The notes below the pieces were generated by a model. It saw only the letters and a program-made list of their open reading frames with translations. It searched no databases and was not told the DNA's origin. A program made the position numbers and the translations under genes. Below are positions 1 through 64,000 of a stretch of DNA of 64,000 bases, piece after piece. The stretch comes from an uncultured Lachnospiraceae bacterium (GTDB lineage Bacteria > Bacillota > Clostridia > Lachnospirales > Lachnospiraceae): assembly GCA_949155905.1 (NCBI GenBank), contig CASCWU010000002.1, positions 1-64,000 on the forward strand. Reading direction: 5' to 3'. Each line of letters opens with the position of its first letter. Positions within the stretch are counted from its first letter, which is position 1.

Positions 1-8
1 ATTTTCGG

Positions 9-35
9 TTGGAATCTCATTCATTGAGATTCCAA
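9..35. repeat. Perfect 11-bp inverted repeat at the window edge
   Basis: Two perfectly complementary 11-bp arms (9-19 and 25-35) flank a 5-base loop, just downstream of the stop of the leftward glycosyltransferase gene that ends at 66. The position suits a transcription terminator for the glycosyltransferase operon, but the leftward strand has only a weak T run after the stem. The neighbouring gene lies outside the window, so its role stays open. Confidence 0.5.
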
Positions 36-65
36 GAAGTTATTATCATTTGTCTTTTATTAATC

Positions 66-1067
66 TTATTGCCTTTTTCTATTTTTAATTTCGATTAATC
101 CTACTAATACTTTCGACATTACTTTATTAATAGAAAATACAAGCAACATAAATTTTGTCTTTTTTATAACGTCATTACTTCTTACATATAAAGTCCATAC
201 ACTCCGTAAATACTTTTTAGCCTCTACATATAGTTCATTATCCTTATACTGCAAAGATAACATTTTATATACAAGATTACCATATCTACATGCAAGCATA
301 ACATGATAAGCATCTTCAATCTGTTTATTACTGGTTTTATCCACATAAGGTTTAAGAAGTTGAATTCCTCGTACTGACGTAATATATTTTAAATCAAAAA
401 CATTATCTGTTCTCATTTTATTGCAAATCGACAATGTATGATATACATAATGATATAACACTTTATTTATTATTACAGAAGTATTGGAGTAATACAAATA
501 TTCTCCTAAAAATAATATATCCGGTCCATACTTAATCGATTTATTAAAATTCAATTTATATCTATCAACAATACTTTTTTTAAAAAGCTTATTACACACT
601 CCACCTGAAATTTTATCTCGAAAAAAGTATTTAAAAGCTTCTTTATCATGTAAAACAGCTTCTTCCATGATTTTACTATTCAAAATATTTCCTTCTTCAT
701 CCTCATAAACATCAGAACAAATTGAAATATCTGCTGCATAATATACTAAATTTCCATACAACTCTTCCAACATATTAACTTCTATATAATCATCAGAATC
801 AATAAATCCAATATATTTCCCCTTCGCATAAGACAATCCTGTATTTCGCGCAGAAGATTCACCTGCATTTTCTTGATGTATCACTACTATACGTCTATCT
901 TTTTGTTGAAATTCATCACAAATCACTTCTGAACCATCATTTGATCCATCATCTACTAATATAATCTCAAGATTTTTTATAGTTTGAGAGCAAATTGAAT
1001 CTATACATTTTCTCAAATAAGGTTTAACATTATATACAGGTACAATAACCGATATTAATTCCTTCAT
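66..1067 (-). CDS. Family 2 glycosyltransferase
   Basis: A 333-residue GT-A fold glycosyltransferase that probably adds one sugar to a lipid-linked surface polysaccharide repeat at the cytoplasmic face. The N-terminus carries the GT2 signature SVIVPVYNV, then LVDDGSNDGS, the NAGESSARNTG segment and the metal-binding DSDD (near residues 92-95). The C-terminal half is variable and AT-rich, as usual for acceptor-specific parts. It is the last of four consecutive leftward glycosyltransferase genes; only 26 bp separate it from the next, so it is probably cotranscribed from the promoter near 4220. Donor and acceptor cannot be deduced. Confidence 0.9.
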   Translation of the reverse strand: MKELISVIVPVYNVKPYLRKCIDSICSQTIKNLEIILVDDGSNDGSEVICDEFQQKDRRIVVIHQENAGESSARNTGLSYAKGKYIGFIDSDDYIEVNMLEELYGNLVYYAADISICSDVYEDEEGNILNSKIMEEAVLHDKEAFKYFFRDKISGGVCNKLFKKSIVDRYKLNFNKSIKYGPDILFLGEYLYYSNTSVIINKVLYHYVYHTLSICNKMRTDNVFDLKYITSVRGIQLLKPYVDKTSNKQIEDAYHVMLACRYGNLVYKMLSLQYKDNELYVEAKKYLRSVWTLYVRSNDVIKKTKFMLLVFSINKVMSKVLVGLIEIKNRKRQ

Positions 1068-1093
1068 TTTTATTCCTCCTAAGTTTTAAAAAA

Positions 1094-1999
1094 CTAATTC
1101 CTATTTGTTGTACCTAAATTCTTATGACTATACAAACCTTGAATCAATTTCATTTCTAAAACCACCCAATGGAAATATAATTTTATTAGCAGCAATTTTA
1201 TTCCTGAAACTTTACAATATTTTTGTAAATATAATAACCTACTCTCTAAAATCATTCTCTTCTGCCTAACCATGGAGCGATATACCTTCGAAATAGTAGT
1301 AGAATGTATGTGTCTATAATTTGCACCTGCTAATAACCTTGTCTCATAATTATGTCTCTTTGCTTTAGTTCCAATTATAATTTCTTCTTCGAATAAAAAG
1401 AATTCTTCATCATACATCCCTATTTCAAAAAACTTATCTATATCTAATAGCAATAAAGATCCTAATACTACATCAACTATATAATTTTTCTGTAACAATT
1501 CTTTTCGATTATATTCTGCCTTTCTTCCAAAGATATGGAAAAAGAAAATGCTACTCTCTAAAACATACCTACTGACATCCAAAATTTTCCATGCGACTTT
1601 AGCTTCCCCGTTAACATACTCTGGAGCAGCAATGATACAACGAGCATTCTTCATCATCAAATTTTTCAAATCAAAAATCACTTTTTCCTCAAATTTTGTA
1701 TCCGGATTGGCAATTAAAGCATATCTAACTTTTAAAAATTCTTTTGCATATTTTATTCCAACATTATTACCATATCCATATCCCCCGTTTTTCTTGGAAG
1801 AAATAACTATAATTCTTTCTGTTTGAAAATTTTTTAACTTATCAAAACTAAAGTCTGTTGACTTATTATCTACTACCACTATATAATCTATAACTTCATA
1901 CGTTTTTATTAACTGTATTAAAGAAATAGTAGTATCTGCATCATTATAGTTTAAAATAATACAGGCTATTTTTTCTTTATCTTTCATTGTATCACTCAT
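1094..1999 (-). CDS. Family 2 glycosyltransferase, rhamnosyltransferase-like
   Basis: A 301-residue GT2 enzyme of the subgroup often annotated as rhamnosyl- or galactofuranosyltransferase-like. Visible marks are IILNYND at the N-terminus, VVVDNKSTD, the GGYGYGNNVGIKYA segment and the NPDT motif replacing the usual DXD. No membrane segment is obvious, so a cytosolic or peripheral enzyme is expected. An AAGGA ribosome site lies about 8 bases before the ATG. It sits between two other glycosyltransferases and probably acts in the same surface-polysaccharide pathway. The sugar specificity is inference from subgroup resemblance only. Confidence 0.85.
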   Translation of the reverse strand: MSDTMKDKEKIACIILNYNDADTTISLIQLIKTYEVIDYIVVVDNKSTDFSFDKLKNFQTERIIVISSKKNGGYGYGNNVGIKYAKEFLKVRYALIANPDTKFEEKVIFDLKNLMMKNARCIIAAPEYVNGEAKVAWKILDVSRYVLESSIFFFHIFGRKAEYNRKELLQKNYIVDVVLGSLLLLDIDKFFEIGMYDEEFFLFEEEIIIGTKAKRHNYETRLLAGANYRHIHSTTISKVYRSMVRQKRMILESRLLYLQKYCKVSGIKLLLIKLYFHWVVLEMKLIQGLYSHKNLGTTNRN

Positions 2000-2058
2000 T
2001 TATGATTCCTTTCCTGATTCTTCCGAATTGCTCTCTATCACATTTGCAATATTTTAAA

Positions 2059-3036
2059 TTATTTCTTCCTCACTACATATCCATATATTTTACTAGCAAC
2101 TTTTTTACCAAAACACTGATAAACCAGTTTACATAATTTTGTTTTTCTGCTACAACTATATCTTATCAAATAGGAATATCTGTCTAAATTCATTTCATCC
2201 GAAATATCTTTTCCCACACAATTTCCTAATACAATATAATATTCATAAGCTAAAAATCCCAGCATTGCCTGTTTCAACTCTTCGTTTTTACTTTTTTCAA
2301 AAAAATTTGCCCATTTTACTAAAATTTCATATAAATTATTCTTAATCTTATCATCTACATTATGAGTAACAGAGGTTTCTCTTACACGATAAATATACCC
2401 GCTTTCATTTGAATAAATCAAATTTTTAGCAGCTACTACTAACTTAAAACTCCAGTCTATATCTTCTCCTACAATTCCCTTTTCAAAATAAATTTTTTTA
2501 CTTTTTATCAATTCTGTTCGTACCACTTTACATCCTGCTGATACAATATATGTATCTTTGCTTACTAAATATTTTAATTGTTTTTCATATTTTAACTTAT
2601 TTACATAATTTTCATCTAGTTCTGGATAAGATTTCCAAATCTTATCTCCTGTTTCATTACAACGTTTAAACGTAAATATTAAGAAATCAGGTTTCTTCTC
2701 TAATAAAAAATTAATTCGACTCAAAAAGCTAGTATCTTCCCAAAAGTCATCACTATCAACAAATAAAAGATACTCTCCTGTTGCCATTTCAATACCTTTA
2801 TTTCTTGCTTCTGCTGCACCTTCATTTACTTTATGTAAAACTTTGCATCGTGTATCCTTGATTCTATAATCATCACATATTTTTCCTGAATTATCAGTAG
2901 AACCATCATCTATTAAAATAACTTCAAAATCAACAAATTTTTGACTTAAAATACTGTCTATACAATACCGTAAATACTTTTCTACATTATAAATCGGAAC
3001 TATTACACTAAATTTTATCTGAAATTGCATATTCAC
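2059..3036 (-). CDS. Family 2 glycosyltransferase
   Basis: A 325-residue GT2 enzyme with the classical order of motifs: SVIVPIYNVEKYL, LIDDGSTDNSG, EGAAEARNKG and the catalytic DSDD near residues 94-97. It resembles the 66-1067 product in layout, so the two may have arisen by duplication, but they differ in their C-terminal halves. It lies 22 bp downstream of the GT4 gene in the same leftward operon. Expected role: transfer of a sugar from a nucleotide donor to a membrane-linked glycan intermediate. Donor unknown. Confidence 0.9.
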   Translation of the reverse strand: MNMQFQIKFSVIVPIYNVEKYLRYCIDSILSQKFVDFEVILIDDGSTDNSGKICDDYRIKDTRCKVLHKVNEGAAEARNKGIEMATGEYLLFVDSDDFWEDTSFLSRINFLLEKKPDFLIFTFKRCNETGDKIWKSYPELDENYVNKLKYEKQLKYLVSKDTYIVSAGCKVVRTELIKSKKIYFEKGIVGEDIDWSFKLVVAAKNLIYSNESGYIYRVRETSVTHNVDDKIKNNLYEILVKWANFFEKSKNEELKQAMLGFLAYEYYIVLGNCVGKDISDEMNLDRYSYLIRYSCSRKTKLCKLVYQCFGKKVASKIYGYVVRKK

Positions 3037-3058
3037 ATTTCCTTATTATTTATTCTTT

Positions 3059-4171
3059 CTAAACTTGTAAATAAAGATTTGTCATTTTCTCTATTACTCT
3101 CTGGCTAGAATATTCTTGTAAAATCTTCAGATTTTCAGCACTTGCTCTATCTTTATTTACTGTTCTTAATTTCTGAATTCCATTTATAATTTCTTCCTGC
3201 CTTCCTAGTGAAAATAACATACTACAGGAAAGTTCTCTTTTTATCAATTCACAATTTCCTCGAATATCTGATACTAAGCACGGTAATCCTACTGCCATAG
3301 CTTCCATTAAGGCAACAGGAAGCCCTTCCTGTTTTGATGGAAATATAAACAAATCTGCTATGGCCATAATTTCAATCACGTCTGTCCGATATCCAAAAAA
3401 ATGAATTTCTTCTGTTAAATTTGCTTTTTTTACATAATCAAACAAATTTTTCTCTTCATTTCCTTTCCCGCAAATAACATAATAAATTTTATTCTTTTTT
3501 ATATCTAACTCTTTTAATGCCCTAATTACCTCTATATGATTTTTTCTTGTTGACAATTCTCCTACTGATAGTAACAAAAAAACATCCTCAGGAATTCCCA
3601 ACTCTTTTCTTTTCTGTCCTTTATTTATATTATGAACTGCATTCTTTATCTTCTCAATATCTATACCAATTCCTGGTATGTATTTCACTAATTTAGCTCT
3701 AAAATATTCCTTCGCTCGGTAGTAATCTTCCTTATTAATCGTAACTAATATATCTGTCTTTCTTGCCAAACATTTTTCAATTGGATAATAAATTAACCAA
3801 TTAAGCATAGGCGCTCCTGTATAAAAATGAAAACCATGTGCCGTATACACAATTTTATTTACGTTATCAAAGGCAGCTAAACGTCCTATCACTCCTCCTA
3901 CTGGAGTATGACAATGTACCAAATCAAATTTTTCTTGACAAATTAATTTCTTTAACATTTTATATGCTCTAATATTAGCTTTACTAAAAGGGCTTCTTGA
4001 AAATGGTATGTTTATAAGGTGTAAATTTAAATTTTTTAACTTCCCATCTGCCTCGCTTCCATTACATGCACACCAAACTTCATATCCTAAAGACTGTAAA
4101 ATCTTAATATCATTTTGTTCAAAAGAAGCAATAAAACCATACACAGTTGCTACTATTAATGCTTTTTTCAT
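3059..4171 (-). CDS. Family 4 glycosyltransferase (GT-B fold)
   Basis: A glycosyltransferase of about 370 residues with two Rossmann-like halves. The N-terminal half has VHCHTPVGGVIGRLAA, and the C-terminal donor-binding half has LLSVGELSTRKNH and FPSKQEGLPVALMEAMA, the E-x7-E motif of GT4 retaining enzymes. It is first in the leftward operon and may begin building a capsule or exopolysaccharide repeat. Two starts are possible: ATG at 4180, which is only 2 bases from the AAAGGA site, or ATG at 4171, giving MKKALIVATVYGF, the usual GT4 beginning; the second is chosen. The gene is markedly AT-rich compared with the region beyond 5 kb. Confidence 0.88.
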   Translation of the reverse strand: MKKALIVATVYGFIASFEQNDIKILQSLGYEVWCACNGSEADGKLKNLNLHLINIPFSRSPFSKANIRAYKMLKKLICQEKFDLVHCHTPVGGVIGRLAAFDNVNKIVYTAHGFHFYTGAPMLNWLIYYPIEKCLARKTDILVTINKEDYYRAKEYFRAKLVKYIPGIGIDIEKIKNAVHNINKGQKRKELGIPEDVFLLLSVGELSTRKNHIEVIRALKELDIKKNKIYYVICGKGNEEKNLFDYVKKANLTEEIHFFGYRTDVIEIMAIADLFIFPSKQEGLPVALMEAMAVGLPCLVSDIRGNCELIKRELSCSMLFSLGRQEEIINGIQKLRTVNKDRASAENLKILQEYSSQRVIEKMTNLYLQV

Positions 4172-4206
4172 AATTTCCATATTCCTTTCATAAAACTACC
4201 TTTTTA

Positions 4207-4235
4207 ACTATAACATATTTTATCATTTATGTAAA
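4207..4235 (-). promoter_or_regulatory. Sigma-A promoter of the glycosyltransferase operon
   Basis: Read leftward there is a -35 TTTACA (4230-4235), a 17-bp spacer and a -10 TATAGT (4207-4212), about 27 bp from the GT4 start. This fits a vegetative promoter for the four-gene operon and suggests it is not only transcribed from the upstream capD/degT genes, from which it is separated by an opposite-strand gene. Confidence 0.65.
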
Positions 4236-4493
4236 ATAAATATTTTTACCTTTCTACTAAAACATCATCTTTTCACTAATATTTCAATTTTTTTCATTTT
4301 CCTCTTGAATCCTCTCCCAAAATGTTGTATGATTATCTTGACATGTTTGCTATGTAATGTTTTTTGACACAACATTTTACATTCCCTGCTATCGCCCCAT
4401 CCCTACTAATCCTTCCCTAATCTCTCACTACAACCTACTATAGCCTAACCATTCATTCCTACTATAAAACACGAAAGAAAAGGAACCCCTACT
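4236..4493. other. AT-rich divergent intergenic region with a 10-bp inverted repeat
   Basis: This gap separates the leftward GT operon from the rightward sigma-like gene. It holds one dyad with perfect 10-bp arms (4319-4328 and 4369-4378), consensus AAAATGTTGT, which could be a regulator site. No small coding region with a plausible ribosome site was recognised. Composition changes here from AT-rich (left) to moderate GC (right). Confidence 0.4.
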
Positions 4494-5045
4494 ATGAACT
4501 TATTATTCTACACACTGATGCGCTTCATAAAACGTGCAAAATTCAAACATCTTTTCCAAACCTATCGTCTCGTTATGTTCCAAAGCGCTTATGCTATCTT
4601 GGGCAGCGAATCTTTAGCGGAGGCTGCTTTATGCAATGCTTTTTCTATCATCATTCCTTATCTTGACCGTCTTCCCAAATGCAATACCAGAAAAACAGAG
4701 GATTTTTTGCTGCTTGTCGTGAAATATGCTTCGTTTGCCATGCAGGGAACTGTCTATGACAAGCATGTCCATATAGAAAAAGAAAGTGCTGTTTCTCTTG
4801 ATTCTTCTTCCTTTTCTGCCGCCTATCATCCGGCGCAGCTCTCCGAAGCCATATCGAAACTGGAACCTATCGCTCAGGATCTTCTGACGCTTCTTTATCT
4901 CTATGACCTGACTCTAAATGATGTTGCTTTGATACTGCACCTTCCCCCGCAAACAGCAGAAGCCTTATTTCAGGCGGCCATCCGTTTTTGCAGTTCGTCT
5001 GTTTCCTCTTCCTCTGCTGCTTCGTTTTCTTCTGTTTCTGATTGA
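4494..5045 (+). CDS. Sigma-70-like small protein (degenerate ECF-type)
   Basis: A 183-residue protein with faint sigma-factor layout. Residues ~20-75 resemble region 2 (FQTYRLVMFQSAYAILGSES). Residues ~115-165 resemble region 4 (SKLEPIAQDLLTLLYLYDLT, then LNDVALILHLPPQTAEALF), which is the HTH that binds the -35 element. The tail is a serine-rich run. Canonical region 2.3-2.4 residues are hard to see, so it may be a divergent sigma-like regulator rather than a functional sigma factor. It has an AAAAGGA ribosome site, runs opposite to all surrounding polysaccharide genes, and is followed by its own terminator. A link to control of the glycan locus is only positional inference. Confidence 0.65.
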   Translation: MNLLFYTLMRFIKRAKFKHLFQTYRLVMFQSAYAILGSESLAEAALCNAFSIIIPYLDRLPKCNTRKTEDFLLLVVKYASFAMQGTVYDKHVHIEKESAVSLDSSSFSAAYHPAQLSEAISKLEPIAQDLLTLLYLYDLTLNDVALILHLPPQTAEALFQAAIRFCSSSVSSSSAASFSSVSD

Positions 5046-5046
5046 T

Positions 5047-5094
5047 TGAGCCGCCCGATAACAATGTTAGAGTTAGAGGCGGCTCTCTCTTTTC
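5047..5094 (+). terminator. Rho-independent terminator after the sigma-like gene
   Basis: Eight-base GC-rich arms (GAGCCGCC at 5047-5054, GGCGGCTC at 5079-5086) are followed by a pyrimidine/T-rich tract. It directly follows the stop codon of the rightward gene and separates it from the convergent aminotransferase gene. Confidence 0.75.
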
Positions 5095-5096
5095 TT

Positions 5097-6329
5097 TTAC
5101 TTCTTTAGCACACCCCGCACAATTCCAATTATCCGTTCCATGTCCTCTTTGGTATTTTTAATATCACTCGGCAAGCATAATCCTCTGTTAAAAATATCTT
5201 CTGAAACCGATGACGGTGTTTCTTTTAAGGAATCCTGTCTTTCTGCGGTTATAAATGGATATTTTGCAAATACCGGCTGTAAGTGCATTGGCTTCCAAAT
5301 CGGACGGCATTCGATGTTGTCTTCCTCTAAGGCAACCATAATATCTACCGGGCTAACCGGACAATCCTTTTGTAAGGTGATACAGCTGAGCCAATAGTTC
5401 GCCTGGCAGTCTGCCGGAACTGGGTTCATAGAAATCTCTGGTAAGTCAGCAAAGGCTTTTTGATAGGTTTCGTAAATCCATTTCTTTTTGGCGATATGCT
5501 CTTCCAAGTGCAGAAGCTGGCCGCGCCCGATGCCTGCAGTGATGTTGGACATCCGATAGTTGTAGCCGATTTCCTTATGTTCGTAGTGACGGGCAGGCTC
5601 ACGCGCCTGAGTAGAAAGGAAGCGGGCATGTGTGATTTTGGCTTCGTCATGGCTGACTAGCATCCCACCGCCGGAGGTGGTGATGATTTTGTTTCCGTTA
5701 AAGGAAAGGATTGCCTCGCTGCCAAACGTCCCTGTCATCTGACCTTTGTAAAGACTGCCGAGGGACTCTGCTGCATCCTCTATCAATGGTATGTTATGTT
5801 CTGCACAGATTTCTGCAATCTCTTGCAGCCTGGCCGGAATTCCGTAAAGATTTACTGCCATCACGGCCTTTGCCTCTGGATACCGCTCTAGTGCCAGACG
5901 CAGCGCTGCCGGGTCAAGGTTCCAGCTATCCCGCTCCGAGTCTATAAAAACCGGCGTAGCCCCCTGATAGACGATTGGATTGCAGGTGGCCGAAAAGGTC
6001 AAATCCTGGCAAAGCACAATATCGCCTGCACCGATTCCTTCGTTAATCAGTGCCAGATGAATGGCAGCCGTTCCTGCCGATAAAGCCGCAGCATATACCT
6101 TCGGTACGACTCCTTCCGCCGCAATCGCTCCCTCTGCTGTCCTAGAGTCCTCTTCTATCCCCTGTTCTGTCTTTCTTCTTGTTTTTTCCAGGTATGCTGC
6201 CACCTCCTGTTCCAAGGCATTCACATTTGGCCCTAACGGAGCGATCCAGTTTGTATCAAATGCCTCCTGGATGTATTGCAGCTCCTCCCCGTGCATAGTC
6301 GGAGAAGATAAGTAAAGCTTTTTCTTCAT
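5097..6329 (-). CDS. DegT/DnrJ/EryC1-type PLP sugar aminotransferase
   Basis: A 410-residue PLP-dependent aminotransferase that most likely aminates a 4-keto nucleotide sugar. Visible marks: SAGTAAIHLAL (cofactor phosphate region), FIDSERDSWNLDP, LIEDAAESLGS (Asp contacting the pyridine nitrogen), and SFNGNKIITTSGGGM with the Schiff-base lysine. A low-complexity insertion at about residues 50-77 is unusual for the family. The gene follows the CapD/PglF-like dehydratase on the same strand, the classic PglF/PglE-type pairing that makes 4-amino-4,6-dideoxy sugars such as UDP-bacillosamine precursors. No strong ribosome site precedes the ATG. Confidence 0.9.
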   Translation of the reverse strand: MKKKLYLSSPTMHGEELQYIQEAFDTNWIAPLGPNVNALEQEVAAYLEKTRRKTEQGIEEDSRTAEGAIAAEGVVPKVYAAALSAGTAAIHLALINEGIGAGDIVLCQDLTFSATCNPIVYQGATPVFIDSERDSWNLDPAALRLALERYPEAKAVMAVNLYGIPARLQEIAEICAEHNIPLIEDAAESLGSLYKGQMTGTFGSEAILSFNGNKIITTSGGGMLVSHDEAKITHARFLSTQAREPARHYEHKEIGYNYRMSNITAGIGRGQLLHLEEHIAKKKWIYETYQKAFADLPEISMNPVPADCQANYWLSCITLQKDCPVSPVDIMVALEEDNIECRPIWKPMHLQPVFAKYPFITAERQDSLKETPSSVSEDIFNRGLCLPSDIKNTKEDMERIIGIVRGVLKK

Positions 6330-6438
6330 AACAATCTATCGGCACAGAATCCCGATTCCTTTTCAATCTGCGGAAGGAGTGCCATCCTCCTTTCTTGCTC
6401 TCTTGCTTTGTTGTCCTCTTTCGCTTTGTTACTCGCAT

Positions 6439-8331
6439 TTAATTGTTATTCTCTTTCGGCTGGTATGTCGGCACCAGCTCCTTGATTTTCTCCTTTAACG
6501 CTTCTGGTGTTGGTTCGTCTTCGATAAAGGTTTTCAGCTCGGAGAGCTGATTGACAAAAAGTTCTTCGTCCAGTTCAATCGGCTTGCCGATGTGGATGAG
6601 CTTGTTCGCGGTTTCCTGCATACCTTCCTCCTCCATCAGCAGCTCTTCGTACAGCTTTTCGCCTGGGCGCAGCCCGGTAAAGATGATTTCAATGTCTTCT
6701 CCTGGCGTCAGCCCGGAAAGCTTGATCAGGTTGGTTGCCAAATCCAGGATTTTTACCGGTTCTCCCATTTCCAGGACAAAGATTTCACCGCCCTTTGCAT
6801 AGGCGCCTGCCTGCAGCACCAGGGAGATTGCCTCTGGTATTGTCATAAAATAACGAATGATATCCGGGTGTACAACTGTCACTGGGCCGCCTGCTGCGAT
6901 TTGCTTTTTAAAAAGCGGAATCACACTGCCATTGCTGCCCAGTACATTACCAAAGCGGACAGCGACAAAATCTGTTTTGGAACGTTTATTCCAGGTCTGC
7001 ACAATCATTTCACAGATTCGCTTGCTCGCCCCCATTACATTGGTCGGATTGACTGCCTTGTCTGTGGAAATCAGCACAAATTTGTCTACGTGATAGCGAT
7101 CCGCGGCCTGCACGACCTTCCACGTTCCCAGAACATTATTTTTGATTGCCTCGTTTGGGCTGTCCTCCATCAAGGGTACATGCTTATGCGCTGCCGCATG
7201 GTAGACCAGATTCGGACGGTACGTAGAAAAAATCTCATCGATCCGCTTGGTATTGCGTACCGAAGCAATGAGGACGACCTGATCCAGATCCGGATAAGTC
7301 ATCTTTAACTCCTGCTGGATGTCATAGGCGTTGTTTTCATAAATATCTACAATGACGAGGCGTTTTGGCTGATGCCCGGCTATCTGTCTGCAAAGCTCAC
7401 TTCCTATCGAACCACCACCCCCGGTAATCAGCACTACCTTATCCTTCACATAGCCCATAATCGAATTGATATCCGTCCGTACCGGCTCCCGCCCCAGCAA
7501 ATCTTCGACGCTTACATCTCGCAGAAGATTCATCGAAACCTGTCCGTTTACAATCTCGTCCATGCTAGGCGTGATTTTAAGCTGGCATTCTGTTTCCTTG
7601 CAAATCTCCACCAGCTCCTTGATCGCGGTACGGGTAGCGGATGGAATCGCAATGATAATTTCCTGAATATGATATTTTTCTACACTGGCCAAAATCTCAT
7701 CCCGTGTCCCGACTACCTTGATTCCATGGACATAGCTGCCCTTTTTGCTTTTGTCATCGTCAATCACACAGCAAATCTTCATCCGAATCTGACGGCTGTT
7801 TAAGATTTCCCGGATAATCATATGTCCGGTATCTCCTGCGCCTACGACCATCACCCGCGTCACCGTACCCCCATCTGAACGATTGATGATATATAAGCGT
7901 ACCGCCCGGTACAAAAACCGGCTCCCCGCCACGCAGACCAGCAGCACGCCGCAATAGAGGAAATAGTAGGCTCTTGGAAGCGGGTACTCCTGCCCGATCC
8001 CCCGCAGCAGATGAACTGCAATAAACTGGACTACCGAGGATAATACACAGGCGGATAAAATATTTTGCATTTCCGTCATTCCGGCATAACTCCAAAGGCT
8101 GTGGTACAGCCGGAAGATCCAGAAAATAATCAACGTAATCACAATATTAAAGGGCAAATAATCCCAGGCTGAATCCAGATACCGCGCCTCGATCCCATTC
8201 CACGACAGATCAAAACGCAGCATCAGGGCAAAAAAGGCGGAAAAGCAAATGCTCAATACGTCAAAGCAGGCGACGAACACCCTTTTTAACCATATCTGAT
8301 ATTTTTTTAAGGTTTCTACCATTTCACTCAT
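6439..8331 (-). CDS. Membrane nucleotide-sugar 4,6-dehydratase/epimerase (CapD/PglF-like)
   Basis: A 630-residue polysaccharide biosynthesis protein. Four hydrophobic helices fill roughly residues 15-140. A first Rossmann domain follows (VMVVGAGDTGHMI), then a catalytic extended SDR domain with VLITGGGGSIGSELC (NAD binding) and STDKAVNPTNVMGASKR, where Met replaces the usual SDR Tyr as in the FlaA1/PglF group. Likely reaction: 4,6-dehydration of UDP-GlcNAc as first step to a diamino sugar. An upstream in-frame start at 8445 exists, but the ATG at 8331 has a good AAAGGAG site, so the shorter form is chosen. The 5' leader carries a tandem repeat array. Confidence 0.92.
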   Translation of the reverse strand: MSEMVETLKKYQIWLKRVFVACFDVLSICFSAFFALMLRFDLSWNGIEARYLDSAWDYLPFNIVITLIIFWIFRLYHSLWSYAGMTEMQNILSACVLSSVVQFIAVHLLRGIGQEYPLPRAYYFLYCGVLLVCVAGSRFLYRAVRLYIINRSDGGTVTRVMVVGAGDTGHMIIREILNSRQIRMKICCVIDDDKSKKGSYVHGIKVVGTRDEILASVEKYHIQEIIIAIPSATRTAIKELVEICKETECQLKITPSMDEIVNGQVSMNLLRDVSVEDLLGREPVRTDINSIMGYVKDKVVLITGGGGSIGSELCRQIAGHQPKRLVIVDIYENNAYDIQQELKMTYPDLDQVVLIASVRNTKRIDEIFSTYRPNLVYHAAAHKHVPLMEDSPNEAIKNNVLGTWKVVQAADRYHVDKFVLISTDKAVNPTNVMGASKRICEMIVQTWNKRSKTDFVAVRFGNVLGSNGSVIPLFKKQIAAGGPVTVVHPDIIRYFMTIPEAISLVLQAGAYAKGGEIFVLEMGEPVKILDLATNLIKLSGLTPGEDIEIIFTGLRPGEKLYEELLMEEEGMQETANKLIHIGKPIELDEELFVNQLSELKTFIEDEPTPEALKEKIKELVPTYQPKENNN

Positions 8332-8382
8332 CTTGATTGCTCTCCTTTTGTAGCGCAGGATTTTCAGGAAAACTTTTACAGT

Positions 8383-8472
8383 TTTGCCATATGGGCGCAT
8401 TCTTACCAGATGGCGTATTCTTGCCGTATGACACATTCTTGCCATATGACATATTTTCCCATATTACATATT
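8383..8472. repeat. Five tandem copies of an 18-bp repeat in the capD-like leader
   Basis: Five contiguous 18-bp units start at 8383, 8401, 8419, 8437 and 8455. The consensus on the plus strand is close to TCTTGCCATATGACATAT, with the central two most alike and the outer ones diverged. The array lies between the proposed promoter (8515-8543) and the chosen ATG (8331), thus in the transcribed 5' leader. It is not a CRISPR array, because there are no spacers. Confidence 0.85.
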
Positions 8473-8514
8473 TTCGCCGCGGCCATAATAATTCCAATGT
8501 TTCCTGCGTACTAT

Positions 8515-8543
8515 AGTGTACTTCAAAACAGCTCGGTTTGCAA
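8515..8543 (-). promoter_or_regulatory. Probable promoter of the capD-like gene
   Basis: Leftward reading gives -35 TTGCAA (8538-8543), a 17-bp spacer and -10 TACACT (8515-8520). Transcription would begin near 8507 and give a leader of about 175 nt that contains the 18-bp repeat array. Confidence 0.5.
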
Positions 8544-8604
8544 CTATTTTTACTCAAAACGATTATTTTAAACATGGAAAAGAATTCGGCGTTCTTGAAA
8601 ATAC

Positions 8605-8645
8605 AAAAACGGCGTTCAACCTTTTTACAACCAAACGCCGTTTTT
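8605..8645. terminator. Bidirectional hairpin terminator
   Basis: Twelve-base arms (8605-8616 and 8634-8645, core AAAAACGGCG) have A runs on the left and T runs on the right, so the structure can stop transcription on both strands. It lies directly downstream of the DUF4143 ATPase gene, which reads leftward, and upstream of the capD promoter. Confidence 0.75.
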
Positions 8646-8681
8646 GCTTCTGTTATTTTGTTTTGAACGGTCAAAGGAACA

Positions 8682-9890
8682 TTAAAAATCTTTATTGAGC
8701 AGAAAATCCGCAATGTGCATAGTTTTGATTCCTTCATAGTTGCCGCCTGCGAAATCGTCCGCCATCAGCACATATTTCGGATAATTGTCGTGAATTCCAA
8801 GCAGCCGTTCATATTCCCGCTTTTCCGTTTCGGCAGACTTGATTTCCTTTGTCACCTGAACATACAGCTTTTCCGACTGCCTTGTGGCAATAAAATCAAT
8901 CTCGCCGTCAGAAGTTTTGCCGATAGTTACCGTATAGCCGCGCCGAAGCAGTTCCAGATAGACGACATTTTCCAGCATAGCGGCAATCGAGGTCTGCGTA
9001 TAGCCGAGAACGCTGTAACGAAGCGCGGTATCCGCAAGATAGAATTTCTCCTGTGTTTTCAACAGTTCCTTTCCCTGAACGTCAAAGCGCGAACAGCGGT
9101 GCAGGATATACGCGCTTTCCAATTTTTCAAGATAGCTGTAAACTGTCTCATTGTCGATGGAGCGACGCTCGGATTTGAGATAGTCGGAAATGGATTTGGC
9201 GGAAAAGGTTCTGCCTACATTATCAAAGGCAAATTTCACGATCCGTTCAAGCAGATCCACCTTGCGCATCTGATTACGCCTGACTATATCAGAGAAAATC
9301 GTTGAGTTGTAGATATCACGGACAATGGTATATACCTCGTCGTCCGTATAGTGCTGCAAGTGTGTCGCAGGAAATCCGCCCAGCCGGATATATTCGATCA
9401 GTTCCTCCCTTGGTTTGCCAATCTCGGTATACTCCTTTTTGAAACTCAGGTATTCGGTAAAGGAAAGCGTAAAAATTCGGAACGAAATATACCGCCCGGT
9501 CAGATATGTTTCGATTTCAGAGGACATCATACGTGAGTTTGAGCCAGTCACATAAATATCCACATCATAATCGGACGCAATCGAATTGACAGCCTTCTCC
9601 CAATGCTTAATCTCCTGCACCTCATCAAGAAACAGATACGTTTTTCCGTCCGGCGACAGCCTGCTCTTTAACTCTGTGAACATTTCCTTTGCAGTCATAT
9701 CCCCATATTCCATAGAATCAAAGCGATAGCTGACAATACGATGTTCCGGCACGCCCTTTTTTTTCAGTTCCCCGATGATCATTTTCAGTATGGTGGATTT
9801 TCCGCACCGCCGTACTCCGGTCAGGATTTTCACGAACGGCGAATCCACATAGACCATAATCTTGTCTACATACATCGGTCTATAAATCAC
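8682..9890 (-). CDS. AAA ATPase with DUF4143 domain
   Basis: A 402-residue member of the AAA_14/DUF4143 ATPases common in anaerobes. It has Walker A GVRRCGKST and Walker B TYLFLDEVQEI near the N-terminus, a sensor-like VTGSNSRMM, then a winged-helix-like middle (FSAKSISDYLKSERRSID) and a C-terminal DUF4143 part with a nuclease-like core (EIDFIATRQSEKLYVQV). Biological role of the family is not settled. The longer frame begins with TTG at 9941, but a GTG at 9890 lies 7 bases after a perfect GGAGGT site and gives VIYRPMYVDKI, so the GTG start is preferred. Monocistronic, with its own terminator. Confidence 0.85.
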   Translation of the reverse strand: MIYRPMYVDKIMVYVDSPFVKILTGVRRCGKSTILKMIIGELKKKGVPEHRIVSYRFDSMEYGDMTAKEMFTELKSRLSPDGKTYLFLDEVQEIKHWEKAVNSIASDYDVDIYVTGSNSRMMSSEIETYLTGRYISFRIFTLSFTEYLSFKKEYTEIGKPREELIEYIRLGGFPATHLQHYTDDEVYTIVRDIYNSTIFSDIVRRNQMRKVDLLERIVKFAFDNVGRTFSAKSISDYLKSERRSIDNETVYSYLEKLESAYILHRCSRFDVQGKELLKTQEKFYLADTALRYSVLGYTQTSIAAMLENVVYLELLRRGYTVTIGKTSDGEIDFIATRQSEKLYVQVTKEIKSAETEKREYERLLGIHDNYPKYVLMADDFAGGNYEGIKTMHIADFLLNKDF

Positions 9891-10101
9891 TGTAACCACC
9901 TCCATCTGCATATATGATACCGCAACTCTAAAATAAATCAATAGGTTTTGCGGTTATAACCCGAAAAACTTTTCAACATTTTTATGAATTGCGGATTCCT
10001 ACAGAGGTTAAGGTTATTGCAGTGCCACATCACGGATTCCGCATAAGTCCAATCTCCTGTTTGCATAGACAAGACTGATGTAATGCAGCAAGCATACTTT
10101 A

Positions 10102-10138
10102 AAAAGGTGTGTTCAAATACATATTGAACACACCTTTT
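10102..10138. terminator. Perfect 15-bp stem-loop, probable terminator
   Basis: Arms 10102-10116 and 10124-10138 are perfectly complementary over 15 bp, with core AAGGTGTGTTCAA and a 7-base loop. A/T tracts flank both sides, so it could act in both directions. Read leftward it lies downstream of the MBL hydrolase gene. Confidence 0.65.
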
Positions 10139-10153
10139 CGCTGCTGGAAATAT

Positions 10154-10187
10154 ATGAGAAACAACAAAAATTTTTGTCGTTTCTCAT
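10154..10187. repeat. 34-bp near-perfect palindrome
   Basis: Two 17-base arms (10154-10170 and 10171-10187) with one mismatch meet at AAAAATTTTT without a real loop. It could be a second terminator element or a DNA-binding dyad. It sits about 40 bp beyond the stop codon of the MBL hydrolase. Confidence 0.6.
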
Positions 10188-10228
10188 AGCCAGTATGGCC
10201 AAACGGCTTGTTGTTTTTCCGTTATTCT

Positions 10229-11074
10229 TTAATATGCCACCGGCTCTTCCCCTTCATCTAGCAGCCGCTCTGCATCATACGTCATCCGTACCTTTCCATA
10301 ATTGACACCCGTCGTCTTACGCCCCAAAAAGATTGTTTCGGTTGGCTCTGCCTTCCCTTCCAGCACCAGCTTACAGCACTGAATCAAATCGTCGATCACC
10401 GATTCCGGCTGAGAAAAGCAGGTCGGCAGCCCGGCATAGCCAACGTGTCCGTTCCAGTTCTGGTCGAATTTATCTGCGAGCGCTTTCACCTTGAGGAAGC
10501 CGCGCAGCATCGTATTGACACTTCCACCCATCCCTAAGGTATTGGTGTTGCAGCAGTCTCCGCTGATTAACAGCCGATTCTTCTCGTCTAAGAGAGCCAG
10601 CCCGCCAGGAGTATGCCCGGCAATCGTCACTACCTCCAGCTTCCGGTCGCCCAGATCGAAGAGAAAGCCATCCTCGACATTGACCAGCTCCGGGAACTCG
10701 GTAAATTCCTTGACCATATCACGGCTGTACTCATACGCATCGTAACCGCCCATATTGCCGAGGGTGTCACAATAATTCCGCAGTTCCTCGAAATCCACGT
10801 TGTGAATCATATCGAAGTCGCGCTCGTTTGCATAGACCTTTTCAAACGCGCCAATCCCGCCACAGTGATCCAGATGGCCATGTGTCAGCACCACATCGTA
10901 TGGCTTATCTGTCAGCTCTGCTACCAGTTCCTTCAAATCACAGACACCACAGCCGGTATCAATGAGCAGCGCCCTCTCGGAGCCGACGCACAGATACATC
11001 GCTGTCAGGCCGTATTCGTTGATGACATAGGTCTTTGGAGCAATTTCACTTACAAATGGTTTTTTCATGGACAT
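10229..11074 (-). CDS. MBL-fold metallo-hydrolase
   Basis: A 281-residue metallo-beta-lactamase-fold protein, class-B-like by its ALLIDTGCG segment followed by the zinc-binding THGHLDHCGG motif, and AGHTPGGLALLD with a further metal-binding His. Such enzymes hydrolyse varied esters, thioesters or lactones; the substrate is unknown. The frame extends to 11122, but the ATG at 11074 follows an AAGGGAG site by 9 bases and starts MSMKKPFVSEIAP, which suits the fold. It lies 108 bp after the permease gene in the same direction and might be cotranscribed with the ABC importer, which would suggest a role in processing the imported ligand. Confidence 0.87.
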   Translation of the reverse strand: MSMKKPFVSEIAPKTYVINEYGLTAMYLCVGSERALLIDTGCGVCDLKELVAELTDKPYDVVLTHGHLDHCGGIGAFEKVYANERDFDMIHNVDFEELRNYCDTLGNMGGYDAYEYSRDMVKEFTEFPELVNVEDGFLFDLGDRKLEVVTIAGHTPGGLALLDEKNRLLISGDCCNTNTLGMGGSVNTMLRGFLKVKALADKFDQNWNGHVGYAGLPTCFSQPESVIDDLIQCCKLVLEGKAEPTETIFLGRKTTGVNYGKVRMTYDAERLLDEGEEPVAY

Positions 11075-11182
11075 AAGTTTCTTCTCCCTTCGTTTGTTAT
11101 ATTTTTTTCTAGTGAACAACAAATGGTTTTGTTTTTATTGTTCACTATAGCATATTTCATGTTGTCTTGCAAACCATCCTAG

Positions 11183-12088
11183 TCAGCCCTTTACGCCTCC
11201 GATCATAATACCCTTGATCAGATATTTCTGGAAAAACGGATAGGCAATCAAAATCGGAATCAAACCGATGACTGCCACCGACATACGCACGCCGGTAGAC
11301 GGAATATTCGCCGCGATATCCGCCGCTGTTCCCAACTGGGTCGCCGCTGCCGAGGACAAAAACTGGATGTCTAAAAGCATCCGGTTCAAAATATTTTGAA
11401 TCGAATAATAGGTCGCATCGGTGATATAGTATAATCCGTTCATCCAGTCATTCCAGTAGCCTAACACGGTCATAAACCCTAACGTTGCCACCATCGGTTT
11501 TGACAATGGCGTAATGATTTTCCAAAGAATCTTCATCTCGCTTCCGCCGTCGATCTGCGCCGCTTCGATCAGCTCGTTTGGAATCGTCGAGGAGAAATAT
11601 GTCCGCATCATAATGATGTAAAACGCATTCATTAAGAGGTTTGGCACAATCAGGGCGATATAGGAGTTTTTGATATTAAACATCTGCGTCCACATCATAT
11701 AGGACGGAACGAGGCCGCCGCGGAAGAGCATCGTAAAAAATACGAAAAAAGCGAAAATATTCCGTCCCGGCAAGTCCCGCCTGGAGAGCGGATACGCATA
11801 GAGGAGCGTCATTAAAATACTCAATACGGTACCCACTACCGTGATTCCAAAGGAAACTGCATATCCATGCAGGATTTTCCCGCCGTTTCCGGATAAAATA
11901 TACGTATACGCATACGCGCTCAGTTTTTCCGGGAAAAAGCTGTATCCGTTCATCAACAATGTTTTTTCTTCGGTAATCGAAGAAATCACAATCAGCAAAA
12001 ACGGAATGATACAGAGCAGGCAGAGAATAATCATGATAATATGTATCGCAATAATTCCCGGCCTCACTTTCTTTTTTGTTTTATTCAT
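11183..12088 (-). CDS. Carbohydrate ABC transporter permease (LplC/YtcP-like)
   Basis: A 301-residue inner-membrane permease of the CUT1 sugar ABC family with six predicted membrane helices, the first at about residues 14-36. The EAA loop that docks on the ATPase reads EAAQIDGGSEMKIL, and the C-terminus FFQKYLIKGIMIGGVKG is typical for LplC-type subunits. It follows the partner permease by 67 bp. No ATP-binding subunit is encoded nearby; members of this family usually share a genomic MsmX-like ATPase. Substrates in the family are oligosaccharides, often plant or host glycans. Confidence 0.92.
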   Translation of the reverse strand: MNKTKKKVRPGIIAIHIIMIILCLLCIIPFLLIVISSITEEKTLLMNGYSFFPEKLSAYAYTYILSGNGGKILHGYAVSFGITVVGTVLSILMTLLYAYPLSRRDLPGRNIFAFFVFFTMLFRGGLVPSYMMWTQMFNIKNSYIALIVPNLLMNAFYIIMMRTYFSSTIPNELIEAAQIDGGSEMKILWKIITPLSKPMVATLGFMTVLGYWNDWMNGLYYITDATYYSIQNILNRMLLDIQFLSSAAATQLGTAADIAANIPSTGVRMSVAVIGLIPILIAYPFFQKYLIKGIMIGGVKG

Positions 12089-12155
12089 AGCTATCCTACC
12101 TGTCCTTTCTGTTTTTCGTTAAATCCATAGACCCGTTTTTTTCTAAACTTCTGCT

Positions 12156-13070
12156 TTAGAATAAAGCATTCTCCTTGTCTACCTTCTTCACTACAAAGTT
12201 GGTCAGCCAAACGATGACAAAACCAAGAATGGATTGCAGGAAGCCGGCGGCAGAGGAACGTCCTACGTCATTTAACGTCAGCAAAGCACGGTATACATAC
12301 GTGTCGATGGTATTCGTCACGTCGATGAGCGGACCAGAATTCATCGGCACCTGATAGAACAGACCGAAATCGGAATAGAAGATACGCCCGATAGAAAGCA
12401 GCGTCAACGTGATAATCGTCGTCTTTAACGACGGCAGCGTGATATGCAGCACCTGCCTCCACTTCGAGGCTCCATCGATCTCCGCCGCTTCAAACAGGGA
12501 CGGATCGATTCCGATGATCGTCGCGTAATAAATGATCGAATTATAGCCAAAGCTTTTCCATAAATGAATAAATACCAAAATAAACGGCCAGACACTTGGC
12601 GTCGTATACCAGGAAACGGGATTGTCTTTTAAGAGGCTGTTGTTGATAAAGCCGCTTTCCTGGGACATAAACGCAAAGCCGATATAGGATACAATCACAA
12701 TCGAAATCAAATAAGGAATCAAAATAATCGTCTGATACGTCTTTTTTGACTTGTTTCCCGGGACAGCATTGAGGAAAATTGCTACGGCAATCGCCAAAAT
12801 CGTTCCTAATACAATAAAGACGATATTATATACAATCGTATTCCGAATCATGTTGAAGGCATCGCTGCCCATAAAGAGAAATTTGAAGTTTGAAAAACCA
12901 TTCCACGGACTCTTCCACATACCAAACTGATAGTTAAACTTTTTAAATGCCAGTACCAGTCCAGCCATAGGAATATAATTGTTGATAATCAGGTAAATCG
13001 TCCCTGGTATCATCATCAAATAGAGTGGAAGGTATCTTCTCCACCTGAATTTTTTCTTTGTTTTTTCCAT
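12156..13070 (-). CDS. Carbohydrate ABC transporter permease (LplB-like)
   Basis: A 304-residue CUT1 permease with six membrane helices, starting with a charged tail KKKFRWRRYLPLYLM and a first helix at about residues 15-37. The EAA loop is EAAEIDGASKWRQVLH. The LplB-type ending (WLTNFVVKKVDKENALF) is present. It pairs with the 11183-12088 product to form the transmembrane channel and receives ligand from the lipoprotein encoded just upstream. A hairpin lies between binding-protein gene and this gene and may lower permease expression. Confidence 0.92.
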   Translation of the reverse strand: MEKTKKKFRWRRYLPLYLMMIPGTIYLIINNYIPMAGLVLAFKKFNYQFGMWKSPWNGFSNFKFLFMGSDAFNMIRNTIVYNIVFIVLGTILAIAVAIFLNAVPGNKSKKTYQTIILIPYLISIVIVSYIGFAFMSQESGFINNSLLKDNPVSWYTTPSVWPFILVFIHLWKSFGYNSIIYYATIIGIDPSLFEAAEIDGASKWRQVLHITLPSLKTTIITLTLLSIGRIFYSDFGLFYQVPMNSGPLIDVTNTIDTYVYRALLTLNDVGRSSAAGFLQSILGFVIVWLTNFVVKKVDKENALF

Positions 13071-13091
13071 TTGTTATACCCCTATCAAGAA

Positions 13092-13134
13092 CAGGGTGCC
13101 AGCGAAAGAAACCCAACCCATTGCCGACACCCTG
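13092..13134 (-). terminator. Intercistronic hairpin between binding protein and permease genes
   Basis: Seven-base arms (13092-13098 and 13128-13134; CAGGGTG/CACCCTG) with some further pairing flank a long loop, in the 82-bp gap after the binding-protein stop. Such hairpins often act as partial terminators or 3' protection so that binding protein is made in excess. The T run is weak. Confidence 0.4.
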
Positions 13135-13152
13135 CCTGTTTTTTACGATCAC

Positions 13153-14703
13153 TTAATTTCCGTATTTTGCGTCAATCTGTGCCTGCTTCTCAGCAATCAC
13201 TTCTGCCTCGCCGGAAGCCTCTAGTTCTGCCTTATACTGAGCGATTGCCGTTTCGGTTTCGAGCGTACCTGCCAGAATAGCAGCATAATACTTGTTGTAC
13301 GCATTGATACAGGCGGTATACTGATCGGCTACATTACTGGAATCAAATACGACACCCATACAACCGGACTGCTCTGCACTTGCATCATATGCCCGAATCA
13401 TATCATAATGGCCGTCTACAGAAGAATATTGAGGAAGAGCGCCCATGAAATTTGGTAATGCCCAACCAGCGACAAAGCCTAATGTCCAAGTGTCATTTTC
13501 CAGTGTTACACCTTCTGGGAAGTTTGCCTTGCCGTTCTCATCTACTATATAATTTTCGCCTTCGATTCCATAAGAAAGAAGGTTACAAATATCCTCATCC
13601 ATATAGGTTGCCTGAAGTAATGTAAAGGCAGCCTCTGGATTTTTGGTGTTTCCTGCGATTCCCCAGCCTAACCGGACAGCACAGTTTGCAGCAGACCAGT
13701 TTGGATACAGGGTTAAATTGTAAAATTTGGAATCCTCTGTCGTCGTTCCGTTCGGGTATGCACCAGCATCAAAATCACAGAAGGCACGGCCGCTCGGCAC
13801 TAAGGTAGACCAGGACTCTGTCGTAGAAAGAACGTCCTGCATAATCAGGCCTTCGTTATACCACTGGTTCATGGTTTTAGAAAACTCGATGTACTCTTCA
13901 CAATCAGTAATGGAAATCACCTTTCTGGAGGCTCCACGATCCGGCACAACACCAATGTTGTATGGATCACCCAAAGACTCCCAGTTCAACTGATTCACTA
14001 AAGTTCCCTTTGACTGCGGAGCAATCCCATAAATATCCGGGAAGGTTTCCTTTGCCTGTACCACCAGATCATGAATTTCATCCAGCGTCCAGATTTTTTC
14101 ATCATCCGGTACAATTTCCATTTGATCCATCATGGACTTATTGGCATGAACGAGGATCTCATTGGAGAAGTTTACATTGGCCGGAATAGCATACAGTCTG
14201 CCGCCTACTCTATTGGCATCTATATAAGCCTCCGGGAACATTGCCTTAAACTCGTCGCTCGCATTGTTTTCCCATAAATCGGTAATATCATAAATCATAC
14301 CGTTGTTAACAAAGGTCGTCGGACCGCCGCCTACATAAAACACATCTACTTCACCGGCAGTCGTCAGCATCAGGTTTAACTGCTGCGTATAAGAACCGAA
14401 GCCCTCGAAATGAAGCTCGCACTGAATACCATAACGCTCTGCTAAAATTTCATTTAGCTTTGCCTGTACTTTATCGAGATTATCATATAAACCGGCAGCA
14501 GCTCCCATAAACTTTACAACCGGCATTTTGCTGACGTCGGTTTCCTTTTCTGGAGTATCTCCTTCGGTTTCTCCTCCCTGGGACGGAGTGTTTGGAGTAT
14601 CGTTTCCCTTGGAATCGTCGCCGGACTTGCCGCAGCCAGCCAGCATACCGATACACATCACCAGCGCTAACAAAAGCGCGATGATTTTACTTGTCTTCTT
14701 CAT
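13153..14703 (-). CDS. Sugar ABC transporter solute-binding lipoprotein
   Basis: A binding protein of about 516 residues, anchored as a lipoprotein: basic start MKKTSKIIALLLALVM, then lipobox LAGC with the lipidated Cys near residue 25, then a Gly/Asp/Pro/Glu-rich linker. The mature part has the type-1 extracellular sugar-binding fold (KFMGAAAGLYDNLDKVQAKL) and is long, like the LplA/YtcQ group. The longer frame to 14754 lacks a signal peptide at its start; the ATG at 14703 follows AGAGGA by 7 bases. It precedes the two permease genes, so it is the specificity component of that importer. Ligand unknown. Confidence 0.92.
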   Translation of the reverse strand: MKKTSKIIALLLALVMCIGMLAGCGKSGDDSKGNDTPNTPSQGGETEGDTPEKETDVSKMPVVKFMGAAAGLYDNLDKVQAKLNEILAERYGIQCELHFEGFGSYTQQLNLMLTTAGEVDVFYVGGGPTTFVNNGMIYDITDLWENNASDEFKAMFPEAYIDANRVGGRLYAIPANVNFSNEILVHANKSMMDQMEIVPDDEKIWTLDEIHDLVVQAKETFPDIYGIAPQSKGTLVNQLNWESLGDPYNIGVVPDRGASRKVISITDCEEYIEFSKTMNQWYNEGLIMQDVLSTTESWSTLVPSGRAFCDFDAGAYPNGTTTEDSKFYNLTLYPNWSAANCAVRLGWGIAGNTKNPEAAFTLLQATYMDEDICNLLSYGIEGENYIVDENGKANFPEGVTLENDTWTLGFVAGWALPNFMGALPQYSSVDGHYDMIRAYDASAEQSGCMGVVFDSSNVADQYTACINAYNKYYAAILAGTLETETAIAQYKAELEASGEAEVIAEKQAQIDAKYGN

Positions 14704-15124
14704 CCTACAGTCCTCTCTTTCTTTTTCCTTTTGATTCCATTTGTACTGCTCCATCGTTCCGCAATTCCGGCGCCGGGATGCCTTGGATACTTGTCAGCCT
14801 TCATGGATGACATTATCATACGCTTTTTTTGTCGAATTTTCTACCAAGGACAGGATATGTTTCTGGTATATTTGTGTCTTTGACTGTTCTTTTTGTGACA
14901 TAGTATATTCTATTTATGTCTATTTATACATATATTACAAAATTTTATACGTTATTTTATCGATATTGCACAATATCTTATCCAGCGCATTTTTATAGCC
15001 TCTCCTAATACCGCTTCGTATAGCCCAGAGAGCTTTTTGTTCTATCCAACCTAATATGACTTTGGGATTTGTGGCCGAAAAAAAGAATCCTGCAGTTTTT
15101 TCCTCTGCAAAATTCTCTTTTACG
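14704..15124. other. Promoter region of the ABC operon and terminator of the two-component operon
   Basis: The right end holds the terminator at 15077-15115. The rest is AT-rich (notably 14880-14980) and should contain the importer promoter; a TATACT hexamer at 14902-14907 on the leftward strand is a candidate -10, but no convincing -35 accompanies it. No small gene was recognised. Confidence 0.45.
15077..15115 (-). terminator. Terminator after the response regulator
   Basis: Leftward, an 11-bp stem (arms 15105-15115 and 15085-15095, with two G-U pairs) with a 9-base A/G-rich loop is followed by seven T residues. It lies 10 bp beyond the response-regulator stop and separates the two-component operon from the importer operon. 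Confidence 0.75.
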
Positions 15125-16162
15125 CTATTTCTGCTTCGCCGCCTGCCGATACTCCCCCGGCGTCATTCCCTCTAATTTCTTAAAGGCCTTGGAGAAATGA
15201 GAAAAATTAAAGTAACCCACTCTGGTCGCTACCATATTGATCGACAGATTTGTATTCGCCAAAAGCTGCCTGGCCAGCTTCATTTTTTCCTGCAAAATAT
15301 AATCCTTGAGCAAATATCCGGTCTGCTTTTTAAAATATTTTGAAAAATATTCCGGGTTTAAATGCACATACTCAGCCAGCTCATTCCGCGTCAAATCCTG
15401 ATCCAGATGGTTCTGAATATAGAAAATCACCTTTTTTATCCGTTCCTGATCCTCATCCTCCTCCGGATAGCCGCCGGAGCTTCCCCACCAGCCCGCTTCC
15501 CCTCCTGCGATATCCCTTCCGGTCTCCTCCCTCTCCTGACCCAGCCTTCCGCTGCCTATTCCCCATTCCTGACCCTGCCTGTCGCCTGCTCCCCATTCCT
15601 GGCCTATGCCCTGCCTGGTATCCTGACCGGCATAACCTGGCGTTCCTCTATCCCTCTCTCTTTCTGTCCTGGCTGCCCCATGCTCCCCGGCCAGCCTTGC
15701 CTCCTCTGCCTGCTCCTGTTCTCCGAGCAGCTTTAAAAAGGAGTCCATCATCTCCTTTCCCTGCCGTTCCAGACGGGAATGCTCTCTTTTTTGCTCAATC
15801 TTCTTTATGGCACGTCCTACAGACTCCGCAATTTCTTTATAAGAAGCAGGCTGTAAAATATAATCGCAGCTTCCTAAAAGCAATGCTTCTCTGGCATAGT
15901 CAAATTCCGCATGGGAGGTAAGAAAAATACACTCTAATTCTGGATATTGTCCTTTTGCCCAGCGGCAAAAGCTAAGACCATTCTCCCTGGGCATCTCAAT
16001 ATCGCAAAGCAGGATATCAATCGGAGTCTGGCACAGTACTTCCCGGCCTTCCATGGCGCTGATGGCGGTATAAACCTGTTCAATCCCGATTTCCTTCCAG
16101 TTTAAGCCTTGCCTGAGCGCCTCTACTACCTCTCGTTCATCGTCTACTGCCAGCAAATTCAT
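15125..16162 (-). CDS. YesN-like response regulator (receiver plus AraC-type HTH)
   Basis: A 345-residue regulator. The receiver (1-~120) has the phospho-acceptor Asp in LLCDIEMPRENG and the Thr in FLTSHAEF, but the usually invariant Lys near the fifth strand is replaced by Gln (YILQPA). A disordered Gly/Glu/Gln/Arg-rich linker at ~155-245 contains repeated GQEWG motifs. The C-terminal 100 residues form two AraC HTH motifs (LTRNELAEYVHLNPEYFSKY and NMVATRVGYFNFSHFSKAFK). It is the expected partner of the kinase encoded 149 bp upstream, and probably activates the adjacent sugar importer. Confidence 0.92.
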   Translation of the reverse strand: MNLLAVDDEREVVEALRQGLNWKEIGIEQVYTAISAMEGREVLCQTPIDILLCDIEMPRENGLSFCRWAKGQYPELECIFLTSHAEFDYAREALLLGSCDYILQPASYKEIAESVGRAIKKIEQKREHSRLERQGKEMMDSFLKLLGEQEQAEEARLAGEHGAARTERERDRGTPGYAGQDTRQGIGQEWGAGDRQGQEWGIGSGRLGQEREETGRDIAGGEAGWWGSSGGYPEEDEDQERIKKVIFYIQNHLDQDLTRNELAEYVHLNPEYFSKYFKKQTGYLLKDYILQEKMKLARQLLANTNLSINMVATRVGYFNFSHFSKAFKKLEGMTPGEYRQAAKQK

Positions 16163-16204
16163 AACCCCAGCTTCCTCCTTCTATCCGACCACCTACTGCT
16201 GCCG

Positions 16205-16310
16205 TACAATAACTACCGCACAATACTACTACCGTACAATATTGCTATCCTACAATACTGCTGTTCTACAATACTGTTCCTACAATACTGTTATCTTACA
16301 ATACCGCTAT
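16205..16310. repeat. Seven-copy ~16-bp direct repeat array between kinase and regulator genes
   Basis: The core TACAATACT (or one-base variants) recurs at 16205, 16219, 16235, 16251, 16267, 16281 and 16297, that is at steps of 14 or 16 bp. The array fills most of the 149-bp gap between the kinase stop and the response-regulator start. The function is unknown; iteron-like protein binding, translation tuning or simple minisatellite expansion are all possible. Confidence 0.8.
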
Positions 16311-16311
16311 T

Positions 16312-18057
16312 TTAAGATTGTACGGTACTCTGCAACACCCTTGCAGGAAGAATCACCTCACTGACCGCTCCCCCCTGATTCATGAAAAAGCACTCTGCTT
16401 CCTCTCCGAACAGTAACTGACATCTGGCCTTCAGGTTTTCGATTCCTACATGATCGGCCACCTCCAGATTGATTTCCCTGCTGTTTAGCTGTTCTAATAA
16501 TTCTGGCTGATACCCGGTTCCGTTGTCTCTTACCCGAATATCCAGGAAACGCCCCTTTTCGTTTTCCAGACAAACCACTTCTACCCGGATTTCTACCATC
16601 TTCTTCTTTAAAGAGGAGCTGACATTGGCAAACACATCTGCATACTTTACTGAATTTTCTACAAAGGTCTGGACTACTAACGGAGGCACGGAATAACCCC
16701 TTGCTTCCGGATCGACGAATACCTCATAGCCTGCCTTTACACTTCCTCCTGATGCAATCAAGGCAATGTAGTTTTCCGTAAAATGCAGCTCTTCCTCCAG
16801 CAGCACCGCCTGGCTGTTATTTTTAAAAATATAACGGAAATGCCGGGAGGTTGCAATGATCGTATCCTGTAGCTGTTCAATGTTTCCCTTTTGAGAAAGA
16901 GCATACAGCACCTTGAGGCAGTTTAGGAAAAAGTGCGGATTCACCTGCAGCTGCAAATATCTAAGCTGTGCCTTCTGCCGGTTGATTTCCTCCTCATAGG
17001 CCATCAGCCTGAGATTTTTTACCTGTTCTACCATCTCATTAAAGGTCTGATTTACCTCTTCAAATTCCTCGATCAGATAGCCTCTCTGTCCATCTGCCTT
17101 TGCCTCCATATCTCCGCCCTTGATTTCGTTCATCGTACCCACCAGGCGCTCCAGTGGCCTGGCGATGTTCCGCTTCATCCCGCGTCTGACAAGCAGGATA
17201 ATCCCGATACAGCAGACGATAATCACAAACAAAAGCAGTTGTGAATACGGTTTTAAGAACAGGTTCCCGTTCGGCACTACCATCAGCATACTGATTCCGG
17301 TTTTATTCACCTCGCTGGCATATACATAATAAGGCTCGGTCAAAATCTGATACCAATGATACCCCTTATAGGACTCCACGCCTTTTCTTGTATGAATGCC
17401 AGCCGCTGCCGCCAGTCCCTGATTGGAAAGCACTCCTTCATCCGAGGCAAATACAATCCCCGCATCCCCGACCTGGTAGCGATTCATGATATCGTTTGTC
17501 ACTCCGTCAAAATCCACGACCACCGCCGCATATACACCGTTGTTCCTGCCCCCTAGATAAACCAAATACGGACGTTCCTCCCCTTCTATAATACGCCATC
17601 CGGAAATCCAGGAATCACCGGATATTTCCTGCCGGATTTCATCCCGGATCACCCGGATATCTAAGTAAGAGGTACCTGCCCGAAAATGGTAATAGCACCT
17701 TTCTCCGCCCTCATAAAGTAAAAAAAGCCCTTCCATGCTGTTTTCATAATTCATCTGGATTTGAAAAATCTGCCGGATATCATAGGCATAGCCGTATTTT
17801 TTCAGTACGTCCGTGCTGACTGCCAGACTTGTATAAGCATTGTTGCTATACAGGTTAAGAATAAATAATTCACTTTCCCTCGTTGCCTGATTGATTTCCT
17901 CCAGATACAGGTTAAACACCCGCCGGTTGGATTCATACAGGCCCCTGCCATAACTGACTGTCTGAGAAAAGCTGTAAAGAAGCAATGCTCCTAACAAAAT
18001 CAGATAGCCTGTAATCGACTGCCGCATCAGCGTTCTTTGGAACGATACTCGTTTCAT
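16312..18057 (-). CDS. YesM-like membrane sensor histidine kinase
   Basis: A 581-residue kinase of the LytS/YesM class. A first helix lies at about 15-35, an extracellular Cache-like sensor at ~36-270, a second helix at ~273-293, and HAMP at ~294-350. Then comes the phospho-acceptor motif QVNPHFFLNCLKVLYAL, and an HATPase domain with N box VENSVKY and G box RDNGTGYQPE. It senses an extracellular cue, most likely a sugar or binding-protein complex, and phosphorylates the response regulator downstream. The start overlaps the stop of the CD3324-type gene (ATGA), so the two are translationally coupled. Confidence 0.92.
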   Translation of the reverse strand: MKRVSFQRTLMRQSITGYLILLGALLLYSFSQTVSYGRGLYESNRRVFNLYLEEINQATRESELFILNLYSNNAYTSLAVSTDVLKKYGYAYDIRQIFQIQMNYENSMEGLFLLYEGGERCYYHFRAGTSYLDIRVIRDEIRQEISGDSWISGWRIIEGEERPYLVYLGGRNNGVYAAVVVDFDGVTNDIMNRYQVGDAGIVFASDEGVLSNQGLAAAAGIHTRKGVESYKGYHWYQILTEPYYVYASEVNKTGISMLMVVPNGNLFLKPYSQLLLFVIIVCCIGIILLVRRGMKRNIARPLERLVGTMNEIKGGDMEAKADGQRGYLIEEFEEVNQTFNEMVEQVKNLRLMAYEEEINRQKAQLRYLQLQVNPHFFLNCLKVLYALSQKGNIEQLQDTIIATSRHFRYIFKNNSQAVLLEEELHFTENYIALIASGGSVKAGYEVFVDPEARGYSVPPLVVQTFVENSVKYADVFANVSSSLKKKMVEIRVEVVCLENEKGRFLDIRVRDNGTGYQPELLEQLNSREINLEVADHVGIENLKARCQLLFGEEAECFFMNQGGAVSEVILPARVLQSTVQS

Positions 18058-18323
18058 TGCTTTTCCTTTCTCAAAATCCTCTGAATACTCTTTTCTGACA
18101 AAAAATACCGCCCTGCCAGCTCCCGAACAGCCGCCCCTTTACGATATTCCAGGCAAATACTTTCATTTCTTTCCTTTAGTTCCTCGCGAATGCCGGTACG
18201 CTCTCCCCAAGCCCTTCTGGTATTTTCCTTTTTGGGGATATAAAGACACACCCCATCCGCATAATGTTGGATCAATTCTATCATTTCCGCAGGCAGTATC
18301 TGCTCTGCTCTTTTATAGCTCAT
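18054..18323 (-). CDS. CD3324-family small DNA-binding protein
   Basis: An 89-residue protein resembling the CD3324 family (Mor-like HTH): MSYKRAEQILPAEMIELIQ, YADGVCLYIPKKE, then a C-terminal HTH (GAAVRELAGRYFLSEKSIQR). The Tyr-rich N-terminal segment and the length match the family. Members are small transcription factors of unknown target, found in clostridia. Here it is coupled by a 4-bp overlap to a YesM-like kinase, suggesting control of the same sugar-uptake operon, perhaps as autoregulator of the operon. Confidence 0.85.
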   Translation of the reverse strand: MSYKRAEQILPAEMIELIQHYADGVCLYIPKKENTRRAWGERTGIREELKERNESICLEYRKGAAVRELAGRYFLSEKSIQRILRKEKQ

Positions 18324-18462
18324 ATTGCCCTCCGTTTACGTTTGCCCTGTTTTCTTACAGCACCGGATCGGCAACGGCTATCACTACCGCTTCGCTGTTT
18401 GGCGCTCTAACCGCTACCGAACAGCCAAAATATATTTTCTCATAAAGAGAATCCCCCTTTCC

Positions 18463-19440
18463 TTATACAGATACCGCCTGCAAGCTCTCTGCCAGATGCT
18501 GAACCGTTTCCAGCGGAAGATTAGAAAAAACGGCTATCTTTTCTACGGATACTGTTCCATCCTCTAACATCCGTTTGGCAACCTCTATATTTGCCTCTTG
18601 TATTCCTTCTTTCTTCCCTTCCTTCTTTCCTTTTTTCATTCCTTCTTTCATTCCTTCTTTCATTCCTTTTTTTTCCGCCTTTTGCGTTGCTTCATATATT
18701 TCACTTTCGAGATAGGAACGCATAATCTCTTCTTCATCATACAATACTATCATGATATCCAGCACCTCGCTTTCTTTGCTTTCCAAATATTCCTTTAAAA
18801 CGTTTTTATCCTTGCAAATGCGGATTGCTTCTACAATCGCCTTTTTGCTTCTGCCATATAGCTTCATCTGCTCGCTGCATATCTTTGTAAACAAAACGTA
18901 TTGATTGACAATATCTCCCTCTTCTCCATCATAAATCATGTTCACGGTTACTTCTATTCCGCATTTCATTCCCTCAAAAAATTCCTCCGTGAAGGAAATA
19001 GATGCTGGTTTTGTTTTCCGCTCTCCCGTATAAATCACATATAGCTCCGGCTTAGGCAGCTTTACCTTTTTACTTTTATAAAGATTCTGTTTGGTACGTT
19101 CCAGATAATCATGATAGGTCTGCACCAAATACAGCAAAGCACGAATAATAATATTTACCGTCCATGTAGATTGTGCCTCTACCAAAATCAACAGCCTATC
19201 TCCTACCATAAAGCCCAGATCATTGTAAATATTGTCCGTCAGGACATTTTTGATCGTAATATCCGTCAACTGTTCCTCCGTTACCTCTTTGTCCTCTGGA
19301 TGAAGCGCCTGGTATAACTGCAATAAATATTTTTTGTCTTGAAATAAATGTGTAAAAACACTATCCTTGATTGTGCGCTTCACTACCTTAGGGGAACCCT
19401 GTGTGATATTCTCTCTCTTTTCCTCCTCCAACCTTTTCAC
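18463..19440 (-). CDS. Rpn-family recombination-promoting nuclease/putative transposase
   Basis: A 325-residue protein of the Rpn/PD-(D/E)XK transposase-like family: KDSVFTHLFQDKKYLLQLY at the N-terminus, GDRLLILVEAQSTWTVN, where the E-x-Q triad sits, and PELYVIYTG. The nuclease fold covers roughly residues 20-200. Residues ~255-280 are a Lys/Gly/Glu repeat (MKEG units) that likely forms a charged helix. The start is GTG, 6 bases after AAAGGA. RpnA-type proteins stimulate RecA-independent DNA transfer in E. coli; nothing shows that this copy is mobile, as no flanking inverted repeats or duplications were seen. A second family member lies at 40103-41263. Confidence 0.85.
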   Translation of the reverse strand: MKRLEEEKRENITQGSPKVVKRTIKDSVFTHLFQDKKYLLQLYQALHPEDKEVTEEQLTDITIKNVLTDNIYNDLGFMVGDRLLILVEAQSTWTVNIIIRALLYLVQTYHDYLERTKQNLYKSKKVKLPKPELYVIYTGERKTKPASISFTEEFFEGMKCGIEVTVNMIYDGEEGDIVNQYVLFTKICSEQMKLYGRSKKAIVEAIRICKDKNVLKEYLESKESEVLDIMIVLYDEEEIMRSYLESEIYEATQKAEKKGMKEGMKEGMKKGKKEGKKEGIQEANIEVAKRMLEDGTVSVEKIAVFSNLPLETVQHLAESLQAVSV

Positions 19441-19513
19441 CTGTTTTCCTTTTGAATTGTCTTACCTTATCCGTTCCTTTCTATCTCCATCATAACATAA
19501 AAAATTTTTTCTT

Positions 19514-20452
19514 TCAATGCACTTTCTCCCTTTTCTCATTTTTACCTTTTCCCGCAAACCCGGAAGAAATCGCCCCTGTCGGGCAACTGGCTTTACACGC
19601 TCCGCAGCGGATACATTCCGGGCTGTTGATATGCTTTGTCACCTCGACCTCCATCGGACAGACCCGCTCACAGGCCTTGCAGCCAATACATTTTAAGGAG
19701 TCCAGCTCCATCTGGAAAAAACTAAACCGATTGAAAAGAGAATAAAAGGCTCCCAGCGGACAGAGATAACGGCAAAACGGACGCGGAAGCAAAACCGATG
19801 CTGCCAGAATGACCAGCAAAAGAAACAACTTCCAGTTCCACAAGGCTCCTGCCGCCGCCCGTAGCTGCGGATTCATCAGCAGTCCCGGGACTCCGCCCTC
19901 CAGGGTTCCGGCCGGACAGATATATTGGCAGAAATAGGGCGGGTTAATTCCAGTTTTTGTCACGGCAAAGGCCGGAAGCAGGATTACCAGAAACAGCAGG
20001 ATTCCATATTTCAGATACCGCGCAGAGGAATCCAGTTTTTTCCATATCCCTTTCCCTTTGCCAAAAGGCAGGTGCTTCCAAAGCGGAATGTTCCGTATCA
20101 GCGGAAGCCTCCTGATTTGATACAGCAAGTCCTGTATCAGTCCGAATGGACAAAGCAAGCCGCATACCACACGCCCCAGCAGGATACCAAAGAGCAGCAG
20201 CATTCCCAGCACGTAAAACGGAAAGCGGCGGTGCCGTCCGCCCAATACCGTCTGCAGGGCTCCTATCGGGCAGGCGCCCAGGGCTCCCGGACAGGAATAG
20301 CAGTTGAGTACCGGAACACAGATTGCCTTGCTGCTTCCGGTATAAATCCGCCCCTTCCGAAATCCAAGCAAATAGCCATTGAACAATACTGCCGCGCTAA
20401 GCTGAATGATCCGTTGTTTCGGGTTCAGCCGATTCCGATGCACTCGAGACAT
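19514..20452 (-). CDS. NapH-like membrane 4Fe-4S protein
   Basis: A 312-residue polytopic membrane protein with several Cys clusters: CYSCPGALGACPIGA near residue 55, LCPFG, CQYICPAG and CRYLCPLGA at the membrane face, and two C-terminal ferredoxin-type clusters (CIGCKACERVCP and CIRCGACKASCP). It likely passes electrons across or along the membrane, as NapH/CcdA-linked proteins do. It is the last of a three-gene redox operon (TlpA-type lipoprotein, CXXC micro-protein, this gene) with overlapping coding regions, so it may supply electrons to the extracellular thioredoxin-like partner. Confidence 0.9.
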   Translation of the reverse strand: MSRVHRNRLNPKQRIIQLSAAVLFNGYLLGFRKGRIYTGSSKAICVPVLNCYSCPGALGACPIGALQTVLGGRHRRFPFYVLGMLLLFGILLGRVVCGLLCPFGLIQDLLYQIRRLPLIRNIPLWKHLPFGKGKGIWKKLDSSARYLKYGILLFLVILLPAFAVTKTGINPPYFCQYICPAGTLEGGVPGLLMNPQLRAAAGALWNWKLFLLLVILAASVLLPRPFCRYLCPLGAFYSLFNRFSFFQMELDSLKCIGCKACERVCPMEVEVTKHINSPECIRCGACKASCPTGAISSGFAGKGKNEKREKVH

Positions 20453-20568
20453 ATCCTCACCGCCTTTTTCATAACCTCCAGATACTCCTCCTGCCCGATA
20501 CCAATGCCGATAAAGGAAAGCGATAACAAAAGAAGAACTAGCCTAAGCACGTTTCTTTTATTCCTCAT
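20425..20568 (-). CDS. CD1871A-type CXXC micro-protein (47 residues)
   Basis: A 47-residue ORF between the TlpA-like and the 4Fe-4S genes. It overlaps the first by 11 bp and the second by 28 bp, which strongly suggests translational coupling. It has a basic start (MRNKRN), one hydrophobic helix (VLRLVLLLLSLSFIGIGIG), and ends with ICLECIGIG, the CXXC motif characteristic of the clostridial CD1871A-type proteins. A membrane-bound redox shuttle between its two neighbours is a reasonable inference. The conserved placement and motif make this a real gene despite its size. Confidence 0.85.
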   Translation of the reverse strand: MRNKRNVLRLVLLLLSLSFIGIGIGQEEYLEVMKKAVRICLECIGIG

Positions 20569-21373
20569 CCAGCTCTACCTCTTCCTTTCCGCTCTCCCGC
20601 AAAGCCTTGTTTAATGCCTCTGTATAAACTGTCTGAAACTCCTGCTTTCCACCGATGATAACATCGCCTGCCAGATTGCCGTCGCTGTCTACAAAAATAG
20701 TCGTCGGCGTATACATCACGGCATAACAAAGCGCTTCAAAATCACCATCCCCGGACAACAGTGTAATCCCGTCAAAATTTACTTCCTCCAGGATTTCAGT
20801 GACATCCTCCTCGGATCCGCTTCCGTCCAGGCAAACCGTCACCACCTGTACCCGTTCCGGCAAAAGCCTGGAAAACTTCGCCAAATCCGGCATTTCCGAA
20901 ATACATGGCCCACAGCTTGTCGCCCAAAAATTGATGACTGTCATATCCTTTTTTGCCAAGTCCTCCTCCGTAAACGTTTCGCCTGAAAGCGTCGCTGCCT
21001 GGAAGCTCTTTAAAATTTCTTTTGAAGCATCTTCTGTATCTTTTTCCTCTGTATCCTTTTCCTCTACATCTGCCTCATTCCCATCTGTCAAATCCTGCCC
21101 GTCTTCTCCATCCTTCGTTTCTTCTTCCTGCTCTCCTTCTCCATCCTCCGTTTCTTCTTCCTGCTCTCCTTCTCCACCCTCCGTTTCTTCTTCCTGTCCG
21201 CCTTCTCCGCCTTTCGTTTCTTCCTCCTGTTGGTTTTCCTCCTGGCGCTTCCCTGCCTCTCCATCCTGCTGCGACTTTCCCTTACAGCCTGCGAAGGCGG
21301 CCGTTCCAACGGATAGCACCAACATAATTCCTATTACAAATGCAAGATTTTTTCTCCTTCTTATCAGCTTCAT
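20558..21373 (-). CDS. TlpA-like thioredoxin lipoprotein with repeat linker
   Basis: A 271-residue exported thiol-disulfide protein. The signal peptide ends in a lipobox-like FAGC (Cys30). An acidic linker follows, in which residues 50-93 are four copies of an 11-residue unit of the type EEETEDGEGEQ. The C-terminal ~150 residues are a TlpA/ResA thioredoxin fold with active site WATSCGPCISEMPDL (Cys-Gly-Pro-Cys) and the cis-Pro loop YTPTTIFVD. It probably reduces or oxidises thiols at the outer face of the membrane. It is first in the redox operon with the CXXC micro-protein and NapH-like protein. Confidence 0.9.
   Translation of the reverse strand: MKLIRRRKNLAFVIGIMLVLSVGTAAFAGCKGKSQQDGEAGKRQEENQQEEETKGGEGGQEEETEGGEGEQEEETEDGEGEQEEETKDGEDGQDLTDGNEADVEEKDTEEKDTEDASKEILKSFQAATLSGETFTEEDLAKKDMTVINFWATSCGPCISEMPDLAKFSRLLPERVQVVTVCLDGSGSEEDVTEILEEVNFDGITLLSGDGDFEALCYAVMYTPTTIFVDSDGNLAGDVIIGGKQEFQTVYTEALNKALRESGKEEVELDEE
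21095..21226. repeat. 4 x 33-bp in-frame minisatellite in the TlpA-like gene
   Basis: Four tandem 33-bp units encode EEETKGGEGGQ, EEETEGGEGEQ, EEETEDGEGEQ and EEETKDGEDGQ in the linker between lipid anchor and thioredoxin domain. The unit length is a multiple of three, so copy-number change would alter only the linker length. Confidence 0.9.
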
Positions 21374-21544
21374 TTTATTTCTTCCTTTCTTTTCGATATC
21401 ATATGCTGTTTTCCAAAAAATCCTCCTCCCTACTTGACTTTCTGAGAAAAAAAGCCGAAAATAAAGCTAAGCACGTCAAAGTGCCTTCGGCCTTTGGCAA
21501 ATTCGTAAAAGCAAGCAGGGCAACCGCCCGGAAAGGTGTGTATT

Positions 21545-23266
21545 ATGGCTTCTGATTATACTCCTGTGCGTTCCACCTCCACCAATAACAATCCCCGTTC
21601 TCCCCGGCAGGTATCGTATTCCTCCAGCTCCTCTGCAAGCGCTTCCGTAGGAGATCGGGCAGCGGCTTCTCTTCAAAAAGGTCAGACCGTCCGCGGCCAG
21701 GTGACAAATATCACCGCACGCGATATCAGCCTGCAAATGGAAAACGGACAGAACCTGACCGCACGTTATAACGACACTTTGGAGCTGTTGATTGGCGACC
21801 AGGCCAGCTTTCGGGTCATATCGGCCGATGAACAGGGCATTTTTCTTCGTCCGCTTTATCCAGGCAGTCAGGGTGCCTCCCGGGCAGATACTACCATTTT
21901 AAAGGCTCTGGATGCGGCTGCCTTGCCTGTCACCGAACGGAATGTTGCGCTTGTTTCCTCTCTGCTCAAAAACAACCTGCCGATCCATGCGCAAATGTTA
22001 AATACCATTCTCCAGCAGGTCTTCCGCAACCCGGATATTTCAATAGAAAACCTGGTGACAATGAACCGGATGGGACTGCCGATTGAACCAGATACGACTC
22101 AATGGTTTGAAAATTACTGCAACCTGGAGCATCAGCTGCTCGGACAGCTTCAGGAGGTGACAGCAGAAGCCTTTGCCCATTTACAACAGCTCCTTTCAGA
22201 AAATCCCCAGGCCGCCGTTTCGTTTGCCGGACAATTACTGGATATCCCGGAAAACCTTTCCTTCCTCCTGCCGGAAAGCCAACTGCCAGAAGGCATCGAA
22301 GGCCAGATGGGAAACGGAGACACTGCCGGAGAAACCATACAGGCAGACAGCAGCGCTGCATCTGCCAAAGCAGCAGAACTTCTAGCAGAAGAGGAAGCTG
22401 GTGCTACTTCTGGCCAAAACAACATAGGAACCCCTCAAACCTCTGATTCCCCGCTTGGCAGCTTCCTGGGGCTTCTAAAAAGCTGGCAGCTTCCCGGGGG
22501 ATTAAGCCTTCAGGAAAACCCGCCAGATTCCCAAAACATGGTTCAGGTATTAAAGTCCATCCTTTCCGGCGCTGCCAAGAGCGAGCATGCCGGAGGTGTC
22601 CGCGCCCTGCTGGAGCATCCGTTTTTTCAGCAGCTTACCCAAGATCTCTACCAGCAGAATTGGACGCTTTCCCCAGAGGATTTACTGAAAAAGGAAGCGG
22701 TTTCCAAGCTATACGAGCGTCTGCTCTCCCAGCTTAACCGTCTTGAGGAAGCAGGCTCCGGAGGTGGAGGCCGCCAAAGCGCCGTCAGTCAGGCAAAACA
22801 AAATCTGGGCTTTTTAAATACCTTAAACGAGCTGTATACCTATGTCCAGCTTCCGCTCCGTCTATCCGGGGAACAGACACACGCCGATCTCTATGTTTAT
22901 ACCAATAAACGCTCCTCCGGCCGTCAGGAGGATGGTTCCGTCTCCTGCCTGCTCCATCTGACGATGAGCCATCTGGGCCTTTTAGATATCCGCGTCCGCC
23001 TGAACGCCGGCCAGGTAAAAACACTCTTTTACCTGGAGGATAAAGCCGCTGCCGCCTTAATTGAAGCGCATTTACCGGAATTAGACGAGGCCGTTTCACG
23101 TCATGGGGTTTCTATGACCTCAGAGGTTATCCGCCAGTCCCTGCGGACCGCCAGGAAGGAGCAGAAAGCCGACGCGGAACAGGACTCCCCGTTTCTGCAA
23201 AGCCTCCTTGACACAGATATGATTCCTTCCTCTGTCCATCGTTATTCCTTTGATATCCGGGCGTAG
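21545..23266 (+). CDS. Orphan FliK-like protein (flagellar hook-length control C-terminal domain)
   Basis: A 573-residue protein. The N-terminus is Ser/Thr-rich and disordered; residues ~45-110 form a beta-rich segment (GQTVRGQVTNITARDISLQM), and a helical Gln/Leu-rich middle follows. The C-terminal ~110 residues (LPLRLSGEQTHADLYVYT ... LGLLDIRVRLNAGQVKTLFY) match the Flg_hook/FliK C-terminal domain. An in-frame GTG exists at 21536, but the ATG at 21545 follows AAAGG by a normal spacing. No other flagellar gene is visible in the window, so the protein may have a non-flagellar role. It converges on a PilZ-containing gene. Confidence 0.75.
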   Translation: MASDYTPVRSTSTNNNPRSPRQVSYSSSSSASASVGDRAAASLQKGQTVRGQVTNITARDISLQMENGQNLTARYNDTLELLIGDQASFRVISADEQGIFLRPLYPGSQGASRADTTILKALDAAALPVTERNVALVSSLLKNNLPIHAQMLNTILQQVFRNPDISIENLVTMNRMGLPIEPDTTQWFENYCNLEHQLLGQLQEVTAEAFAHLQQLLSENPQAAVSFAGQLLDIPENLSFLLPESQLPEGIEGQMGNGDTAGETIQADSSAASAKAAELLAEEEAGATSGQNNIGTPQTSDSPLGSFLGLLKSWQLPGGLSLQENPPDSQNMVQVLKSILSGAAKSEHAGGVRALLEHPFFQQLTQDLYQQNWTLSPEDLLKKEAVSKLYERLLSQLNRLEEAGSGGGGRQSAVSQAKQNLGFLNTLNELYTYVQLPLRLSGEQTHADLYVYTNKRSSGRQEDGSVSCLLHLTMSHLGLLDIRVRLNAGQVKTLFYLEDKAAAALIEAHLPELDEAVSRHGVSMTSEVIRQSLRTARKEQKADAEQDSPFLQSLLDTDMIPSSVHRYSFDIRA

Positions 23267-23420
23267 CGCGCACGGAGTTCATTTTTGTGAGTGTGTGCAT
23301 AATGAGTATGGTTACTGCCGCAACCGCGCCCCGGTGCAGGAACTCCGCTTTGTAGGGAGACACCAGGAGCAGATAAGGTATGACTCCCCTCTCTGCTCCC
23401 GGCGGCCTCTCCGGCGGATG

Positions 23421-25073
23421 TCAGGCCTGTTCCTCTAACTCTTCAAAAATATAATCTAAAATCGACGGAAAGCCTACAAATTCACAGCCATACAATCTTC
23501 TGCCATTCTCCTGCGCGTCCTCTCTGATAATCTTTACCACACAATAAAACCTGGCGTCCTCCCGGTCTAATAAATGCAGCATCGCATTAAAATAATAGCC
23601 TACCGGCAGTATGCTCTCTGTCTGAAAGCCGATTCCCGTTCTGGATACATTTGTCACCTCAATCGGAGCCTCCACATTCCCCACCTGGTCGTTATCCTGA
23701 CGAAACAGCGACGAAACGGTCAGCTTTAGTCCTACCGGGACACGCTTTGCCCGGCGCTTTTCTGAAAAATCACTCATGTTCTTGTTCCCCCTTTTGTTAT
23801 CTTTCTGGTATCTCCTGCTGCTTTTTTTCAAAGCCTCTCTCCTTATCGCTTCCTGTAAAAGCTTCGGCTGTATTTCCGGATACGTCCATTCCTCTATTGC
23901 CGGAAGCTTCTCTGTCTCGCAGAAGCGAAGCTCCTTGATTTCATAATGCAGCTCCGGCTCCATAGCCTCTATTTCTGCCGCAAACAGCATTCCAAAGGAT
24001 TCCTCGCCATAGAAATTCCAGGGTGCGGTTACGGAATATATACAAACCGGCCAAATCTCGTACCCTGTCGCTCCGGTTTCCTCATATAACTCCCGCCTGG
24101 CCGTCTCCTCCAAGCTCTCTCCGTTCTCCCGGTGTCCGCCTGGTATTTCCCAGGTAAGACGATCCTGATGTCTGCCAAGCACCCATTTTCCCTGATATCT
24201 GGCAAGAATAACCGCAAATTTCACCGGCTTCTCCTCTGCCGCCTCATAAAAACGTATCGTCATCTGGTTCAGCCAGCGGGCAACTCCATCCTCCTCATTG
24301 CTGCCAATCACACCCGTTGCCACTTTTTTTAGCTCGTCCACTGCGTTTTCTACCGCGTAACACTCCTCTGAGATTTCAAACATCGGAATATCGTTGATCG
24401 CATCTCCAAAGGAAACGACTCGCTCACAGCCCCAGAGGCGCTTTAGCTTTTGAATCGCCTCTGCCTTCGTCGCTTTAGCCGGCATAATCTCGCACCAGTA
24501 CTCCGGGCGATACAGCTCCTGCTGAAGCGTACAGCGAAATCTCTTATCTCCCTCAAAAGAATCGTATACCGGCCTAAGCTCCTCCTGCTCTCCGATACAG
24601 GTAAAATAAAATATTTCCCCCTGATAAAGCTCTTCCTCTGTCTCTACCGGACGGAGACGCCTGTCCCCCTCCCGCTTGCTCAGATAGCGGCGGATTCCTT
24701 CGTTTTCTTTCCCCGTTATCCAGGAAACCTTTTCCACTCCCTCTACAAAGGAATAGACCAACGGACTGATTCCATGCTCCCTTACTATCTGCCGAACCTG
24801 CATCCGCTCCTCTGCAGTAAACCCCTCCCTGGACACAATCTCTCCGCTGGCCGGATGAAAAATAAAGGCTCCGTTATATGCAATTACCGGGATATCCGTC
24901 GAAAGCCCCTTTGTCACTACAGAGGCAGACACCAATGATCTCGCTGTCGCATAGGTAAACAGCATTCCCCGCTTTACCAACTTATTGAGGATTTGGATGC
25001 TGGTCTCGCTGATTTTATCCTCCCGGTTTAATAAAGTACCGTCCAAATCTGTTACATACAGCGTTTTCCCCAT
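23421..25073 (-). CDS. HAD-IIB phosphatase / Nudix hydrolase / PilZ fusion protein
   Basis: One uninterrupted 550-residue frame with three domains. Residues 1-~275 are a Cof-type HAD-IIB phosphatase with DLDGTLLNR (nucleophile Asp) and SFGDAINDIPMFE. Residues ~280-405 are a Nudix hydrolase with the complete box GGHRENGESLEETARRELYE followed by ETGA. Residues 433-550 are a PilZ c-di-GMP-binding domain with RRAKR (RxxxR) and NVSRTG (NxSxxG). Met433 (ATG at 23777) is preceded by AAAAGGGGG at normal spacing, so the PilZ part may also, or only, be made as a separate 118-residue protein. If truly fused, it would couple metabolite or nucleotide hydrolysis to c-di-GMP. Confidence 0.85.
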   Translation of the reverse strand: MGKTLYVTDLDGTLLNREDKISETSIQILNKLVKRGMLFTYATARSLVSASVVTKGLSTDIPVIAYNGAFIFHPASGEIVSREGFTAEERMQVRQIVREHGISPLVYSFVEGVEKVSWITGKENEGIRRYLSKREGDRRLRPVETEEELYQGEIFYFTCIGEQEELRPVYDSFEGDKRFRCTLQQELYRPEYWCEIMPAKATKAEAIQKLKRLWGCERVVSFGDAINDIPMFEISEECYAVENAVDELKKVATGVIGSNEEDGVARWLNQMTIRFYEAAEEKPVKFAVILARYQGKWVLGRHQDRLTWEIPGGHRENGESLEETARRELYEETGATGYEIWPVCIYSVTAPWNFYGEESFGMLFAAEIEAMEPELHYEIKELRFCETEKLPAIEEWTYPEIQPKLLQEAIRREALKKSSRRYQKDNKRGNKNMSDFSEKRRAKRVPVGLKLTVSSLFRQDNDQVGNVEAPIEVTNVSRTGIGFQTESILPVGYYFNAMLHLLDREDARFYCVVKIIREDAQENGRRLYGCEFVGFPSILDYIFEELEEQA

Positions 25074-25115
25074 TTTCTTCCCCCCTTCCTGTCTTTTATC
25101 ATGAATATCAGAGAA

Positions 25116-25745
25116 CTAATCCAGCAGATTCCTTGGCCGCAGCACGATTACCTGAGCCTCCTCGGGTTCGTCTGTTTCCAGCTCGCTGCCTGCCGCCACC
25201 TTCACACGATCCATTTTTTCCAGGAATTCTTCTACCGTTCCTAGCACATCAAAGCCAAAGCCTTCCTCGTCATTCCGGTAGTGCATCGGAACCACAAGCC
25301 TTGGCTCTGTTTTTTTCACCAGCTCTGCTGCCTGTCCTGCATCTATCGTATAATGCCCGCCAACCGGAAGCAGCAGCACATCGACTCCCTTTAACACCTC
25401 TATCTGCTCCGGCTCCGGCTCGCAGCCCAGATCCCCTACATGCGCCAGCCTGGTTTTCCCATCGCTTAACAGAGTAAACCGATTCTCGCCCCGTCTCTCA
25501 CCCTTTACCTCATCGTGATAAGTATCCATCTGTTCCACAGTAAACGGGTTTTTCTCTGCTTCCCACAAGCCTATTCCGTCCCGGTAATTATGGTCTCCAT
25601 GCTCATGGCTGCACAGCACCAGATTCGCCCTCTCCCGGATCGAAGCCAGTCCCGGCACACTGCCGTCTGCATACGGATCGAGAATCACGGTAAAACCATC
25701 CTTTTCTACCTTAAAACAGGAATGTCCTATCCATGTCAGTTTCAT
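25116..25745 (-). CDS. UlaG-like MBL-fold hydrolase
   Basis: A 209-residue metallo-beta-lactamase-fold protein of the UlaG/UPF0173 type: start MKLTWIGHSCFKVE, the metal motif CSHEHGDHNY, then LAHVGDLGCEP and VVPMHYRND with further ligands. The short length and the IGHSCF opening are typical. The substrate is unknown; relatives act on lactones or phosphodiesters. It lies 41 bp beyond the DpnII-type nuclease gene stop in the same direction and may simply be a neighbour of the restriction cluster. Confidence 0.88.
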   Translation of the reverse strand: MKLTWIGHSCFKVEKDGFTVILDPYADGSVPGLASIRERANLVLCSHEHGDHNYRDGIGLWEAEKNPFTVEQMDTYHDEVKGERRGENRFTLLSDGKTRLAHVGDLGCEPEPEQIEVLKGVDVLLLPVGGHYTIDAGQAAELVKKTEPRLVVPMHYRNDEEGFGFDVLGTVEEFLEKMDRVKVAAGSELETDEPEEAQVIVLRPRNLLD

Positions 25746-25786
25746 GTTGATTCATCCTTTCTTTTTTTATTTTCTCTTTTACTTTC

Positions 25787-26659
25787 CTACCGGAATACCT
25801 GCTCCATAATCCCCTGCTCCATATCGTCGATATTATAAATCGTCTCCATCACCTCAAACGTCTCCCGCAGGTTTCCTCTGGCATTTTTCCAGCCGCTTCC
25901 GTCGGTAAACCAGACAAAGGTAAACCCTTCTATCGTATCAGCCTCCTGGGAGAGCATTTTATAGCTTCTTGCTGTTTCGTTCAGCTTAGAGCCGCTGCTG
26001 CCGTAAAAATTTGTCTCAATTCCGTAGATCATCCCTTCTGTCCGAATGACAAAATCAAACCGCTTCGCGGCCTTCCCCTCGTTGGAAAGCGCAGATAAAT
26101 CTATGTTCCACCGTCTTTCAATATCCTTTAAATACATTTCCTTAAAATACGTCCGATCCTTTACAAAGCCTGCCGCCGCAATATAACGCTCTACCAGATC
26201 CTCCATCTGATGGCCGCCCCGGTTTTTCCGCCCGTTGGAATCCAGCCCGGTCTCCACGCCCATCACATAATCCACCAGGTTATTGACCAGATGTTTGGCC
26301 AGCAGATCAAACAGTCCGGTTTTTCTCATAAATACCTGATACTGCTCTACCGGATAATTTCTCTCATCAAAACGGTAGCGGTAAGCGCCCTCTTCATCCT
26401 GTGCATAGATTTCATTGCTGCGAACTGCCAGTAAAAGAGGAATGCAGGCCAGAGTCTGCGGATATTTTGTTACAATCCGTTCAAAATCCCCCTCCGGATC
26501 CTTAGAGCCGATCAGGGTATTTAAAATATTCAGTTCTACTTTTACCTCCTCTACGTTTTTTACCACCTTTTCAAAATCAATATAGTAATCATACCCGGAA
26601 ATGCTTGGCCGAAACTTTCCAAGCCAGGCATCAAAGTCTCTCTCTTTTGTTCCCTTCAT
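25787..26659 (-). CDS. dpnB: DpnII-type restriction endonuclease (GATC)
   Basis: A 290-residue type II endonuclease closely resembling R.DpnII. Shared stretches include NILNTLIGSKD, LVDYVMGVETGLDSNGRKNR, KRFDFVIRTEGMIYGIETNF with PD-(D/E)XK-type acidic residues, GSSGSKLNETARSYKM and FVWFTDGSGWKNARGNLRET. It should cut unmethylated GATC. It is the last gene of a three-gene operon in the order of the pneumococcal system (dpnM, dpnA, dpnB). Length matches the family, and no lesion is visible. Confidence 0.95.
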   Translation of the reverse strand: MKGTKERDFDAWLGKFRPSISGYDYYIDFEKVVKNVEEVKVELNILNTLIGSKDPEGDFERIVTKYPQTLACIPLLLAVRSNEIYAQDEEGAYRYRFDERNYPVEQYQVFMRKTGLFDLLAKHLVNNLVDYVMGVETGLDSNGRKNRGGHQMEDLVERYIAAAGFVKDRTYFKEMYLKDIERRWNIDLSALSNEGKAAKRFDFVIRTEGMIYGIETNFYGSSGSKLNETARSYKMLSQEADTIEGFTFVWFTDGSGWKNARGNLRETFEVMETIYNIDDMEQGIMEQVFR

Positions 26660-26696
26660 TCTTTCCTCGCCTCCCGTTTTCTACTTTTTGCTCCTT

Positions 26697-27536
26697 TTAC
26701 TCCTTCAATTTTTTTAACTCTTTTAACTCCTTTAATTCCTTTTCCATCCTTTTTTTAGAAATTTTCAGATAGGATTCCTCTTGATCGAAGCCGATAAACT
26801 GCCGCCCGAGCCGCACCGCCTCTACACCTGTCGTACCGGAACCGCAGAACGGATCGAACACCACCTGCCCCTCCTCGGTAGAGGCCAGAAGGATCCGTTC
26901 CAGCAAATACCGGGGCTTTTGGGTCGGATGCTTCCCCTCGGTTTTCTCCGAAGCCTTTGTTAATCCGCCTGTCCAGACGTCCTTCATCTGTTTTCCGCCG
27001 TTTAGCTCTCGCATCAGTTCATAATGAAACAAATGCTTCGCTCTCTTTTCGTTTTTCCTTGCCCACAGAATGGTTTCCGTCGAATGAGTAAAATAACGGC
27101 AGGAAATGTTCGGCGGCGGATTGGTTTTCTGCCAGGTGATGTTGTTCAGGATTTTATAGCCCTCCTGCTCTAAGGCCATCCCGACGGAATAAATATTGTG
27201 CATCGTCCCGGAAATCCAGATCGTGCCGTTTGGCTTTAACACCCGTCGGCACAGCCGAATCCATTTTCGGTTGAAGGCATGCTTTTCTGCCACACTGTAT
27301 TCCGCCAGCTTATCCCATCCTCCCTTATTGACCGACGCCGCCTTCCCGCCCTGGCAGGTAAAGCCGTCGTTGCTTAAAAAATAAGGGGGATCGGCAAAAA
27401 TCATATCGACGGATTCCAGTTTCATTTTTTTCAAAAGCAAAAACGCATCGCCTAAAAAAAGCTGAAGCTCCTCCGTCTCAAAATACCTTGGCACTCTCTT
27501 TGATACAATCACTTCCATCAGATCGGCTCCCGTCAT
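26697..27536 (-). CDS. dpnA: DpnA-type DNA adenine methyltransferase
   Basis: A beta-group N6-adenine methyltransferase of 279 residues resembling DpnA, which in pneumococcus also methylates single-stranded GATC DNA during transformation. Motifs: ADPPYFLSNDGFTCQGG (catalytic DPPY near residue 49), NRKWIRLCRRVLKPNGT, ILNNITWQKTNPPPN, KHPTQKP, and FDPFCGSGTTG for AdoMet binding. The first ATG overlaps the dpnM stop (ATGA); a second ATG at 27518 has a GGGAG site and could be the true start. The C-terminus is a short Lys-Glu-Leu repeat not needed for catalysis. Confidence 0.95.
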   Translation of the reverse strand: MTGADLMEVIVSKRVPRYFETEELQLFLGDAFLLLKKMKLESVDMIFADPPYFLSNDGFTCQGGKAASVNKGGWDKLAEYSVAEKHAFNRKWIRLCRRVLKPNGTIWISGTMHNIYSVGMALEQEGYKILNNITWQKTNPPPNISCRYFTHSTETILWARKNEKRAKHLFHYELMRELNGGKQMKDVWTGGLTKASEKTEGKHPTQKPRYLLERILLASTEEGQVVFDPFCGSGTTGVEAVRLGRQFIGFDQEESYLKISKKRMEKELKELKELKKLKE

Positions 27537-28429
27537 TTATAATTATAAATGATCACTTCCTCGCCTATTCGCTTTGTAGCATCTGAATTGATCAGGCGTT
27601 TTACTCCTACCACATCTACCTGATACTGCTTCCCGCCATACAGCTCATGAATAAGCTCCGTATTGTGATTTGTCAGCATACAATAGCAGCCCCGTTTGGT
27701 CAGCTCGTCAAACAGCCTCGCCAGACGCTTATGGCTCTCCAGATCGAAGCCTTCCTTTGTATAGGATTCAAAAGAGGAAGGATTTAATGGAGCATAGGGA
27801 CTGTCAATAAATACAAAGTCTCCCTCTCCTGCCTCCCTGCAGGCGGCCTCAAAATCACCTTCTAAAATCGTCACCTTCTGCAGATATGCCGAAATATCCT
27901 GAATAGACGTCTCATCTATCGACGGACTGACGCTGTTGTTGTATGGTACGTTAAACAGTCCCTGCCCATTTACCCGGTACAGGCCATTAAAACAATGCTT
28001 GTTCAAAAAAACAAAGCGGGCAGCCAGATCTGCGTCAAACTGTTCCTTTACCAATCGGTCGTTGTACTGCTTCCGTACCGCATAATAATACTGCTTTGCC
28101 CCCTCCTTTTCCTTGGCCACCTTTTGCTTGCTTTTGCTCTGCCCTGGCTCCTCCACTCCGTATTCCGCCAGACCTTCGTCTAACTCCTTCACCTTTTGAA
28201 TAAATTCCTTCGGCCTATGGCAAATCTGCTGATATACATTGATCAATGCCTTATTGATATCGTTGATCAGAGCATCGGCAGGCTGCAGCTCAAATATCAC
28301 CGCGCCTCCTCCTACAAACGGTTCGTAATACCGTCTGTAATGCTCTGGCATCCGCTCCTTGATCTGCGTCAAAAGCTGCCGCTTCCCACCTGCCCATTTG
28401 ATAAACGGCGTCAAACCTGTCTGATTCAT
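27533..28429 (-). CDS. dpnM: Dam-family DNA adenine methyltransferase (DpnM-like)
   Basis: A 298-residue alpha-group methyltransferase protecting GATC in duplex DNA. Visible marks: FIKWAGGKRQLLTQI and YEPFVGGGAVIFEL for AdoMet binding, FLNKHCFNGLYRVN, and the target-recognition end RLINSDATKRIGEEVIIYNY. The catalytic tetrapeptide reads DSPY (FIDSPYAPL) where Dam and pneumococcal DpnM have DPPY; this is a plausible active variant. A Lys-rich insertion near residue 95 is extra. First gene of the operon, driven by a near-consensus promoter at 28473-28501. Confidence 0.93.
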   Translation of the reverse strand: MNQTGLTPFIKWAGGKRQLLTQIKERMPEHYRRYYEPFVGGGAVIFELQPADALINDINKALINVYQQICHRPKEFIQKVKELDEGLAEYGVEEPGQSKSKQKVAKEKEGAKQYYYAVRKQYNDRLVKEQFDADLAARFVFLNKHCFNGLYRVNGQGLFNVPYNNSVSPSIDETSIQDISAYLQKVTILEGDFEAACREAGEGDFVFIDSPYAPLNPSSFESYTKEGFDLESHKRLARLFDELTKRGCYCMLTNHNTELIHELYGGKQYQVDVVGVKRLINSDATKRIGEEVIIYNYK

Positions 28430-28472
28430 CGTTTTCCTCCCCTACCTCGTTCCCTGTTCTTCCTGCCTTCTT

Positions 28473-28501
28473 ATTATAGATGGAATTGGAGAAAATGACA
28501 A
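28473..28501 (-). promoter_or_regulatory. Promoter of the DpnII-type operon
   Basis: Leftward: -35 TTGTCA (28496-28501), 17-bp spacer, -10 TATAAT (28473-28478). One base from consensus overall, about 44 bp from the methyltransferase start. A strong promoter in front of the methyltransferase fits the need for modification before restriction. Confidence 0.8.
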
Positions 28502-28615
28502 CTTGAATTTTTTTAATCATTTTGATTTTTCTTTGTAGTTTTTTAAGCTAAACTGGTAGTATATCTTATGAAAGCCCAAAAAACCAAAGCAAAACGAAAA
28601 ACGGAGGTGAACCAT

Positions 28616-29188
28616 ATGTCCGCACCAACGCAGGAGGAAGCTATCCTCGCCCTTTTCCTGGAACGCTCCGAGCAGGCCATCCGGGAACTAGAGCGTGCTT
28701 ATGGGAAGCTGCTTTACCAGATTTCCCATCAGATCTTAAACAACCGGCAGGATGCCGAGGAATGTGTAAACGATACGTATCTGGGTGTATGGAACAATAT
28801 CCCGCCAGCAGAGCCAAGGCCCCTGCTGCCCTATGTCTGTAAAATTGCCCGCAATCTTTCCCTCAAGCGTTATCGGAGAGAGCGTGCTGCCAAACGGAAT
28901 AGTTCTTATGAAATTGCTTTAGAAGAGCTAGACGCCTATCTGCCCGCCGCATCCGATACCGTCGAGCAGACGATAGAGGCCAAGGAGCTGGCTCGTAGCA
29001 TCGATCGCTTTTTAGATACCCTGACCGAAGAAAATCGGATCATTTTTCTCCGGCGGTATTGGTTTTCCGATCCCTATGCCAGCATTGCTGCCCATGTCGG
29101 GCTAAGCGAAAAAAATGTTTCTGTCCGTCTCACCCGGATACGGACGCAGCTCAAACAATATTTAGAAGAACAGGAGGTTCGATTATGA
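28616..29188 (+). CDS. ECF-type RNA polymerase sigma factor
   Basis: A 190-residue sigma-70 family protein. Region 2 covers about residues 25-95, with KLLYQISHQILNNRQDAEEC and VNDTYLGVWNNIPPAEPRPL followed by an Arg-rich segment. Region 4 covers ~135-185 (LTEENRIIFLRRYWFSDPYA, then SIAAHVGLSEKNVSVRLTRI). The frame opens at 28568, but the ATG at 28616 sits 6 bases after a perfect GGAGGTG. It overlaps the next gene by 4 bp (ATGA), so the downstream membrane protein is its probable anti-sigma partner. The regulon is unknown. Confidence 0.92.
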   Translation: MSAPTQEEAILALFLERSEQAIRELERAYGKLLYQISHQILNNRQDAEECVNDTYLGVWNNIPPAEPRPLLPYVCKIARNLSLKRYRRERAAKRNSSYEIALEELDAYLPAASDTVEQTIEAKELARSIDRFLDTLTEENRIIFLRRYWFSDPYASIAAHVGLSEKNVSVRLTRIRTQLKQYLEEQEVRL

Positions 29189-30330
29189 ATCGAAAACAGG
29201 AACTTTTCTCCGATGCGATGAATGAACTTGACAGCCGCTATTTAGAAGAGGCGCTTTTTCCCCTGTCCTCTACAGAGGGTACAGCCGGAAAGCGTCTGAA
29301 GCAGACACCTTACTTCTTTGCAAAAAAAACAGGTTGGAAACGCCGCTCTTCTATCACAATACTGGCTGCCTGTTTCTGTCTGGCTTTGGCTGCCGCAGGA
29401 ATGGGAGTTGGCCTGCACGAAAAGCTGCAGCCCTCCAAACAGCACTGGCCGGTAAAAGAACCTCCCTATCCGTTCCTCTCTGATTCTGCCGAAAACAGTC
29501 CCGGCAAAGAGCCAGCGGATGAGCTTGCAGAGATTCCGCATTGGGAGGATATGGAACTCTATGAGCAATACTCCGAAATCCAGATAGATCAGACCGCTCT
29601 TTCTGGAATCACCTACTCGGTACATGGAACAGAAGTTCCACCAGAGCTTATCCGGGATTTCATAGATACTAAAGAGCCGACAGATAACCTGAAATCCTCC
29701 GATAGTTCAGAAGCTACGGGACTCTCTGTCATCGCTCTGGGCTGGGACGAATATGCCGCAGTAGCAGGAGAAGACGGCAGACGTACCTGCCTGGCTACCG
29801 TATATGCCATCGACAAACTTTCTCCAGAATGTGCCATTGCCGTCCGCTATGAAGGAAACGATATCTATTATGCTGCCGTCAACAGCCTCTACCGCCCGCA
29901 GACACTGGGCGAATTTACCGATAGCCTGAACCTGCGGGAGACCCTTGTATTCTCCTATGCTCTATACGAGTACCAAAAAAGCGACGGCGAAACAGCTACG
30001 GTCTGCTTTGAAAAACTTGATGGTGAGCAGATCTGGGATGTCCTTTCTACCTGCCTGGAGGCCGAAAACGAATACAGTGACTTTGATTCGTTTGCTTCCG
30101 AACACGAAAAGCTGCTTGACTTTTCGATTGATATTCCACTTTTGGGTTATCGAAACATCAGCATCAGCCTTTGGGATAACGGCTATCTGGAAACCAATAT
30201 CCTGGATACCGGAAAACGCTTTTTCATCGGGGAAGAAGCCCTCCAGAAACTTCTTGACTATATATTAAACGACTGCGAGGGCTATGAAATTATTGATTTC
30301 TCTGGCGAAGAATACTTTATTCCAGAATAA
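29185..30330 (+). CDS. Probable membrane-anchored anti-sigma factor
   Basis: A 381-residue protein translationally coupled to the sigma-factor gene, start ATG at 29185 with AGGAGG upstream. Layout: ~50 cytoplasmic residues (MNRKQELFSDAMNELDSRYL), one membrane helix at about residues 55-75 (SSITILAACFCLALAAAGMG), then a large extracytoplasmic part with an acidic Ser/Pro-rich linker and an alpha/beta domain. There is no zinc-binding anti-sigma HxxxCxxC motif, so the class is not identified and the role rests on gene order. The last 49 bp overlap the convergent aldo/keto reductase gene. Confidence 0.7.
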   Translation: MNRKQELFSDAMNELDSRYLEEALFPLSSTEGTAGKRLKQTPYFFAKKTGWKRRSSITILAACFCLALAAAGMGVGLHEKLQPSKQHWPVKEPPYPFLSDSAENSPGKEPADELAEIPHWEDMELYEQYSEIQIDQTALSGITYSVHGTEVPPELIRDFIDTKEPTDNLKSSDSSEATGLSVIALGWDEYAAVAGEDGRRTCLATVYAIDKLSPECAIAVRYEGNDIYYAAVNSLYRPQTLGEFTDSLNLRETLVFSYALYEYQKSDGETATVCFEKLDGEQIWDVLSTCLEAENEYSDFDSFASEHEKLLDFSIDIPLLGYRNISISLWDNGYLETNILDTGKRFFIGEEALQKLLDYILNDCEGYEIIDFSGEEYFIPE

Positions 30331-31409
30331 AACCGATGCTGCTGCACCAGTTTTGCCACCCGTTTTATCTCATCCGGTATCCGAAGCCTGCCTGGGCATT
30401 GTTCCAGGCAGGGCATTTCCACACAACGTCTGCACCGCTCTGCGCTTTCTTCTATCCCCAATGCCAGCTTTTTCAATGCCCAATGGTCTTTTCCGAGAAA
30501 AAAGTAATGATGCTGACGAAATACCGTCGAAATGTCCGTCCCATACGGACAGGAACAGCATTGACAACGGTCGCATGAAATCGGCGCCTCTGTGTAACTC
30601 TTTCCTAAGACCGATAACACCTCTAAAAAAGAAAGCTCCTTTAAAGAAGGTTCTTTTACTTTTTCTGGCTCTGCCATCGCCGCCTGTACCTGCTCCACCG
30701 TCCCAAGCCCAATCAAAGCACTGGATATCGGATAGGACAGCACGAAGCGAATCAACGTCTGCACCGGGAAAAATTTCGGCAGCAGACCAGCAGCATACAC
30801 CTTATTGATAAGCAGTCCCTTTTCCAAAAACAACGGCTCCTTCCGTATCCGGTCTAGCATCCCGCGCTCTAACAGGTTGCCGCTTCCCTGCAATACATCC
30901 ACACGAGCATCCTTTGCCCCGCGAAGTAAAATATCATAATAGTGAGACGCCAGCCCCGCAAAACGTATTTTCCCCTCTGCCTTCAGTTCCGTCAGGGCAT
31001 CCAGACCACCGCCCTTTTGAAAAACCGCTTCCTCATGCTCTGCATCTACCTGATGAACAAAATACAAATCCGCATAGGTTCCCAGATTTTCACAGGAGGT
31101 ATACACCGCTTGATACAGCTCATTGCCATCGTAAAAACGCGCCTTGTCCGAAATCACAATCCGCTCTCTGCCGATCCGTTTGGCAAATTCGCCAAGCTTT
31201 GGCTCTGCATCCCCGTATTCTGGCACAATCGCCGTATCATACAGATTGCAGCCAAGGGAAAACGCCCTTTCCATCACCAGCAGCGCTTCCTCCTCCGACA
31301 GATTAAAATAGTCCGGCAGCACTGGGATGCTGCCTTGTAAAACAGGAATTGTACCAAAGGCTATCTCGGATACAAAAAGGCCGGTATTACCTAGCTTTCG
31401 ATACTTCAT
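30282..31409 (-). CDS. Aldo/keto reductase with C-terminal 4Fe-4S region
   Basis: A 375-residue enzyme. The N-terminal ~280 residues form the AKR barrel: MKYRKLGNTGLFVSEIAFGT, catalytic Asp and Tyr in YDTAIVPEYGDAE, Lys in VISDKARF, His in YFVHQVD. The C-terminal ~95 residues have CDRCQCCSCP and CRRCVEMPCLEQCP, ferredoxin-like Cys clusters seen in the AKR plus 4Fe-4S family of anaerobes. It probably reduces carbonyls with NAD(P)H or ferredoxin-linked electrons; the substrate is unknown. The ATG at 31409 is chosen over the upstream frame because it begins the conserved AKR N-terminus. It starts 8 bp after the LRR gene stop. Confidence 0.9.
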   Translation of the reverse strand: MKYRKLGNTGLFVSEIAFGTIPVLQGSIPVLPDYFNLSEEEALLVMERAFSLGCNLYDTAIVPEYGDAEPKLGEFAKRIGRERIVISDKARFYDGNELYQAVYTSCENLGTYADLYFVHQVDAEHEEAVFQKGGGLDALTELKAEGKIRFAGLASHYYDILLRGAKDARVDVLQGSGNLLERGMLDRIRKEPLFLEKGLLINKVYAAGLLPKFFPVQTLIRFVLSYPISSALIGLGTVEQVQAAMAEPEKVKEPSLKELSFLEVLSVLGKSYTEAPISCDRCQCCSCPYGTDISTVFRQHHYFFLGKDHWALKKLALGIEESAERCRRCVEMPCLEQCPGRLRIPDEIKRVAKLVQQHRFYSGIKYSSPEKSIIS

Positions 31410-31416
31410 CTTCTTC

Positions 31417-34400
31417 TCACCCTTTCTGTGGCTGACACCCACAAAAAGCAAACGCATTCTTGCCAATCCGTTGTATCGTAGACGGAAGCGTAAGCTTTTT
31501 TAAGCTATGGCAACGATAAAAGGCCTTTTCCGGGATTTCTGTCACACCCTCTGGTATCCGTATCTCCTCTAATGCCGTACAGTTTTCAAAGGCTCCCCTT
31601 CCAATCCGCTCCAGCCTGTCTGAAAGCTCGATTCGCCTTAGACGCCCGCAGCCAGAAAAAGCCTGCTCCCCGATTTCCCATACCTCCTCTGCCTGGCAAA
31701 CCTCCTCCAGCCATTTACAGCCTGCAAAGGCTCGCCGCCCGATCCGCTGCACACTTTCCGCGAAAAAAATCTTAGTCAGCAGATTTCCGTCCTGAAATGC
31801 ACCGTCTCCAATCGCCGTAATCCCAGCCGCCATCCGAAGCACAGAAATATTTCCGGTACACTCTGCCAGCACATTATTTTCATCCGTCTTAAAGCAATTC
31901 ATCCTGTCTATCGCTGCCTGCCTGGCTAATGGCGGCAGCTCCTTTTCGCGGTCAGAAAGTCCATCCATCTCCACGCAGGTTCCATCCGGCAGAATGATTT
32001 TTTCTAAAAATACGCAGTTTCGGAAGGCATACTCTCCTACCCGCGTCCGCTCTGAGCGAAAACGGATTGTTCGGATTTGCAGCCCATTCGCAAATGCCCA
32101 GCCGCAGACCTGTCTAATACTCGCCGGAACAATTACCTCCCCCTTACAGAAAGAGGCATCCAAGAGCATATCCTTTACGACTACCATACCTGCCTGCAGT
32201 TCTTCCTTTTGCTGCTCCATCCCCTCTGTCTGCCCTTGCTCTTTTTGCCGCTCTATCCACTCGGTTCCATGAAATGCTCTTGCTCCGATAAATTCCAGAC
32301 TCTCTGGAAATGTCACCTCAGATAGAGAAGCACAGTTTCGGAATACCTCTGCCTCTATCCGTTTTATTCCCTCTGGAATATGCAGAATTTTCCCCGCTCC
32401 CTGGTAGGCACAAAGCCGCTCCTCCTGCTCTATCTCAAAACAGCTAAGCGCACTGTCCCAAATTCGTCTGACTACTTCTGGAACAGTTTCCAGACAAATG
32501 TCCGAATAAGTAGAAAGCTTCCAGTCCCTTCCCTGAAAACGTACTTTGCAAAGCGCCGTACAGCCGGAAAAAGCGTACTCCAACAGCGAAATGCTCTCTC
32601 CCAGCTCTATTCGTGCCAGCCGTCCGCAGTCCCGAAACGCATACGGTTCCAAATAAATTTCGTCCCCAAACACCGCCTCCTTCAGACAGTCGCAGCCAGA
32701 AAACGCATAGCTTCCGATCCGCCGGATACGTGAAAAGGAAAAGCTTTTCAAGCCTTTACATCCGCAAAAGCTTCTCTCTCCGATTGCCTCCGCCTGGCTG
32801 CAGACGCACTCCTCCAAGGCTGCACATCCTTCCAGCAGCCCTGCAGAAAGCCGGGATACTCCCGGTAATCTTATCCGGCGCAGAGCGGTACAAAAGGAAA
32901 ATGCCGCTGTCCCAATTTCGGCTGCATCGGTTTCTATTTCCCCTAAAGAGCTGCATTTTTCAAAGGCTCTTGCTCCGATCTGAACGGCTCGTCCCTCTCT
33001 CTGTCCTGCCGACGAAAAACGTACCTCCCGTAATCCACTGCAGCCTAAAAACGCTCCTTCTCCAATGTCTTTTAAGGAATCTGGCAGATATAGTTTTTCC
33101 AGTCTCCGATTCCCGGCAAACGCATAGGAAGCAATCCCCGTTATCCCCTCTGGCAGATGAAGTTCTCGTTCCTCTGAACTGTCAACGCTGACATGATTGC
33201 CGCTCCCCTCTGCCAAGTCAGAGGTTATAGCGTCGGAACTGCCGGAAACTACGACATTTCCTACCCGAAGGAAGCCTGCAAACGTCCCTTCCGTCTCCAC
33301 TGCTTCCAGATAAGCAGTTCCAAAAAAGGCTCGCTCTTCTATCCAAAGGTTTTCTCTAACCGTACCCTTCTCCAAGGCCGTACACCCCGCAAAGGCCTCC
33401 GTTCCGATATACTCTGTTTGTTCTAAAGAAAGGCGGCGCAGCTTCTGGCATTGATAAAAGGCTCGCTCTCCGATTGTCACGTATCCATGCTTTCTTTTGA
33501 TTTTCTTTGCCTCTGTCAGCGATCTCTCTACCGCAAATACCTCTTCCAGATCGATACAGCCGCTGCAAAGCTCTGGTGCAAGCTCCTGGATTCCGGCAGG
33601 CAGCACCAACCGCTGCAAGCCCGTACAGCCTGCGAATGCTGCCCGGCCGATAAAATGCACCGTTTCCGGCAGACAGATTTCCCTTATCCTCTGGTTCCCA
33701 TAAAAGGCCCCCCCTGCCACTATCCGTACACAATCCGATAGAACTATCCTTCCGTTTTCTTCTGCCTCCAAATCCTGCCCATCCCAAAAAATCCCGGAAG
33801 GCAAGCTGTTCTCCATGTTTCGATCCTGCCCTTCCCAAGCATGGAAGGACATAGGCGGCATCTCCGAATGCTGTCCCCACATGGCGTCTCTGCATTCCTC
33901 CCGCCAGCGTTCCAGATAGATGCTTCCCTCTAACGCATGGCATCCGACAGATTCCAGGCTTTCTGGCAATACTACCTGTTCCAGAGCCGTACAGCCATAG
34001 GCCAGCTTATCCGGGATATGCCGCACACCTTCCTCCAATATCAGTGTTTTTAACCTCGGGCAGCTTCCAAAAACATCCTGTCCAAAATCCAACCCGCTCC
34101 CGGCTATCTGCACCCGACGTACTCCGCTTCTGGCAAATGCCAGGCTCTGCACCTGCTTTGCGGCAGCCGGAATACGTACCTCCTTTAAATGATCACAGCG
34201 ATAAAAGGCCAGTTCCCCTATCGTCGTCAAATGTTGCGGAAATACGAGTTTTTTCAGCGAAATACAGCCATAAAAGGCACCTTCTCCAATCTCCTCCAGT
34301 CCTTCTGGAAAGTTTATCTCATGCAAAGCTGGGCAATGCCGAAATGTTCTTTCCTCCACCCGAACCAAATGAGGCGGCAGGCTGGCACGAAGAAGCTTTA

Positions 34401-35667
34401 CACCATGTTCAAAAGCGCCCTCTCCAATCCGGGTAATTCCCTCCGGAAAGGAAATGCTTTGCAGCAGCAGACAATCCCGAAAGGCCTCCGCTCCAATCTC
34501 TGTCAGACTTTCCGGCAAAATCACCCGATCAATCGCTTCATTCCCGGCAAACGCTTCTGTTCCGATTCTGGTAATTCCTTCTGGAATCACTACACGGGAT
34601 TCCGCTCCCAGATACTTTAATAAAATCGTTCCACTCAGACGGAAATTCCCCAACACCTGTTTTTGAATCTGATGTACCATCCTCGGAATTACAGCTCTAT
34701 GCACATCCTCTGTTTCTTTGCAACTCCCCGGATCTGACCTTTCTCCCTCTGCCTCCATCACTCCGGCCAGCCCGGTTAGCTGATATTCCCGTCCATCCGC
34801 CAGCCGGATCGTTTTTAACGACGTACAATTCCGAAACGCATCCTCTCGGATTTCTACCTGGCTGCCTCCAAATTCCACTCGTTCCAGACTGATACAGTTA
34901 CGGAAGGCACGGCTTTCGATTTCCCGCAGGGAGCCGGGCAGCAAAACCGAAACAATCCCCCGTTTGTCAAAAAAGCAGCTTTTCGCCAGACTCTCTACAC
35001 CCTCTGGAATCTCTACATGCTTTAAATTGATCAAAAAACGTACCAGCCGCCTTCCCTCTAATTCCATCATATTCAAAATATCAGCTACTACCCGGCGGGC
35101 AAGCGGTGGCATCTCCTGCCCGCTTGCAGCAGCCTCTACTGCATTCGGTATCCGTACCGATTCCCTGGTATCCTCTCCGACTAAGACAATCTCTGTAATC
35201 CGGCTGCAGCCGGTAAACATATCGCAGATGGCTTCCTCTGGCAGCCTTGCACAAAGCTCTACCTGTTCCAGCCGCACATCATTTAAAAACATCTGCGCCC
35301 CTAACCGCTTCACCCCCGGCAGCCTTACTTCAGTCAAATGGTCACAATACAAAAAAGCGCAGTCCCCTACCTCTTCTACCGAATCCGGCAGACACAGCCG
35401 CCGCAGGGCATGGCAGCGATGAAACGCATAGCGCCCGATTGCCCTCACTCCCGCCGGAATCTCGATTTTCTCTAACTTCCGGCAGCCCTTAAAGGCATCC
35501 TCTTCGATCTGCTGCAGTCCTGGCGGCAGCAGCACCTGCTTTAAAGAGGTACAGGCCTTAAACGCCCCCTTTCCTATGGTATGCACTCCAGCCGGGACAA
35601 CTGCCGTCTCTTCCCTTCCCGTATAGGTTTCTAACACCCCGTCCTCGATTTGATAATAGTCTTCCAT
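31417..35667 (-). CDS. Giant BspA-type leucine-rich repeat protein without signal peptide
   Basis: A 1,416-residue protein made almost wholly of LRR_5 (BspA/TpLRR) units of about 23 residues, of the pattern IGEGAFxGCxSLKKLxLPxxL. Roughly forty or more copies appear in several blocks separated by short charged segments. The ATG at 35667 follows AGGAGA at good spacing and gives MEDYYQIEDGVLETYTG; nothing before the first repeat looks like a signal peptide, and no membrane helix or sortase motif is seen. BspA-type proteins are usually surface adhesins, so this one is either cytoplasmic or exported another way. Sits between the surface-protein gene and the aldo/keto reductase. Confidence 0.88.
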   Translation of the reverse strand: MEDYYQIEDGVLETYTGREETAVVPAGVHTIGKGAFKACTSLKQVLLPPGLQQIEEDAFKGCRKLEKIEIPAGVRAIGRYAFHRCHALRRLCLPDSVEEVGDCAFLYCDHLTEVRLPGVKRLGAQMFLNDVRLEQVELCARLPEEAICDMFTGCSRITEIVLVGEDTRESVRIPNAVEAAASGQEMPPLARRVVADILNMMELEGRRLVRFLINLKHVEIPEGVESLAKSCFFDKRGIVSVLLPGSLREIESRAFRNCISLERVEFGGSQVEIREDAFRNCTSLKTIRLADGREYQLTGLAGVMEAEGERSDPGSCKETEDVHRAVIPRMVHQIQKQVLGNFRLSGTILLKYLGAESRVVIPEGITRIGTEAFAGNEAIDRVILPESLTEIGAEAFRDCLLLQSISFPEGITRIGEGAFEHGVKLLRASLPPHLVRVEERTFRHCPALHEINFPEGLEEIGEGAFYGCISLKKLVFPQHLTTIGELAFYRCDHLKEVRIPAAAKQVQSLAFARSGVRRVQIAGSGLDFGQDVFGSCPRLKTLILEEGVRHIPDKLAYGCTALEQVVLPESLESVGCHALEGSIYLERWREECRDAMWGQHSEMPPMSFHAWEGQDRNMENSLPSGIFWDGQDLEAEENGRIVLSDCVRIVAGGAFYGNQRIREICLPETVHFIGRAAFAGCTGLQRLVLPAGIQELAPELCSGCIDLEEVFAVERSLTEAKKIKRKHGYVTIGERAFYQCQKLRRLSLEQTEYIGTEAFAGCTALEKGTVRENLWIEERAFFGTAYLEAVETEGTFAGFLRVGNVVVSGSSDAITSDLAEGSGNHVSVDSSEERELHLPEGITGIASYAFAGNRRLEKLYLPDSLKDIGEGAFLGCSGLREVRFSSAGQREGRAVQIGARAFEKCSSLGEIETDAAEIGTAAFSFCTALRRIRLPGVSRLSAGLLEGCAALEECVCSQAEAIGERSFCGCKGLKSFSFSRIRRIGSYAFSGCDCLKEAVFGDEIYLEPYAFRDCGRLARIELGESISLLEYAFSGCTALCKVRFQGRDWKLSTYSDICLETVPEVVRRIWDSALSCFEIEQEERLCAYQGAGKILHIPEGIKRIEAEVFRNCASLSEVTFPESLEFIGARAFHGTEWIERQKEQGQTEGMEQQKEELQAGMVVVKDMLLDASFCKGEVIVPASIRQVCGWAFANGLQIRTIRFRSERTRVGEYAFRNCVFLEKIILPDGTCVEMDGLSDREKELPPLARQAAIDRMNCFKTDENNVLAECTGNISVLRMAAGITAIGDGAFQDGNLLTKIFFAESVQRIGRRAFAGCKWLEEVCQAEEVWEIGEQAFSGCGRLRRIELSDRLERIGRGAFENCTALEEIRIPEGVTEIPEKAFYRCHSLKKLTLPSTIQRIGKNAFAFCGCQPQKG

Positions 35668-35704
35668 ATTATTTTCTCCTGCCCAGAGGGCTTTCCTATC
35701 ATAC

Positions 35705-35731
35705 AAAAAGACGTATGGTTTTACCCATACG
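35705..35731 (-). terminator. Terminator after the large secreted protein
   Basis: Leftward, a stem with 7-bp perfect arms (CGTATGG/CCATACG at 35725-35731 and 35712-35718) and a 6-base loop is followed by TCTTTTTGT. It lies 16 bp beyond the stop of the secreted-protein gene and before the LRR gene start. Confidence 0.75.
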
Positions 35732-35747
35732 CCCCTTTGGGTTACTT

Positions 35748-38700
35748 TTATTTCACTGTCACCTTGACTGTCTCTGCATAGCCATTTCTGGAATAAACAT
35801 AAATAGTACACGAGCCCTCTCCAACCGCCTTGATTTTTCCAGAGGAGGAAACAGTTGCTACCTTTTTGTTGCTGCTGGCATACCGAAATTCCTTCGCGTG
35901 TGCATCTGAAAGCAGCTTTTTGTTCTTGTCATCCCGTACTGTGCTGGCCGAAATAGTTGCGCTTGCACCGCTCTCTAAACTATAAGAATCCTTCTTTAAA
36001 ACAATTTCGCTTGCATTGGTGTAGGCCTCATTCTTTCTGCCAATTCCATGAGCCGTAATACTCTTGCCCAGGCTTACCTTCTTTCCTCCTACCAGCTTGT
36101 AAGCAGCAACATAAATCTTATAGTTCTTTTTCAAATCCAGCTTCTTTCCACCAATCTTGCTTACTGCTACCTTGGCGCGTTCCGTTCCCTTAATAGATTC
36201 CGAAGGCGTGGAGGTAAAGTCTTTTCCGCAATACTGCACATACACATCATAGCCGTCTGCCCCGCTTATTCTGCCCCATTCTACATAAATTTTGCTTCCA
36301 ATCTGACCTACCTTCAGCTTTGTATTCATTGTCACCGCATTCTTTTCTAGGGTGGTTTTGGAAACTGTCGTTTCTGCGGCATCCGGTTTTTCCTCTTCGG
36401 CAGGTTTTTCGTCTTTTCCGGAACTCAATTTTGCTATCGCTTCGGTATAACTGGCTCTACAAAGGCTGCAAGTATAGGTTCGTACTCCTTCTGTCGTAGC
36501 TGTCGGCTGCTTTGTCACCTGGCTGGTATACTGATGTTCTCCAAACTCCCCCATCTCCTCGGTATAGCTGGCGCCGCACAGGCAGGAGTAGGTACGAATC
36601 CCACGGCTGGTACAGGTCGGCTCCTTGGTTATTTTGGAGGAGAAGAAGTGTTGGTGGCCTCCGGATGGGTAGGATGGGGTACTGGTGGAATATTTCGTAA
36701 GGGTAATCGTCACTGTCACATTTTCATAGTTTTCCTTATCAGCCCCATTATAAAACGCCTCTGCAGCTACCCCTGCTCCCTCTATCAGAGTGATATCCTT
36801 ATCACTATCTTTCCACTCCCATCCCTCTGGCAGCGGTACGTCTCCTACCTTATCATAGCCTCTGGCATCTATCGTGCTGTTTGGCCGTTCCGACGGATTT
36901 GGTGCTTTCTTTACATTCAGTGTTATGCTGCATGTTGCCTGTTCATAATTTGCTGCTGCCTCCTCGGAAGGCTCAAAGACTACTTCATATTTCGTTTGAT
37001 TGCTGTCTGCTACAACCGGGGATTGGGAACCATCCTTCCAATAAAAACTTCCCTTTATTGCAGTGCCACTAAAAGTTCCACCTTTATGCTCTGCAGATCC
37101 GCCTGACAACGTTGACTTATTTAATGTATCTCCATACGTAATTTCACTTGCTGTTGGAGGAGTAGCAATATAAGGAACTGCCTTCTTTACTGTAATCTCT
37201 GCATTCCCTTCTTCTGTTTCATATGTTCCCGCATCCTCAGGCGTAAATATCCATACAGCGGTTTTTTCATTTACCTTTGGCAATTTCCCTGAATCCTTCC
37301 AATCAAGCCTCCCTTTGACTGGATTTCCGCTCTCATCCACAAATTCCCCTCTCAGTTTTAGATTGGAAAGCGGCTCTCCATAAGCAAGGGAACCCTCTAC
37401 GGAGATTTCTTTTAAAGAAACCGGCATTTTCTCAGTTAATGTCAAATGAATCACAATCTCAAAATCTTTATAATTCTGCGTTTCCACCGGAATCGTAATT
37501 GTTCCTGTTGCTCCGATGGTTCCTCCGCTGCTTATTGTATAAGATAAATTCGCCCCATTACAAGAAGGCTCTGCCTTATAAACAATCCTTCCTGTTGTTG
37601 TAATTGCTCTATATGTGGTTGTATTGCATTCCTTTGGAAGTAATTTGGACAGATCTATCTGCTCCTTTGTTTCTTTGGAATATAAATACCTTTTTGTTTG
37701 TTCCTGATCATTATAGGAAGCCTTGTCTATTGTCACTGTTGTCGGAACATCTTTACAGGTAGTCTCTTTCAACTGATAATTACCAGCCGCAGAACCAGTA
37801 AGAACCAGTCCAGACAAATTTACAGAATCATACGTTCCGGCATTTTGGCTGTCTAATGTACCCATTACCTTGCTTATATCAACTGATACATCATCGTTCT
37901 CCACAATCCCCTCTAATACAATATCCGTAACATCTACCTTATCTGTTCCGTTATATTCTCTGCCTTTTACGGTTGCTTCTGCCACCTGCAACGTTTTTGC
38001 TGTCACCTCAATGGTAAGATTACATCCCAATTCTTCCTCCGTCTCCATTCCCTGCGGCTTTGTCTCAATGAAATAGGTATGTTTTCCTGTTTTTAGCGTA
38101 TTCAGATGGTCAGCTTTTATGGTCAAACTATCCGTGTCCTTATTCAAAATATAATCTTTGTTCTCAATTAATGTTTTTTTGTTCTCATCCTTTAATCCTT
38201 TAAAATCATTTCCATTCAAGTTAATCCGTACGGCAGTATCAGTTGCTTCTTTATAAATATAAGTTATCTCTTTTGGTTCTACAGAACTTGCTTCATAAAC
38301 GATGATTGGGTTACTTCTTAAAAAAGATATATTCTCTGCCTTATCAGTCACTTTTATATAAATAATCGAAGAACCCACCTCGTTCAACGGAACTGGATTG
38401 TTGTACTCTATCCAGTTTATACTTTCTATATTCTCAATCTTCTCATCGGATTTAGCTACATAATATTTTGTTTCCTTAATTCCACTTCCTGTTATCGTAT
38501 CTGTATTATCACTGGGCAGAATAGTCAACTCTGTACCAATGTTACAATATATCCGTTCTGCGGTAGAATCTTCTGTATCCCATGCTACAAAAGGAATTTC
38601 TTTTCCTATGATTTGATAAATTGCCGTAGGAGAAATCGTATCCTGTATTGCAATAGACACAGAGCCAGAAGTCGTATTGTAATTATTGTCCTTTTCTGGC

Positions 38701-39587
38701 ATAAACTCCCAATTATAATTTTGTGTACCATATGTTAGTACAACATCATCTTTTAGTTTTAATTTTCCAGGAATTTCCTCCTTTTCGCGGTGCAAGATCA
38801 CCTTCTCTACATCAAGTGTGTCTTTCAGCGGCTCTGCCGTAACCGTACCAATATTCGGTGTTACTTTACTAATAATAAAGGATCCGCTTGCAGTGCCTGT
38901 ATAGTTGCCGTTATCCCTTGCTTTAATAATTACGCTGACAGTACCTGCATTGATATTATCACCATCAAATTCTTCAACAACATATTCCTCTTCGGCAATC
39001 TCTTTATTATTTAAGGATACATGTATTGCCTCAGGAGATGGCTCAATCGGGCTTCCCGTATAAGTATAACTACCATCAATCTTTACCTTTGCCCCGGATA
39101 AATCCGTCTTTTTTGTATTAAAGCTATATTCTGTTTTCTTTTGGCTGGCAGTATCCTCTCCACCATCTGTCTTTTCCTCTGCCACAGTAATGGTTATCGC
39201 ATATTTCGTATTTGGCTGTAAATTCTTTAACTCAAATCCTTCCTCTCTTGTTCCATTTGCCTTCTTTTCGTCTATACCAGCACCAGATATAGTATAGAAA
39301 ATCGCTCCTGGAGTTCCTCCAATCGCAGAAACCGTTATCACAGCCGTTGTATCCGTCACTTCAATTGCTGAGACAGTCACTCCTGTCAGTGGTGCAGAAG
39401 GTTCTTCTGTTATTTCTCCATCCGCCAACCGTTCGTGCCTTTTTACATATTCCTTCTTGCTTTCTGATCTCTTTCCTTCCGCCGATACCGCAGCTCCATT
39501 CCCCGGTATCATGCCCAATACCAGCACTGCTATCAGCAACGCCCCAAGCTTCCGTCTCAATGCTGTTTTTATTCTCCAGTCCTTCAT
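35748..39587 (-). CDS. Large secreted Ig-like/FN3-like surface protein
   Basis: A 1,279-residue exported protein. The signal peptide has a hydrophobic core LLIAVLVLGMIPG and likely cleavage after AVSA. Order of regions: FN3-like (~65-150), MBG-like (~165-240, SYTYTGSPIEPSP), Ig-like segments, a YDG-like domain (~530-610), more MBG-like units, two Cys-bearing repeats (~975-1045, TYSCLCGASYTEEM and TYTCSLCRASYTEAI), a second FN3-like region (~1085-1180) and a C-terminal Big_2 domain (~1195-1279). There is no LPXTG motif. Likely cell-surface adhesion or matrix role. The second ATG is chosen because it lies 6 bases from AGGAGG; the first is only 3 bases away. Confidence 0.87.
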   Translation of the reverse strand: MKDWRIKTALRRKLGALLIAVLVLGMIPGNGAAVSAEGKRSESKKEYVKRHERLADGEITEEPSAPLTGVTVSAIEVTDTTAVITVSAIGGTPGAIFYTISGAGIDEKKANGTREEGFELKNLQPNTKYAITITVAEEKTDGGEDTASQKKTEYSFNTKKTDLSGAKVKIDGSYTYTGSPIEPSPEAIHVSLNNKEIAEEEYVVEEFDGDNINAGTVSVIIKARDNGNYTGTASGSFIISKVTPNIGTVTAEPLKDTLDVEKVILHREKEEIPGKLKLKDDVVLTYGTQNYNWEFMPEKDNNYNTTSGSVSIAIQDTISPTAIYQIIGKEIPFVAWDTEDSTAERIYCNIGTELTILPSDNTDTITGSGIKETKYYVAKSDEKIENIESINWIEYNNPVPLNEVGSSIIYIKVTDKAENISFLRSNPIIVYEASSVEPKEITYIYKEATDTAVRINLNGNDFKGLKDENKKTLIENKDYILNKDTDSLTIKADHLNTLKTGKHTYFIETKPQGMETEEELGCNLTIEVTAKTLQVAEATVKGREYNGTDKVDVTDIVLEGIVENDDVSVDISKVMGTLDSQNAGTYDSVNLSGLVLTGSAAGNYQLKETTCKDVPTTVTIDKASYNDQEQTKRYLYSKETKEQIDLSKLLPKECNTTTYRAITTTGRIVYKAEPSCNGANLSYTISSGGTIGATGTITIPVETQNYKDFEIVIHLTLTEKMPVSLKEISVEGSLAYGEPLSNLKLRGEFVDESGNPVKGRLDWKDSGKLPKVNEKTAVWIFTPEDAGTYETEEGNAEITVKKAVPYIATPPTASEITYGDTLNKSTLSGGSAEHKGGTFSGTAIKGSFYWKDGSQSPVVADSNQTKYEVVFEPSEEAAANYEQATCSITLNVKKAPNPSERPNSTIDARGYDKVGDVPLPEGWEWKDSDKDITLIEGAGVAAEAFYNGADKENYENVTVTITLTKYSTSTPSYPSGGHQHFFSSKITKEPTCTSRGIRTYSCLCGASYTEEMGEFGEHQYTSQVTKQPTATTEGVRTYTCSLCRASYTEAIAKLSSGKDEKPAEEEKPDAAETTVSKTTLEKNAVTMNTKLKVGQIGSKIYVEWGRISGADGYDVYVQYCGKDFTSTPSESIKGTERAKVAVSKIGGKKLDLKKNYKIYVAAYKLVGGKKVSLGKSITAHGIGRKNEAYTNASEIVLKKDSYSLESGASATISASTVRDDKNKKLLSDAHAKEFRYASSNKKVATVSSSGKIKAVGEGSCTIYVYSRNGYAETVKVTVK

Positions 39588-40102
39588 CATAAACCTCCTG
39601 TTCTTCCTACTTTTTTATGCTCCTACAGTCTCTATGGCTGACACCTCTGCCCTATCCAGTCAAGCGTTCGGTTCCGGGTGGGCCTATCGCAAGCTTACTC
39701 CCCCTCCGAAAGTCAAAAACACCAGGTACAGAAAGCATCCCTTTTCTCCCTGTAGCCTGACTGTCTCTTTTTTGTTTATAAAAAAATGTCTCTTCCAATG
39801 TATCATTATCTCTCATGACCTCTGTCCACTTCCTTTTCCGACCATCCTGTCATCCCGCCTCTGAAAAAAGCGGAGTCTTTTTGTACCTTCTATTATACTC
39901 GCCCAAAGCAGGAAAAGTCAACCAGGGAACCGATTTTTCTCCCTTCTTTTTCTCTGCTATAACTGTTCCATCAACTCTCTTAAAACACGGCCTATCTATC
40001 AGGCTATATACGATAATAGGGAATATACGGAAAAAACAGGTTGCAATTCTAACTATATAATGGTAAAATAAAAGAGAAAAAGATACGTGGGGAGGAATTT
40101 AT
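39588..40102. other. Intergenic region with a possible structured leader
   Basis: Gap between the leftward secreted-protein gene and the rightward Rpn gene. The stretch 39625-39775 is G+C-rich on the transcribed (leftward) strand, with possible long-range pairing of CAGTCA near 39762 to TGACTG near 39658, as in a structured 5' leader. It does not match the riboswitch consensus sequences I know. The right end carries the Rpn promoter. No small gene was recognised. Confidence 0.35.
40041..40069 (+). promoter_or_regulatory. Promoter of the second Rpn gene
   Basis: -35 TTGCAA (40041-40046), 17-bp spacer, -10 TAAAAT (40064-40069), about 34 bp before the TTG start. Confidence 0.6.
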
Positions 40103-41263
40103 TTGGTTTCAAAGGAAAAGGCCAGGATTGCGGGGCAAGGAATGAAAAAAGATACTGTCACCACCTTGTTGTTCAAAACCAATAACCAAAATTTTGCAGA
40201 AGTATTTAACCATACCGTTTTGGCAAAAGCACCTATTGCACCTGAAGATTTAGAGGAAGAGGATATTAAGGAAACTGCCTATCTGCAAATTGCAAAGGAG
40301 GGCGGAGGTACTACTATGGTGCAGTATCGAGACGTCGTCAAGGGAATCAAGGAGAGAATCAAAAGAAGAAAAGAAGAATCAACTCCCTTGCTGGCTATTT
40401 TAGGCATAGAAAATCAGGATGATATCAATTATGAGATGCCGTTTCGCATATTGGAGATAGATTTTGTCAATTACGCCCGTCAGATACGAAATATAGAGGA
40501 ACGGCATCAAATGGAGTGGAAGGATGAAACAGGCCGCAGGCACATTCCAAAGAACGTTACAACAGGGGAATATATGAGCCGTTTTTTAAAAACCGATAGA
40601 CTTTGGCCCTGTATTACCTTGGTCGTATACTGGGGAGAAAAGCCGTGGGACGGGCCAAAAAAGCTGTCTGATTTGTTCGTCGATTGTCCATGGACGCCGT
40701 TGGCCTGGGATTTAGAGCTGAACCTTTTGGATGTGCAGCGAATGTCAGAAGAAGAGATTTGTGCTTATACCGGAGAGCTACGAACCGTCTTCGGTTTTAT
40801 CCGATATGCCAAGGAAAAGGAAAAACTGGAGAAATTCATAGAACATAATTCGGAATACTTCAATAATATTTCCGAAACCACCTTAACTGCACTGGACGAA
40901 TTGACACATTCGCCAGAGCTGCAAAAGCTTAGGGAACCACAATATCAAACACAGAAGGGAGGCTTTAATATGTGTCTGGGACTTCAGGAAATGATTCGGG
41001 AAGGGCAGCAAAAAGGAATGGAAAAAGGCATAGAAGAGGGCAGAAAAAAAGGCATAGAAGAAGGCAGAAAAGAGGGCAGAAAAAAAGGCATAGAAGAAGG
41101 CAGAAAAGAGGGCAGAAAAGAGGGACTTCATCAAGGAATCGAAGGCGCAGTAGAACTATTGCAGGAGACTGGCCTGGAAGATCGGCTTATTATTGAGAAA
41201 ATTATGGCTAAATATCAGTTAAGCTTAGCAGATGCAGAAAGCTATCTGATGGATACCCCATAA
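40103..41263 (+). CDS. Rpn-like PD-(D/E)XK protein with charged repeat tail
   Basis: A 386-residue protein related to the Rpn/transposase-like nucleases of Lachnospiraceae, by a core with IENQDDINYEMPFRILEID (acidic and E-x-Q-like positions) and ITLVVYWGEKPWDGP. Residues ~295-345 are a run of GIEEGRKK/GRKEG units predicted to form a highly charged helix, coded by 12-bp-type repeats. The start is TTG at 40103, with GGGGAGGA 8 bases upstream; no ATG lies close. Translation at modest level is expected. The function is unknown and the protein is only distantly like the 18463-19440 product. Confidence 0.78.
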   Translation: MVSKEKARIAGQGMKKDTVTTLLFKTNNQNFAEVFNHTVLAKAPIAPEDLEEEDIKETAYLQIAKEGGGTTMVQYRDVVKGIKERIKRRKEESTPLLAILGIENQDDINYEMPFRILEIDFVNYARQIRNIEERHQMEWKDETGRRHIPKNVTTGEYMSRFLKTDRLWPCITLVVYWGEKPWDGPKKLSDLFVDCPWTPLAWDLELNLLDVQRMSEEEICAYTGELRTVFGFIRYAKEKEKLEKFIEHNSEYFNNISETTLTALDELTHSPELQKLREPQYQTQKGGFNMCLGLQEMIREGQQKGMEKGIEEGRKKGIEEGRKEGRKKGIEEGRKEGRKEGLHQGIEGAVELLQETGLEDRLIIEKIMAKYQLSLADAESYLMDTP

Positions 41264-41292
41264 GACAATATAGTTTTAGGTTCTATTTCAAA

Positions 41293-41338
41293 AGCCGCGC
41301 TCACTTCCTCTAACATCCAATCTATCGTGAGCGCGGCT
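41293..41338. terminator. 12-bp stem-loop between convergent genes
   Basis: Perfect GC-rich arms AGCCGCGCTCAC (41293-41304) and GTGAGCGCGGCT (41327-41338) with a 22-base loop lie between the stops of the rightward Rpn gene and the leftward aldo/keto reductase gene. A short T run follows on the leftward strand. Probably serves both genes. Confidence 0.65.
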
Positions 41339-41411
41339 ATATCTGTCAGACTTTTCGTCTCCCTGTCCTTGTTTTATTCCTGCCCCCGCCTGGGCAATTC
41401 TGCTTCGTCCT

Positions 41412-42335
41412 CTACAAAACCCGCTTCCCTGCTGCCTGATAAAGCTCATACCAATCTGCCCGAGAAAGCTCTACGCCGCTGGCTGTACAGATATCCCTCA
41501 GCCGTGCTGGGTTTGTTGTCCCGACAATCACCTGAATATGCGCCGGATGACGTAGAATCCAGGCCACAGCTACGGCAGACTTGGAAATCCCGTATTTCCT
41601 TCCAACCTGTTCCAGTTTCTGATTTAACTCCGGAAATTTCTCATTGTCTATAAAAATCCCTTCTAAAAATCCATATTGAAATGGCGACCAGGCTTGCACT
41701 GTCACCTCATGCAAACGGCAGTAATCCAACAACTCGCCGTCCTGGTCAGCGGCCTGTGAAAATCCGCTGTTCGTATACAGTGCATGATCCACCAGTTCAC
41801 TGTGCATAATGCTAAACTGCATTTGATTGACCAACAGCTTCTGCCTTACACCAGATTGCAACAGTTCTAGCTGACTGCTGTTAAAATTACTCACCCCAAA
41901 CTGTCTGACCTTCCCTGCTGCTTCCAGTTCGTCAAACGCTTTTGCTACCTCCTCTGGCTCCATCAGGGCATCTGGTCGGTGCAGCACCAGGAAATCCAAG
42001 TAATCGGTATGAAGCCGCTCAAGCGATCCGTCTACGCTTTTTAAAATATGTTCCTTGGAAAAATCATAACCCTTAGGCTCTCTGCAAATCCCGCATTTAC
42101 TTTGCAATACAATTTTTTCCCGCAGCCCTGAATGCTTTGTCAGAACCCGACCAAATACCTCTTCACAGGCACCGTTCCCATAAATATCCGCATGGTCAAA
42201 AAAATTGATCCCGCACTCCTGCGCTGTTTCCAGCAGCTCCTCCAGCCTTTTTTCCTCCAAAGAGGCGATCCGCATACAGCCCAGAGCAAGCTCGGAGGCC
42301 ATCATACCGCTTTTTCCCAAATTGAGTTCTTTCAT
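41412..42335 (-). CDS. Aldo/keto reductase (YdhF-like)
   Basis: A 307-residue NAD(P)H-dependent oxidoreductase with the complete AKR tetrad: Asp and Tyr in FFDHADIYGNG, Lys in VLQSKCGI, His in FLVLHRPDAL. GKVRQFGVSNFNSSQ and the C-terminal cofactor-binding VIVGTTNPARL are typical. Length suits the family and there is no iron-sulfur extension, unlike the 30282-31409 enzyme. It lies 29 bp beyond the DusB gene but reads in the same direction. The substrate is unknown; the family reduces sugar or short-chain aldehydes and ketones. Confidence 0.9.
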   Translation of the reverse strand: MKELNLGKSGMMASELALGCMRIASLEEKRLEELLETAQECGINFFDHADIYGNGACEEVFGRVLTKHSGLREKIVLQSKCGICREPKGYDFSKEHILKSVDGSLERLHTDYLDFLVLHRPDALMEPEEVAKAFDELEAAGKVRQFGVSNFNSSQLELLQSGVRQKLLVNQMQFSIMHSELVDHALYTNSGFSQAADQDGELLDYCRLHEVTVQAWSPFQYGFLEGIFIDNEKFPELNQKLEQVGRKYGISKSAVAVAWILRHPAHIQVIVGTTNPARLRDICTASGVELSRADWYELYQAAGKRVL

Positions 42336-42364
42336 CTTATACGCTTCCTTTCTTTTTATAAAAG

Positions 42365-43318
42365 CTATCCCGTTCCTTCGCCAAAGATTAGTTCAACTGC
42401 CTCCCTCAGCTCCGCAAGACTTCCGCTCCCATGCAGTCGCTCCTTGTACTGCTTTGTCCCTTTACGCCCTTTCATCATATAAGAAGCCAGCTTTTTGATA
42501 TATGCCAGAACAAATGTCTCCTCATAATACCGGTTCGCCAGGTCAATCTGCTCCGTCACGACCTCAAGCGGCGATTTTTCACACGCTTTCCCGGTCAGTT
42601 CTTTGAAAATAAAGGGATGCTCAAGACCATAACGAGCAATCATCACCCCATCCGCCCCGGTCTGTGACAGCATCCGCTCTGCAGCCTCTACGGAAAAAAT
42701 TCCGCCGTTGGCAATGACCGGAATCGAAACGGCTGCCTTCGCCAGTTCCATTTCCCGCTCATAGGGTCTTCCGTCGTACATCATGCTCCGGCTGCGTCCA
42801 TGAATCGTTATCATATCCGCTCCGGCTGCCTCACACAAGCGGGCGAATTCTGCGGTGAACATCTCGTCCTCCTGAATTCCGGTACGGCACTTCACTGTGA
42901 CAATTTTCCCGCTTTTTTTACACCCTCTGATAATTGCTGCCGCCCGCTTCCGGTCTAACATCAGCGCGCTTCCTTCCCCGCTTTTAAACACATTCGGCAC
43001 CGGGCAGCCCATATTGATATCCAAAACTGAAAATTCCGCCAGCAGCTCACTGGCTGCCATCTGCTCCATCACTGCCGGAATCCCACCTAAAAGCTGTACT
43101 GCCTTGATCGGCTCCTCCTCTGTTGTAAACAACAGACGCTTGGTTGCCCGATCCTGATATTTTAAAGCATTGGCGCTGACCATTTCCGTAAAGCACAGAC
43201 CAGCTCCCATCTCATAGGCCAGCATCCGAAACGGATAACAGGTATAACCCGCTAACGGCGCCATCAGCACATTGGACGGCAGCAGCAGATGCCCTAAACG
43301 CAGAGGCCTTATCTGCAT
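42365..43318 (-). CDS. dusB: tRNA-dihydrouridine synthase
   Basis: A 317-residue FMN flavoprotein reducing uridine to dihydrouridine in the tRNA D loop. Visible are LMAPLAGYTCYPFR (FMN site), INMGCPVPNVFKSGEGSAL with the catalytic Cys, TVKCRTGIQ, MITIHGRSRSMMYDG and PVIANGGIFS, all in the DusB order. Length is right for DusB-type enzymes. It lies upstream of the aldo/keto reductase and 67 bp from the 43386-44108 gene; an 8-bp inverted repeat (43333-43340 / 43354-43361) stands in front of it and may be regulatory or part of a hairpin. Confidence 0.92.
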   Translation of the reverse strand: MQIRPLRLGHLLLPSNVLMAPLAGYTCYPFRMLAYEMGAGLCFTEMVSANALKYQDRATKRLLFTTEEEPIKAVQLLGGIPAVMEQMAASELLAEFSVLDINMGCPVPNVFKSGEGSALMLDRKRAAAIIRGCKKSGKIVTVKCRTGIQEDEMFTAEFARLCEAAGADMITIHGRSRSMMYDGRPYEREMELAKAAVSIPVIANGGIFSVEAAERMLSQTGADGVMIARYGLEHPFIFKELTGKACEKSPLEVVTEQIDLANRYYEETFVLAYIKKLASYMMKGRKGTKQYKERLHGSGSLAELREAVELIFGEGTG

Positions 43319-43385
43319 GATATCACCCCCATTTGACAGGCCTTAGGAACACCCCTGTCAAGAAACACTGTTATGTCCTGCCCCT

Positions 43386-44108
43386 TTAATGCCCTACACC
43401 TTTATAGCCATATATCGTATACACTCCATCCTCTTTTTCATAAGGAATGGAATAACGTGCCAAAATTTCCTCTAATTCCTGCTCAGCCTCATGATACACA
43501 TACTTCCCGGCCAGCCGTCCGCCCTCATAATCATAATAACGCGGACGAATCTTTACCCACTCAATCATCTGATAGTGATAGCCTGCAAAGCTTTCACGGT
43601 CATACGCCCCCAGGTAAGGAACATCCCTGGAAAAATCACAAAACACCTCTTCATCCTGTTCAAACAGTGTTTTGTAAATATAAGGAGGCGGAAACGGCAT
43701 CTCCTCTACCATTGCCCGGCAAAATTCCTGCCATTTTGTATTGTTCATAAAGCTTGTCAGCCTACGCCGCCCGACGATTTCCTGTATCTGTTCCCGGCTC
43801 GTTTTTTTATATTGATATTTTCCATCCTCAATCTCCCGGATACAATGCCGGATGATCTGTAAAAAGCCTTCTGACGGAAGAGAGGAGCCATACTGAAAAA
43901 TCCCGGTATCCTCCTTTTTCAGCCAGCAATGGCAATCCCATCTGCCCTTCCACCACCAAAGCTCCAGACAAAGACCAGCACGGTAGCTTACAAGAAAACC
44001 CATCCGCTCTACACTCTCACATGCTTGCGTAAACTCCTTCACGATGCCGCTGCCAAAATCCAGGTTTTTAAAAAGATAGGATTTCTTTTCCTCGTCAGTC
44101 ATTCTCAT
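43386..44108 (-). CDS. Conserved hypothetical protein (DUF6678-like C-terminal half)
   Basis: A 240-residue cytosolic protein. The first ~115 residues show no domain I recognise (LCLELWWWKGRWDCHCW is Trp-rich). From about residue 120 the segment TSFMNNTKWQEFCRAMVEEM, then FPPPYIYKTL and MIEWVKIRPRYYD, recalls the DUF6678 family of unknown function. The start ATG at 44108 overlaps the Nudix stop by 4 bp (ATGA) and follows GGGAG, so the two are translationally coupled. This hints at a joint role, but none can be named. Confidence 0.65.
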   Translation of the reverse strand: MRMTDEEKKSYLFKNLDFGSGIVKEFTQACESVERMGFLVSYRAGLCLELWWWKGRWDCHCWLKKEDTGIFQYGSSLPSEGFLQIIRHCIREIEDGKYQYKKTSREQIQEIVGRRRLTSFMNNTKWQEFCRAMVEEMPFPPPYIYKTLFEQDEEVFCDFSRDVPYLGAYDRESFAGYHYQMIEWVKIRPRYYDYEGGRLAGKYVYHEAEQELEEILARYSIPYEKEDGVYTIYGYKGVGH

Positions 44109-44623
44109 TCTTTCTCCCTTTCCCACACCGTTTCCCCATAACGCTCCCCTTTCAGGCAGGCCTCCAGCACCTCCTTCCGAATCGGTATCATCTCTTCTGG
44201 AAGCTGCTCCATATCAAACCATTCCAGCCCCGAACATTTCTCCGGTTCTGCAATATATGGCTGACCAGAATACTCCTCTACGAAAAAGGAAATATCATAA
44301 TACGTCCGTCTCCCCTGCTTTCCCAACCGATGCAGCAAATATGCAAACCGTACTGCCTGTTGTTTTATCGTAATCCCCAGCTCCTCCTTCGCCTCCCGTA
44401 TCAAAGCTTCTGTAGCAGTTTCTCCTTCGTCCACATGCCCGCTGCCTGCAAAATCCCATTTCCCGTCCATATAACCGGTATTCTGCCGTTTGGCGAGAAG
44501 CACCTCCCTCCTGCCGTCTACCGTTCGGATAAAAATAGGAAATACTGCGGAATACGCCCGATAATGCTGATAAGCTGCTTTCCCTGCCATCTCCTGGCCG
44601 GAGGTTCTGTTTTCCTGTTCCAT
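44105..44623 (-). CDS. Nudix hydrolase
   Basis: A 172-residue Nudix protein with box GHVDEGETATEALIREAKEE followed by LGI, and preceding LAKRQNTGYMDGKWDFAGS. It should hydrolyse a nucleoside diphosphate linked to another group; exact substrate unknown, though the R-N-T-G-Y-M-D-G pattern occurs in the MutT/ADP-ribose-like group. It is the first gene of a two-gene coupled unit with the hypothetical protein that follows. Driven by an extended -10 promoter at 44697-44725. Confidence 0.9.
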   Translation of the reverse strand: MEQENRTSGQEMAGKAAYQHYRAYSAVFPIFIRTVDGRREVLLAKRQNTGYMDGKWDFAGSGHVDEGETATEALIREAKEELGITIKQQAVRFAYLLHRLGKQGRRTYYDISFFVEEYSGQPYIAEPEKCSGLEWFDMEQLPEEMIPIRKEVLEACLKGERYGETVWEREKE

Positions 44624-44696
44624 ACTGTCTCCTTCCTTTCTTCTAACATCTTAGCTATACGCATCCTGATACCGCGAAAATCAAACTTTTGTCTGT

Positions 44697-44725
44697 ATTA
44701 TAGCATAAGTGCTTTCTTTTTTCCA
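44697..44725 (-). promoter_or_regulatory. Extended -10 promoter of the Nudix gene
   Basis: Leftward -10 TATAAT (44697-44702) preceded by TGC, forming an extended -10, with TGGAAA at the -35 position after 17 bp. About 74 bp upstream of the ATG. Confidence 0.65.
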
Positions 44726-44867
44726 TCCTTTCTTCCTCTCTTTACAGGGTTCGTCGGCAGCTACCCGTTGCTGCTTACAGCCTAAGTTTTGGAACTCAGT
44801 ATGGGTTATTGACAGCTATGTTTCCCTGGCAGATTTTCCACACAGACCGACGGCTCCCTCATACAAA

Positions 44868-44900
44868 GAAAAGCAACCGCTTTTTCCACGATTGCTTTTC
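44868..44900 (-). terminator. Terminator downstream of the rhamnosidase gene
   Basis: Nine-base perfect arms GAAAAGCAA / TTGCTTTTC (44868-44876 and 44892-44900) with a 15-base loop. On the leftward strand a pyrimidine-rich tract follows. Positioned 67 bp beyond the rhamnosidase stop. Confidence 0.6.
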
Positions 44901-44966
44901 CAAACCTCTGGTTCCTTCTCTGTTTCTATCTTTTAGTTTCTATTTTTTAGTTTCTACTTTTTAGTT

Positions 44967-47564
44967 TTATACCAGCTTCCACTCTACCTCCAGGTTCCCA
45001 TCCTCCGCCTTTTTCCAGGCTACCCGAACTAACCCTTTTGGTGTGATCACTTCTCCTTCGGCGCTTGTATAATACCCGGCCTGAGGCTTCACGGAAAACT
45101 CGGCATAGCCTGGTGCGGTCGGCCGGACACCTAAGACAACCGCCGGAAGCTCGTACAGCGCCAGGGAACCCCAGGCATGACAGTCGCTCCGCCCGTCCGT
45201 ATCATTTTCTACGCACGTAGTACCATTGTTTTTCACCATTTCCCGCCAGACATCCCAGAGACGCTCCGTCCGTTCATACAGGCCGACCTGCTCCAAGGCA
45301 CGGAACATATAGTAGGCCATCGCAACCGAACAACGTGGGTACTCTTTTCCTGCTCCATAGTAGGAATCTGTCACCTCCGTCAAAATCCGTTTTCCTTCCT
45401 CCTGCCCGGCTGTCCCGGTTAAAACAGCAAACACCTGACAGTGCTGGCTGTATTCCTCAAAGCCAGGGCCGTCCTGATACAAGCCGTTTTCTCCGATGCA
45501 ATGACGGCGGATAGACTCCTTTACGGCCTCGGCGCGCTGCTCATACTCCTTGGCTACGCTTTCCCGATCCAGATACTCTGCCAGCTTCGCCGCCGCCTGC
45601 AGCCCGTAGATATACAAAAAGCTTTCCATCGTCACCGGCCCGTGCAAAATCGCGTTCGGCACACCGATCCGCCATTCCTTTACCCAGTCGATAAACGACC
45701 AGTAACGCCCTTCATACAGATGACCGCCGTTGACTGCGATCAAGCCCTGCTCGTTTAAATTCCGGCGGAAATATTCTAAAATCCCGTCTACGGTAGGCAT
45801 ATGATAACGAAGCAGCTCCTTGTCCCCAAAATACATCATATGATCATACAGCATCCAAATATAGTAAATAGAAAAACCAGGAATAACATTTGGCGCATAG
45901 GACGGATAGCTGCAATTTAACAGTCCATCATAACGAACCGAACGTTTAAAATCATCCATACATTTCCTGGCCAGTCGGTCGTCCGCCGCAACCTGATAGG
46001 TAAACAGCATTTGAGAACGGGAGTCCATAATATACTGAAGCTGCTCATAAAACGGACAGTCCTCATAGGTTTCGTGCATACAGCGGCGCAGTGTCCGTTC
46101 GCTGATATCCCAGACAGCATCCAATGTCTCATCTGAGGTTTTTACCCATGTTTTCACCTCCAACGGATACCCTGTCTCCCGGTAATCCAGACGAGCCACC
46201 GTCAATGCCTCCTCTCCGGTTTCAATCTCCAGACGGAGGAAACGGAAGGTACGGAACCAAAACGGCTCAAATACCTCTGGCGTGTCGGTCTTTCCATAGC
46301 CTGCTGCCGTATAATCATCTGCATATCCGTACAATTCCCCGTTTTGCCAGTCCATGCGATCCCGCTTGACGGGCATATTGCCTGGCCCCTGCGGCTTTGT
46401 TTTATCCGGCAGCGTGGAATAGCTCTCCGAATAGAGAAGATGCAGCCTGGCTTCTTTTCCCCCGGCCAACGCCAGACGGAGATACCCTGTCGTCAGCTCT
46501 CCGGCGTTTATTTCTACTACCTCCCGGCTATGCGCCGGTATCGTCAAGGCAGTATCCTTTCTGAGAAGGCCATTCCAGGCCGTTATCCTGCCTGATAATC
46601 CGCCCTTTCCTGCTGTCTTTGCTTTCTCAGCCACTTCTCCCTGACTTTTCTGATCTTCCGGGATCTCCTGGCCTTCCAGATTCTCACGACCTGCCTGACC
46701 TTCCGGGATCTCCTGGCCTTCCAAATTCTCACGGCCTGCCTGACCTTCCAGATTTTCACGACCTACCTGATCTTCCGGGATCTCCCGGATCGTCATCACT
46801 CCCTCAAAACGCTCCGGCTTCTGATAGAGCAGAGGAATCGGACGCTCCAATAAATTGCCCGGGCTGACCGCCTGATGCACCTGCATCCGACTGTACGGCA
46901 GGGCAGTGTTCCACCCAGAAGCATCAAAATCCTCTTTCATCCAATCCGCCGTTTCCGCATGGCCTTCTGTCTGCTCAAAAATTTGCAGCGGAGCAAAAAG
47001 CGGACTTTCCGATACGATTTTTACATGTCTGGCCGGATATGCCCGAAAGCTTTCGTCCGCCAAAAATTCCTCTGTTCTTTTTGTGCTGCCGTTCCGGCTA
47101 TCTTCCTGGCCAGTATTCTGCCCGCTCTCCGAGGCTTCCTCTGCTCCCCAGCTTATCGTTCCCTTCATGTAAAAGCCTGGAATCTCCGTCCGCCAGACAC
47201 TGTGGTTTCCTTTGTTGCTTGGCAGGGGATAACGCAGCACGATGGCCGCCAGGACATTTTTCCCAGGGTGGAGATAAGCCGCCAAATCCACTCTCTCGTA
47301 AAACCAGACATGCCGGTCGCCCTTTTCCGGCCCTACGGATACCAGAGTTCCATTGACATAAAATTTATAACGGGAGTCCGCTGAAAGATGAACCAAAAAG
47401 CTCCTTGGAAGATCTGCTTCCTCTCTCCCAAGCTCCAGCTCCTTCCGGAAATATACGACCTGTACCTGGCTGCTCAAGGCGCCGTATTCCTTTTCTGCTT
47501 CTGCTCCGCCTGTTTTCGTATCCAGCCAAATCCAGCCAGATGGCGGTAGATTATTTCTATCCAT
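44967..47564 (-). CDS. GH78 alpha-L-rhamnosidase
   Basis: An 865-residue glycoside hydrolase that releases alpha-L-rhamnose from plant or bacterial glycans. There is no signal peptide, so it acts in the cytosol on imported oligosaccharides. N-terminal beta-sandwich regions (FLVHLSADSRYKFYVNGTLV) precede the (alpha/alpha)6 barrel, whose hallmark ETYEDCPFYEQLQYIMDSRS (~residues 495-515) includes the catalytic acidic region. The C-terminus SDCHAWGSLALYELPAVVLG is typical. Residues 261-305 are an inserted repeat tract between two beta domains. It is last in a cluster with two esterase genes and a sugar-binding lipoprotein. Confidence 0.92.
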   Translation of the reverse strand: MDRNNLPPSGWIWLDTKTGGAEAEKEYGALSSQVQVVYFRKELELGREEADLPRSFLVHLSADSRYKFYVNGTLVSVGPEKGDRHVWFYERVDLAAYLHPGKNVLAAIVLRYPLPSNKGNHSVWRTEIPGFYMKGTISWGAEEASESGQNTGQEDSRNGSTKRTEEFLADESFRAYPARHVKIVSESPLFAPLQIFEQTEGHAETADWMKEDFDASGWNTALPYSRMQVHQAVSPGNLLERPIPLLYQKPERFEGVMTIREIPEDQVGRENLEGQAGRENLEGQEIPEGQAGRENLEGQEIPEDQKSQGEVAEKAKTAGKGGLSGRITAWNGLLRKDTALTIPAHSREVVEINAGELTTGYLRLALAGGKEARLHLLYSESYSTLPDKTKPQGPGNMPVKRDRMDWQNGELYGYADDYTAAGYGKTDTPEVFEPFWFRTFRFLRLEIETGEEALTVARLDYRETGYPLEVKTWVKTSDETLDAVWDISERTLRRCMHETYEDCPFYEQLQYIMDSRSQMLFTYQVAADDRLARKCMDDFKRSVRYDGLLNCSYPSYAPNVIPGFSIYYIWMLYDHMMYFGDKELLRYHMPTVDGILEYFRRNLNEQGLIAVNGGHLYEGRYWSFIDWVKEWRIGVPNAILHGPVTMESFLYIYGLQAAAKLAEYLDRESVAKEYEQRAEAVKESIRRHCIGENGLYQDGPGFEEYSQHCQVFAVLTGTAGQEEGKRILTEVTDSYYGAGKEYPRCSVAMAYYMFRALEQVGLYERTERLWDVWREMVKNNGTTCVENDTDGRSDCHAWGSLALYELPAVVLGVRPTAPGYAEFSVKPQAGYYTSAEGEVITPKGLVRVAWKKAEDGNLEVEWKLV
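46650..46784. repeat. In-frame repeat tract in the GH78 gene
   Basis: Codons 261-305 hold imperfect tandem units built from GRENLEGQ, EIPEDQ and EIPEGQ (three GRENLEGQ copies, three EIPE-type copies). The DNA repeats are about 24 and 42 bp, both multiples of three. It lies between beta-sandwich domains, so it likely forms a flexible loop. Confidence 0.85.
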
Positions 47565-47600
47565 ATGAGTTCTCCTTTTTGTATCAGCTCATCCCCAAAT

Positions 47601-48779
47601 TTACAGACGGATCAACTTTCCTGTTTTGGTATCTCTGGCGAACTTTCCGATCTGCTCCCATACCAGTTCCGCATAGCTGGTCGTCGGCCAGTGCGGCATC
47701 CCCTCGCAGGAAACGGTACGGAATAGGCACTCTCCCTGATCGTTTAGCGAATCACCGATAAAATACTTTCGTCCATGGTACTCCCTGACCTCGGTACGTT
47801 CAAACTCCGCGCCGATACTTTTTACAACCGGATCATCATGGTTCTCATAAAATTCCTGTCCTTGAAACGCTTCTGGTTTTGCGCCACCTACCCGACGCCA
47901 GTTGTTCAACGCTTTCTGCTTGTCGGCAGCTCCTAACGGAATCACGCCGCCTCCTCTCCTGCCATTCTCTGCAGGCGCTTCCGGTTCCGGCATCGGCGGT
48001 TGATCGCGCCAGAGCGGTTCGAGACAAAGCATTTCATTTTCTCCCATAAAGAGCAAGGCTGGCATCTCTAACTCCTCTGCTTTGGCTAACATTTCTTCTG
48101 TCAACTTATATTCTGGGTAATATTGCCCGTCTAACTCATGCTCACAGACGTCCCCGGCAAACAGCATCCCGCCCATCCCGGCACCGGCAAAAATATCTGG
48201 TCTTGACAGTACGTTCCGAGACGTCATAAAACCACCGAAACTATAGCCAATGCTGTATACTCGGCTCTCATCCACCGGATAATGTACTTTGGCATATTCC
48301 AGCAGCCCTAAAATATGCTCTAAATTCTCATTTTCCGGGGCAATGACGATACATTCTTCTCTGGCCGCTACCTGAATGATACCGTAGCTTTCGGTTAATT
48401 GAATCGGATTGTGCGCTCCGTGCAGACAGAAAATCAGCGGAAATTTCCGATCTGTGTTTTTTTGCTCCATTTCCTCTACGGCAGCTAACGGCAAATACGA
48501 AGCCCATTTGCTGTGAACATTTTTTGGATCACCATGCAGCTCCTTTTTCAAGCCCTTTTCATAGCCTGCCCAAAACTCCAGTTCTTCCCTCGAGTCCTCG
48601 CCCCACATCATCACCTTCATATTTTCCTGAATCAGACGCCCGTCCTCAGAAGTTGCTACTGCCTCTGCGTCACATTCGTCATTACCCATTGCCTGAAATA
48701 AGCCCGCCGGATTCGGTGCGCCCTTCTTTACATCCTCGCCGGTCAGTCCCAGCTTTCCTTCTTCTCTCTTTTCTTCCAT
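47601..48779 (-). CDS. PHB depolymerase-like serine esterase
   Basis: A 392-residue alpha/beta hydrolase. Visible: FPLIFCLHGAHN (oxyanion region), nucleophile elbow GYSFGG, and the C-terminal His in GMPHWPTTSYAELVW. Such LpqC/feruloyl-esterase-like proteins deacylate polysaccharide side chains or aromatic esters. No signal peptide is seen, so cytosolic action on an imported substrate is likely, in step with the rhamnosidase 36 bp downstream. A broken paralogue lies just upstream. The start ATG is followed by the MEEKREEGKLGLTGEDV opening shared with that paralogue. Confidence 0.85.
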   Translation of the reverse strand: MEEKREEGKLGLTGEDVKKGAPNPAGLFQAMGNDECDAEAVATSEDGRLIQENMKVMMWGEDSREELEFWAGYEKGLKKELHGDPKNVHSKWASYLPLAAVEEMEQKNTDRKFPLIFCLHGAHNPIQLTESYGIIQVAAREECIVIAPENENLEHILGLLEYAKVHYPVDESRVYSIGYSFGGFMTSRNVLSRPDIFAGAGMGGMLFAGDVCEHELDGQYYPEYKLTEEMLAKAEELEMPALLFMGENEMLCLEPLWRDQPPMPEPEAPAENGRRGGGVIPLGAADKQKALNNWRRVGGAKPEAFQGQEFYENHDDPVVKSIGAEFERTEVREYHGRKYFIGDSLNDQGECLFRTVSCEGMPHWPTTSYAELVWEQIGKFARDTKTGKLIRL

Positions 48780-48830
48780 GCTTCTTTTCCTCGCTTTCTC
48801 TTTTTTATCTCTTTCCTATCTAATTCCGAT

Positions 48831-49948
48831 TTATAACCGGATCAGCTTCCCCGTTTTGGTATCTCTGGCATATTTGCTGATATGCTCCCAGATCAGCTCT
48901 GGAAAATACAGGGTTGCACCATGATTCATTTTTTCACAGGATACCGTACGGAACAGACATTCTCCATCCTCTTTTACAGAATCCCCGATAAAATATTTTC
49001 TTCCTTTATAATCCCTAATCTCTGTCCGTTCAAACTCGGCTCCAATACTTCTTACTACCGGATTAGTATGAGTTTCGTAGTACTCCTTTTTTTGAAATTC
49101 TTTTTGTTCACAGCCTGCTGCCCGTCTCCAATTTTGAAACGCTTGTTTTTTATCCTTGCTGTCGAGCGGAATCACTCCATCCTGAATTTCTGTTTCCGGC
49201 TCCCTCCAAAGCGGTTCCAGGCAAAGCATTTCGTTTTCTCCCATAAACAACAGCACAGGTAGCTCTACCTCTTTCATATGCTCTATCATTTCCTCTGTCA
49301 AATGGTAGGCTGGATAGAACTGGCCGTCTAAGGTATGCTCTACCACATCTCCGGCAAATAACATCTCGCCCATCCCGATTCCGGCAAACAGCTCCGGATG
49401 CCGCCAGGCATTCTGGGATGTCATAAAGCCACCGAAGCTATAGCCCATACAATATACCCGGCTTTCATCGACCGGATAATGCTCGGAGCAATCACAATAC
49501 ATTCCTCTCTGGCCGCCAGTTGAGTAATCCCGCAGCTTTCCGTCATCAAAATCGGATTATGCGCCCCATGCAGGTTAAAAATCAACGGAAATTTCCGTCC
49601 TGTCTCTGTTCCTTCTACCGCCGCCAATGGCAGATAAGCGGCCCATTTGGTATGTACGTCAGCCGGATCACCATGCAGTTCCTTCTTCATACCCTTCCCA
49701 CAGGTTCTCCAATATTCCATATCCTCCGGGGTTCCTTCCCCCTTCCGCATACAAATTCCCATCATTTCCGCATGATCCTTTGCATCCTCGCTGGCCAGAT
49801 ATGCTTCCACGTCAAACCGCTTATCGCCCATTGCTTTTAGCATTTCTCTCGGATCAAATCTCGGTCTGCCGCCTTCTGGTTCTTTCATACTCCCACGCAC
49901 ATCCTCTTCTGTCAGCCCCATTTTGGCCGTTTCTTTCCTTTCTTCCAT
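48831..49948 (-). pseudogene. Frameshifted paralogue of the PHB depolymerase-like esterase
   Basis: Two frames together match the intact neighbour end to end. The upstream part (49948-49421) covers MEERKETAKMGLTEEDV to CIVIAP, and the downstream part (to 48831) resumes at EHYPVDESRVYCMGYSFGG. Compared with the neighbour, about 16 codons plus one base (~49 bp) are missing at the junction near 49482, shifting the frame. The catalytic Ser lies beyond the break, so no active esterase is expected. The rest is well preserved (FPLIFNLHGAHN; His in MNHGATLYFPELIWEH), suggesting a recent lesion. A sequencing error is unlikely to remove this many bases. Confidence 0.85.
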
Positions 49949-50004
49949 TTCTCTGTCTCCTTTTTCTTACCTATACTCTGATGCTCTGCCTTCCTCTATC
50001 AAAA

Positions 50005-50035
50005 AAGGAGGCCGCTCCCTTTTCCCGGAAACGGC
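50005..50035 (-). terminator. Terminator after the orphan binding protein
   Basis: Leftward 9-bp stem (arms 50027-50035 and 50011-50019, with G-U pairs) is followed by CTCC and six T residues. It lies 13 bp beyond the binding-protein stop. Confidence 0.65.
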
Positions 50036-50047
50036 ATCCCTTCTATG

Positions 50048-51757
50048 TTATCTGTTCTGATACCGGTCATACGCCGCCTGTTTTAAATCAATACATCTTT
50101 GCAGGCCGTACTGGTACAACTGTTCTACATAGCTGTCATAAGTGTCCAGAGATTCCACACCAAGGATACATTTGGTACTCATTTCATCTACCAGTGTCGT
50201 AATGCTCGTATAAATCACATTGAATTCCTCTGTTTCTTCTCCTGTCATCGTCGCAAACGGAGGATAAACAAGGCTATAATCGGCATCCCAGGCAGACTGC
50301 ATATCCAGACATTCATCGTTTCCCTTTTCATGAGCAGCATAGTCTACACCTGTAGCAAGCGCACCTACCCAGTTGCTTAAATGTGCGATTCTCATCTCAT
50401 GAACATTTAATTCCGAATCCTCGGTCATCATAGCAGAATAGGAAGCCTTTCCATCGCTCTCTACGGTATAATGAACATTCTCTTCCCCATAAAAATGATA
50501 ATACATGGATTCCTTTGTATAATGATAATCCAAATAGCGGCACAGTGTTTCCAAACGCTCTCCGGTTACATTAGAGTTGACACAAAGCTGTGCGCTTACC
50601 ATACTCGGCTGGCTGGCGCCTCTGACCGGATCGTTCTCGTTTAAAACCGGATTCGGTGCGTAGGCCAGGAAATAATCATCCGCTACCGGATAGCCCATTC
50701 CCTTTACGCTCGTTCCGCCGAACTGCCACCAAATCGAACACATACCAGTCTTATCACCTCCGATGTTCTCTAGCTCTGTCAAGGCATACGCATTGTTAGC
50801 CGTAAAGTTCTGATCCAAAAGCCCTGCATCATACCAATCCTTCATCTGCTGTAAATATTCCTTATAGCCTGGCTCGGCAGGCCCGAATTTTACCGTATCT
50901 CCATCCATATAGAAGCCTTCCAAAACACCATAGGCCGTTAAAAATGCGCCGCACTGGATTCTGCCGTTATTTCCAATCATCAACGGCGATTCTACTCCGC
51001 GGTTTTTAAATGCGGTCAGTGCTTCTGTCCAATCATCTATCGTCACTGGCATTTCCAGCCCTGCTTCATCCAGCCAGTCCTTTCTGACGGCCATTCCGAT
51101 AAAATTCAGGTTTGTATCCAGATTCATATTGTCATCCATATAGATGCTATACAGGGAATACCGCTTTCCATCATCCGCTGTAACATCTTTTTTTAGCTGC
51201 TCATTAGAATCCAGGATTGCCTTATAGGTTGGCATATACTGATCGATTAAATCCGTCATCTCTAAAAACAGTCCATCCTTTACCGCCTGAATCGGGCCGC
51301 CCGTATAGTAGCTGTTTACCCCGGAATATACCATATCCGGAATATCTCCGGAAGCAATCATCAGACCGAATTTTTCCTGTGCTTCATTTGCCGTCACCCA
51401 GGCAACCTTTAAATGAACATTCGTTGCCTCTTCTACTAAAGCCGCTGTATCGGTTGCCTCATAACCAGGCGTCATCATACCGTTATCTACCGTCCAAAGG
51501 GAAAACTCCGTTTTCTCCTCTAATGGAAAAAAGTCCTTTTCTTCCGGAGTAGTCTGTTCCGGCGTGCCGTCCCCGCCTTCCTCCGGTGTCTGCTGATCAC
51601 TGTTTTCCTTTTGCGTATCGTCACTGGCGCTGCTGTTCGTATTTGTCTTACTGTTGTCCTTGCTGTCGTCGTTCTTTTTGCCACAGGCTGCAAACAAACT
51701 CACTGCCATGACCAGAACCAGAACGAAGCTGATCCATATTACTCCTCTTCTTTTCAT
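50048..51757 (-). CDS. Orphan sugar-binding lipoprotein of an ABC transporter
   Basis: A 569-residue extracellular solute-binding protein. The signal peptide MKRRGVIWISFVLVLVMAVS ends in lipobox FAAC; an Asn/Ser/Glu-rich linker follows, then a long LplA-like mature domain (FSLWTVDNGMMTPGY, MIASGDIPDMVYSG, YSLYSIYMDD). The ATG at 51757 has GGAGG 8 bases upstream. No permease or ATPase gene lies near, unlike the 11-14.7 kb importer. It sits between a membrane AraC-type regulator and the esterase/rhamnosidase genes, so the ligand may be a rhamnose-containing oligosaccharide; it could use permeases encoded elsewhere. Confidence 0.9.
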   Translation of the reverse strand: MKRRGVIWISFVLVLVMAVSLFAACGKKNDDSKDNSKTNTNSSASDDTQKENSDQQTPEEGGDGTPEQTTPEEKDFFPLEEKTEFSLWTVDNGMMTPGYEATDTAALVEEATNVHLKVAWVTANEAQEKFGLMIASGDIPDMVYSGVNSYYTGGPIQAVKDGLFLEMTDLIDQYMPTYKAILDSNEQLKKDVTADDGKRYSLYSIYMDDNMNLDTNLNFIGMAVRKDWLDEAGLEMPVTIDDWTEALTAFKNRGVESPLMIGNNGRIQCGAFLTAYGVLEGFYMDGDTVKFGPAEPGYKEYLQQMKDWYDAGLLDQNFTANNAYALTELENIGGDKTGMCSIWWQFGGTSVKGMGYPVADDYFLAYAPNPVLNENDPVRGASQPSMVSAQLCVNSNVTGERLETLCRYLDYHYTKESMYYHFYGEENVHYTVESDGKASYSAMMTEDSELNVHEMRIAHLSNWVGALATGVDYAAHEKGNDECLDMQSAWDADYSLVYPPFATMTGEETEEFNVIYTSITTLVDEMSTKCILGVESLDTYDSYVEQLYQYGLQRCIDLKQAAYDRYQNR

Positions 51758-51941
51758 TCGGTTATCCTCCATTCGTTTTGATGCCTTCTCCTTTGCAAAA
51801 CAGTTGTACGGCTTCACAGCGCTGCGCCTTCTATAGTCCTATGTACCAGCCCTGTGTACCAATCTGCTGCCTGCAAGTAAAGAAAGCTCCCTTGGGTAAG
51901 CCAGCTCCTAAAAGCCATACCGTACCCTGACTGCTGAAATC

Positions 51942-51970
51942 ATTGTAGCAAAGAAGTCTCATTTTGAAAA
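51942..51970 (-). promoter_or_regulatory. Promoter of the binding-protein gene
   Basis: Leftward extended -10 TGCTACAAT (hexamer at 51942-51947) with TTTTCA at the -35 position (51965-51970, 17-bp spacer). The weak -35 suits activation by the adjacent AraC-type regulator. The leader of about 180 nt shows no recognised structure. Confidence 0.5.
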
Positions 51971-52054
51971 TAACCACTAGTTAAAAAGAAAAATGCCTTA
52001 TTTTTTCGGCACTTTCTGTGCTGCAAAAACAAGACATAGTCCTCCAAATAGCCT

Positions 52055-54139
52055 TTATTGCTGGCTTTTTACGTATTTCATCGGCGTCATCCCAACACGC
52101 TCTGTAAAGAGCCGGATCAAAGGACGGCTGCTGTAATAACCTACCTGCTCTGCCGTTTCTGTCACCGACATTCCAGACAGCAGCAGTTCCTTTGCATGTT
52201 CCATCCGTACCTGTCCAATGTATTCCAGCACACCGCAGTCCTTTTCTTTTTTAAAATTTCGGGAAAGCCATGGTGTAGAAACCTCAAACATCTCTGCCAG
52301 GGCTCCAACTGTCAACTGCTTGTCCGCATAATGCCCGTCGATGTATTCCTGTACCTCATCGGCAATACATCTGGTGGCCTCCTCCTGCGGTTCCTCCTTT
52401 ACTCCCAGCCAAAGCTGCATCGCCTCAGACTCCAACGCTTTTTTATAAGAAGCCAGTTCTTTCTCCGCAATTCCGACCTGATGCTCCCACAACGCCAGAC
52501 ACAAGGAACGTTCCTTTGCAAAAATATGATAAAACTGCCTGACCAGCTCCTCCTGCTTCCATGTCTCATAAGCGATTACCTGCGGATAGCCCGTCAAAAA
52601 GCCCCTATACTCCGCAAGCGCCCTTACCTCATCATAGGCTCTGGCCACCCCCTGCCAGCCCTGCCATAGCCCGCTGATTTCCACGGAAACATCAATCCCG
52701 CACTGTTCCTTAAAGAAACGGCTGATTTTCTCGATATCCTCCTCTGCCAGAAGGGACTTGCCGTCTCTTCGCTCTCCGGCCAGCAAATAATAGCAGCCCC
52801 GCAATTCCCCAAACACAAAGGAAACCTTTCCCTCCAGCTCCTCCGCCAGTACATTTTTTAACATAAATACCAACAGCGTTCCTTCTAATCCTGTCTCCTC
52901 CGCCCCAAGCACACGGAACTGGACAACCTGCCGGATATCTCCTCCTAAAAAGCTGCAAAACATTTGATAGGTTGCTTCGTCTCCCGCCCCCATCTGACGA
53001 TTGTCCGGCTCAAATAGCTGATGCAGCCCGTGCGTAATGATCACCTGCTCCTGTCTGCCCACTTCATCCTTTCTACTCTCGTAGGCATCAATCAAATGCT
53101 GCAAAGACTGTCCTGCCTCTGCCAATTCCTTTCCCTCTAAATAGCCATGCCGCCGGATTACCGTCAGCAAATCCCCTACCGGCCTGTAATTCCGTCTGCT
53201 CTGATACCACACTAGTAGAACTCCTGCCAGCAGGCAAATCAGCAAATAGGCAGCCAAAATCCATCTCATTCCACGAAGTGTAGAAACATATCCCACATCC
53301 GGCTGGATGCTGTAGAGCTTTAAGCCGTAGCGCTCCATTTCGTCCTGATACAGACAGGTCGTCCCCTTCCACTGCATCGGACTGTTTTCAAAGGAGGTCT
53401 TTAGCACCTCCTCTATCGTCACCCGGCCGACCTCTCCTGCCCGATAAGAGGCGCTGCTGTAAGCGTTTCCCTGTGTATCCGCCAGGAAAAATTCTACTTC
53501 TGTCGTATGAAGCAAATAGTCCAAATACTGCTCTGATAAATAAACCAGTACAATCATCGGCTGCTTTAAGAGATGAACATTTTTCCGAAATACTGAGGTA
53601 TACAAAAGTTTATTTTCCCCGATACTATGATAGGTTCCATATAATTCCTCTGAAAGCAGACGAAGGAAGCTGTCCTGATCCAGTCCCGTCGCACGCTCGA
53701 GAACCTTATTGCTTTCCACAGAAAATGCCAGATCCGTTCCTATCATGCACTCCTTCTGCGGAAAATATAAAAAAATTTCTTCGATTTCTTCATTGTTCCG
53801 CGTATAATCCGAAAGAAGCTTCTGCACCTCTCCCATCTGATAGCGATCCTCCCTGGTCCATTCCGCCTTCTTCGCCAACTGGCTAACCGTACTGTCCCCC
53901 TGAATCATAATCGTTAAATCGCTCACCTGTTCAAATACCGACGCCAGGGTTTCGGCTCGATCTGCCAGCATCGTATATTGTATCGTCTCTGCCTTTTCCT
54001 GCACAGCCTTCATCGAATAGCCATACAAAAGCCCGCCCAAAATCAATGGAATCAGCAGCACCGGCAAATAGGACACCGCCCACCGCAGAACTGTTTTCCG
54101 CTGAATCTGATGGCTGTTGCTTTGCTTTTCTCGTTTCAT
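52055..54139 (-). CDS. Membrane-bound AraC-type transcriptional regulator
   Basis: A regulator of about 694 residues of the one-component type frequent beside sugar genes in Lachnospiraceae. A first membrane helix (VSYLPVLLIPLILGGLLYGY) lies at about 20-40, an extracellular Cache-like sensor at ~45-285, a second helix (ILAAYLLICLLAGVLLVWY) at ~290-310, a cytosolic linker domain follows, and the last ~100 residues hold two AraC HTH motifs (LTVGALAEMFEVSTPWLSR; VTETAEQVGYYSSRPL). It would sense an external sugar and activate the binding-protein, esterase and rhamnosidase genes downstream. The ATG at 54139 is chosen (AAGGGG upstream); 54187 is also open. Confidence 0.88.
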   Translation of the reverse strand: MKREKQSNSHQIQRKTVLRWAVSYLPVLLIPLILGGLLYGYSMKAVQEKAETIQYTMLADRAETLASVFEQVSDLTIMIQGDSTVSQLAKKAEWTREDRYQMGEVQKLLSDYTRNNEEIEEIFLYFPQKECMIGTDLAFSVESNKVLERATGLDQDSFLRLLSEELYGTYHSIGENKLLYTSVFRKNVHLLKQPMIVLVYLSEQYLDYLLHTTEVEFFLADTQGNAYSSASYRAGEVGRVTIEEVLKTSFENSPMQWKGTTCLYQDEMERYGLKLYSIQPDVGYVSTLRGMRWILAAYLLICLLAGVLLVWYQSRRNYRPVGDLLTVIRRHGYLEGKELAEAGQSLQHLIDAYESRKDEVGRQEQVIITHGLHQLFEPDNRQMGAGDEATYQMFCSFLGGDIRQVVQFRVLGAEETGLEGTLLVFMLKNVLAEELEGKVSFVFGELRGCYYLLAGERRDGKSLLAEEDIEKISRFFKEQCGIDVSVEISGLWQGWQGVARAYDEVRALAEYRGFLTGYPQVIAYETWKQEELVRQFYHIFAKERSLCLALWEHQVGIAEKELASYKKALESEAMQLWLGVKEEPQEEATRCIADEVQEYIDGHYADKQLTVGALAEMFEVSTPWLSRNFKKEKDCGVLEYIGQVRMEHAKELLLSGMSVTETAEQVGYYSSRPLIRLFTERVGMTPMKYVKSQQ

Positions 54140-54312
54140 CTTCCCCTTGCTCCTCATAGCGGCAAAAACGCCAGAGCGTTCCTGCATATTTATCCTTTAT
54201 TATACAAAGAGTACAGGGGGCTGTCAACGGGATACCTTTACAAAGCTCACTTTGGTAGCTTCTCCGATATTCTAAGTTTTTACCTTCTGTTACACAACCG
54301 GGCAAGTTAATT

Positions 54313-55224
54313 TTATTCTGATTCCTGCTCTTCTCCAAAGTCAAAGTCAAAATACTGACTGTTATTTTTGACCGCGCCGCCTCCAGGTACATTTTCTATA
54401 AAGAAAATAGTGACTACACCAACCTCTTTCCCACCTCTCTCAATACGTTTTACGGCACTGGTTTGAACACTGATGCCACGTCTGTCTGCATAACCTGCGC
54501 TGCAGGTAGGCACTTCCCATTCTTCCGGTTCCCGAAGATCCTGAACCGCATACCCTTCATAACTTCCCTCTTCCATTTTCTGTTCCAATTCTGATATCGG
54601 TATTCTTACCGGATCCAGTTCTTCCTCTATTCCCCATATAAAATCCTTGGCAGCCTCAAAATCTGGAAACAAAATCGACATCGTTCCTCTCAAAAACTGA
54701 TTCTTGTAAAACATATAGGTAAAATTCCCGACTACTTCCGGTTCCTCTTCCATCACCACCTCATAGAAGATCAGATTCGTCGTCGCTCCATTATCCGTTA
54801 CCTTTATTTCCGGCTGCTGCTCTGTCAGAGCCAACCGTTTCTCCATAATGTCATAGTCCGCGGTAATGGTAAAACCATCAAACGTAAAACCTTCTCCATC
54901 CTGAAAGGCTCCTCTAAAAAATTCCAGAGGCCTGCTGGAAAGCTCCGGATCTGGTGTGCCAGGATCTGGTTTTGGTGTGTCTGCTTCATTGTTGTTTGAT
55001 GGATCTGCTTCTGTTTGAGAATCGTTTTCTTCTGGTTTCGTTTCTTCCAATTTGCTTTCTTCTTGCGTGTTTTTTTCTTGTGTATTCCCTTCCTGCTTAT
55101 CCTCTCCCTGTGTATCCTCCACTTGTTCCTTTTCTTCCTTTGGAGCATCTTTTCCCTTCGTCCCACAGGCAGACAAGATAAATACAAGTACTAAAAAAAG
55201 AAGAAACCTTTTTTTCTTTTTCAT
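54313..55224 (-). CDS. Lipoprotein of a tandem paralogous family (copy A)
   Basis: A 303-residue lipoprotein: MKKKKRFLLFLVLVFILSAC gives signal and lipobox (LSAC), followed by an 80-residue Glu/Gln/Thr/Lys-rich linker with repeated QE/TQE units. The conserved globular part is shared with copies B and C: PLEFFRGAFQDGEGFTFDGF, YMFYKNQFLRGTMSILFPDF, and the end ISVQTSAVKRIERGGKEVG then FFIENVPGGGAVKNNSQYF. I recognise no known domain. The protein should sit on the outer face of the membrane. It is last in the cluster. Confidence 0.85.
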   Translation of the reverse strand: MKKKKRFLLFLVLVFILSACGTKGKDAPKEEKEQVEDTQGEDKQEGNTQEKNTQEESKLEETKPEENDSQTEADPSNNNEADTPKPDPGTPDPELSSRPLEFFRGAFQDGEGFTFDGFTITADYDIMEKRLALTEQQPEIKVTDNGATTNLIFYEVVMEEEPEVVGNFTYMFYKNQFLRGTMSILFPDFEAAKDFIWGIEEELDPVRIPISELEQKMEEGSYEGYAVQDLREPEEWEVPTCSAGYADRRGISVQTSAVKRIERGGKEVGVVTIFFIENVPGGGAVKNNSQYFDFDFGEEQESE

Positions 55225-55302
55225 ATAGCCTTCTCCTTTCTCTATCCAATATCCACTCCAACTTCCAAAGGTTCTACAATCTTAGTGGTCATCGTTTTTG
55301 TT

Positions 55303-55588
55303 CCAATCAACCAGAGGATGGCCAGCGAGGCTCACAGATTTCCTCTAAAACTTTTGCCTTTCCTTCTTCCTGTTCTAAATACATTGTATAAGTCTCGTTT
55401 ACAAAATCGTCTTCTACAAAAGAACCTTTGCCTCTCTACTGTTAGTTCAGATGTTTCTGTTTTATTTGAGCTTTTTCGATTTTCCTTCTCTTTTCCATCC
55501 GTTTCGCTGAACCGTTCGATTACGAAACCACCCGCAAAAGACAACAGTATTGCTAGTATCAATACCAGTATAAAACTTTTTTCTTCAT
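55303..55588 (-). pseudogene. Degraded copy of the 57454-58116 membrane protein gene
   Basis: Aligned with the intact copy, this remnant keeps the start, the helix (FAGGFVIERFSETDGKEKEN) and fragments of the middle and end. Visible lesions: an A7 run after the ATG is A6 (frameshift); about 181 bp is missing between two CTCACA hexamers; about 190 bp is missing between two CTCTC-type repeats; and the stop codon position is altered. Flanking non-coding sequence is also shared with 57365-57480, so the whole module was duplicated before decay. Confidence 0.85.
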
Positions 55589-55640
55589 CATTCTTAACCT
55601 ATCCGTGTATGAAACAAAATACATCATCCTATATTTTGTT

Positions 55641-56363
55641 TTACTCTGACTCCTCTTCAAAATCAAATTCAAAATATTGACTGTTATTTTTCGCCGCCCC
55701 TCCTCCAGATACGTTTTCTATAAAGAAAATAGTGACTATCCCAACCTCTTTCCCACCTTCCTCAATACGTTTTACTGCGCTGGTTTGAATACTGATGCCA
55801 CGTCTGTCTACATAACCAGCACTATATGCGTAAGGTTCCCATGATTCTGGTTCCCGAAGCTCGCTATAGGTATAGCCATCATAATTCTCTATCTGCTCCA
55901 ATTCCTCGACTGGTATTTTTACTGTATCCAATCCTTCTCCTGTTTCTTTTACAAAGTCTTTTGCGGATTCATAATTAGGAAACAAAATCGACATACTCCC
56001 TCTTAGAAACTGTTCCTTATAAAACATATATACCACATTTCCCACTACTTCCGGATCATCCATCGGCGATACCTTATAAAAGGTCAAAATCGTGGTGTTA
56101 CCATTATCTACCAGCCTAATCTCTGGCTGCTGTTCGGTCAAAGCAAGCCGTTCTTCCATAATTTTATAATCTGCGGTAATCGTAAAGCCATCAAAAGTAA
56201 AACCATGTTCGTCATGAAAAGATCCTCTGAAAAATTCCAGTGGTTTGGAGGAAAGTTCCGGATCCGGCTCGTTTGGAAGTTGCTTCTTATCCGCTTTCAT
56301 TCCACAGGCTGAAAGAAATAATATCACTATCATAAATAAACAAATATTATAGTTATATTTCAT
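55641..56363 (-). CDS. Lipoprotein of the tandem paralogous family (copy C)
   Basis: A 240-residue lipoprotein with signal and lipobox LSAC (CLFMIVILFLSACGMKADK) but only a very short linker instead of the acidic linker of copies A and B. The globular part is close to copy A: PLEFFRGSFHDEHGFTFDGF, YMFYKEQFLRGSMSILFPNY, AGYVDRRGISIQTSAVKRIE, FFIENVSGGGAAKNNSQYF. The function is unknown. It stands between the degraded gene and the copy B region. Confidence 0.85.
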   Translation of the reverse strand: MKYNYNICLFMIVILFLSACGMKADKKQLPNEPDPELSSKPLEFFRGSFHDEHGFTFDGFTITADYKIMEERLALTEQQPEIRLVDNGNTTILTFYKVSPMDDPEVVGNVVYMFYKEQFLRGSMSILFPNYESAKDFVKETGEGLDTVKIPVEELEQIENYDGYTYSELREPESWEPYAYSAGYVDRRGISIQTSAVKRIEEGGKEVGIVTIFFIENVSGGGAAKNNSQYFEFDFEEESE

Positions 56364-56436
56364 TTCTGTGATCCTCCCTCTCTTTCTTTTTATAAAAAAA
56401 CTGCCCTTTTTGACTTTCCTTTATAGATTATGATTT

Positions 56437-56499
56437 CTAAGAAGGCTTCTGCTCCTTTGGCTCCTCCACTTCAACGTCAACATACTGGCTGTTATTTTT
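56437..56499 (-). pseudogene. C-terminal remnant of another lipoprotein paralogue
   Basis: Immediately past the stop of copy B, in another frame, the DNA reads KNNSQYVDVEVEEPKEQKPS and then a stop. This matches the family's C-terminal KNNSQYFDFDF end. It is best explained as the tail of a further paralogue lost by recombination. Confidence 0.7.
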
Positions 56500-57364
56500 T
56501 CTCTTCAAATTTAAAATAAAGACTGTCATTATTTACCGTCCCGCAACGGCTCACATTTTCTGAAAAGAAGATAGACACCTGCCCTTTTCCTTCCTCTGTG
56601 ATATGAGCGTCCATTTGAATTGCAATATTACGTTTATCCAAATACATAAAAAGGCAAGAGTTTTCTCCTTCCGTTTTAGAAAACTTCCCTTCCGGATCCT
56701 CTACACTTACAGACATTAGTTCCAGATCTTTTTCCTTTAAAAATGCTACCGCACTTTCATAATCCGGAAATTCAATCGTCATTCCTCCATTCATAAACTG
56801 TTTTTCAAAAAAATTATAACGAATGAGTGTCCCAACAGCTTCTGGATATCCGGGTATAGATATCTGATAAAAGTCTACTGTTTGAGTGAAGCCTTCCCAT
56901 TTCCTGGACACTTCCTGCTCTACAAGCCGTGGAGCTACCTCTGTTTCTGTCAACTCCATCCGTTTTTCAAAGATCTCATAATCGGACATCAGGGTAAAAC
57001 CGTCAAACGTAAACCCCTCTTCATCATGGAACGAGCCGCCGAAAAATTCCAGAGGTTTGCCGGAAAGCTCCAGATCTGGTGTGCCAGGATCGGGTTTTGG
57101 CGTATCTGCTTCGTTGTTGTTTGATGGATCGGGTTCTGTTTGAGAATCGTTTTCCTCCGGTTTCGTTTCTTCTTGTTTTTCCCCCTCCTGTTCCCCTTCT
57201 TCCTGCGTATTTTTTTCTTGTGTATCCCCTTCCTGCTTATCTTCTCCCCGCGTATTCTCCACCTGTTCCTTTTCTTCCTTTGGAGCGTCTTTTCCCTTCA
57301 TCCCACAGGCAGACAAGATAAATACAAGTACTAAAAAAAGAATAAACCCTTTTTTCTTTTTCAT
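56492..57364 (-). CDS. Lipoprotein of the tandem paralogous family (copy B)
   Basis: A 290-residue lipoprotein. Its signal peptide and acidic linker are nearly the same as in copy A (ATG at 57364 with AAAGGAG upstream), and PLEFFGGSFHDEEGFTFDGF is conserved. The globular part then diverges: YNFFEKQFMNGGMTIEFPDY, DKRNIAIQMDAHITEEGKGQ, FFSENVSRCGTVNNDSLYF. So copies A and B share N-terminal halves more closely than C-terminal halves, as expected after recombination among paralogues. Its end overlaps a tail remnant in a different frame. Confidence 0.85.
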   Translation of the reverse strand: MKKKKGFILFLVLVFILSACGMKGKDAPKEEKEQVENTRGEDKQEGDTQEKNTQEEGEQEGEKQEETKPEENDSQTEPDPSNNNEADTPKPDPGTPDLELSGKPLEFFGGSFHDEEGFTFDGFTLMSDYEIFEKRMELTETEVAPRLVEQEVSRKWEGFTQTVDFYQISIPGYPEAVGTLIRYNFFEKQFMNGGMTIEFPDYESAVAFLKEKDLELMSVSVEDPEGKFSKTEGENSCLFMYLDKRNIAIQMDAHITEEGKGQVSIFFSENVSRCGTVNNDSLYFKFEEKK

Positions 57365-57453
57365 ATAGACTTCTCCTTTCTCTATCCAATATCCATACAA
57401 AATCCACCCCAACTTCCAAAGGTTCTACAATCTTATTGGTCATCGTTTTTGTT

Positions 57454-58116
57454 TCAATCAGCCAGAGGATGACCAGCAAGACTCACATATTCCTTTGGAG
57501 TAAACATAAATTCTATTACATGAAAATAGACTTCATTGAACTCCTGTTTCATCCAAATAATCTGAATCTGATTTCCATCTTCATCCTCATAAGTACGATT
57601 TCCAGTATCATTTTGATACTCTTCTCCCCCCTTTGAATCTAATTTATTCAGCTTCTGCAAAGCCTCACAGGTTTCTTCTAAAACTTTTACTTTTCCTTCT
57701 TCCTTTTCTAAATACATCGTATAAGTCCCGTTTACAAAATCGTCTTCTACAAAAAGAACCTTTACCTCTCCGCTGCCTTCCTGTCCCTTTAAGGTATCTC
57801 GAAACTCCACCAACCTTTGATTTTCCTCTCTATAGTGGTTGGTCATCATATACGTTGTTGGTCTCTCCGCTTCCAGTCTGGCCTCAAATGTCCCCCACTT
57901 TACTCCATTCATTTCCCAAAAATCATATCCTGTCTGATCTTTTTTCACAAGGCTTGGACTCTCTGCTGTTAGTTTAGATGTTTCTGTTTTGTCTGTATTT
58001 TTTCGATTTTCTTTCTCTTTTCCATCCGTTTCGCTGAATCGTCCGATTACGAAACCACCTGCAAAAAACAGCAGGATTGCTATTATCAATACCAATATAA
58101 AACTTTTTTTCTTCAT
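57454..58116 (-). CDS. Small membrane-anchored protein of the duplicated module
   Basis: A 220-residue protein with one N-terminal helix (FILVLIIAILLFFAGGFVIG) and an extracytoplasmic part with DKTETSKLTAESPSL, YDFWEMNGVKWGTFEARLEA, VLFVEDDFVNGTYTMYLEKE and a C-terminal FHVIEFMFTPKEYVSLAG. No known domain is recognised. The frame opens at 58242, but the ATG at 58116 follows AGAGGAGA and begins the signal-anchor. It is the first gene of the lipoprotein cluster and lies 89 bp upstream of copy B; a degraded second copy lies before copy A, so the pair membrane protein-lipoprotein was duplicated as a unit. Confidence 0.8.
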   Translation of the reverse strand: MKKKSFILVLIIAILLFFAGGFVIGRFSETDGKEKENRKNTDKTETSKLTAESPSLVKKDQTGYDFWEMNGVKWGTFEARLEAERPTTYMMTNHYREENQRLVEFRDTLKGQEGSGEVKVLFVEDDFVNGTYTMYLEKEEGKVKVLEETCEALQKLNKLDSKGGEEYQNDTGNRTYEDEDGNQIQIIWMKQEFNEVYFHVIEFMFTPKEYVSLAGHPLAD

Positions 58117-58196
58117 TTTAATTTCTCCTCTTCTCCTCATTAAAACCATTTTTTCTGTAAATCTATTCCCAATACTTCCTATCAAATTTACATAAT

Positions 58197-58238
58197 GCCT
58201 CCTATTGGATATAAAACACTTTTTACCTAATAGGAGGC
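58197..58238. repeat. 10-bp inverted repeat before the lipoprotein cluster
   Basis: Perfect arms GCCTCCTATT (58197-58206) and AATAGGAGGC (58229-58238) with a 22-base loop lie between the stop of the secreted-protein gene (58272) and the cluster start. It may be a terminator for that gene, but no T run follows in either direction, so a regulatory dyad is also possible. Confidence 0.5.
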
Positions 58239-58271
58239 TCAACCTTGCTTATACTTTCTTACAAAATGCCA

Positions 58272-59114
58272 TTAACCATGAAATTTTAATGAGTACATTC
58301 CTGCCTTTTTCATATTTCCGCTCTTATCATAATACGTAAGCTGCATGTTAATTCCTCCATTATGATTTACACCATCCGTAAATCCCATTACAGATCCAGA
58401 CGGAAATGTACTAAAATATGCAAAATACGTTTGATTAGGACTTGCATATGCCTGATTAATTGTAGCACTACAGGAATAATTTTTATAAGTTGGTTTCAAT
58501 AACACATCATCTGTAGTCAAGCAACTTGGATAAGAATATAAATTTCCAAAAAGGTCATAACTAATATATAAAATTGCATTCTTTCCTAAGTCTACATCTC
58601 CAGACGAGGTCTTTTTCCATGAACCGCTAACACTTGCTGGCAAAACAAATCCCATATTACCATAAGGCAAATTTTGCTTATATGTACTATAAGTTGCTGT
58701 TGCAGAAAGTATCACGTCACTATTACCTTGAGAAAAAGGCGTAGATGCTCTTGTCACTTTTTTAGCTTCCCAATATTCAAACGAATTCACCAACTCATCT
58801 TCCTCTTCATCCATCACATACGGCACATAATACGTTACTTCTGTAAATCCCTCCTCATCCACCGTCTCGCTCTTCACCGCTTCCGGCACCTGAGTAGAGC
58901 GTCCCATGGCATCTGTCTGATAGACCAGCTCTGTCTCTTCCTGCTTCAGTCCATATTCCTCCACGACCTCCTGCCAGATCTGTTCCACCGCAGACGTCTC
59001 TGGAGCTTCTTTTGCCTCTGCTGCCCTGGCCGGAATACTTCCTGCTGCACATACACAGGCAAACGCCAATGCCCCTGCCAATAACCTGCTGCCTGCCTTC
59101 TTTCAATTTTTCAT
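58272..59114 (-). pseudogene. Secreted protein gene with TGA at codon 4
   Basis: The natural start appears to be the ATG at 59114, 8 bases after AAAGGAG, but the frame reads Met-Lys-Asn-stop (TGA at 59103-59105). After the TGA the same frame continues with KKAGSRLLAGALAFACVCAA, GSIPARAAEAKE, a complete signal peptide, then ~245 residues to the stop. The mature part has an acidic helical start (QIWQEVVEEYGLKQEETELV) and a beta-rich Tyr/Asn/Gly-rich C-terminal half ending AGMYSLKFHG. A TTG at 59081 could start a shortened signal peptide but lacks a good ribosome site. No family recognised. It is likely the output gene of the adjacent regulator locus. Confidence 0.7.
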
Positions 59115-59242
59115 GTTTAAAAGCTCCTTTCTTTTGTCGCGTCATATCCGACGCCTTGCTGTATCCGGCCAGTACCGATGCCGGATGCAATCTTTTGTTT
59201 CGTTTCAGTTGCACAAGAGAACCGGTTGTCTTGTTGCTATCC

Positions 59243-59248
59243 ATTATA
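59243..59248 (-). promoter_or_regulatory. -10 element of the secreted-protein promoter
   Basis: Leftward TATAAT within GGTATATAATGG, about 130 bp from the ATG. The -35 position (near 59266-59271) is a poor hexamer and overlaps the 21-bp inverted repeat, which suggests activator- or repressor-controlled transcription. Confidence 0.5.
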
Positions 59249-59266
59249 TACCACTTCTTCTTTCTT

Positions 59267-59326
59267 GACTATTACAGAACTGGCAAGATCAAAAATTTTT
59301 CATAACTTGCCAATTCTGTAATAGTC
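59267..59326. promoter_or_regulatory. 21-bp inverted repeat between divergent genes (candidate operator)
   Basis: Arms 59267-59287 and 59306-59326 are complementary over 21 bp with one mismatch (half-site GACTATTACAGAAYTGGCAAG), separated by 18 AT-rich bases. It lies between the leftward secreted-protein gene and the rightward peptide ORF, next to the -10 of the former. Both the length and the position fit a two-site operator for the HTH regulator encoded at 59589-61577. Confidence 0.65.
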
Positions 59327-59400
59327 CTTTTCTACAGGATGTAGTATAGTAATCTCATATCTTACAGATGACACTTTATTATACAAGGAGGATTTGACTT

Positions 59401-59592
59401 ATAAACAGAAAACTGAAAAAATTCGTATCTCTTAGTATTTTCTTGGTATGGCTATTTCAGGCCGTCTTTTCTCCAATCAGCAACGGAGAAACCGTCCCGG
59501 ATGGCACTCCGCCGCAAAGCGCTCCGGGTAACGGTATTCCTCCTATTGCCCGTTTTCCTGGCTGGGGAGACGGCGGAGATGATCGGAGTTAA
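59401..59592 (+). CDS. Candidate secreted signalling peptide precursor (63 codons, ATA start)
   Basis: A small ORF missed by ATG-based calling. A perfect AAGGAGG (59385-59391) stands 9 bases before an ATA codon at 59401, which opens a 63-codon frame. Its N-terminus is basic (NRKLKKF), followed by a hydrophobic stretch VSLSIFLVWLFQAVFS and a Pro/Gly-rich C-terminus ending PPIARFPGWGDGGDDRS. This is the layout of an exported pro-peptide; there is no Cys. The stop overlaps the convergent regulator's stop by 3 bp. ATA is a very poor start; either translation is minimal or an ATG was mutated. Alternative start CTG at 59413 would cut most of the basic tail. Confidence 0.55.
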   Translation: MNRKLKKFVSLSIFLVWLFQAVFSPISNGETVPDGTPPQSAPGNGIPPIARFPGWGDGGDDRS

Positions 59593-61577
59593 AGTTCCAA
59601 CTCTACCCCGCAAATTTCCATACAATATTTTTTAAGATGTCCTTGCCCCTCTTCATCGCCTGACCATATTGCTGCTGCATAGGCCATACGAAACAGGGCA
59701 AGGCATCTTTCTTTTTGCTCTTCTCCCTTCTGGCCTATATAAAGCTCCGGATTCTCAAGCCTCTGCTGCTTCATATTCCAGGCAATGCCAAATAAGCACT
59801 CTGCCATCCTGACGCTGGTCTGCCGTTCCAGCATAAGCCGAATACATTCCTTCCCCAGTTCATTGGATTCCTCATAATACCCGCAGTCCCCCAACACACT
59901 GACCAGAGCAACGATACACAACGTATACTGCTCAATGTCACGTACCAGCCCGCTTCCATCATACTCCAGGCACCTTTTCAGAAAGCGCAGCACCTGTAGG
60001 CTCTCCTCCAGCTTCCCCTGCCGTTTATAACAGGTCGCAAGCTGTTTTAAAATAACGCTTTCGTTCAGCGACAGCATCCCGGCAGGATGCTCTGCCAGCA
60101 GCTTTGTTTCTTCGGTCTTTATCGGCAAACCTGGCAAGGTCATCGCCAATGCCTTTTGCAGTCTGGAAATCCGCTCCTCCAGAGAAATTTTGCGCCGATC
60201 CTCGTTCGGTAAATTTTCCTGTATTGTTGCCTCTTCTATTTCCAGATATTGTCGATTTTGTGTAGTATCTGGCACACGTCCTGCCAACTCCTCCAACAGC
60301 ACCCCTGCCTGCTCCCACCTTCTTTGGTTGATGGCACGCCCCAGAGAGCTTCGCAGCAGGTAATCCTTATGATTTGTTGTAATAATCTCATAATCATACC
60401 GCTCGCCGGACAGACCGACCTGCTGCAGCAATCTTCTCCTGTTCCTTCGCTGCGGTCTGACGGCTTTTTTCTCATAGCGCCAGATACTGGGATCTCCCGG
60501 AACGCCTGTCATACTTTCCTGAGATAGCTTCAACAGCCTTCGACGGCTTTTTAACACCTCGTTCGCGCCATGATTATCATGATTTTCCTCATAGGGAAGC
60601 CAAAGCAATTCCGGCATTTTCACATACTTCCGGATTTCCTGAAATCTTTTTCTTATCCTTTCCGGAGTCTTCTCCTGACTTCCCAAAGCCAGCAAAATAT
60701 CCTGTTCCAGCTCTAAAAGCTCGTCTTGGCAAAACAGCTTTTGCTCCTCCCCCAGCTCGCCACATGTCTCTTGGCACTTTTCCAGCGCCTTTTCTAAACG
60801 TCCGATCTCATAGAATTCTCTGGCTGCCTGACAGGCGGCATACGGGGACACATGAATTCGCTCCTGTCTGTCACGAATATGTACCTTTAAATATTCTAAC
60901 AGCTCCAAATAAGATGTCGGACAAGAAACCGTTTCTTTTTCTGCTATTCCCAGACGCTTGCCTGACTCCAACAGCGCCAGAATCAAATAGATCTCGTTTC
61001 TTCTCAAAAGCAGCTCTGTCAACGGTACTGTTTCAAAGCGCGGCTGCGTCATATGAATGGTTTCTTTTATGAAATCATATAAGGACTCCCTTAGTCCATG
61101 TTCCAGATAATCCAGATTGATCTTCATCATCTGTAAAAACTGCCGTTCCAATGCGCTTTCCTTGGAAAGCCATTTTTTCCCATAGTGACGCTTTCTGTCC
61201 TCCTCATATGCCGTTATCGCCACTTTCGCCGGATCCAGCTTTCCCTCCCGAAGCTGACGGGCAATATTCGTTCGTAACTGATACTCGTTTTCCTCTTCCT
61301 GATCCAAAATCCGTTCAAACATCTCTGCCGAACATCCCAGACGCTCCAACAGAGCATCCAGCAAAAGCTTTTCTGCTTCTCGTTCCCCGCTTTCAATCCG
61401 TGCCAGATGGGATTCACTGCACAATCCCTCTGCCAGCTTTGAGCGAGGGATATTCAAAGCTGTCCGCAATTTCCCGATATAAATCCCCATCCGGTCAGCC
61501 TCCCAGTCAGCCTCCCAGTCAGCCTCCCAGTCAGCCTCCCAGTCAGCCTCTTGTATAGACTTCTCTTCTTGTTTCAT
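59589..61577 (-). CDS. XRE-type HTH regulator with long helical-repeat region (RRNPP-like)
   Basis: A 662-residue regulator. Residues 10-29 are an EADW repeat. Residues ~33-87 form an XRE-type HTH (LRTALNIPRSKLAEGLCSES, HLARIESGERE). From ~100 to the end the protein is helical with paired-helix features like TPR units (YAACQAAREFYEIGRLEKAL; KQLATCYKRQGKLEESLQVL). Residues 341-390 look like a second HTH (LLKLSQESMTGVPGDPSIWR, YEKK). HTH plus TPR-like repeats is the layout of peptide-sensing RRNPP regulators (Rgg, PlcR, PrgX), though those are usually ~300 residues. It converges with the peptide ORF. The ATG has AGGAGA 8 bases upstream. Confidence 0.8.
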   Translation of the reverse strand: MKQEEKSIQEADWEADWEADWEADWEADRMGIYIGKLRTALNIPRSKLAEGLCSESHLARIESGEREAEKLLLDALLERLGCSAEMFERILDQEEENEYQLRTNIARQLREGKLDPAKVAITAYEEDRKRHYGKKWLSKESALERQFLQMMKINLDYLEHGLRESLYDFIKETIHMTQPRFETVPLTELLLRRNEIYLILALLESGKRLGIAEKETVSCPTSYLELLEYLKVHIRDRQERIHVSPYAACQAAREFYEIGRLEKALEKCQETCGELGEEQKLFCQDELLELEQDILLALGSQEKTPERIRKRFQEIRKYVKMPELLWLPYEENHDNHGANEVLKSRRRLLKLSQESMTGVPGDPSIWRYEKKAVRPQRRNRRRLLQQVGLSGERYDYEIITTNHKDYLLRSSLGRAINQRRWEQAGVLLEELAGRVPDTTQNRQYLEIEEATIQENLPNEDRRKISLEERISRLQKALAMTLPGLPIKTEETKLLAEHPAGMLSLNESVILKQLATCYKRQGKLEESLQVLRFLKRCLEYDGSGLVRDIEQYTLCIVALVSVLGDCGYYEESNELGKECIRLMLERQTSVRMAECLFGIAWNMKQQRLENPELYIGQKGEEQKERCLALFRMAYAAAIWSGDEEGQGHLKKYCMEICGVELEL
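61495..61550. repeat. 12-bp minisatellite at the N-terminus of the regulator
   Basis: Four full copies and a partial fifth of the 12-bp unit TCAGCCTCCCAG (61495, 61507, 61519, 61531, 61543) encode the EADWEADW-type tract just before the HTH. Copies appear identical, suggesting recent expansion. Units of 12 bp keep the frame. Confidence 0.9.
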
Positions 61578-61750
61578 TTTCCAGTCTCCTTTTGCTGCCT
61601 TTGCTGCTATCCTTCTATCCTTCCGATATGTATCATTCTGTACTTTTTTCTATCTGTTTTAGGTAAATTCAAAATTAAAAACTAATAACTATCTTTCTAT
61701 ATATAGAAAAATTCTCTAATTTTCTCCGTTTAGAATTCTCATTTTTATCT

Positions 61751-61779
61751 ATTATAACACATAAATTTTTATGTGTAAA
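61751..61779 (-). promoter_or_regulatory. Regulator promoter with a palindrome between -35 and -10
   Basis: Leftward -35 TTTACA (61774-61779), 17-bp spacer, -10 TATAAT (61751-61756). A 20-bp palindrome (61757-61776, arms ACACATAAA/TTTATGTGT around a 2-base centre) fills the spacer. A protein bound there would block RNA polymerase, so autorepression is likely. Confidence 0.7.
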
Positions 61780-61847
61780 CAGAATTTCCCGCTTCTTTTA
61801 AAAATCATATCTAATTTGCCATTTTTATCTGCCCACAAAACGCAAAA

Positions 61848-61888
61848 ATTGCCGCAGCGTCTACCCTTCTGATAGATTCTGCGGCAAT
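61848..61888 (-). terminator. atpC: Terminator of the ATP synthase operon
   Basis: Leftward 10-bp perfect stem CTGCGGCAAT-type (arms 61879-61888 and 61848-61857) is followed by TTTTTGCG. It lies 38 bp beyond the atpC stop, and a small hairpin (61894-61909) precedes it. Confidence 0.8.
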
Positions 61889-61925
61889 ATACCACGGCGA
61901 TAGCGCCGTCGTTATTCTTGTCGTT

Positions 61926-62342
61926 TTATGATTTTGACTGCCCTGCCAGTTCCAAACGGATCAGGGACTTCCGGAGCGCCAGTTCCGCACGCGCCATATT
62001 CAGGTTGGAATCCCCTGATTTTAAGCGCCGTTCCGCGCGGAGCTTTGCCTCTTCGGCACGCTTGCGGTCGATTTCCTCCGGCCACTCGCAGGATTCGGAA
62101 AGCACTACCACTTTATCTTTCAGGATTTCGATAAATCCGTCGTGGATAGCGGCATGCTTAACCTCTCCATTATTTTTGATATTGACGATACAAGGAACGA
62201 GCATGGCAGTCAGCGGAATATGGTCCCGCAGGATACCGATCTCACCCTCGGTCGTCCGTATCTCCAGCATGTCAGCCGGCCCTTCATAAAAGATCCGATC
62301 CGGAGAAATGATCTCCAGCCGAAATTGTTTTTCCTCTGCCAT
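61926..62342 (-). CDS. atpC: F1F0 ATP synthase subunit epsilon
   Basis: A 138-residue epsilon subunit, part of the central stalk of F1 at the inner face of the membrane, which couples rotation to catalysis and can inhibit ATP hydrolysis. FRLEIISPDRIFYEGPADML and GEIGILRDHIPLTAML show the N-terminal beta sandwich; the C-terminal helical hairpin (RAEEAKLRAERRLKSG) is present. Last gene of the atp operon, 15 bp after atpD and followed by a terminator. Full length. Confidence 0.96.
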   Translation of the reverse strand: MAEEKQFRLEIISPDRIFYEGPADMLEIRTTEGEIGILRDHIPLTAMLVPCIVNIKNNGEVKHAAIHDGFIEILKDKVVVLSESCEWPEEIDRKRAEEAKLRAERRLKSGDSNLNMARAELALRKSLIRLELAGQSKS

Positions 62343-62357
62343 TGGCTGCCTCCCTGT

Positions 62358-63824
<1,467 letters not shown>

Positions 63825-63848
63825 TTACTTGCATAAGCACGCTATCTA

Positions 63849-64000
<152 letters not shown>

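Follow-up and report, generated by a model that had tools for sequence, protein, structure and literature searches.

Upstream of a capD-like polysaccharide biosynthesis gene, the genome of an uncultured Lachnospiraceae bacterium carries a degenerate tandem array of five head-to-tail units. The array is best explained, with considerable confidence, as a private, decaying minisatellite of this lineage that originated by replication slippage and serves no dedicated function. Its units have diverged from one another, it is present as a single copy in its genome and was found in no other genome or leader that was examined, many further arrays lie between genes in the same genome, and its RNA is about as stable as that of column-shuffled controls. 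The term window is used for the whole stretch of 64,000 nucleotides that was analysed.

The units of the array

The array lies on the minus strand at 8385-8474 and has the consensus AGAATATGTCATATGGCA. TRF called it at 8384-8472, with a period of 18, 4.9 copies, 79% matches, 2% indels and a score of 78. This score was not reached in any of 200 first-order Markov sequences of 64 kb each, which were built from the window (best 70, median best 45), and the array is real and beyond chance. Its parts are as follows.

8385-8474, minus strand: degenerate tandem array of five units of 17, 18, 18, 18 and 19 bp (TRF and sequence)
8458-8474, minus strand: unit 1, AAAATATGTAATATGGG, 17 bp, one base short, core AATATG
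8440-8457, minus strand: unit 2, AAAATATGTCATATGGCA, 18 bp, intact core CATATG
8422-8439, minus strand: unit 3, AGAATGTGTCATACGGCA, 18 bp, core CATACG
8404-8421, minus strand: unit 4, AGAATACGCCATCTGGTA, 18 bp, core CATCTG
8385-8403, minus strand: unit 5, AGAATGCGCCCATATGGCA, 19 bp, one extra C, intact core CATATG

The initial annotation had described five perfectly spaced units of 18 bp. The five units are borne out by the TRF score and the simulations, whereas the uniform length is not, and the description as perfectly spaced was wrong. Pairwise identity between units, counted after one C of the three in unit 5 had been dropped to align the units, is 11-15 of 18 positions (mean 13.3); in other words, any two units differ at 3-7 of their 18 bases. 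The palindromic core CATATG is intact in two units and broken in the other three. We infer that replication slippage copied a short stretch with this core, located in the 5' leader of the polysaccharide operon, to give about five units arranged head to tail, and that substitutions and indels of single bases have since worn these down.

The length of a tandem array in a leader is in principle variable, and it had been suggested that variation in copy number could alter capsule expression, the array then acting as a contingency locus whose slippage tunes the polysaccharide genes. A review describes variation driven by repeats ahead of genes in other bacteria (PMC4553322). In the present array, differences of 3-7 of 18 bases between units slow slippage and indicate that there has been no recent turnover, so that active copy-number switching is unsupported and a contingency locus is highly improbable. 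Active contingency arrays typically consist of near-identical units, and near-identity was not found here.

It had also been proposed that the units may bind a regulator, and repeated sites at which a regulator of this operon binds DNA or RNA would fit the CATATG-like dyad in the units, their spacing of near 18 bp and their place just upstream of the first gene. Against this, the dyad is intact in only two of the five units rather than kept in each, a period of 18 bp does not correspond to full turns of the helix, unit 1 lacks one base and unit 5 has one too many, and all Rfam matches stay under the gathering score. Such sites are considered unlikely, and the distribution of the array among relatives (see below) may point the same way.

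Gene context and the operon leader

The features that surround the array are listed here.

6439-8331, minus strand: capD-like polysaccharide biosynthesis gene, Polysacc_synt_2 and CoA_binding_3, 630 aa, AGGAG upstream
8324-8450, minus strand: possible leader-peptide frame through the array, with its ATG near the boundary of units 1 and 2 (unsupported)
8604-8646, minus strand: terminator-like perfect inverted repeat of 13 bp with a 17-nt loop and a T-run, between the ATPase gene and the capD leader
8682-9941, minus strand: upstream ATPase gene, AAA_14/DUF4143 (Pfam)

The capD-like product matches Polysacc_synt_2 (PF02719, E 4.6e-121) and has a CoA_binding_3 domain in its N-terminal part. This gene apparently stands first in a cluster for polysaccharide synthesis, because genes for a DegT-type aminotransferase and four glycosyltransferases come next on the same strand. 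A plus-strand frame at 4494-5045, with a weak match to Sigma70_r4_2 (E 5.5e-06), was observed inside this minus-strand cluster, between the aminotransferase gene and a glycosyltransferase gene.

The position of the translation start determines whether the array precedes the gene or enters it. The ATG at 8331 is preceded by an AGGAG ribosome-binding site, and, among homologues whose alignment reaches the N-terminus, the start mostly falls near residues 1-13 of the 630-aa protein. In many of them an in-frame stop lies ahead of any 38-residue extension; a few have longer open upstream frames (e.g. L015, L016 and L020). A predicted start at 8331 is thus supported by the homologues and the ribosome-binding site. 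A start at 8445, which had been named as the finding that would refute a leader position and would place much of the array within the coding frame, is unlikely, the homologues favouring 8331.

The same observations bear on the idea that the array is coding, either as a basic CapD-like extension of 38 residues from 8445 or as a leader peptide for translational coupling. Both minus-strand frames are open across most of the array and a period of 18 bp preserves the frame. The small frame would encode repeats resembling Met-Ser-Tyr-Gly-Lys-Asn and ends at ATGAGTGA, with an 8-base overlap between its stop and the capD start; it is contained in a longer open frame (8324-8737) that matches no Pfam family. 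However, the AGGAG belongs to the start at 8331, the lengths of units 1 and 5 interrupt the 18-bp frame, and most of the homologues aligned at their N-terminus start near residues 1-13, many homologues having a stop before the extension. Hence, a coding array is judged very unlikely.

The array very probably lies in the mRNA leader of the polysaccharide operon, at roughly 50-140 nt upstream of the ATG, since homologues back 8331 and a terminator-like hairpin separates the upstream gene. The surroundings of this hairpin fold at -21.1 kcal/mol (z -4.2), and none of 200 shuffles was as stable; the consensus scan omitted it because its loop exceeds the length allowed by the scan. As the hairpin follows the upstream ATPase gene, a separate capD promoter between about 8600 and 8475 is likely. 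The promoter scan, which required 9 of 12 matches, gave none on the minus strand within 8250-8750. A weaker promoter-like pair near 8505-8535 (TTGCAA, 17 nt, TACACT) was seen by eye and is not counted as evidence. The claim that the array occupies the leader of the first polysaccharide gene therefore holds for its position upstream of the PF02719 gene, while its presence in the mRNA leader is most likely in view of the start at 8331 and the hairpin. The leader of an operon for a surface polymer would be an expected site for regulatory repeats, and this location counts against a minisatellite without function.

Folding of the leader RNA

Palindromic units could also form a selected structure in the leader RNA, such as a thermosensor or a stability element. 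The array RNA alone, in the sense orientation, folds at -25.8 kcal/mol (z -3.0), and only one of 200 dinucleotide shuffles was as stable. The dinucleotide shuffle ignores the near-palindromic core of the unit, and a column shuffle among the five units is the fairer null; here, 338 of 1000 shuffles were as stable as the real array. A five-fold consensus array would fold better still, at -33.4 kcal/mol. From these two results it follows that the variants of the units do not serve the fold, and that decay has lowered the fold of the array rather than kept it. Taken as a whole, the leader is unremarkable (z -0.62; 49 of 200 shuffles reach its stability), and the eight Rfam matches up to E 5 are all far under the gathering score, giving no match to a known RNA family. 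A selected RNA structure is accordingly regarded as extremely improbable.

Two weak hints remain from the folding comparisons, the order of the units ranking 12 of 120 and the gap in stability between sense and antisense being matched or exceeded in 61 of 1000 column shuffles. This sense bias and the result against dinucleotide shuffles count against the minisatellite, and both are weak. Taken together, the column-shuffle null, the ordinary leader, the lack of an RNA family and the intact core in two of five units disfavour a selected operator array as well as a selected RNA structure. As a minisatellite, the array would be carried in the operon mRNA with at most an incidental effect on the folding or the length of the leader.

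Occurrence of the array and of other arrays

The genome in which the array was found (3.57 Mb, 175 contigs) contains no second copy, and the repeat pattern and the leader DNA match at this locus only. For the comparison of capD leaders, 67 loci were collected; 12 lacked a usable N-terminal match and two had too little upstream DNA, which left 53 usable leaders, i.e. that of the window and 52 others. The array was found in none of the 52, in a comparison where the closest relative's protein is 64% identical to the capD-like protein and two of the 52 share a repeat result and may belong to one species. The exact degenerate two-unit pattern, searched in 392 genomes of the order, occurred in its own genome only (0 of 391 others). 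When up to two mismatches were allowed, 44 places in 39 of 397 family genomes were obtained, compared with 12 for a control pattern (hand count). On reading 30 of these 44 loci with their flanks, the array was seen at its own locus only, and the other loci look like single matches, mostly in coding-like sequence. With a looser scan, weak pairs resembling two units came up, including those in L046 and L063, and did not extend.

For the regulator, this distribution is somewhat unfavourable: there is no further copy in the genome, and the array is missing from all 52 other leaders, with 64% as the closest protein identity, in addition to a core palindrome kept in two of five units. The genus is represented by one genome. 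A leader element specific to the genus was considered, whose palindromic units of 18 bp would set the expression of the operon, either through DNA sites or through the folding of the RNA, with their copy number acting as a slow dial; it is given quite a small chance.

Several candidate origins were tried and rejected. A wider repeat family was sought through two-unit patterns in the own genome, those of relatives, the family and the order, and viral contigs, with no second array. The idea that proteins of Lachnospiraceae contain similar hexapeptide-like repeats found no support in the searches. With respect to a phage, plasmid or other mobile origin, there were no plasmid matches, and phages gave two matches of 27 bp (E 0.3). 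No paper on this array stood among the entries listed by the literature searches.

Unrelated repeats were observed along the way. Three of the 52 leaders (L020, L022 and L180) have a repeat of 12-24 bp just upstream of the capD homologue, resembling the Gly/Tyr/Lys-rich C-terminal end of the upstream protein (sequence checked for two), which we take to be perhaps a polysaccharide tyrosine kinase. The leader of L187 has two copies of a 25-bp repeat, and in genome G376 one 24-mer occurs in six copies, one of them L059; it is probably a mobile element unrelated to the array.

Tandem arrays are frequent in this genome. In 863 kb, consisting of 41 stretches including the window, 72 TRF arrays of score at least 60 were found, 27 of them intergenic besides the capD array; intergenic position was assigned by a simple ORF rule, which did not place even the array ahead of capD in this class. 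A Markov null over 464 kb of the same stretches gave one array, compared with 46 real ones. Judging by the listed consensus, the units of the other arrays are unlike each other. Within the window, a degenerate intergenic array of 16-bp units in about 6 copies (16194-16310) is flanked by histidine kinase and response regulator genes on the same strand, and 14-bp units directly follow a rhamnosidase gene (44922-44967); L081 has 18-bp units in 6.3 copies, and L088 and L121 have 15-bp units in 4.0 copies. The array ahead of capD consists of head-to-tail copies beyond chance and is one of many arrays with unlike units, as expected of a minisatellite. In addition, a 662-aa frame has a perfect 12-bp repeat close to its beginning (61494-61550, 4.8 copies, 100% matches); in contrast to the capD array, this repeat shows no wear and could change its copy number in frame.

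Arrays of this kind are also frequent elsewhere in the family. Other family genomes gave 34 arrays in 669 kb, 13 of them intergenic, in a sample of forty stretches of which four are N only and the second part is non-random, coming mostly from genomes that match the loose pattern; one further locus set gave a single intergenic array in 347 kb. A strong excess of intergenic arrays in this genome, suggested by the first sample (15 in 464 kb versus 2 in 281 kb), faded in the larger one (27 in 863 kb versus 13 in 669 kb, about 1.4 standard deviations). For all arrays, the difference between 72 in 863 kb and 34 in 669 kb amounts to about 2.4 standard deviations.

In its head-to-tail units within the 10-40 bp range, its position between genes, its restriction to one lineage and its degeneracy, the array resembles bacterial intergenic minisatellites and VNTR loci. 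The latter are defined by variation in copy number, whereas the capD array is known from one genome. The repeats of Neisseria, including that in the cssA leader, are short and near-perfect and have demonstrated effects on expression; the units of the capD array, in contrast, are long and worn. The likeness to Neisseria, whose surface genes have promoters and leaders tuned by repeats, lies in the placement of repeats upstream of surface or capsule genes (PMC4553322).

The array is therefore ordinary and a functional reading is unsupported. With about three intergenic arrays per 100 kb, a place ahead of an interesting gene is no evidence of function. Were the operon tuned by the array after all, surface sugars in this bacterial family would be under the control of a repeat; if it is an ordinary minisatellite, the array may provide a marker for strain typing.

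Follow-up and report, generated by a model that had tools for sequence, protein, structure and literature searches.

The window analysed here, a stretch of 64,000 nucleotides at the start of a contig of an uncultured Lachnospiraceae bacterium, contains a short frame of 63 codons (59401-59592, forward strand) that converges on a gene for a 662-residue regulator (59589-61577, reverse strand) and is separated by a long inverted repeat (59267-59326) from a divergently transcribed secreted-protein gene (58272-59114, reverse strand). The short frame opens with ATA (59401-59403) in the start position, 9 nucleotides behind the Shine-Dalgarno sequence AAGGAGG (59385-59391), and ends with TAA (59590-59592); its translation, INRKLKKFVSLSIFLVWLFQAVFSPISNGETVPDGTPPQSAPGNGIPPIARFPGWGDGGDDRS*, displays a basic N-terminus, a hydrophobic core and a tail without cysteine. 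The two convergent stop codons have TTAA (59589-59592) in common, and the genes thus overlap by 4 nucleotides. The original prediction had described the layout of the frame with AAGGAGG 9 bases ahead of an ATA in the start position, and its coordinates and translation agree with ours. It is here joined by three further features: the partner receptor, the operator-like repeat and a TGA at codon 4 of the divergent gene.

Upstream of the ATA, the frame is made up of just CTT (59398-59400) preceded by TGA (59395-59397); hence, the ATA sits exactly in the start position. No ATG, GTG or TTG offers a substitute start for the peptide frame, the TTG at 59394 being out of frame. The genome is represented by a draft assembly of 175 contigs (93.8% complete), of which 400 kb of genome stretches were sampled in a survey of ATA starts. 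No other credible ATA start was found among 249 genes (464 kb of genome), which led us to reject recoding or a general relaxation of start-codon choice. The peptide and the product of the divergent gene are both without a match in Pfam, NCBIfam and PHROGs.

The tandem receptor and its convergent peptide gene

The regulator is intact and composed of two fused Rgg/PlcR-like HTH-TPR halves. Its N-terminal HTH matches the Pfam domain HTH_3 above the cut-off; ahead of this domain lies a tandem (EADW)n stretch (about 61494-61550, reverse strand), and the true start may be the methionine at residue 29. When a profile of nine such receptors was compared with solved structures, PlcR was recovered with the C-terminal half (E=7e-13) and Rgg-type regulators with the N-terminal half (E about 9e-7). 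An AlphaFold model of the 662-residue chain (pLDDT 85, pTM 0.84) places the predicted TPR region of the C-terminal half on PlcR over 212 residues (Z 18.4, 2.3 Å), with PlcR at the top of the ranking. The N-terminal half modelled alone (pLDDT 81.5) also ranks PlcR first (Z 14), at a score that unrelated TPR proteins nearly equal; the rmsd of 10-12 Å across the whole chain indicates that its domains are arranged differently from those of PlcR. The HTH of this half superimposes on the DNA-binding domain of ComR at 1.3 Å. Finally, the two halves are homologous to each other in an hhalign profile comparison (99.6% probability). Together with the matches of the halves to PlcR, Rgg and ComR, this identifies the receptor as two HTH-TPR units fused in tandem.

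The genome encodes at least nine receptors of this kind; nine full-length homologues, that of the window included, can be aligned over their whole length. In profile searches, 30 of 397 genomes from the family contained homologues; among 391 genomes sampled across the class, four did so, two of which lie outside the family. At the loci L101, L116 and L119, the halves are instead two overlapping neighbouring genes of the usual size, which likely represent the ancestral or a split form. Six other receptors of the genome are accompanied at their 3' end by a small ATG-started frame on the opposite strand, and these six paralogous peptide frames combine a Shine-Dalgarno sequence and ATG with lysines, a hydrophobic core and a tail that is mostly proline-rich. 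The receptor on contig C98, one of the nine, lies near the contig end, and its peptide region is beyond reading.

We then applied a fixed rule that calls for a Shine-Dalgarno sequence with ATG, a basic N-terminus, a hydrophobic core and a convergent stop within -50 to +60 nt. It identified a convergent exported-peptide ORF at 34 of 50 readable receptors and at none of 263 other long genes in this genome; the lone control match came from the receptor of the window, paired with a spurious ORF that also figures among the 34. The stop codons overlap by exactly 4 nucleotides, as they do in the window, in 13 of these 34 ATG-started pairs. These counts set the frame at 59401-59592 apart from a chance antisense ORF at the end of a regulator gene. 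Such an origin would accord with the non-canonical start and with the failure to find an orthologue of the same peptide; given the recurrence of the pair, the shared stop geometry and the strong Shine-Dalgarno sequence, its probability is negligible.

A set of 44 peptide genes was further curated by eye. Geometry and make-up of the window gene are as in the 41 of them that have a usable ATG, and ATA is found in the window gene alone. The other two exceptions also carry start-proximal lesions, namely a one-base frame error in C25, a paralogue within this genome that has seven A behind its Shine-Dalgarno sequence and ATG, and an out-of-frame ATG in one G325 gene, the adjacent receptor of which is frameshifted. 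The run of seven A behind the ATG of the C25 peptide gene (L019:2449-2631) could reflect loss, slippage or phase variation. Homologues lacking coding conservation were to count against the original prediction; the relatives instead keep the coding architecture. Its secreted linear peptide is likewise supported as a precursor of that kind, with ATA replacing the usual ATG. The locus combines a receptor predicted to consist of an HTH followed by a TPR peptide-binding domain with an adjacent propeptide gene in the range of 10-100 aa bearing a putative export signal (63 codons, with stop codons overlapping by 4 nt), as is characteristic of RRNPP systems. We conclude that 59401-59592 very likely encodes the pheromone precursor of a peptide-signalling pair.

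Many of the peptides end in a recurrent (I/V)xP(Q/L)(S/N/D)D-like motif, which is weak in the tail encoded in the window. It was found in 15 of 21 peptides vs about 2 after shuffling and, having been picked after viewing the data, is to be taken as a lead only; it may mark where the mature peptide is processed or recognized. The Pro/Gly-rich tails and variable sequences would also suit exported antimicrobial or structural products that are merely controlled by the neighbouring regulator. We find this improbable because the peptide genes pair specifically with PlcR/Rgg-type receptors, each paralogue having a peptide of its own, and genes for modification or transport are not a constant feature of their surroundings; the C-terminal motif common to the peptides, with the above proviso about its choice, points the same way.

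The inverted repeat and the divergent gene

The inverted repeat has 21-nt arms (59267-59287 and 59306-59326) that are 95% complementary, lies 74 nt upstream of the ATA and is probably an operator between divergent promoters. A sigma-70-like promoter of the divergent gene (TAGTCA-17-TATAAT, 59243-59271, reverse strand), a consensus match only, overlaps the left arm with its -35 element; in the C95 paralogue, it is the -35 of the peptide-gene promoter that lies inside the right arm. A terminator function was considered for the window repeat and ruled out, as it is situated between divergent genes and is not called as a terminator. More generally, repeats with a score >=15 are present in the 220 nt upstream of 27-28 of the 44 peptide genes (the 28 include L031, a dubious case overlapping the Shine-Dalgarno sequence), and their sequence mostly differs between loci. 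Among controls from this genome, a single gene out of 189 scores equally high, and none of 34 divergent gaps does. At about 26 of the 30 loci that could be read, the peptide gene has a divergent upstream neighbour, often encoding a secreted protein, which argues that the repeats are not simply terminators. The repeats of L037, L040, L041, L047, L101 and L104 show CCATGAC-type half-sites common across several genera; others are wholly different. Judging from these sequences, the operators may diversify along with the receptors.

The divergent secreted-protein gene is the probable target. Its ATG (59112-59114) stands behind AAAGGAGC, and it opens with ATG AAA AAT TGA, whereby a stop codon (59103-59105) at codon 4 precedes an open signal-peptide frame. 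No relatives of its product were found in the 397 genomes of the family. Downstream of it, a row of related lipoprotein-like genes (54313-58242, reverse strand) could constitute an extended target region; this row includes the near-duplicates 54313-55224 and 56492-57412, as well as a truncated copy (55332-55562) of 57454-58242.

The two lesions each affect a single base and are separated by about 300 nt in a draft of 175 contigs and 93.8% completeness; both the ATA and the TGA might thus reflect mistakes in assembly or consensus calling, or else alleles carried by a minority of a population that really has ATG. This appears unlikely: the other sampled genes look intact, and the lesions lie in unique sequence away from contig ends.

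Probable weakening or loss of the peptide signal

According to the original prediction, a single G-to-A change would silence the gene. This need not be so, since AUA initiates at a reduced level in other bacteria: in Staphylococcus aureus, AUA with a strong Shine-Dalgarno sequence yields about 10-30% of the initiation seen with AUG (PMC13009471), and in Listeria an ATG-to-ATA change in rsbW lowers translation and does not abolish it (PMC13068326). In this genome, infC seems to use an ATT preceded by AGGAGGTG as its start; hence, AUN starts probably work in this organism. The most that can be said is that the peptide signal is attenuated or silenced; it is probably weak or off while the adjoining receptor is intact.

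The main rival to decay is that the ATA is a fixed, functional weak start that keeps propeptide output low, as in ccpN and infC of S. aureus. The strong Shine-Dalgarno sequence at 9 nt, the intact frame and receptor, the apparent ATT start of the organism's infC and the residual efficiency of AUA in S. aureus (PMC13009471) are all compatible with it. However, 41 of the 44 related peptide genes use ATG and none of the others ATA, there is no second ATA start among the 249 sampled genes, and the divergent target is broken too. We accordingly give the fixed weak start a real but distinctly minor probability.

Most likely, the ATA is the sign of a module in decay, the signal of which was weakened or silenced recently. 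As the divergent gene is broken at codon 4 in addition to the ATA, early decay of a single module is the likeliest course of events; the fully open peptide frame and receptor count against it and would fit a functional weak start as well. The history of the start codon has to be read from related loci: orthologues at E<=1e-40 were absent from the 397 genomes of the family, DNA comparisons with 60 relatives gave nothing beyond a trivial match, a scan of genome contigs returned just a low-complexity (EADW)n match and a scan of viral contigs none. From the paralogues and more distant relatives, we infer an ancestral ATG at 59401.

Taken together, we consider it probable that the product of the frame is the exported propeptide of an RRNPP-like pair of the PlcR/TprA type, that the ATA reduces or abolishes its signal and that the module is in early decay. 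Loss in preference to a fixed weak start is an interpretation; by analogy with the PlcR/TprA class, we infer processing, re-import, DNA binding and the direction of regulation along the following lines. Where the module works, its propeptide would be translated from an ATG, exported and then trimmed to a short linear C-terminal peptide. Upon re-import, this peptide would dock into the TPR domains of the opposite-strand receptor, which may then switch transcription at the inverted repeat and so act on both divergent genes. With two HTHs per chain and arms of about 20 nt, each receptor chain would be expected to read one arm with its two HTHs. In the window copy, the ATA start would have reduced or eliminated the signal output and left the receptor in place.

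More tentatively, and with rather less than even confidence, we propose a family in which two RRNPP units fused per chain read half-sites of about 20 nt in a long palindrome, which may reach nine private copies in one genome and in which the signal gene has been repeatedly muted near its start and the receptor kept. That this family is found mainly in the present bacterial family is a suggestion to be held just as loosely.

Relationship to known peptide-signalling systems

RRNPP peptide signalling is already known as a biochemical kind, and what is new here lies more in the family of tandem-receptor signalling systems than in the ATA. In the literature examined, we did not find the combination of a tandem receptor, a convergent peptide gene sharing its stop and a long palindrome, and the RRNPP literature searched for the word Lachnospiraceae contains no mention of it. 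RRNPP_detector looks for receptors of 250-500 aa and, by default, for ATG-started peptide ORFs (PMC10075063). The receptor of the window has 662 aa, its paralogues have 600-702 aa, and the propeptide starts with ATA; thus, the defaults would miss this pair because of both receptor length (>500 aa) and start codon. If our interpretation is true, one genome of a gut-type anaerobe would harbour up to nine private peptide languages missed by current detectors. The tandem receptor and long palindrome further lead to a direct structural prediction, that of two HTHs per half-site. Moreover, the ATA copy and the frame-broken copy would provide natural examples in which the receptor was retained and the signal weakened or lost ("listeners" without speech), a situation debated in the social evolution of quorum sensing.

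The closest parallels are found among the PlcR- and Rgg-type systems. PlcR-PapR of the Bacillus cereus group likewise has an HTH-TPR receptor adjoined by a small gene for an exported propeptide. However, members of the PlcR subfamily are single HTH-TPR chains that bind a palindromic box as homodimers, and PlcR itself is one unit of about 285 aa, whereas here two units are fused per chain, although a long palindrome is present at the locus. The peptide gene here is also convergent and overlaps the end of the receptor gene, and the repeat arms, at about 20 nt, are longer than the short PlcR box. The TprA receptor is a single unit, and its peptide PhrA is ATG-started. TprA-PhrA and TprA2-PhrA2 of Streptococcus pneumoniae resemble the present pair in having receptor and peptide genes on opposite strands, an exported peptide and a PlcR-type receptor (PMC5436883). 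They differ in their linked lantibiotic genes, none of which were seen here. The Rgg-SHP systems of streptococci are comparable in that the N-terminal half of the present receptor matches Rgg-type regulators in sequence; however, Rgg is a single unit and the SHPs are very short, hydrophobic peptides exported by PptAB, whereas the precursors here have roughly 41-77 aa with signal-like N-termini. As for the start codon, infC and ccpN of S. aureus and rsbW of Listeria offer the same arrangement of a strong Shine-Dalgarno sequence followed by AUA with reduced initiation (PMC13009471, PMC13068326). In those cellular genes the change has been fixed or selected, whereas the ATA described here is found in a signal-peptide gene with ATG-using relatives.
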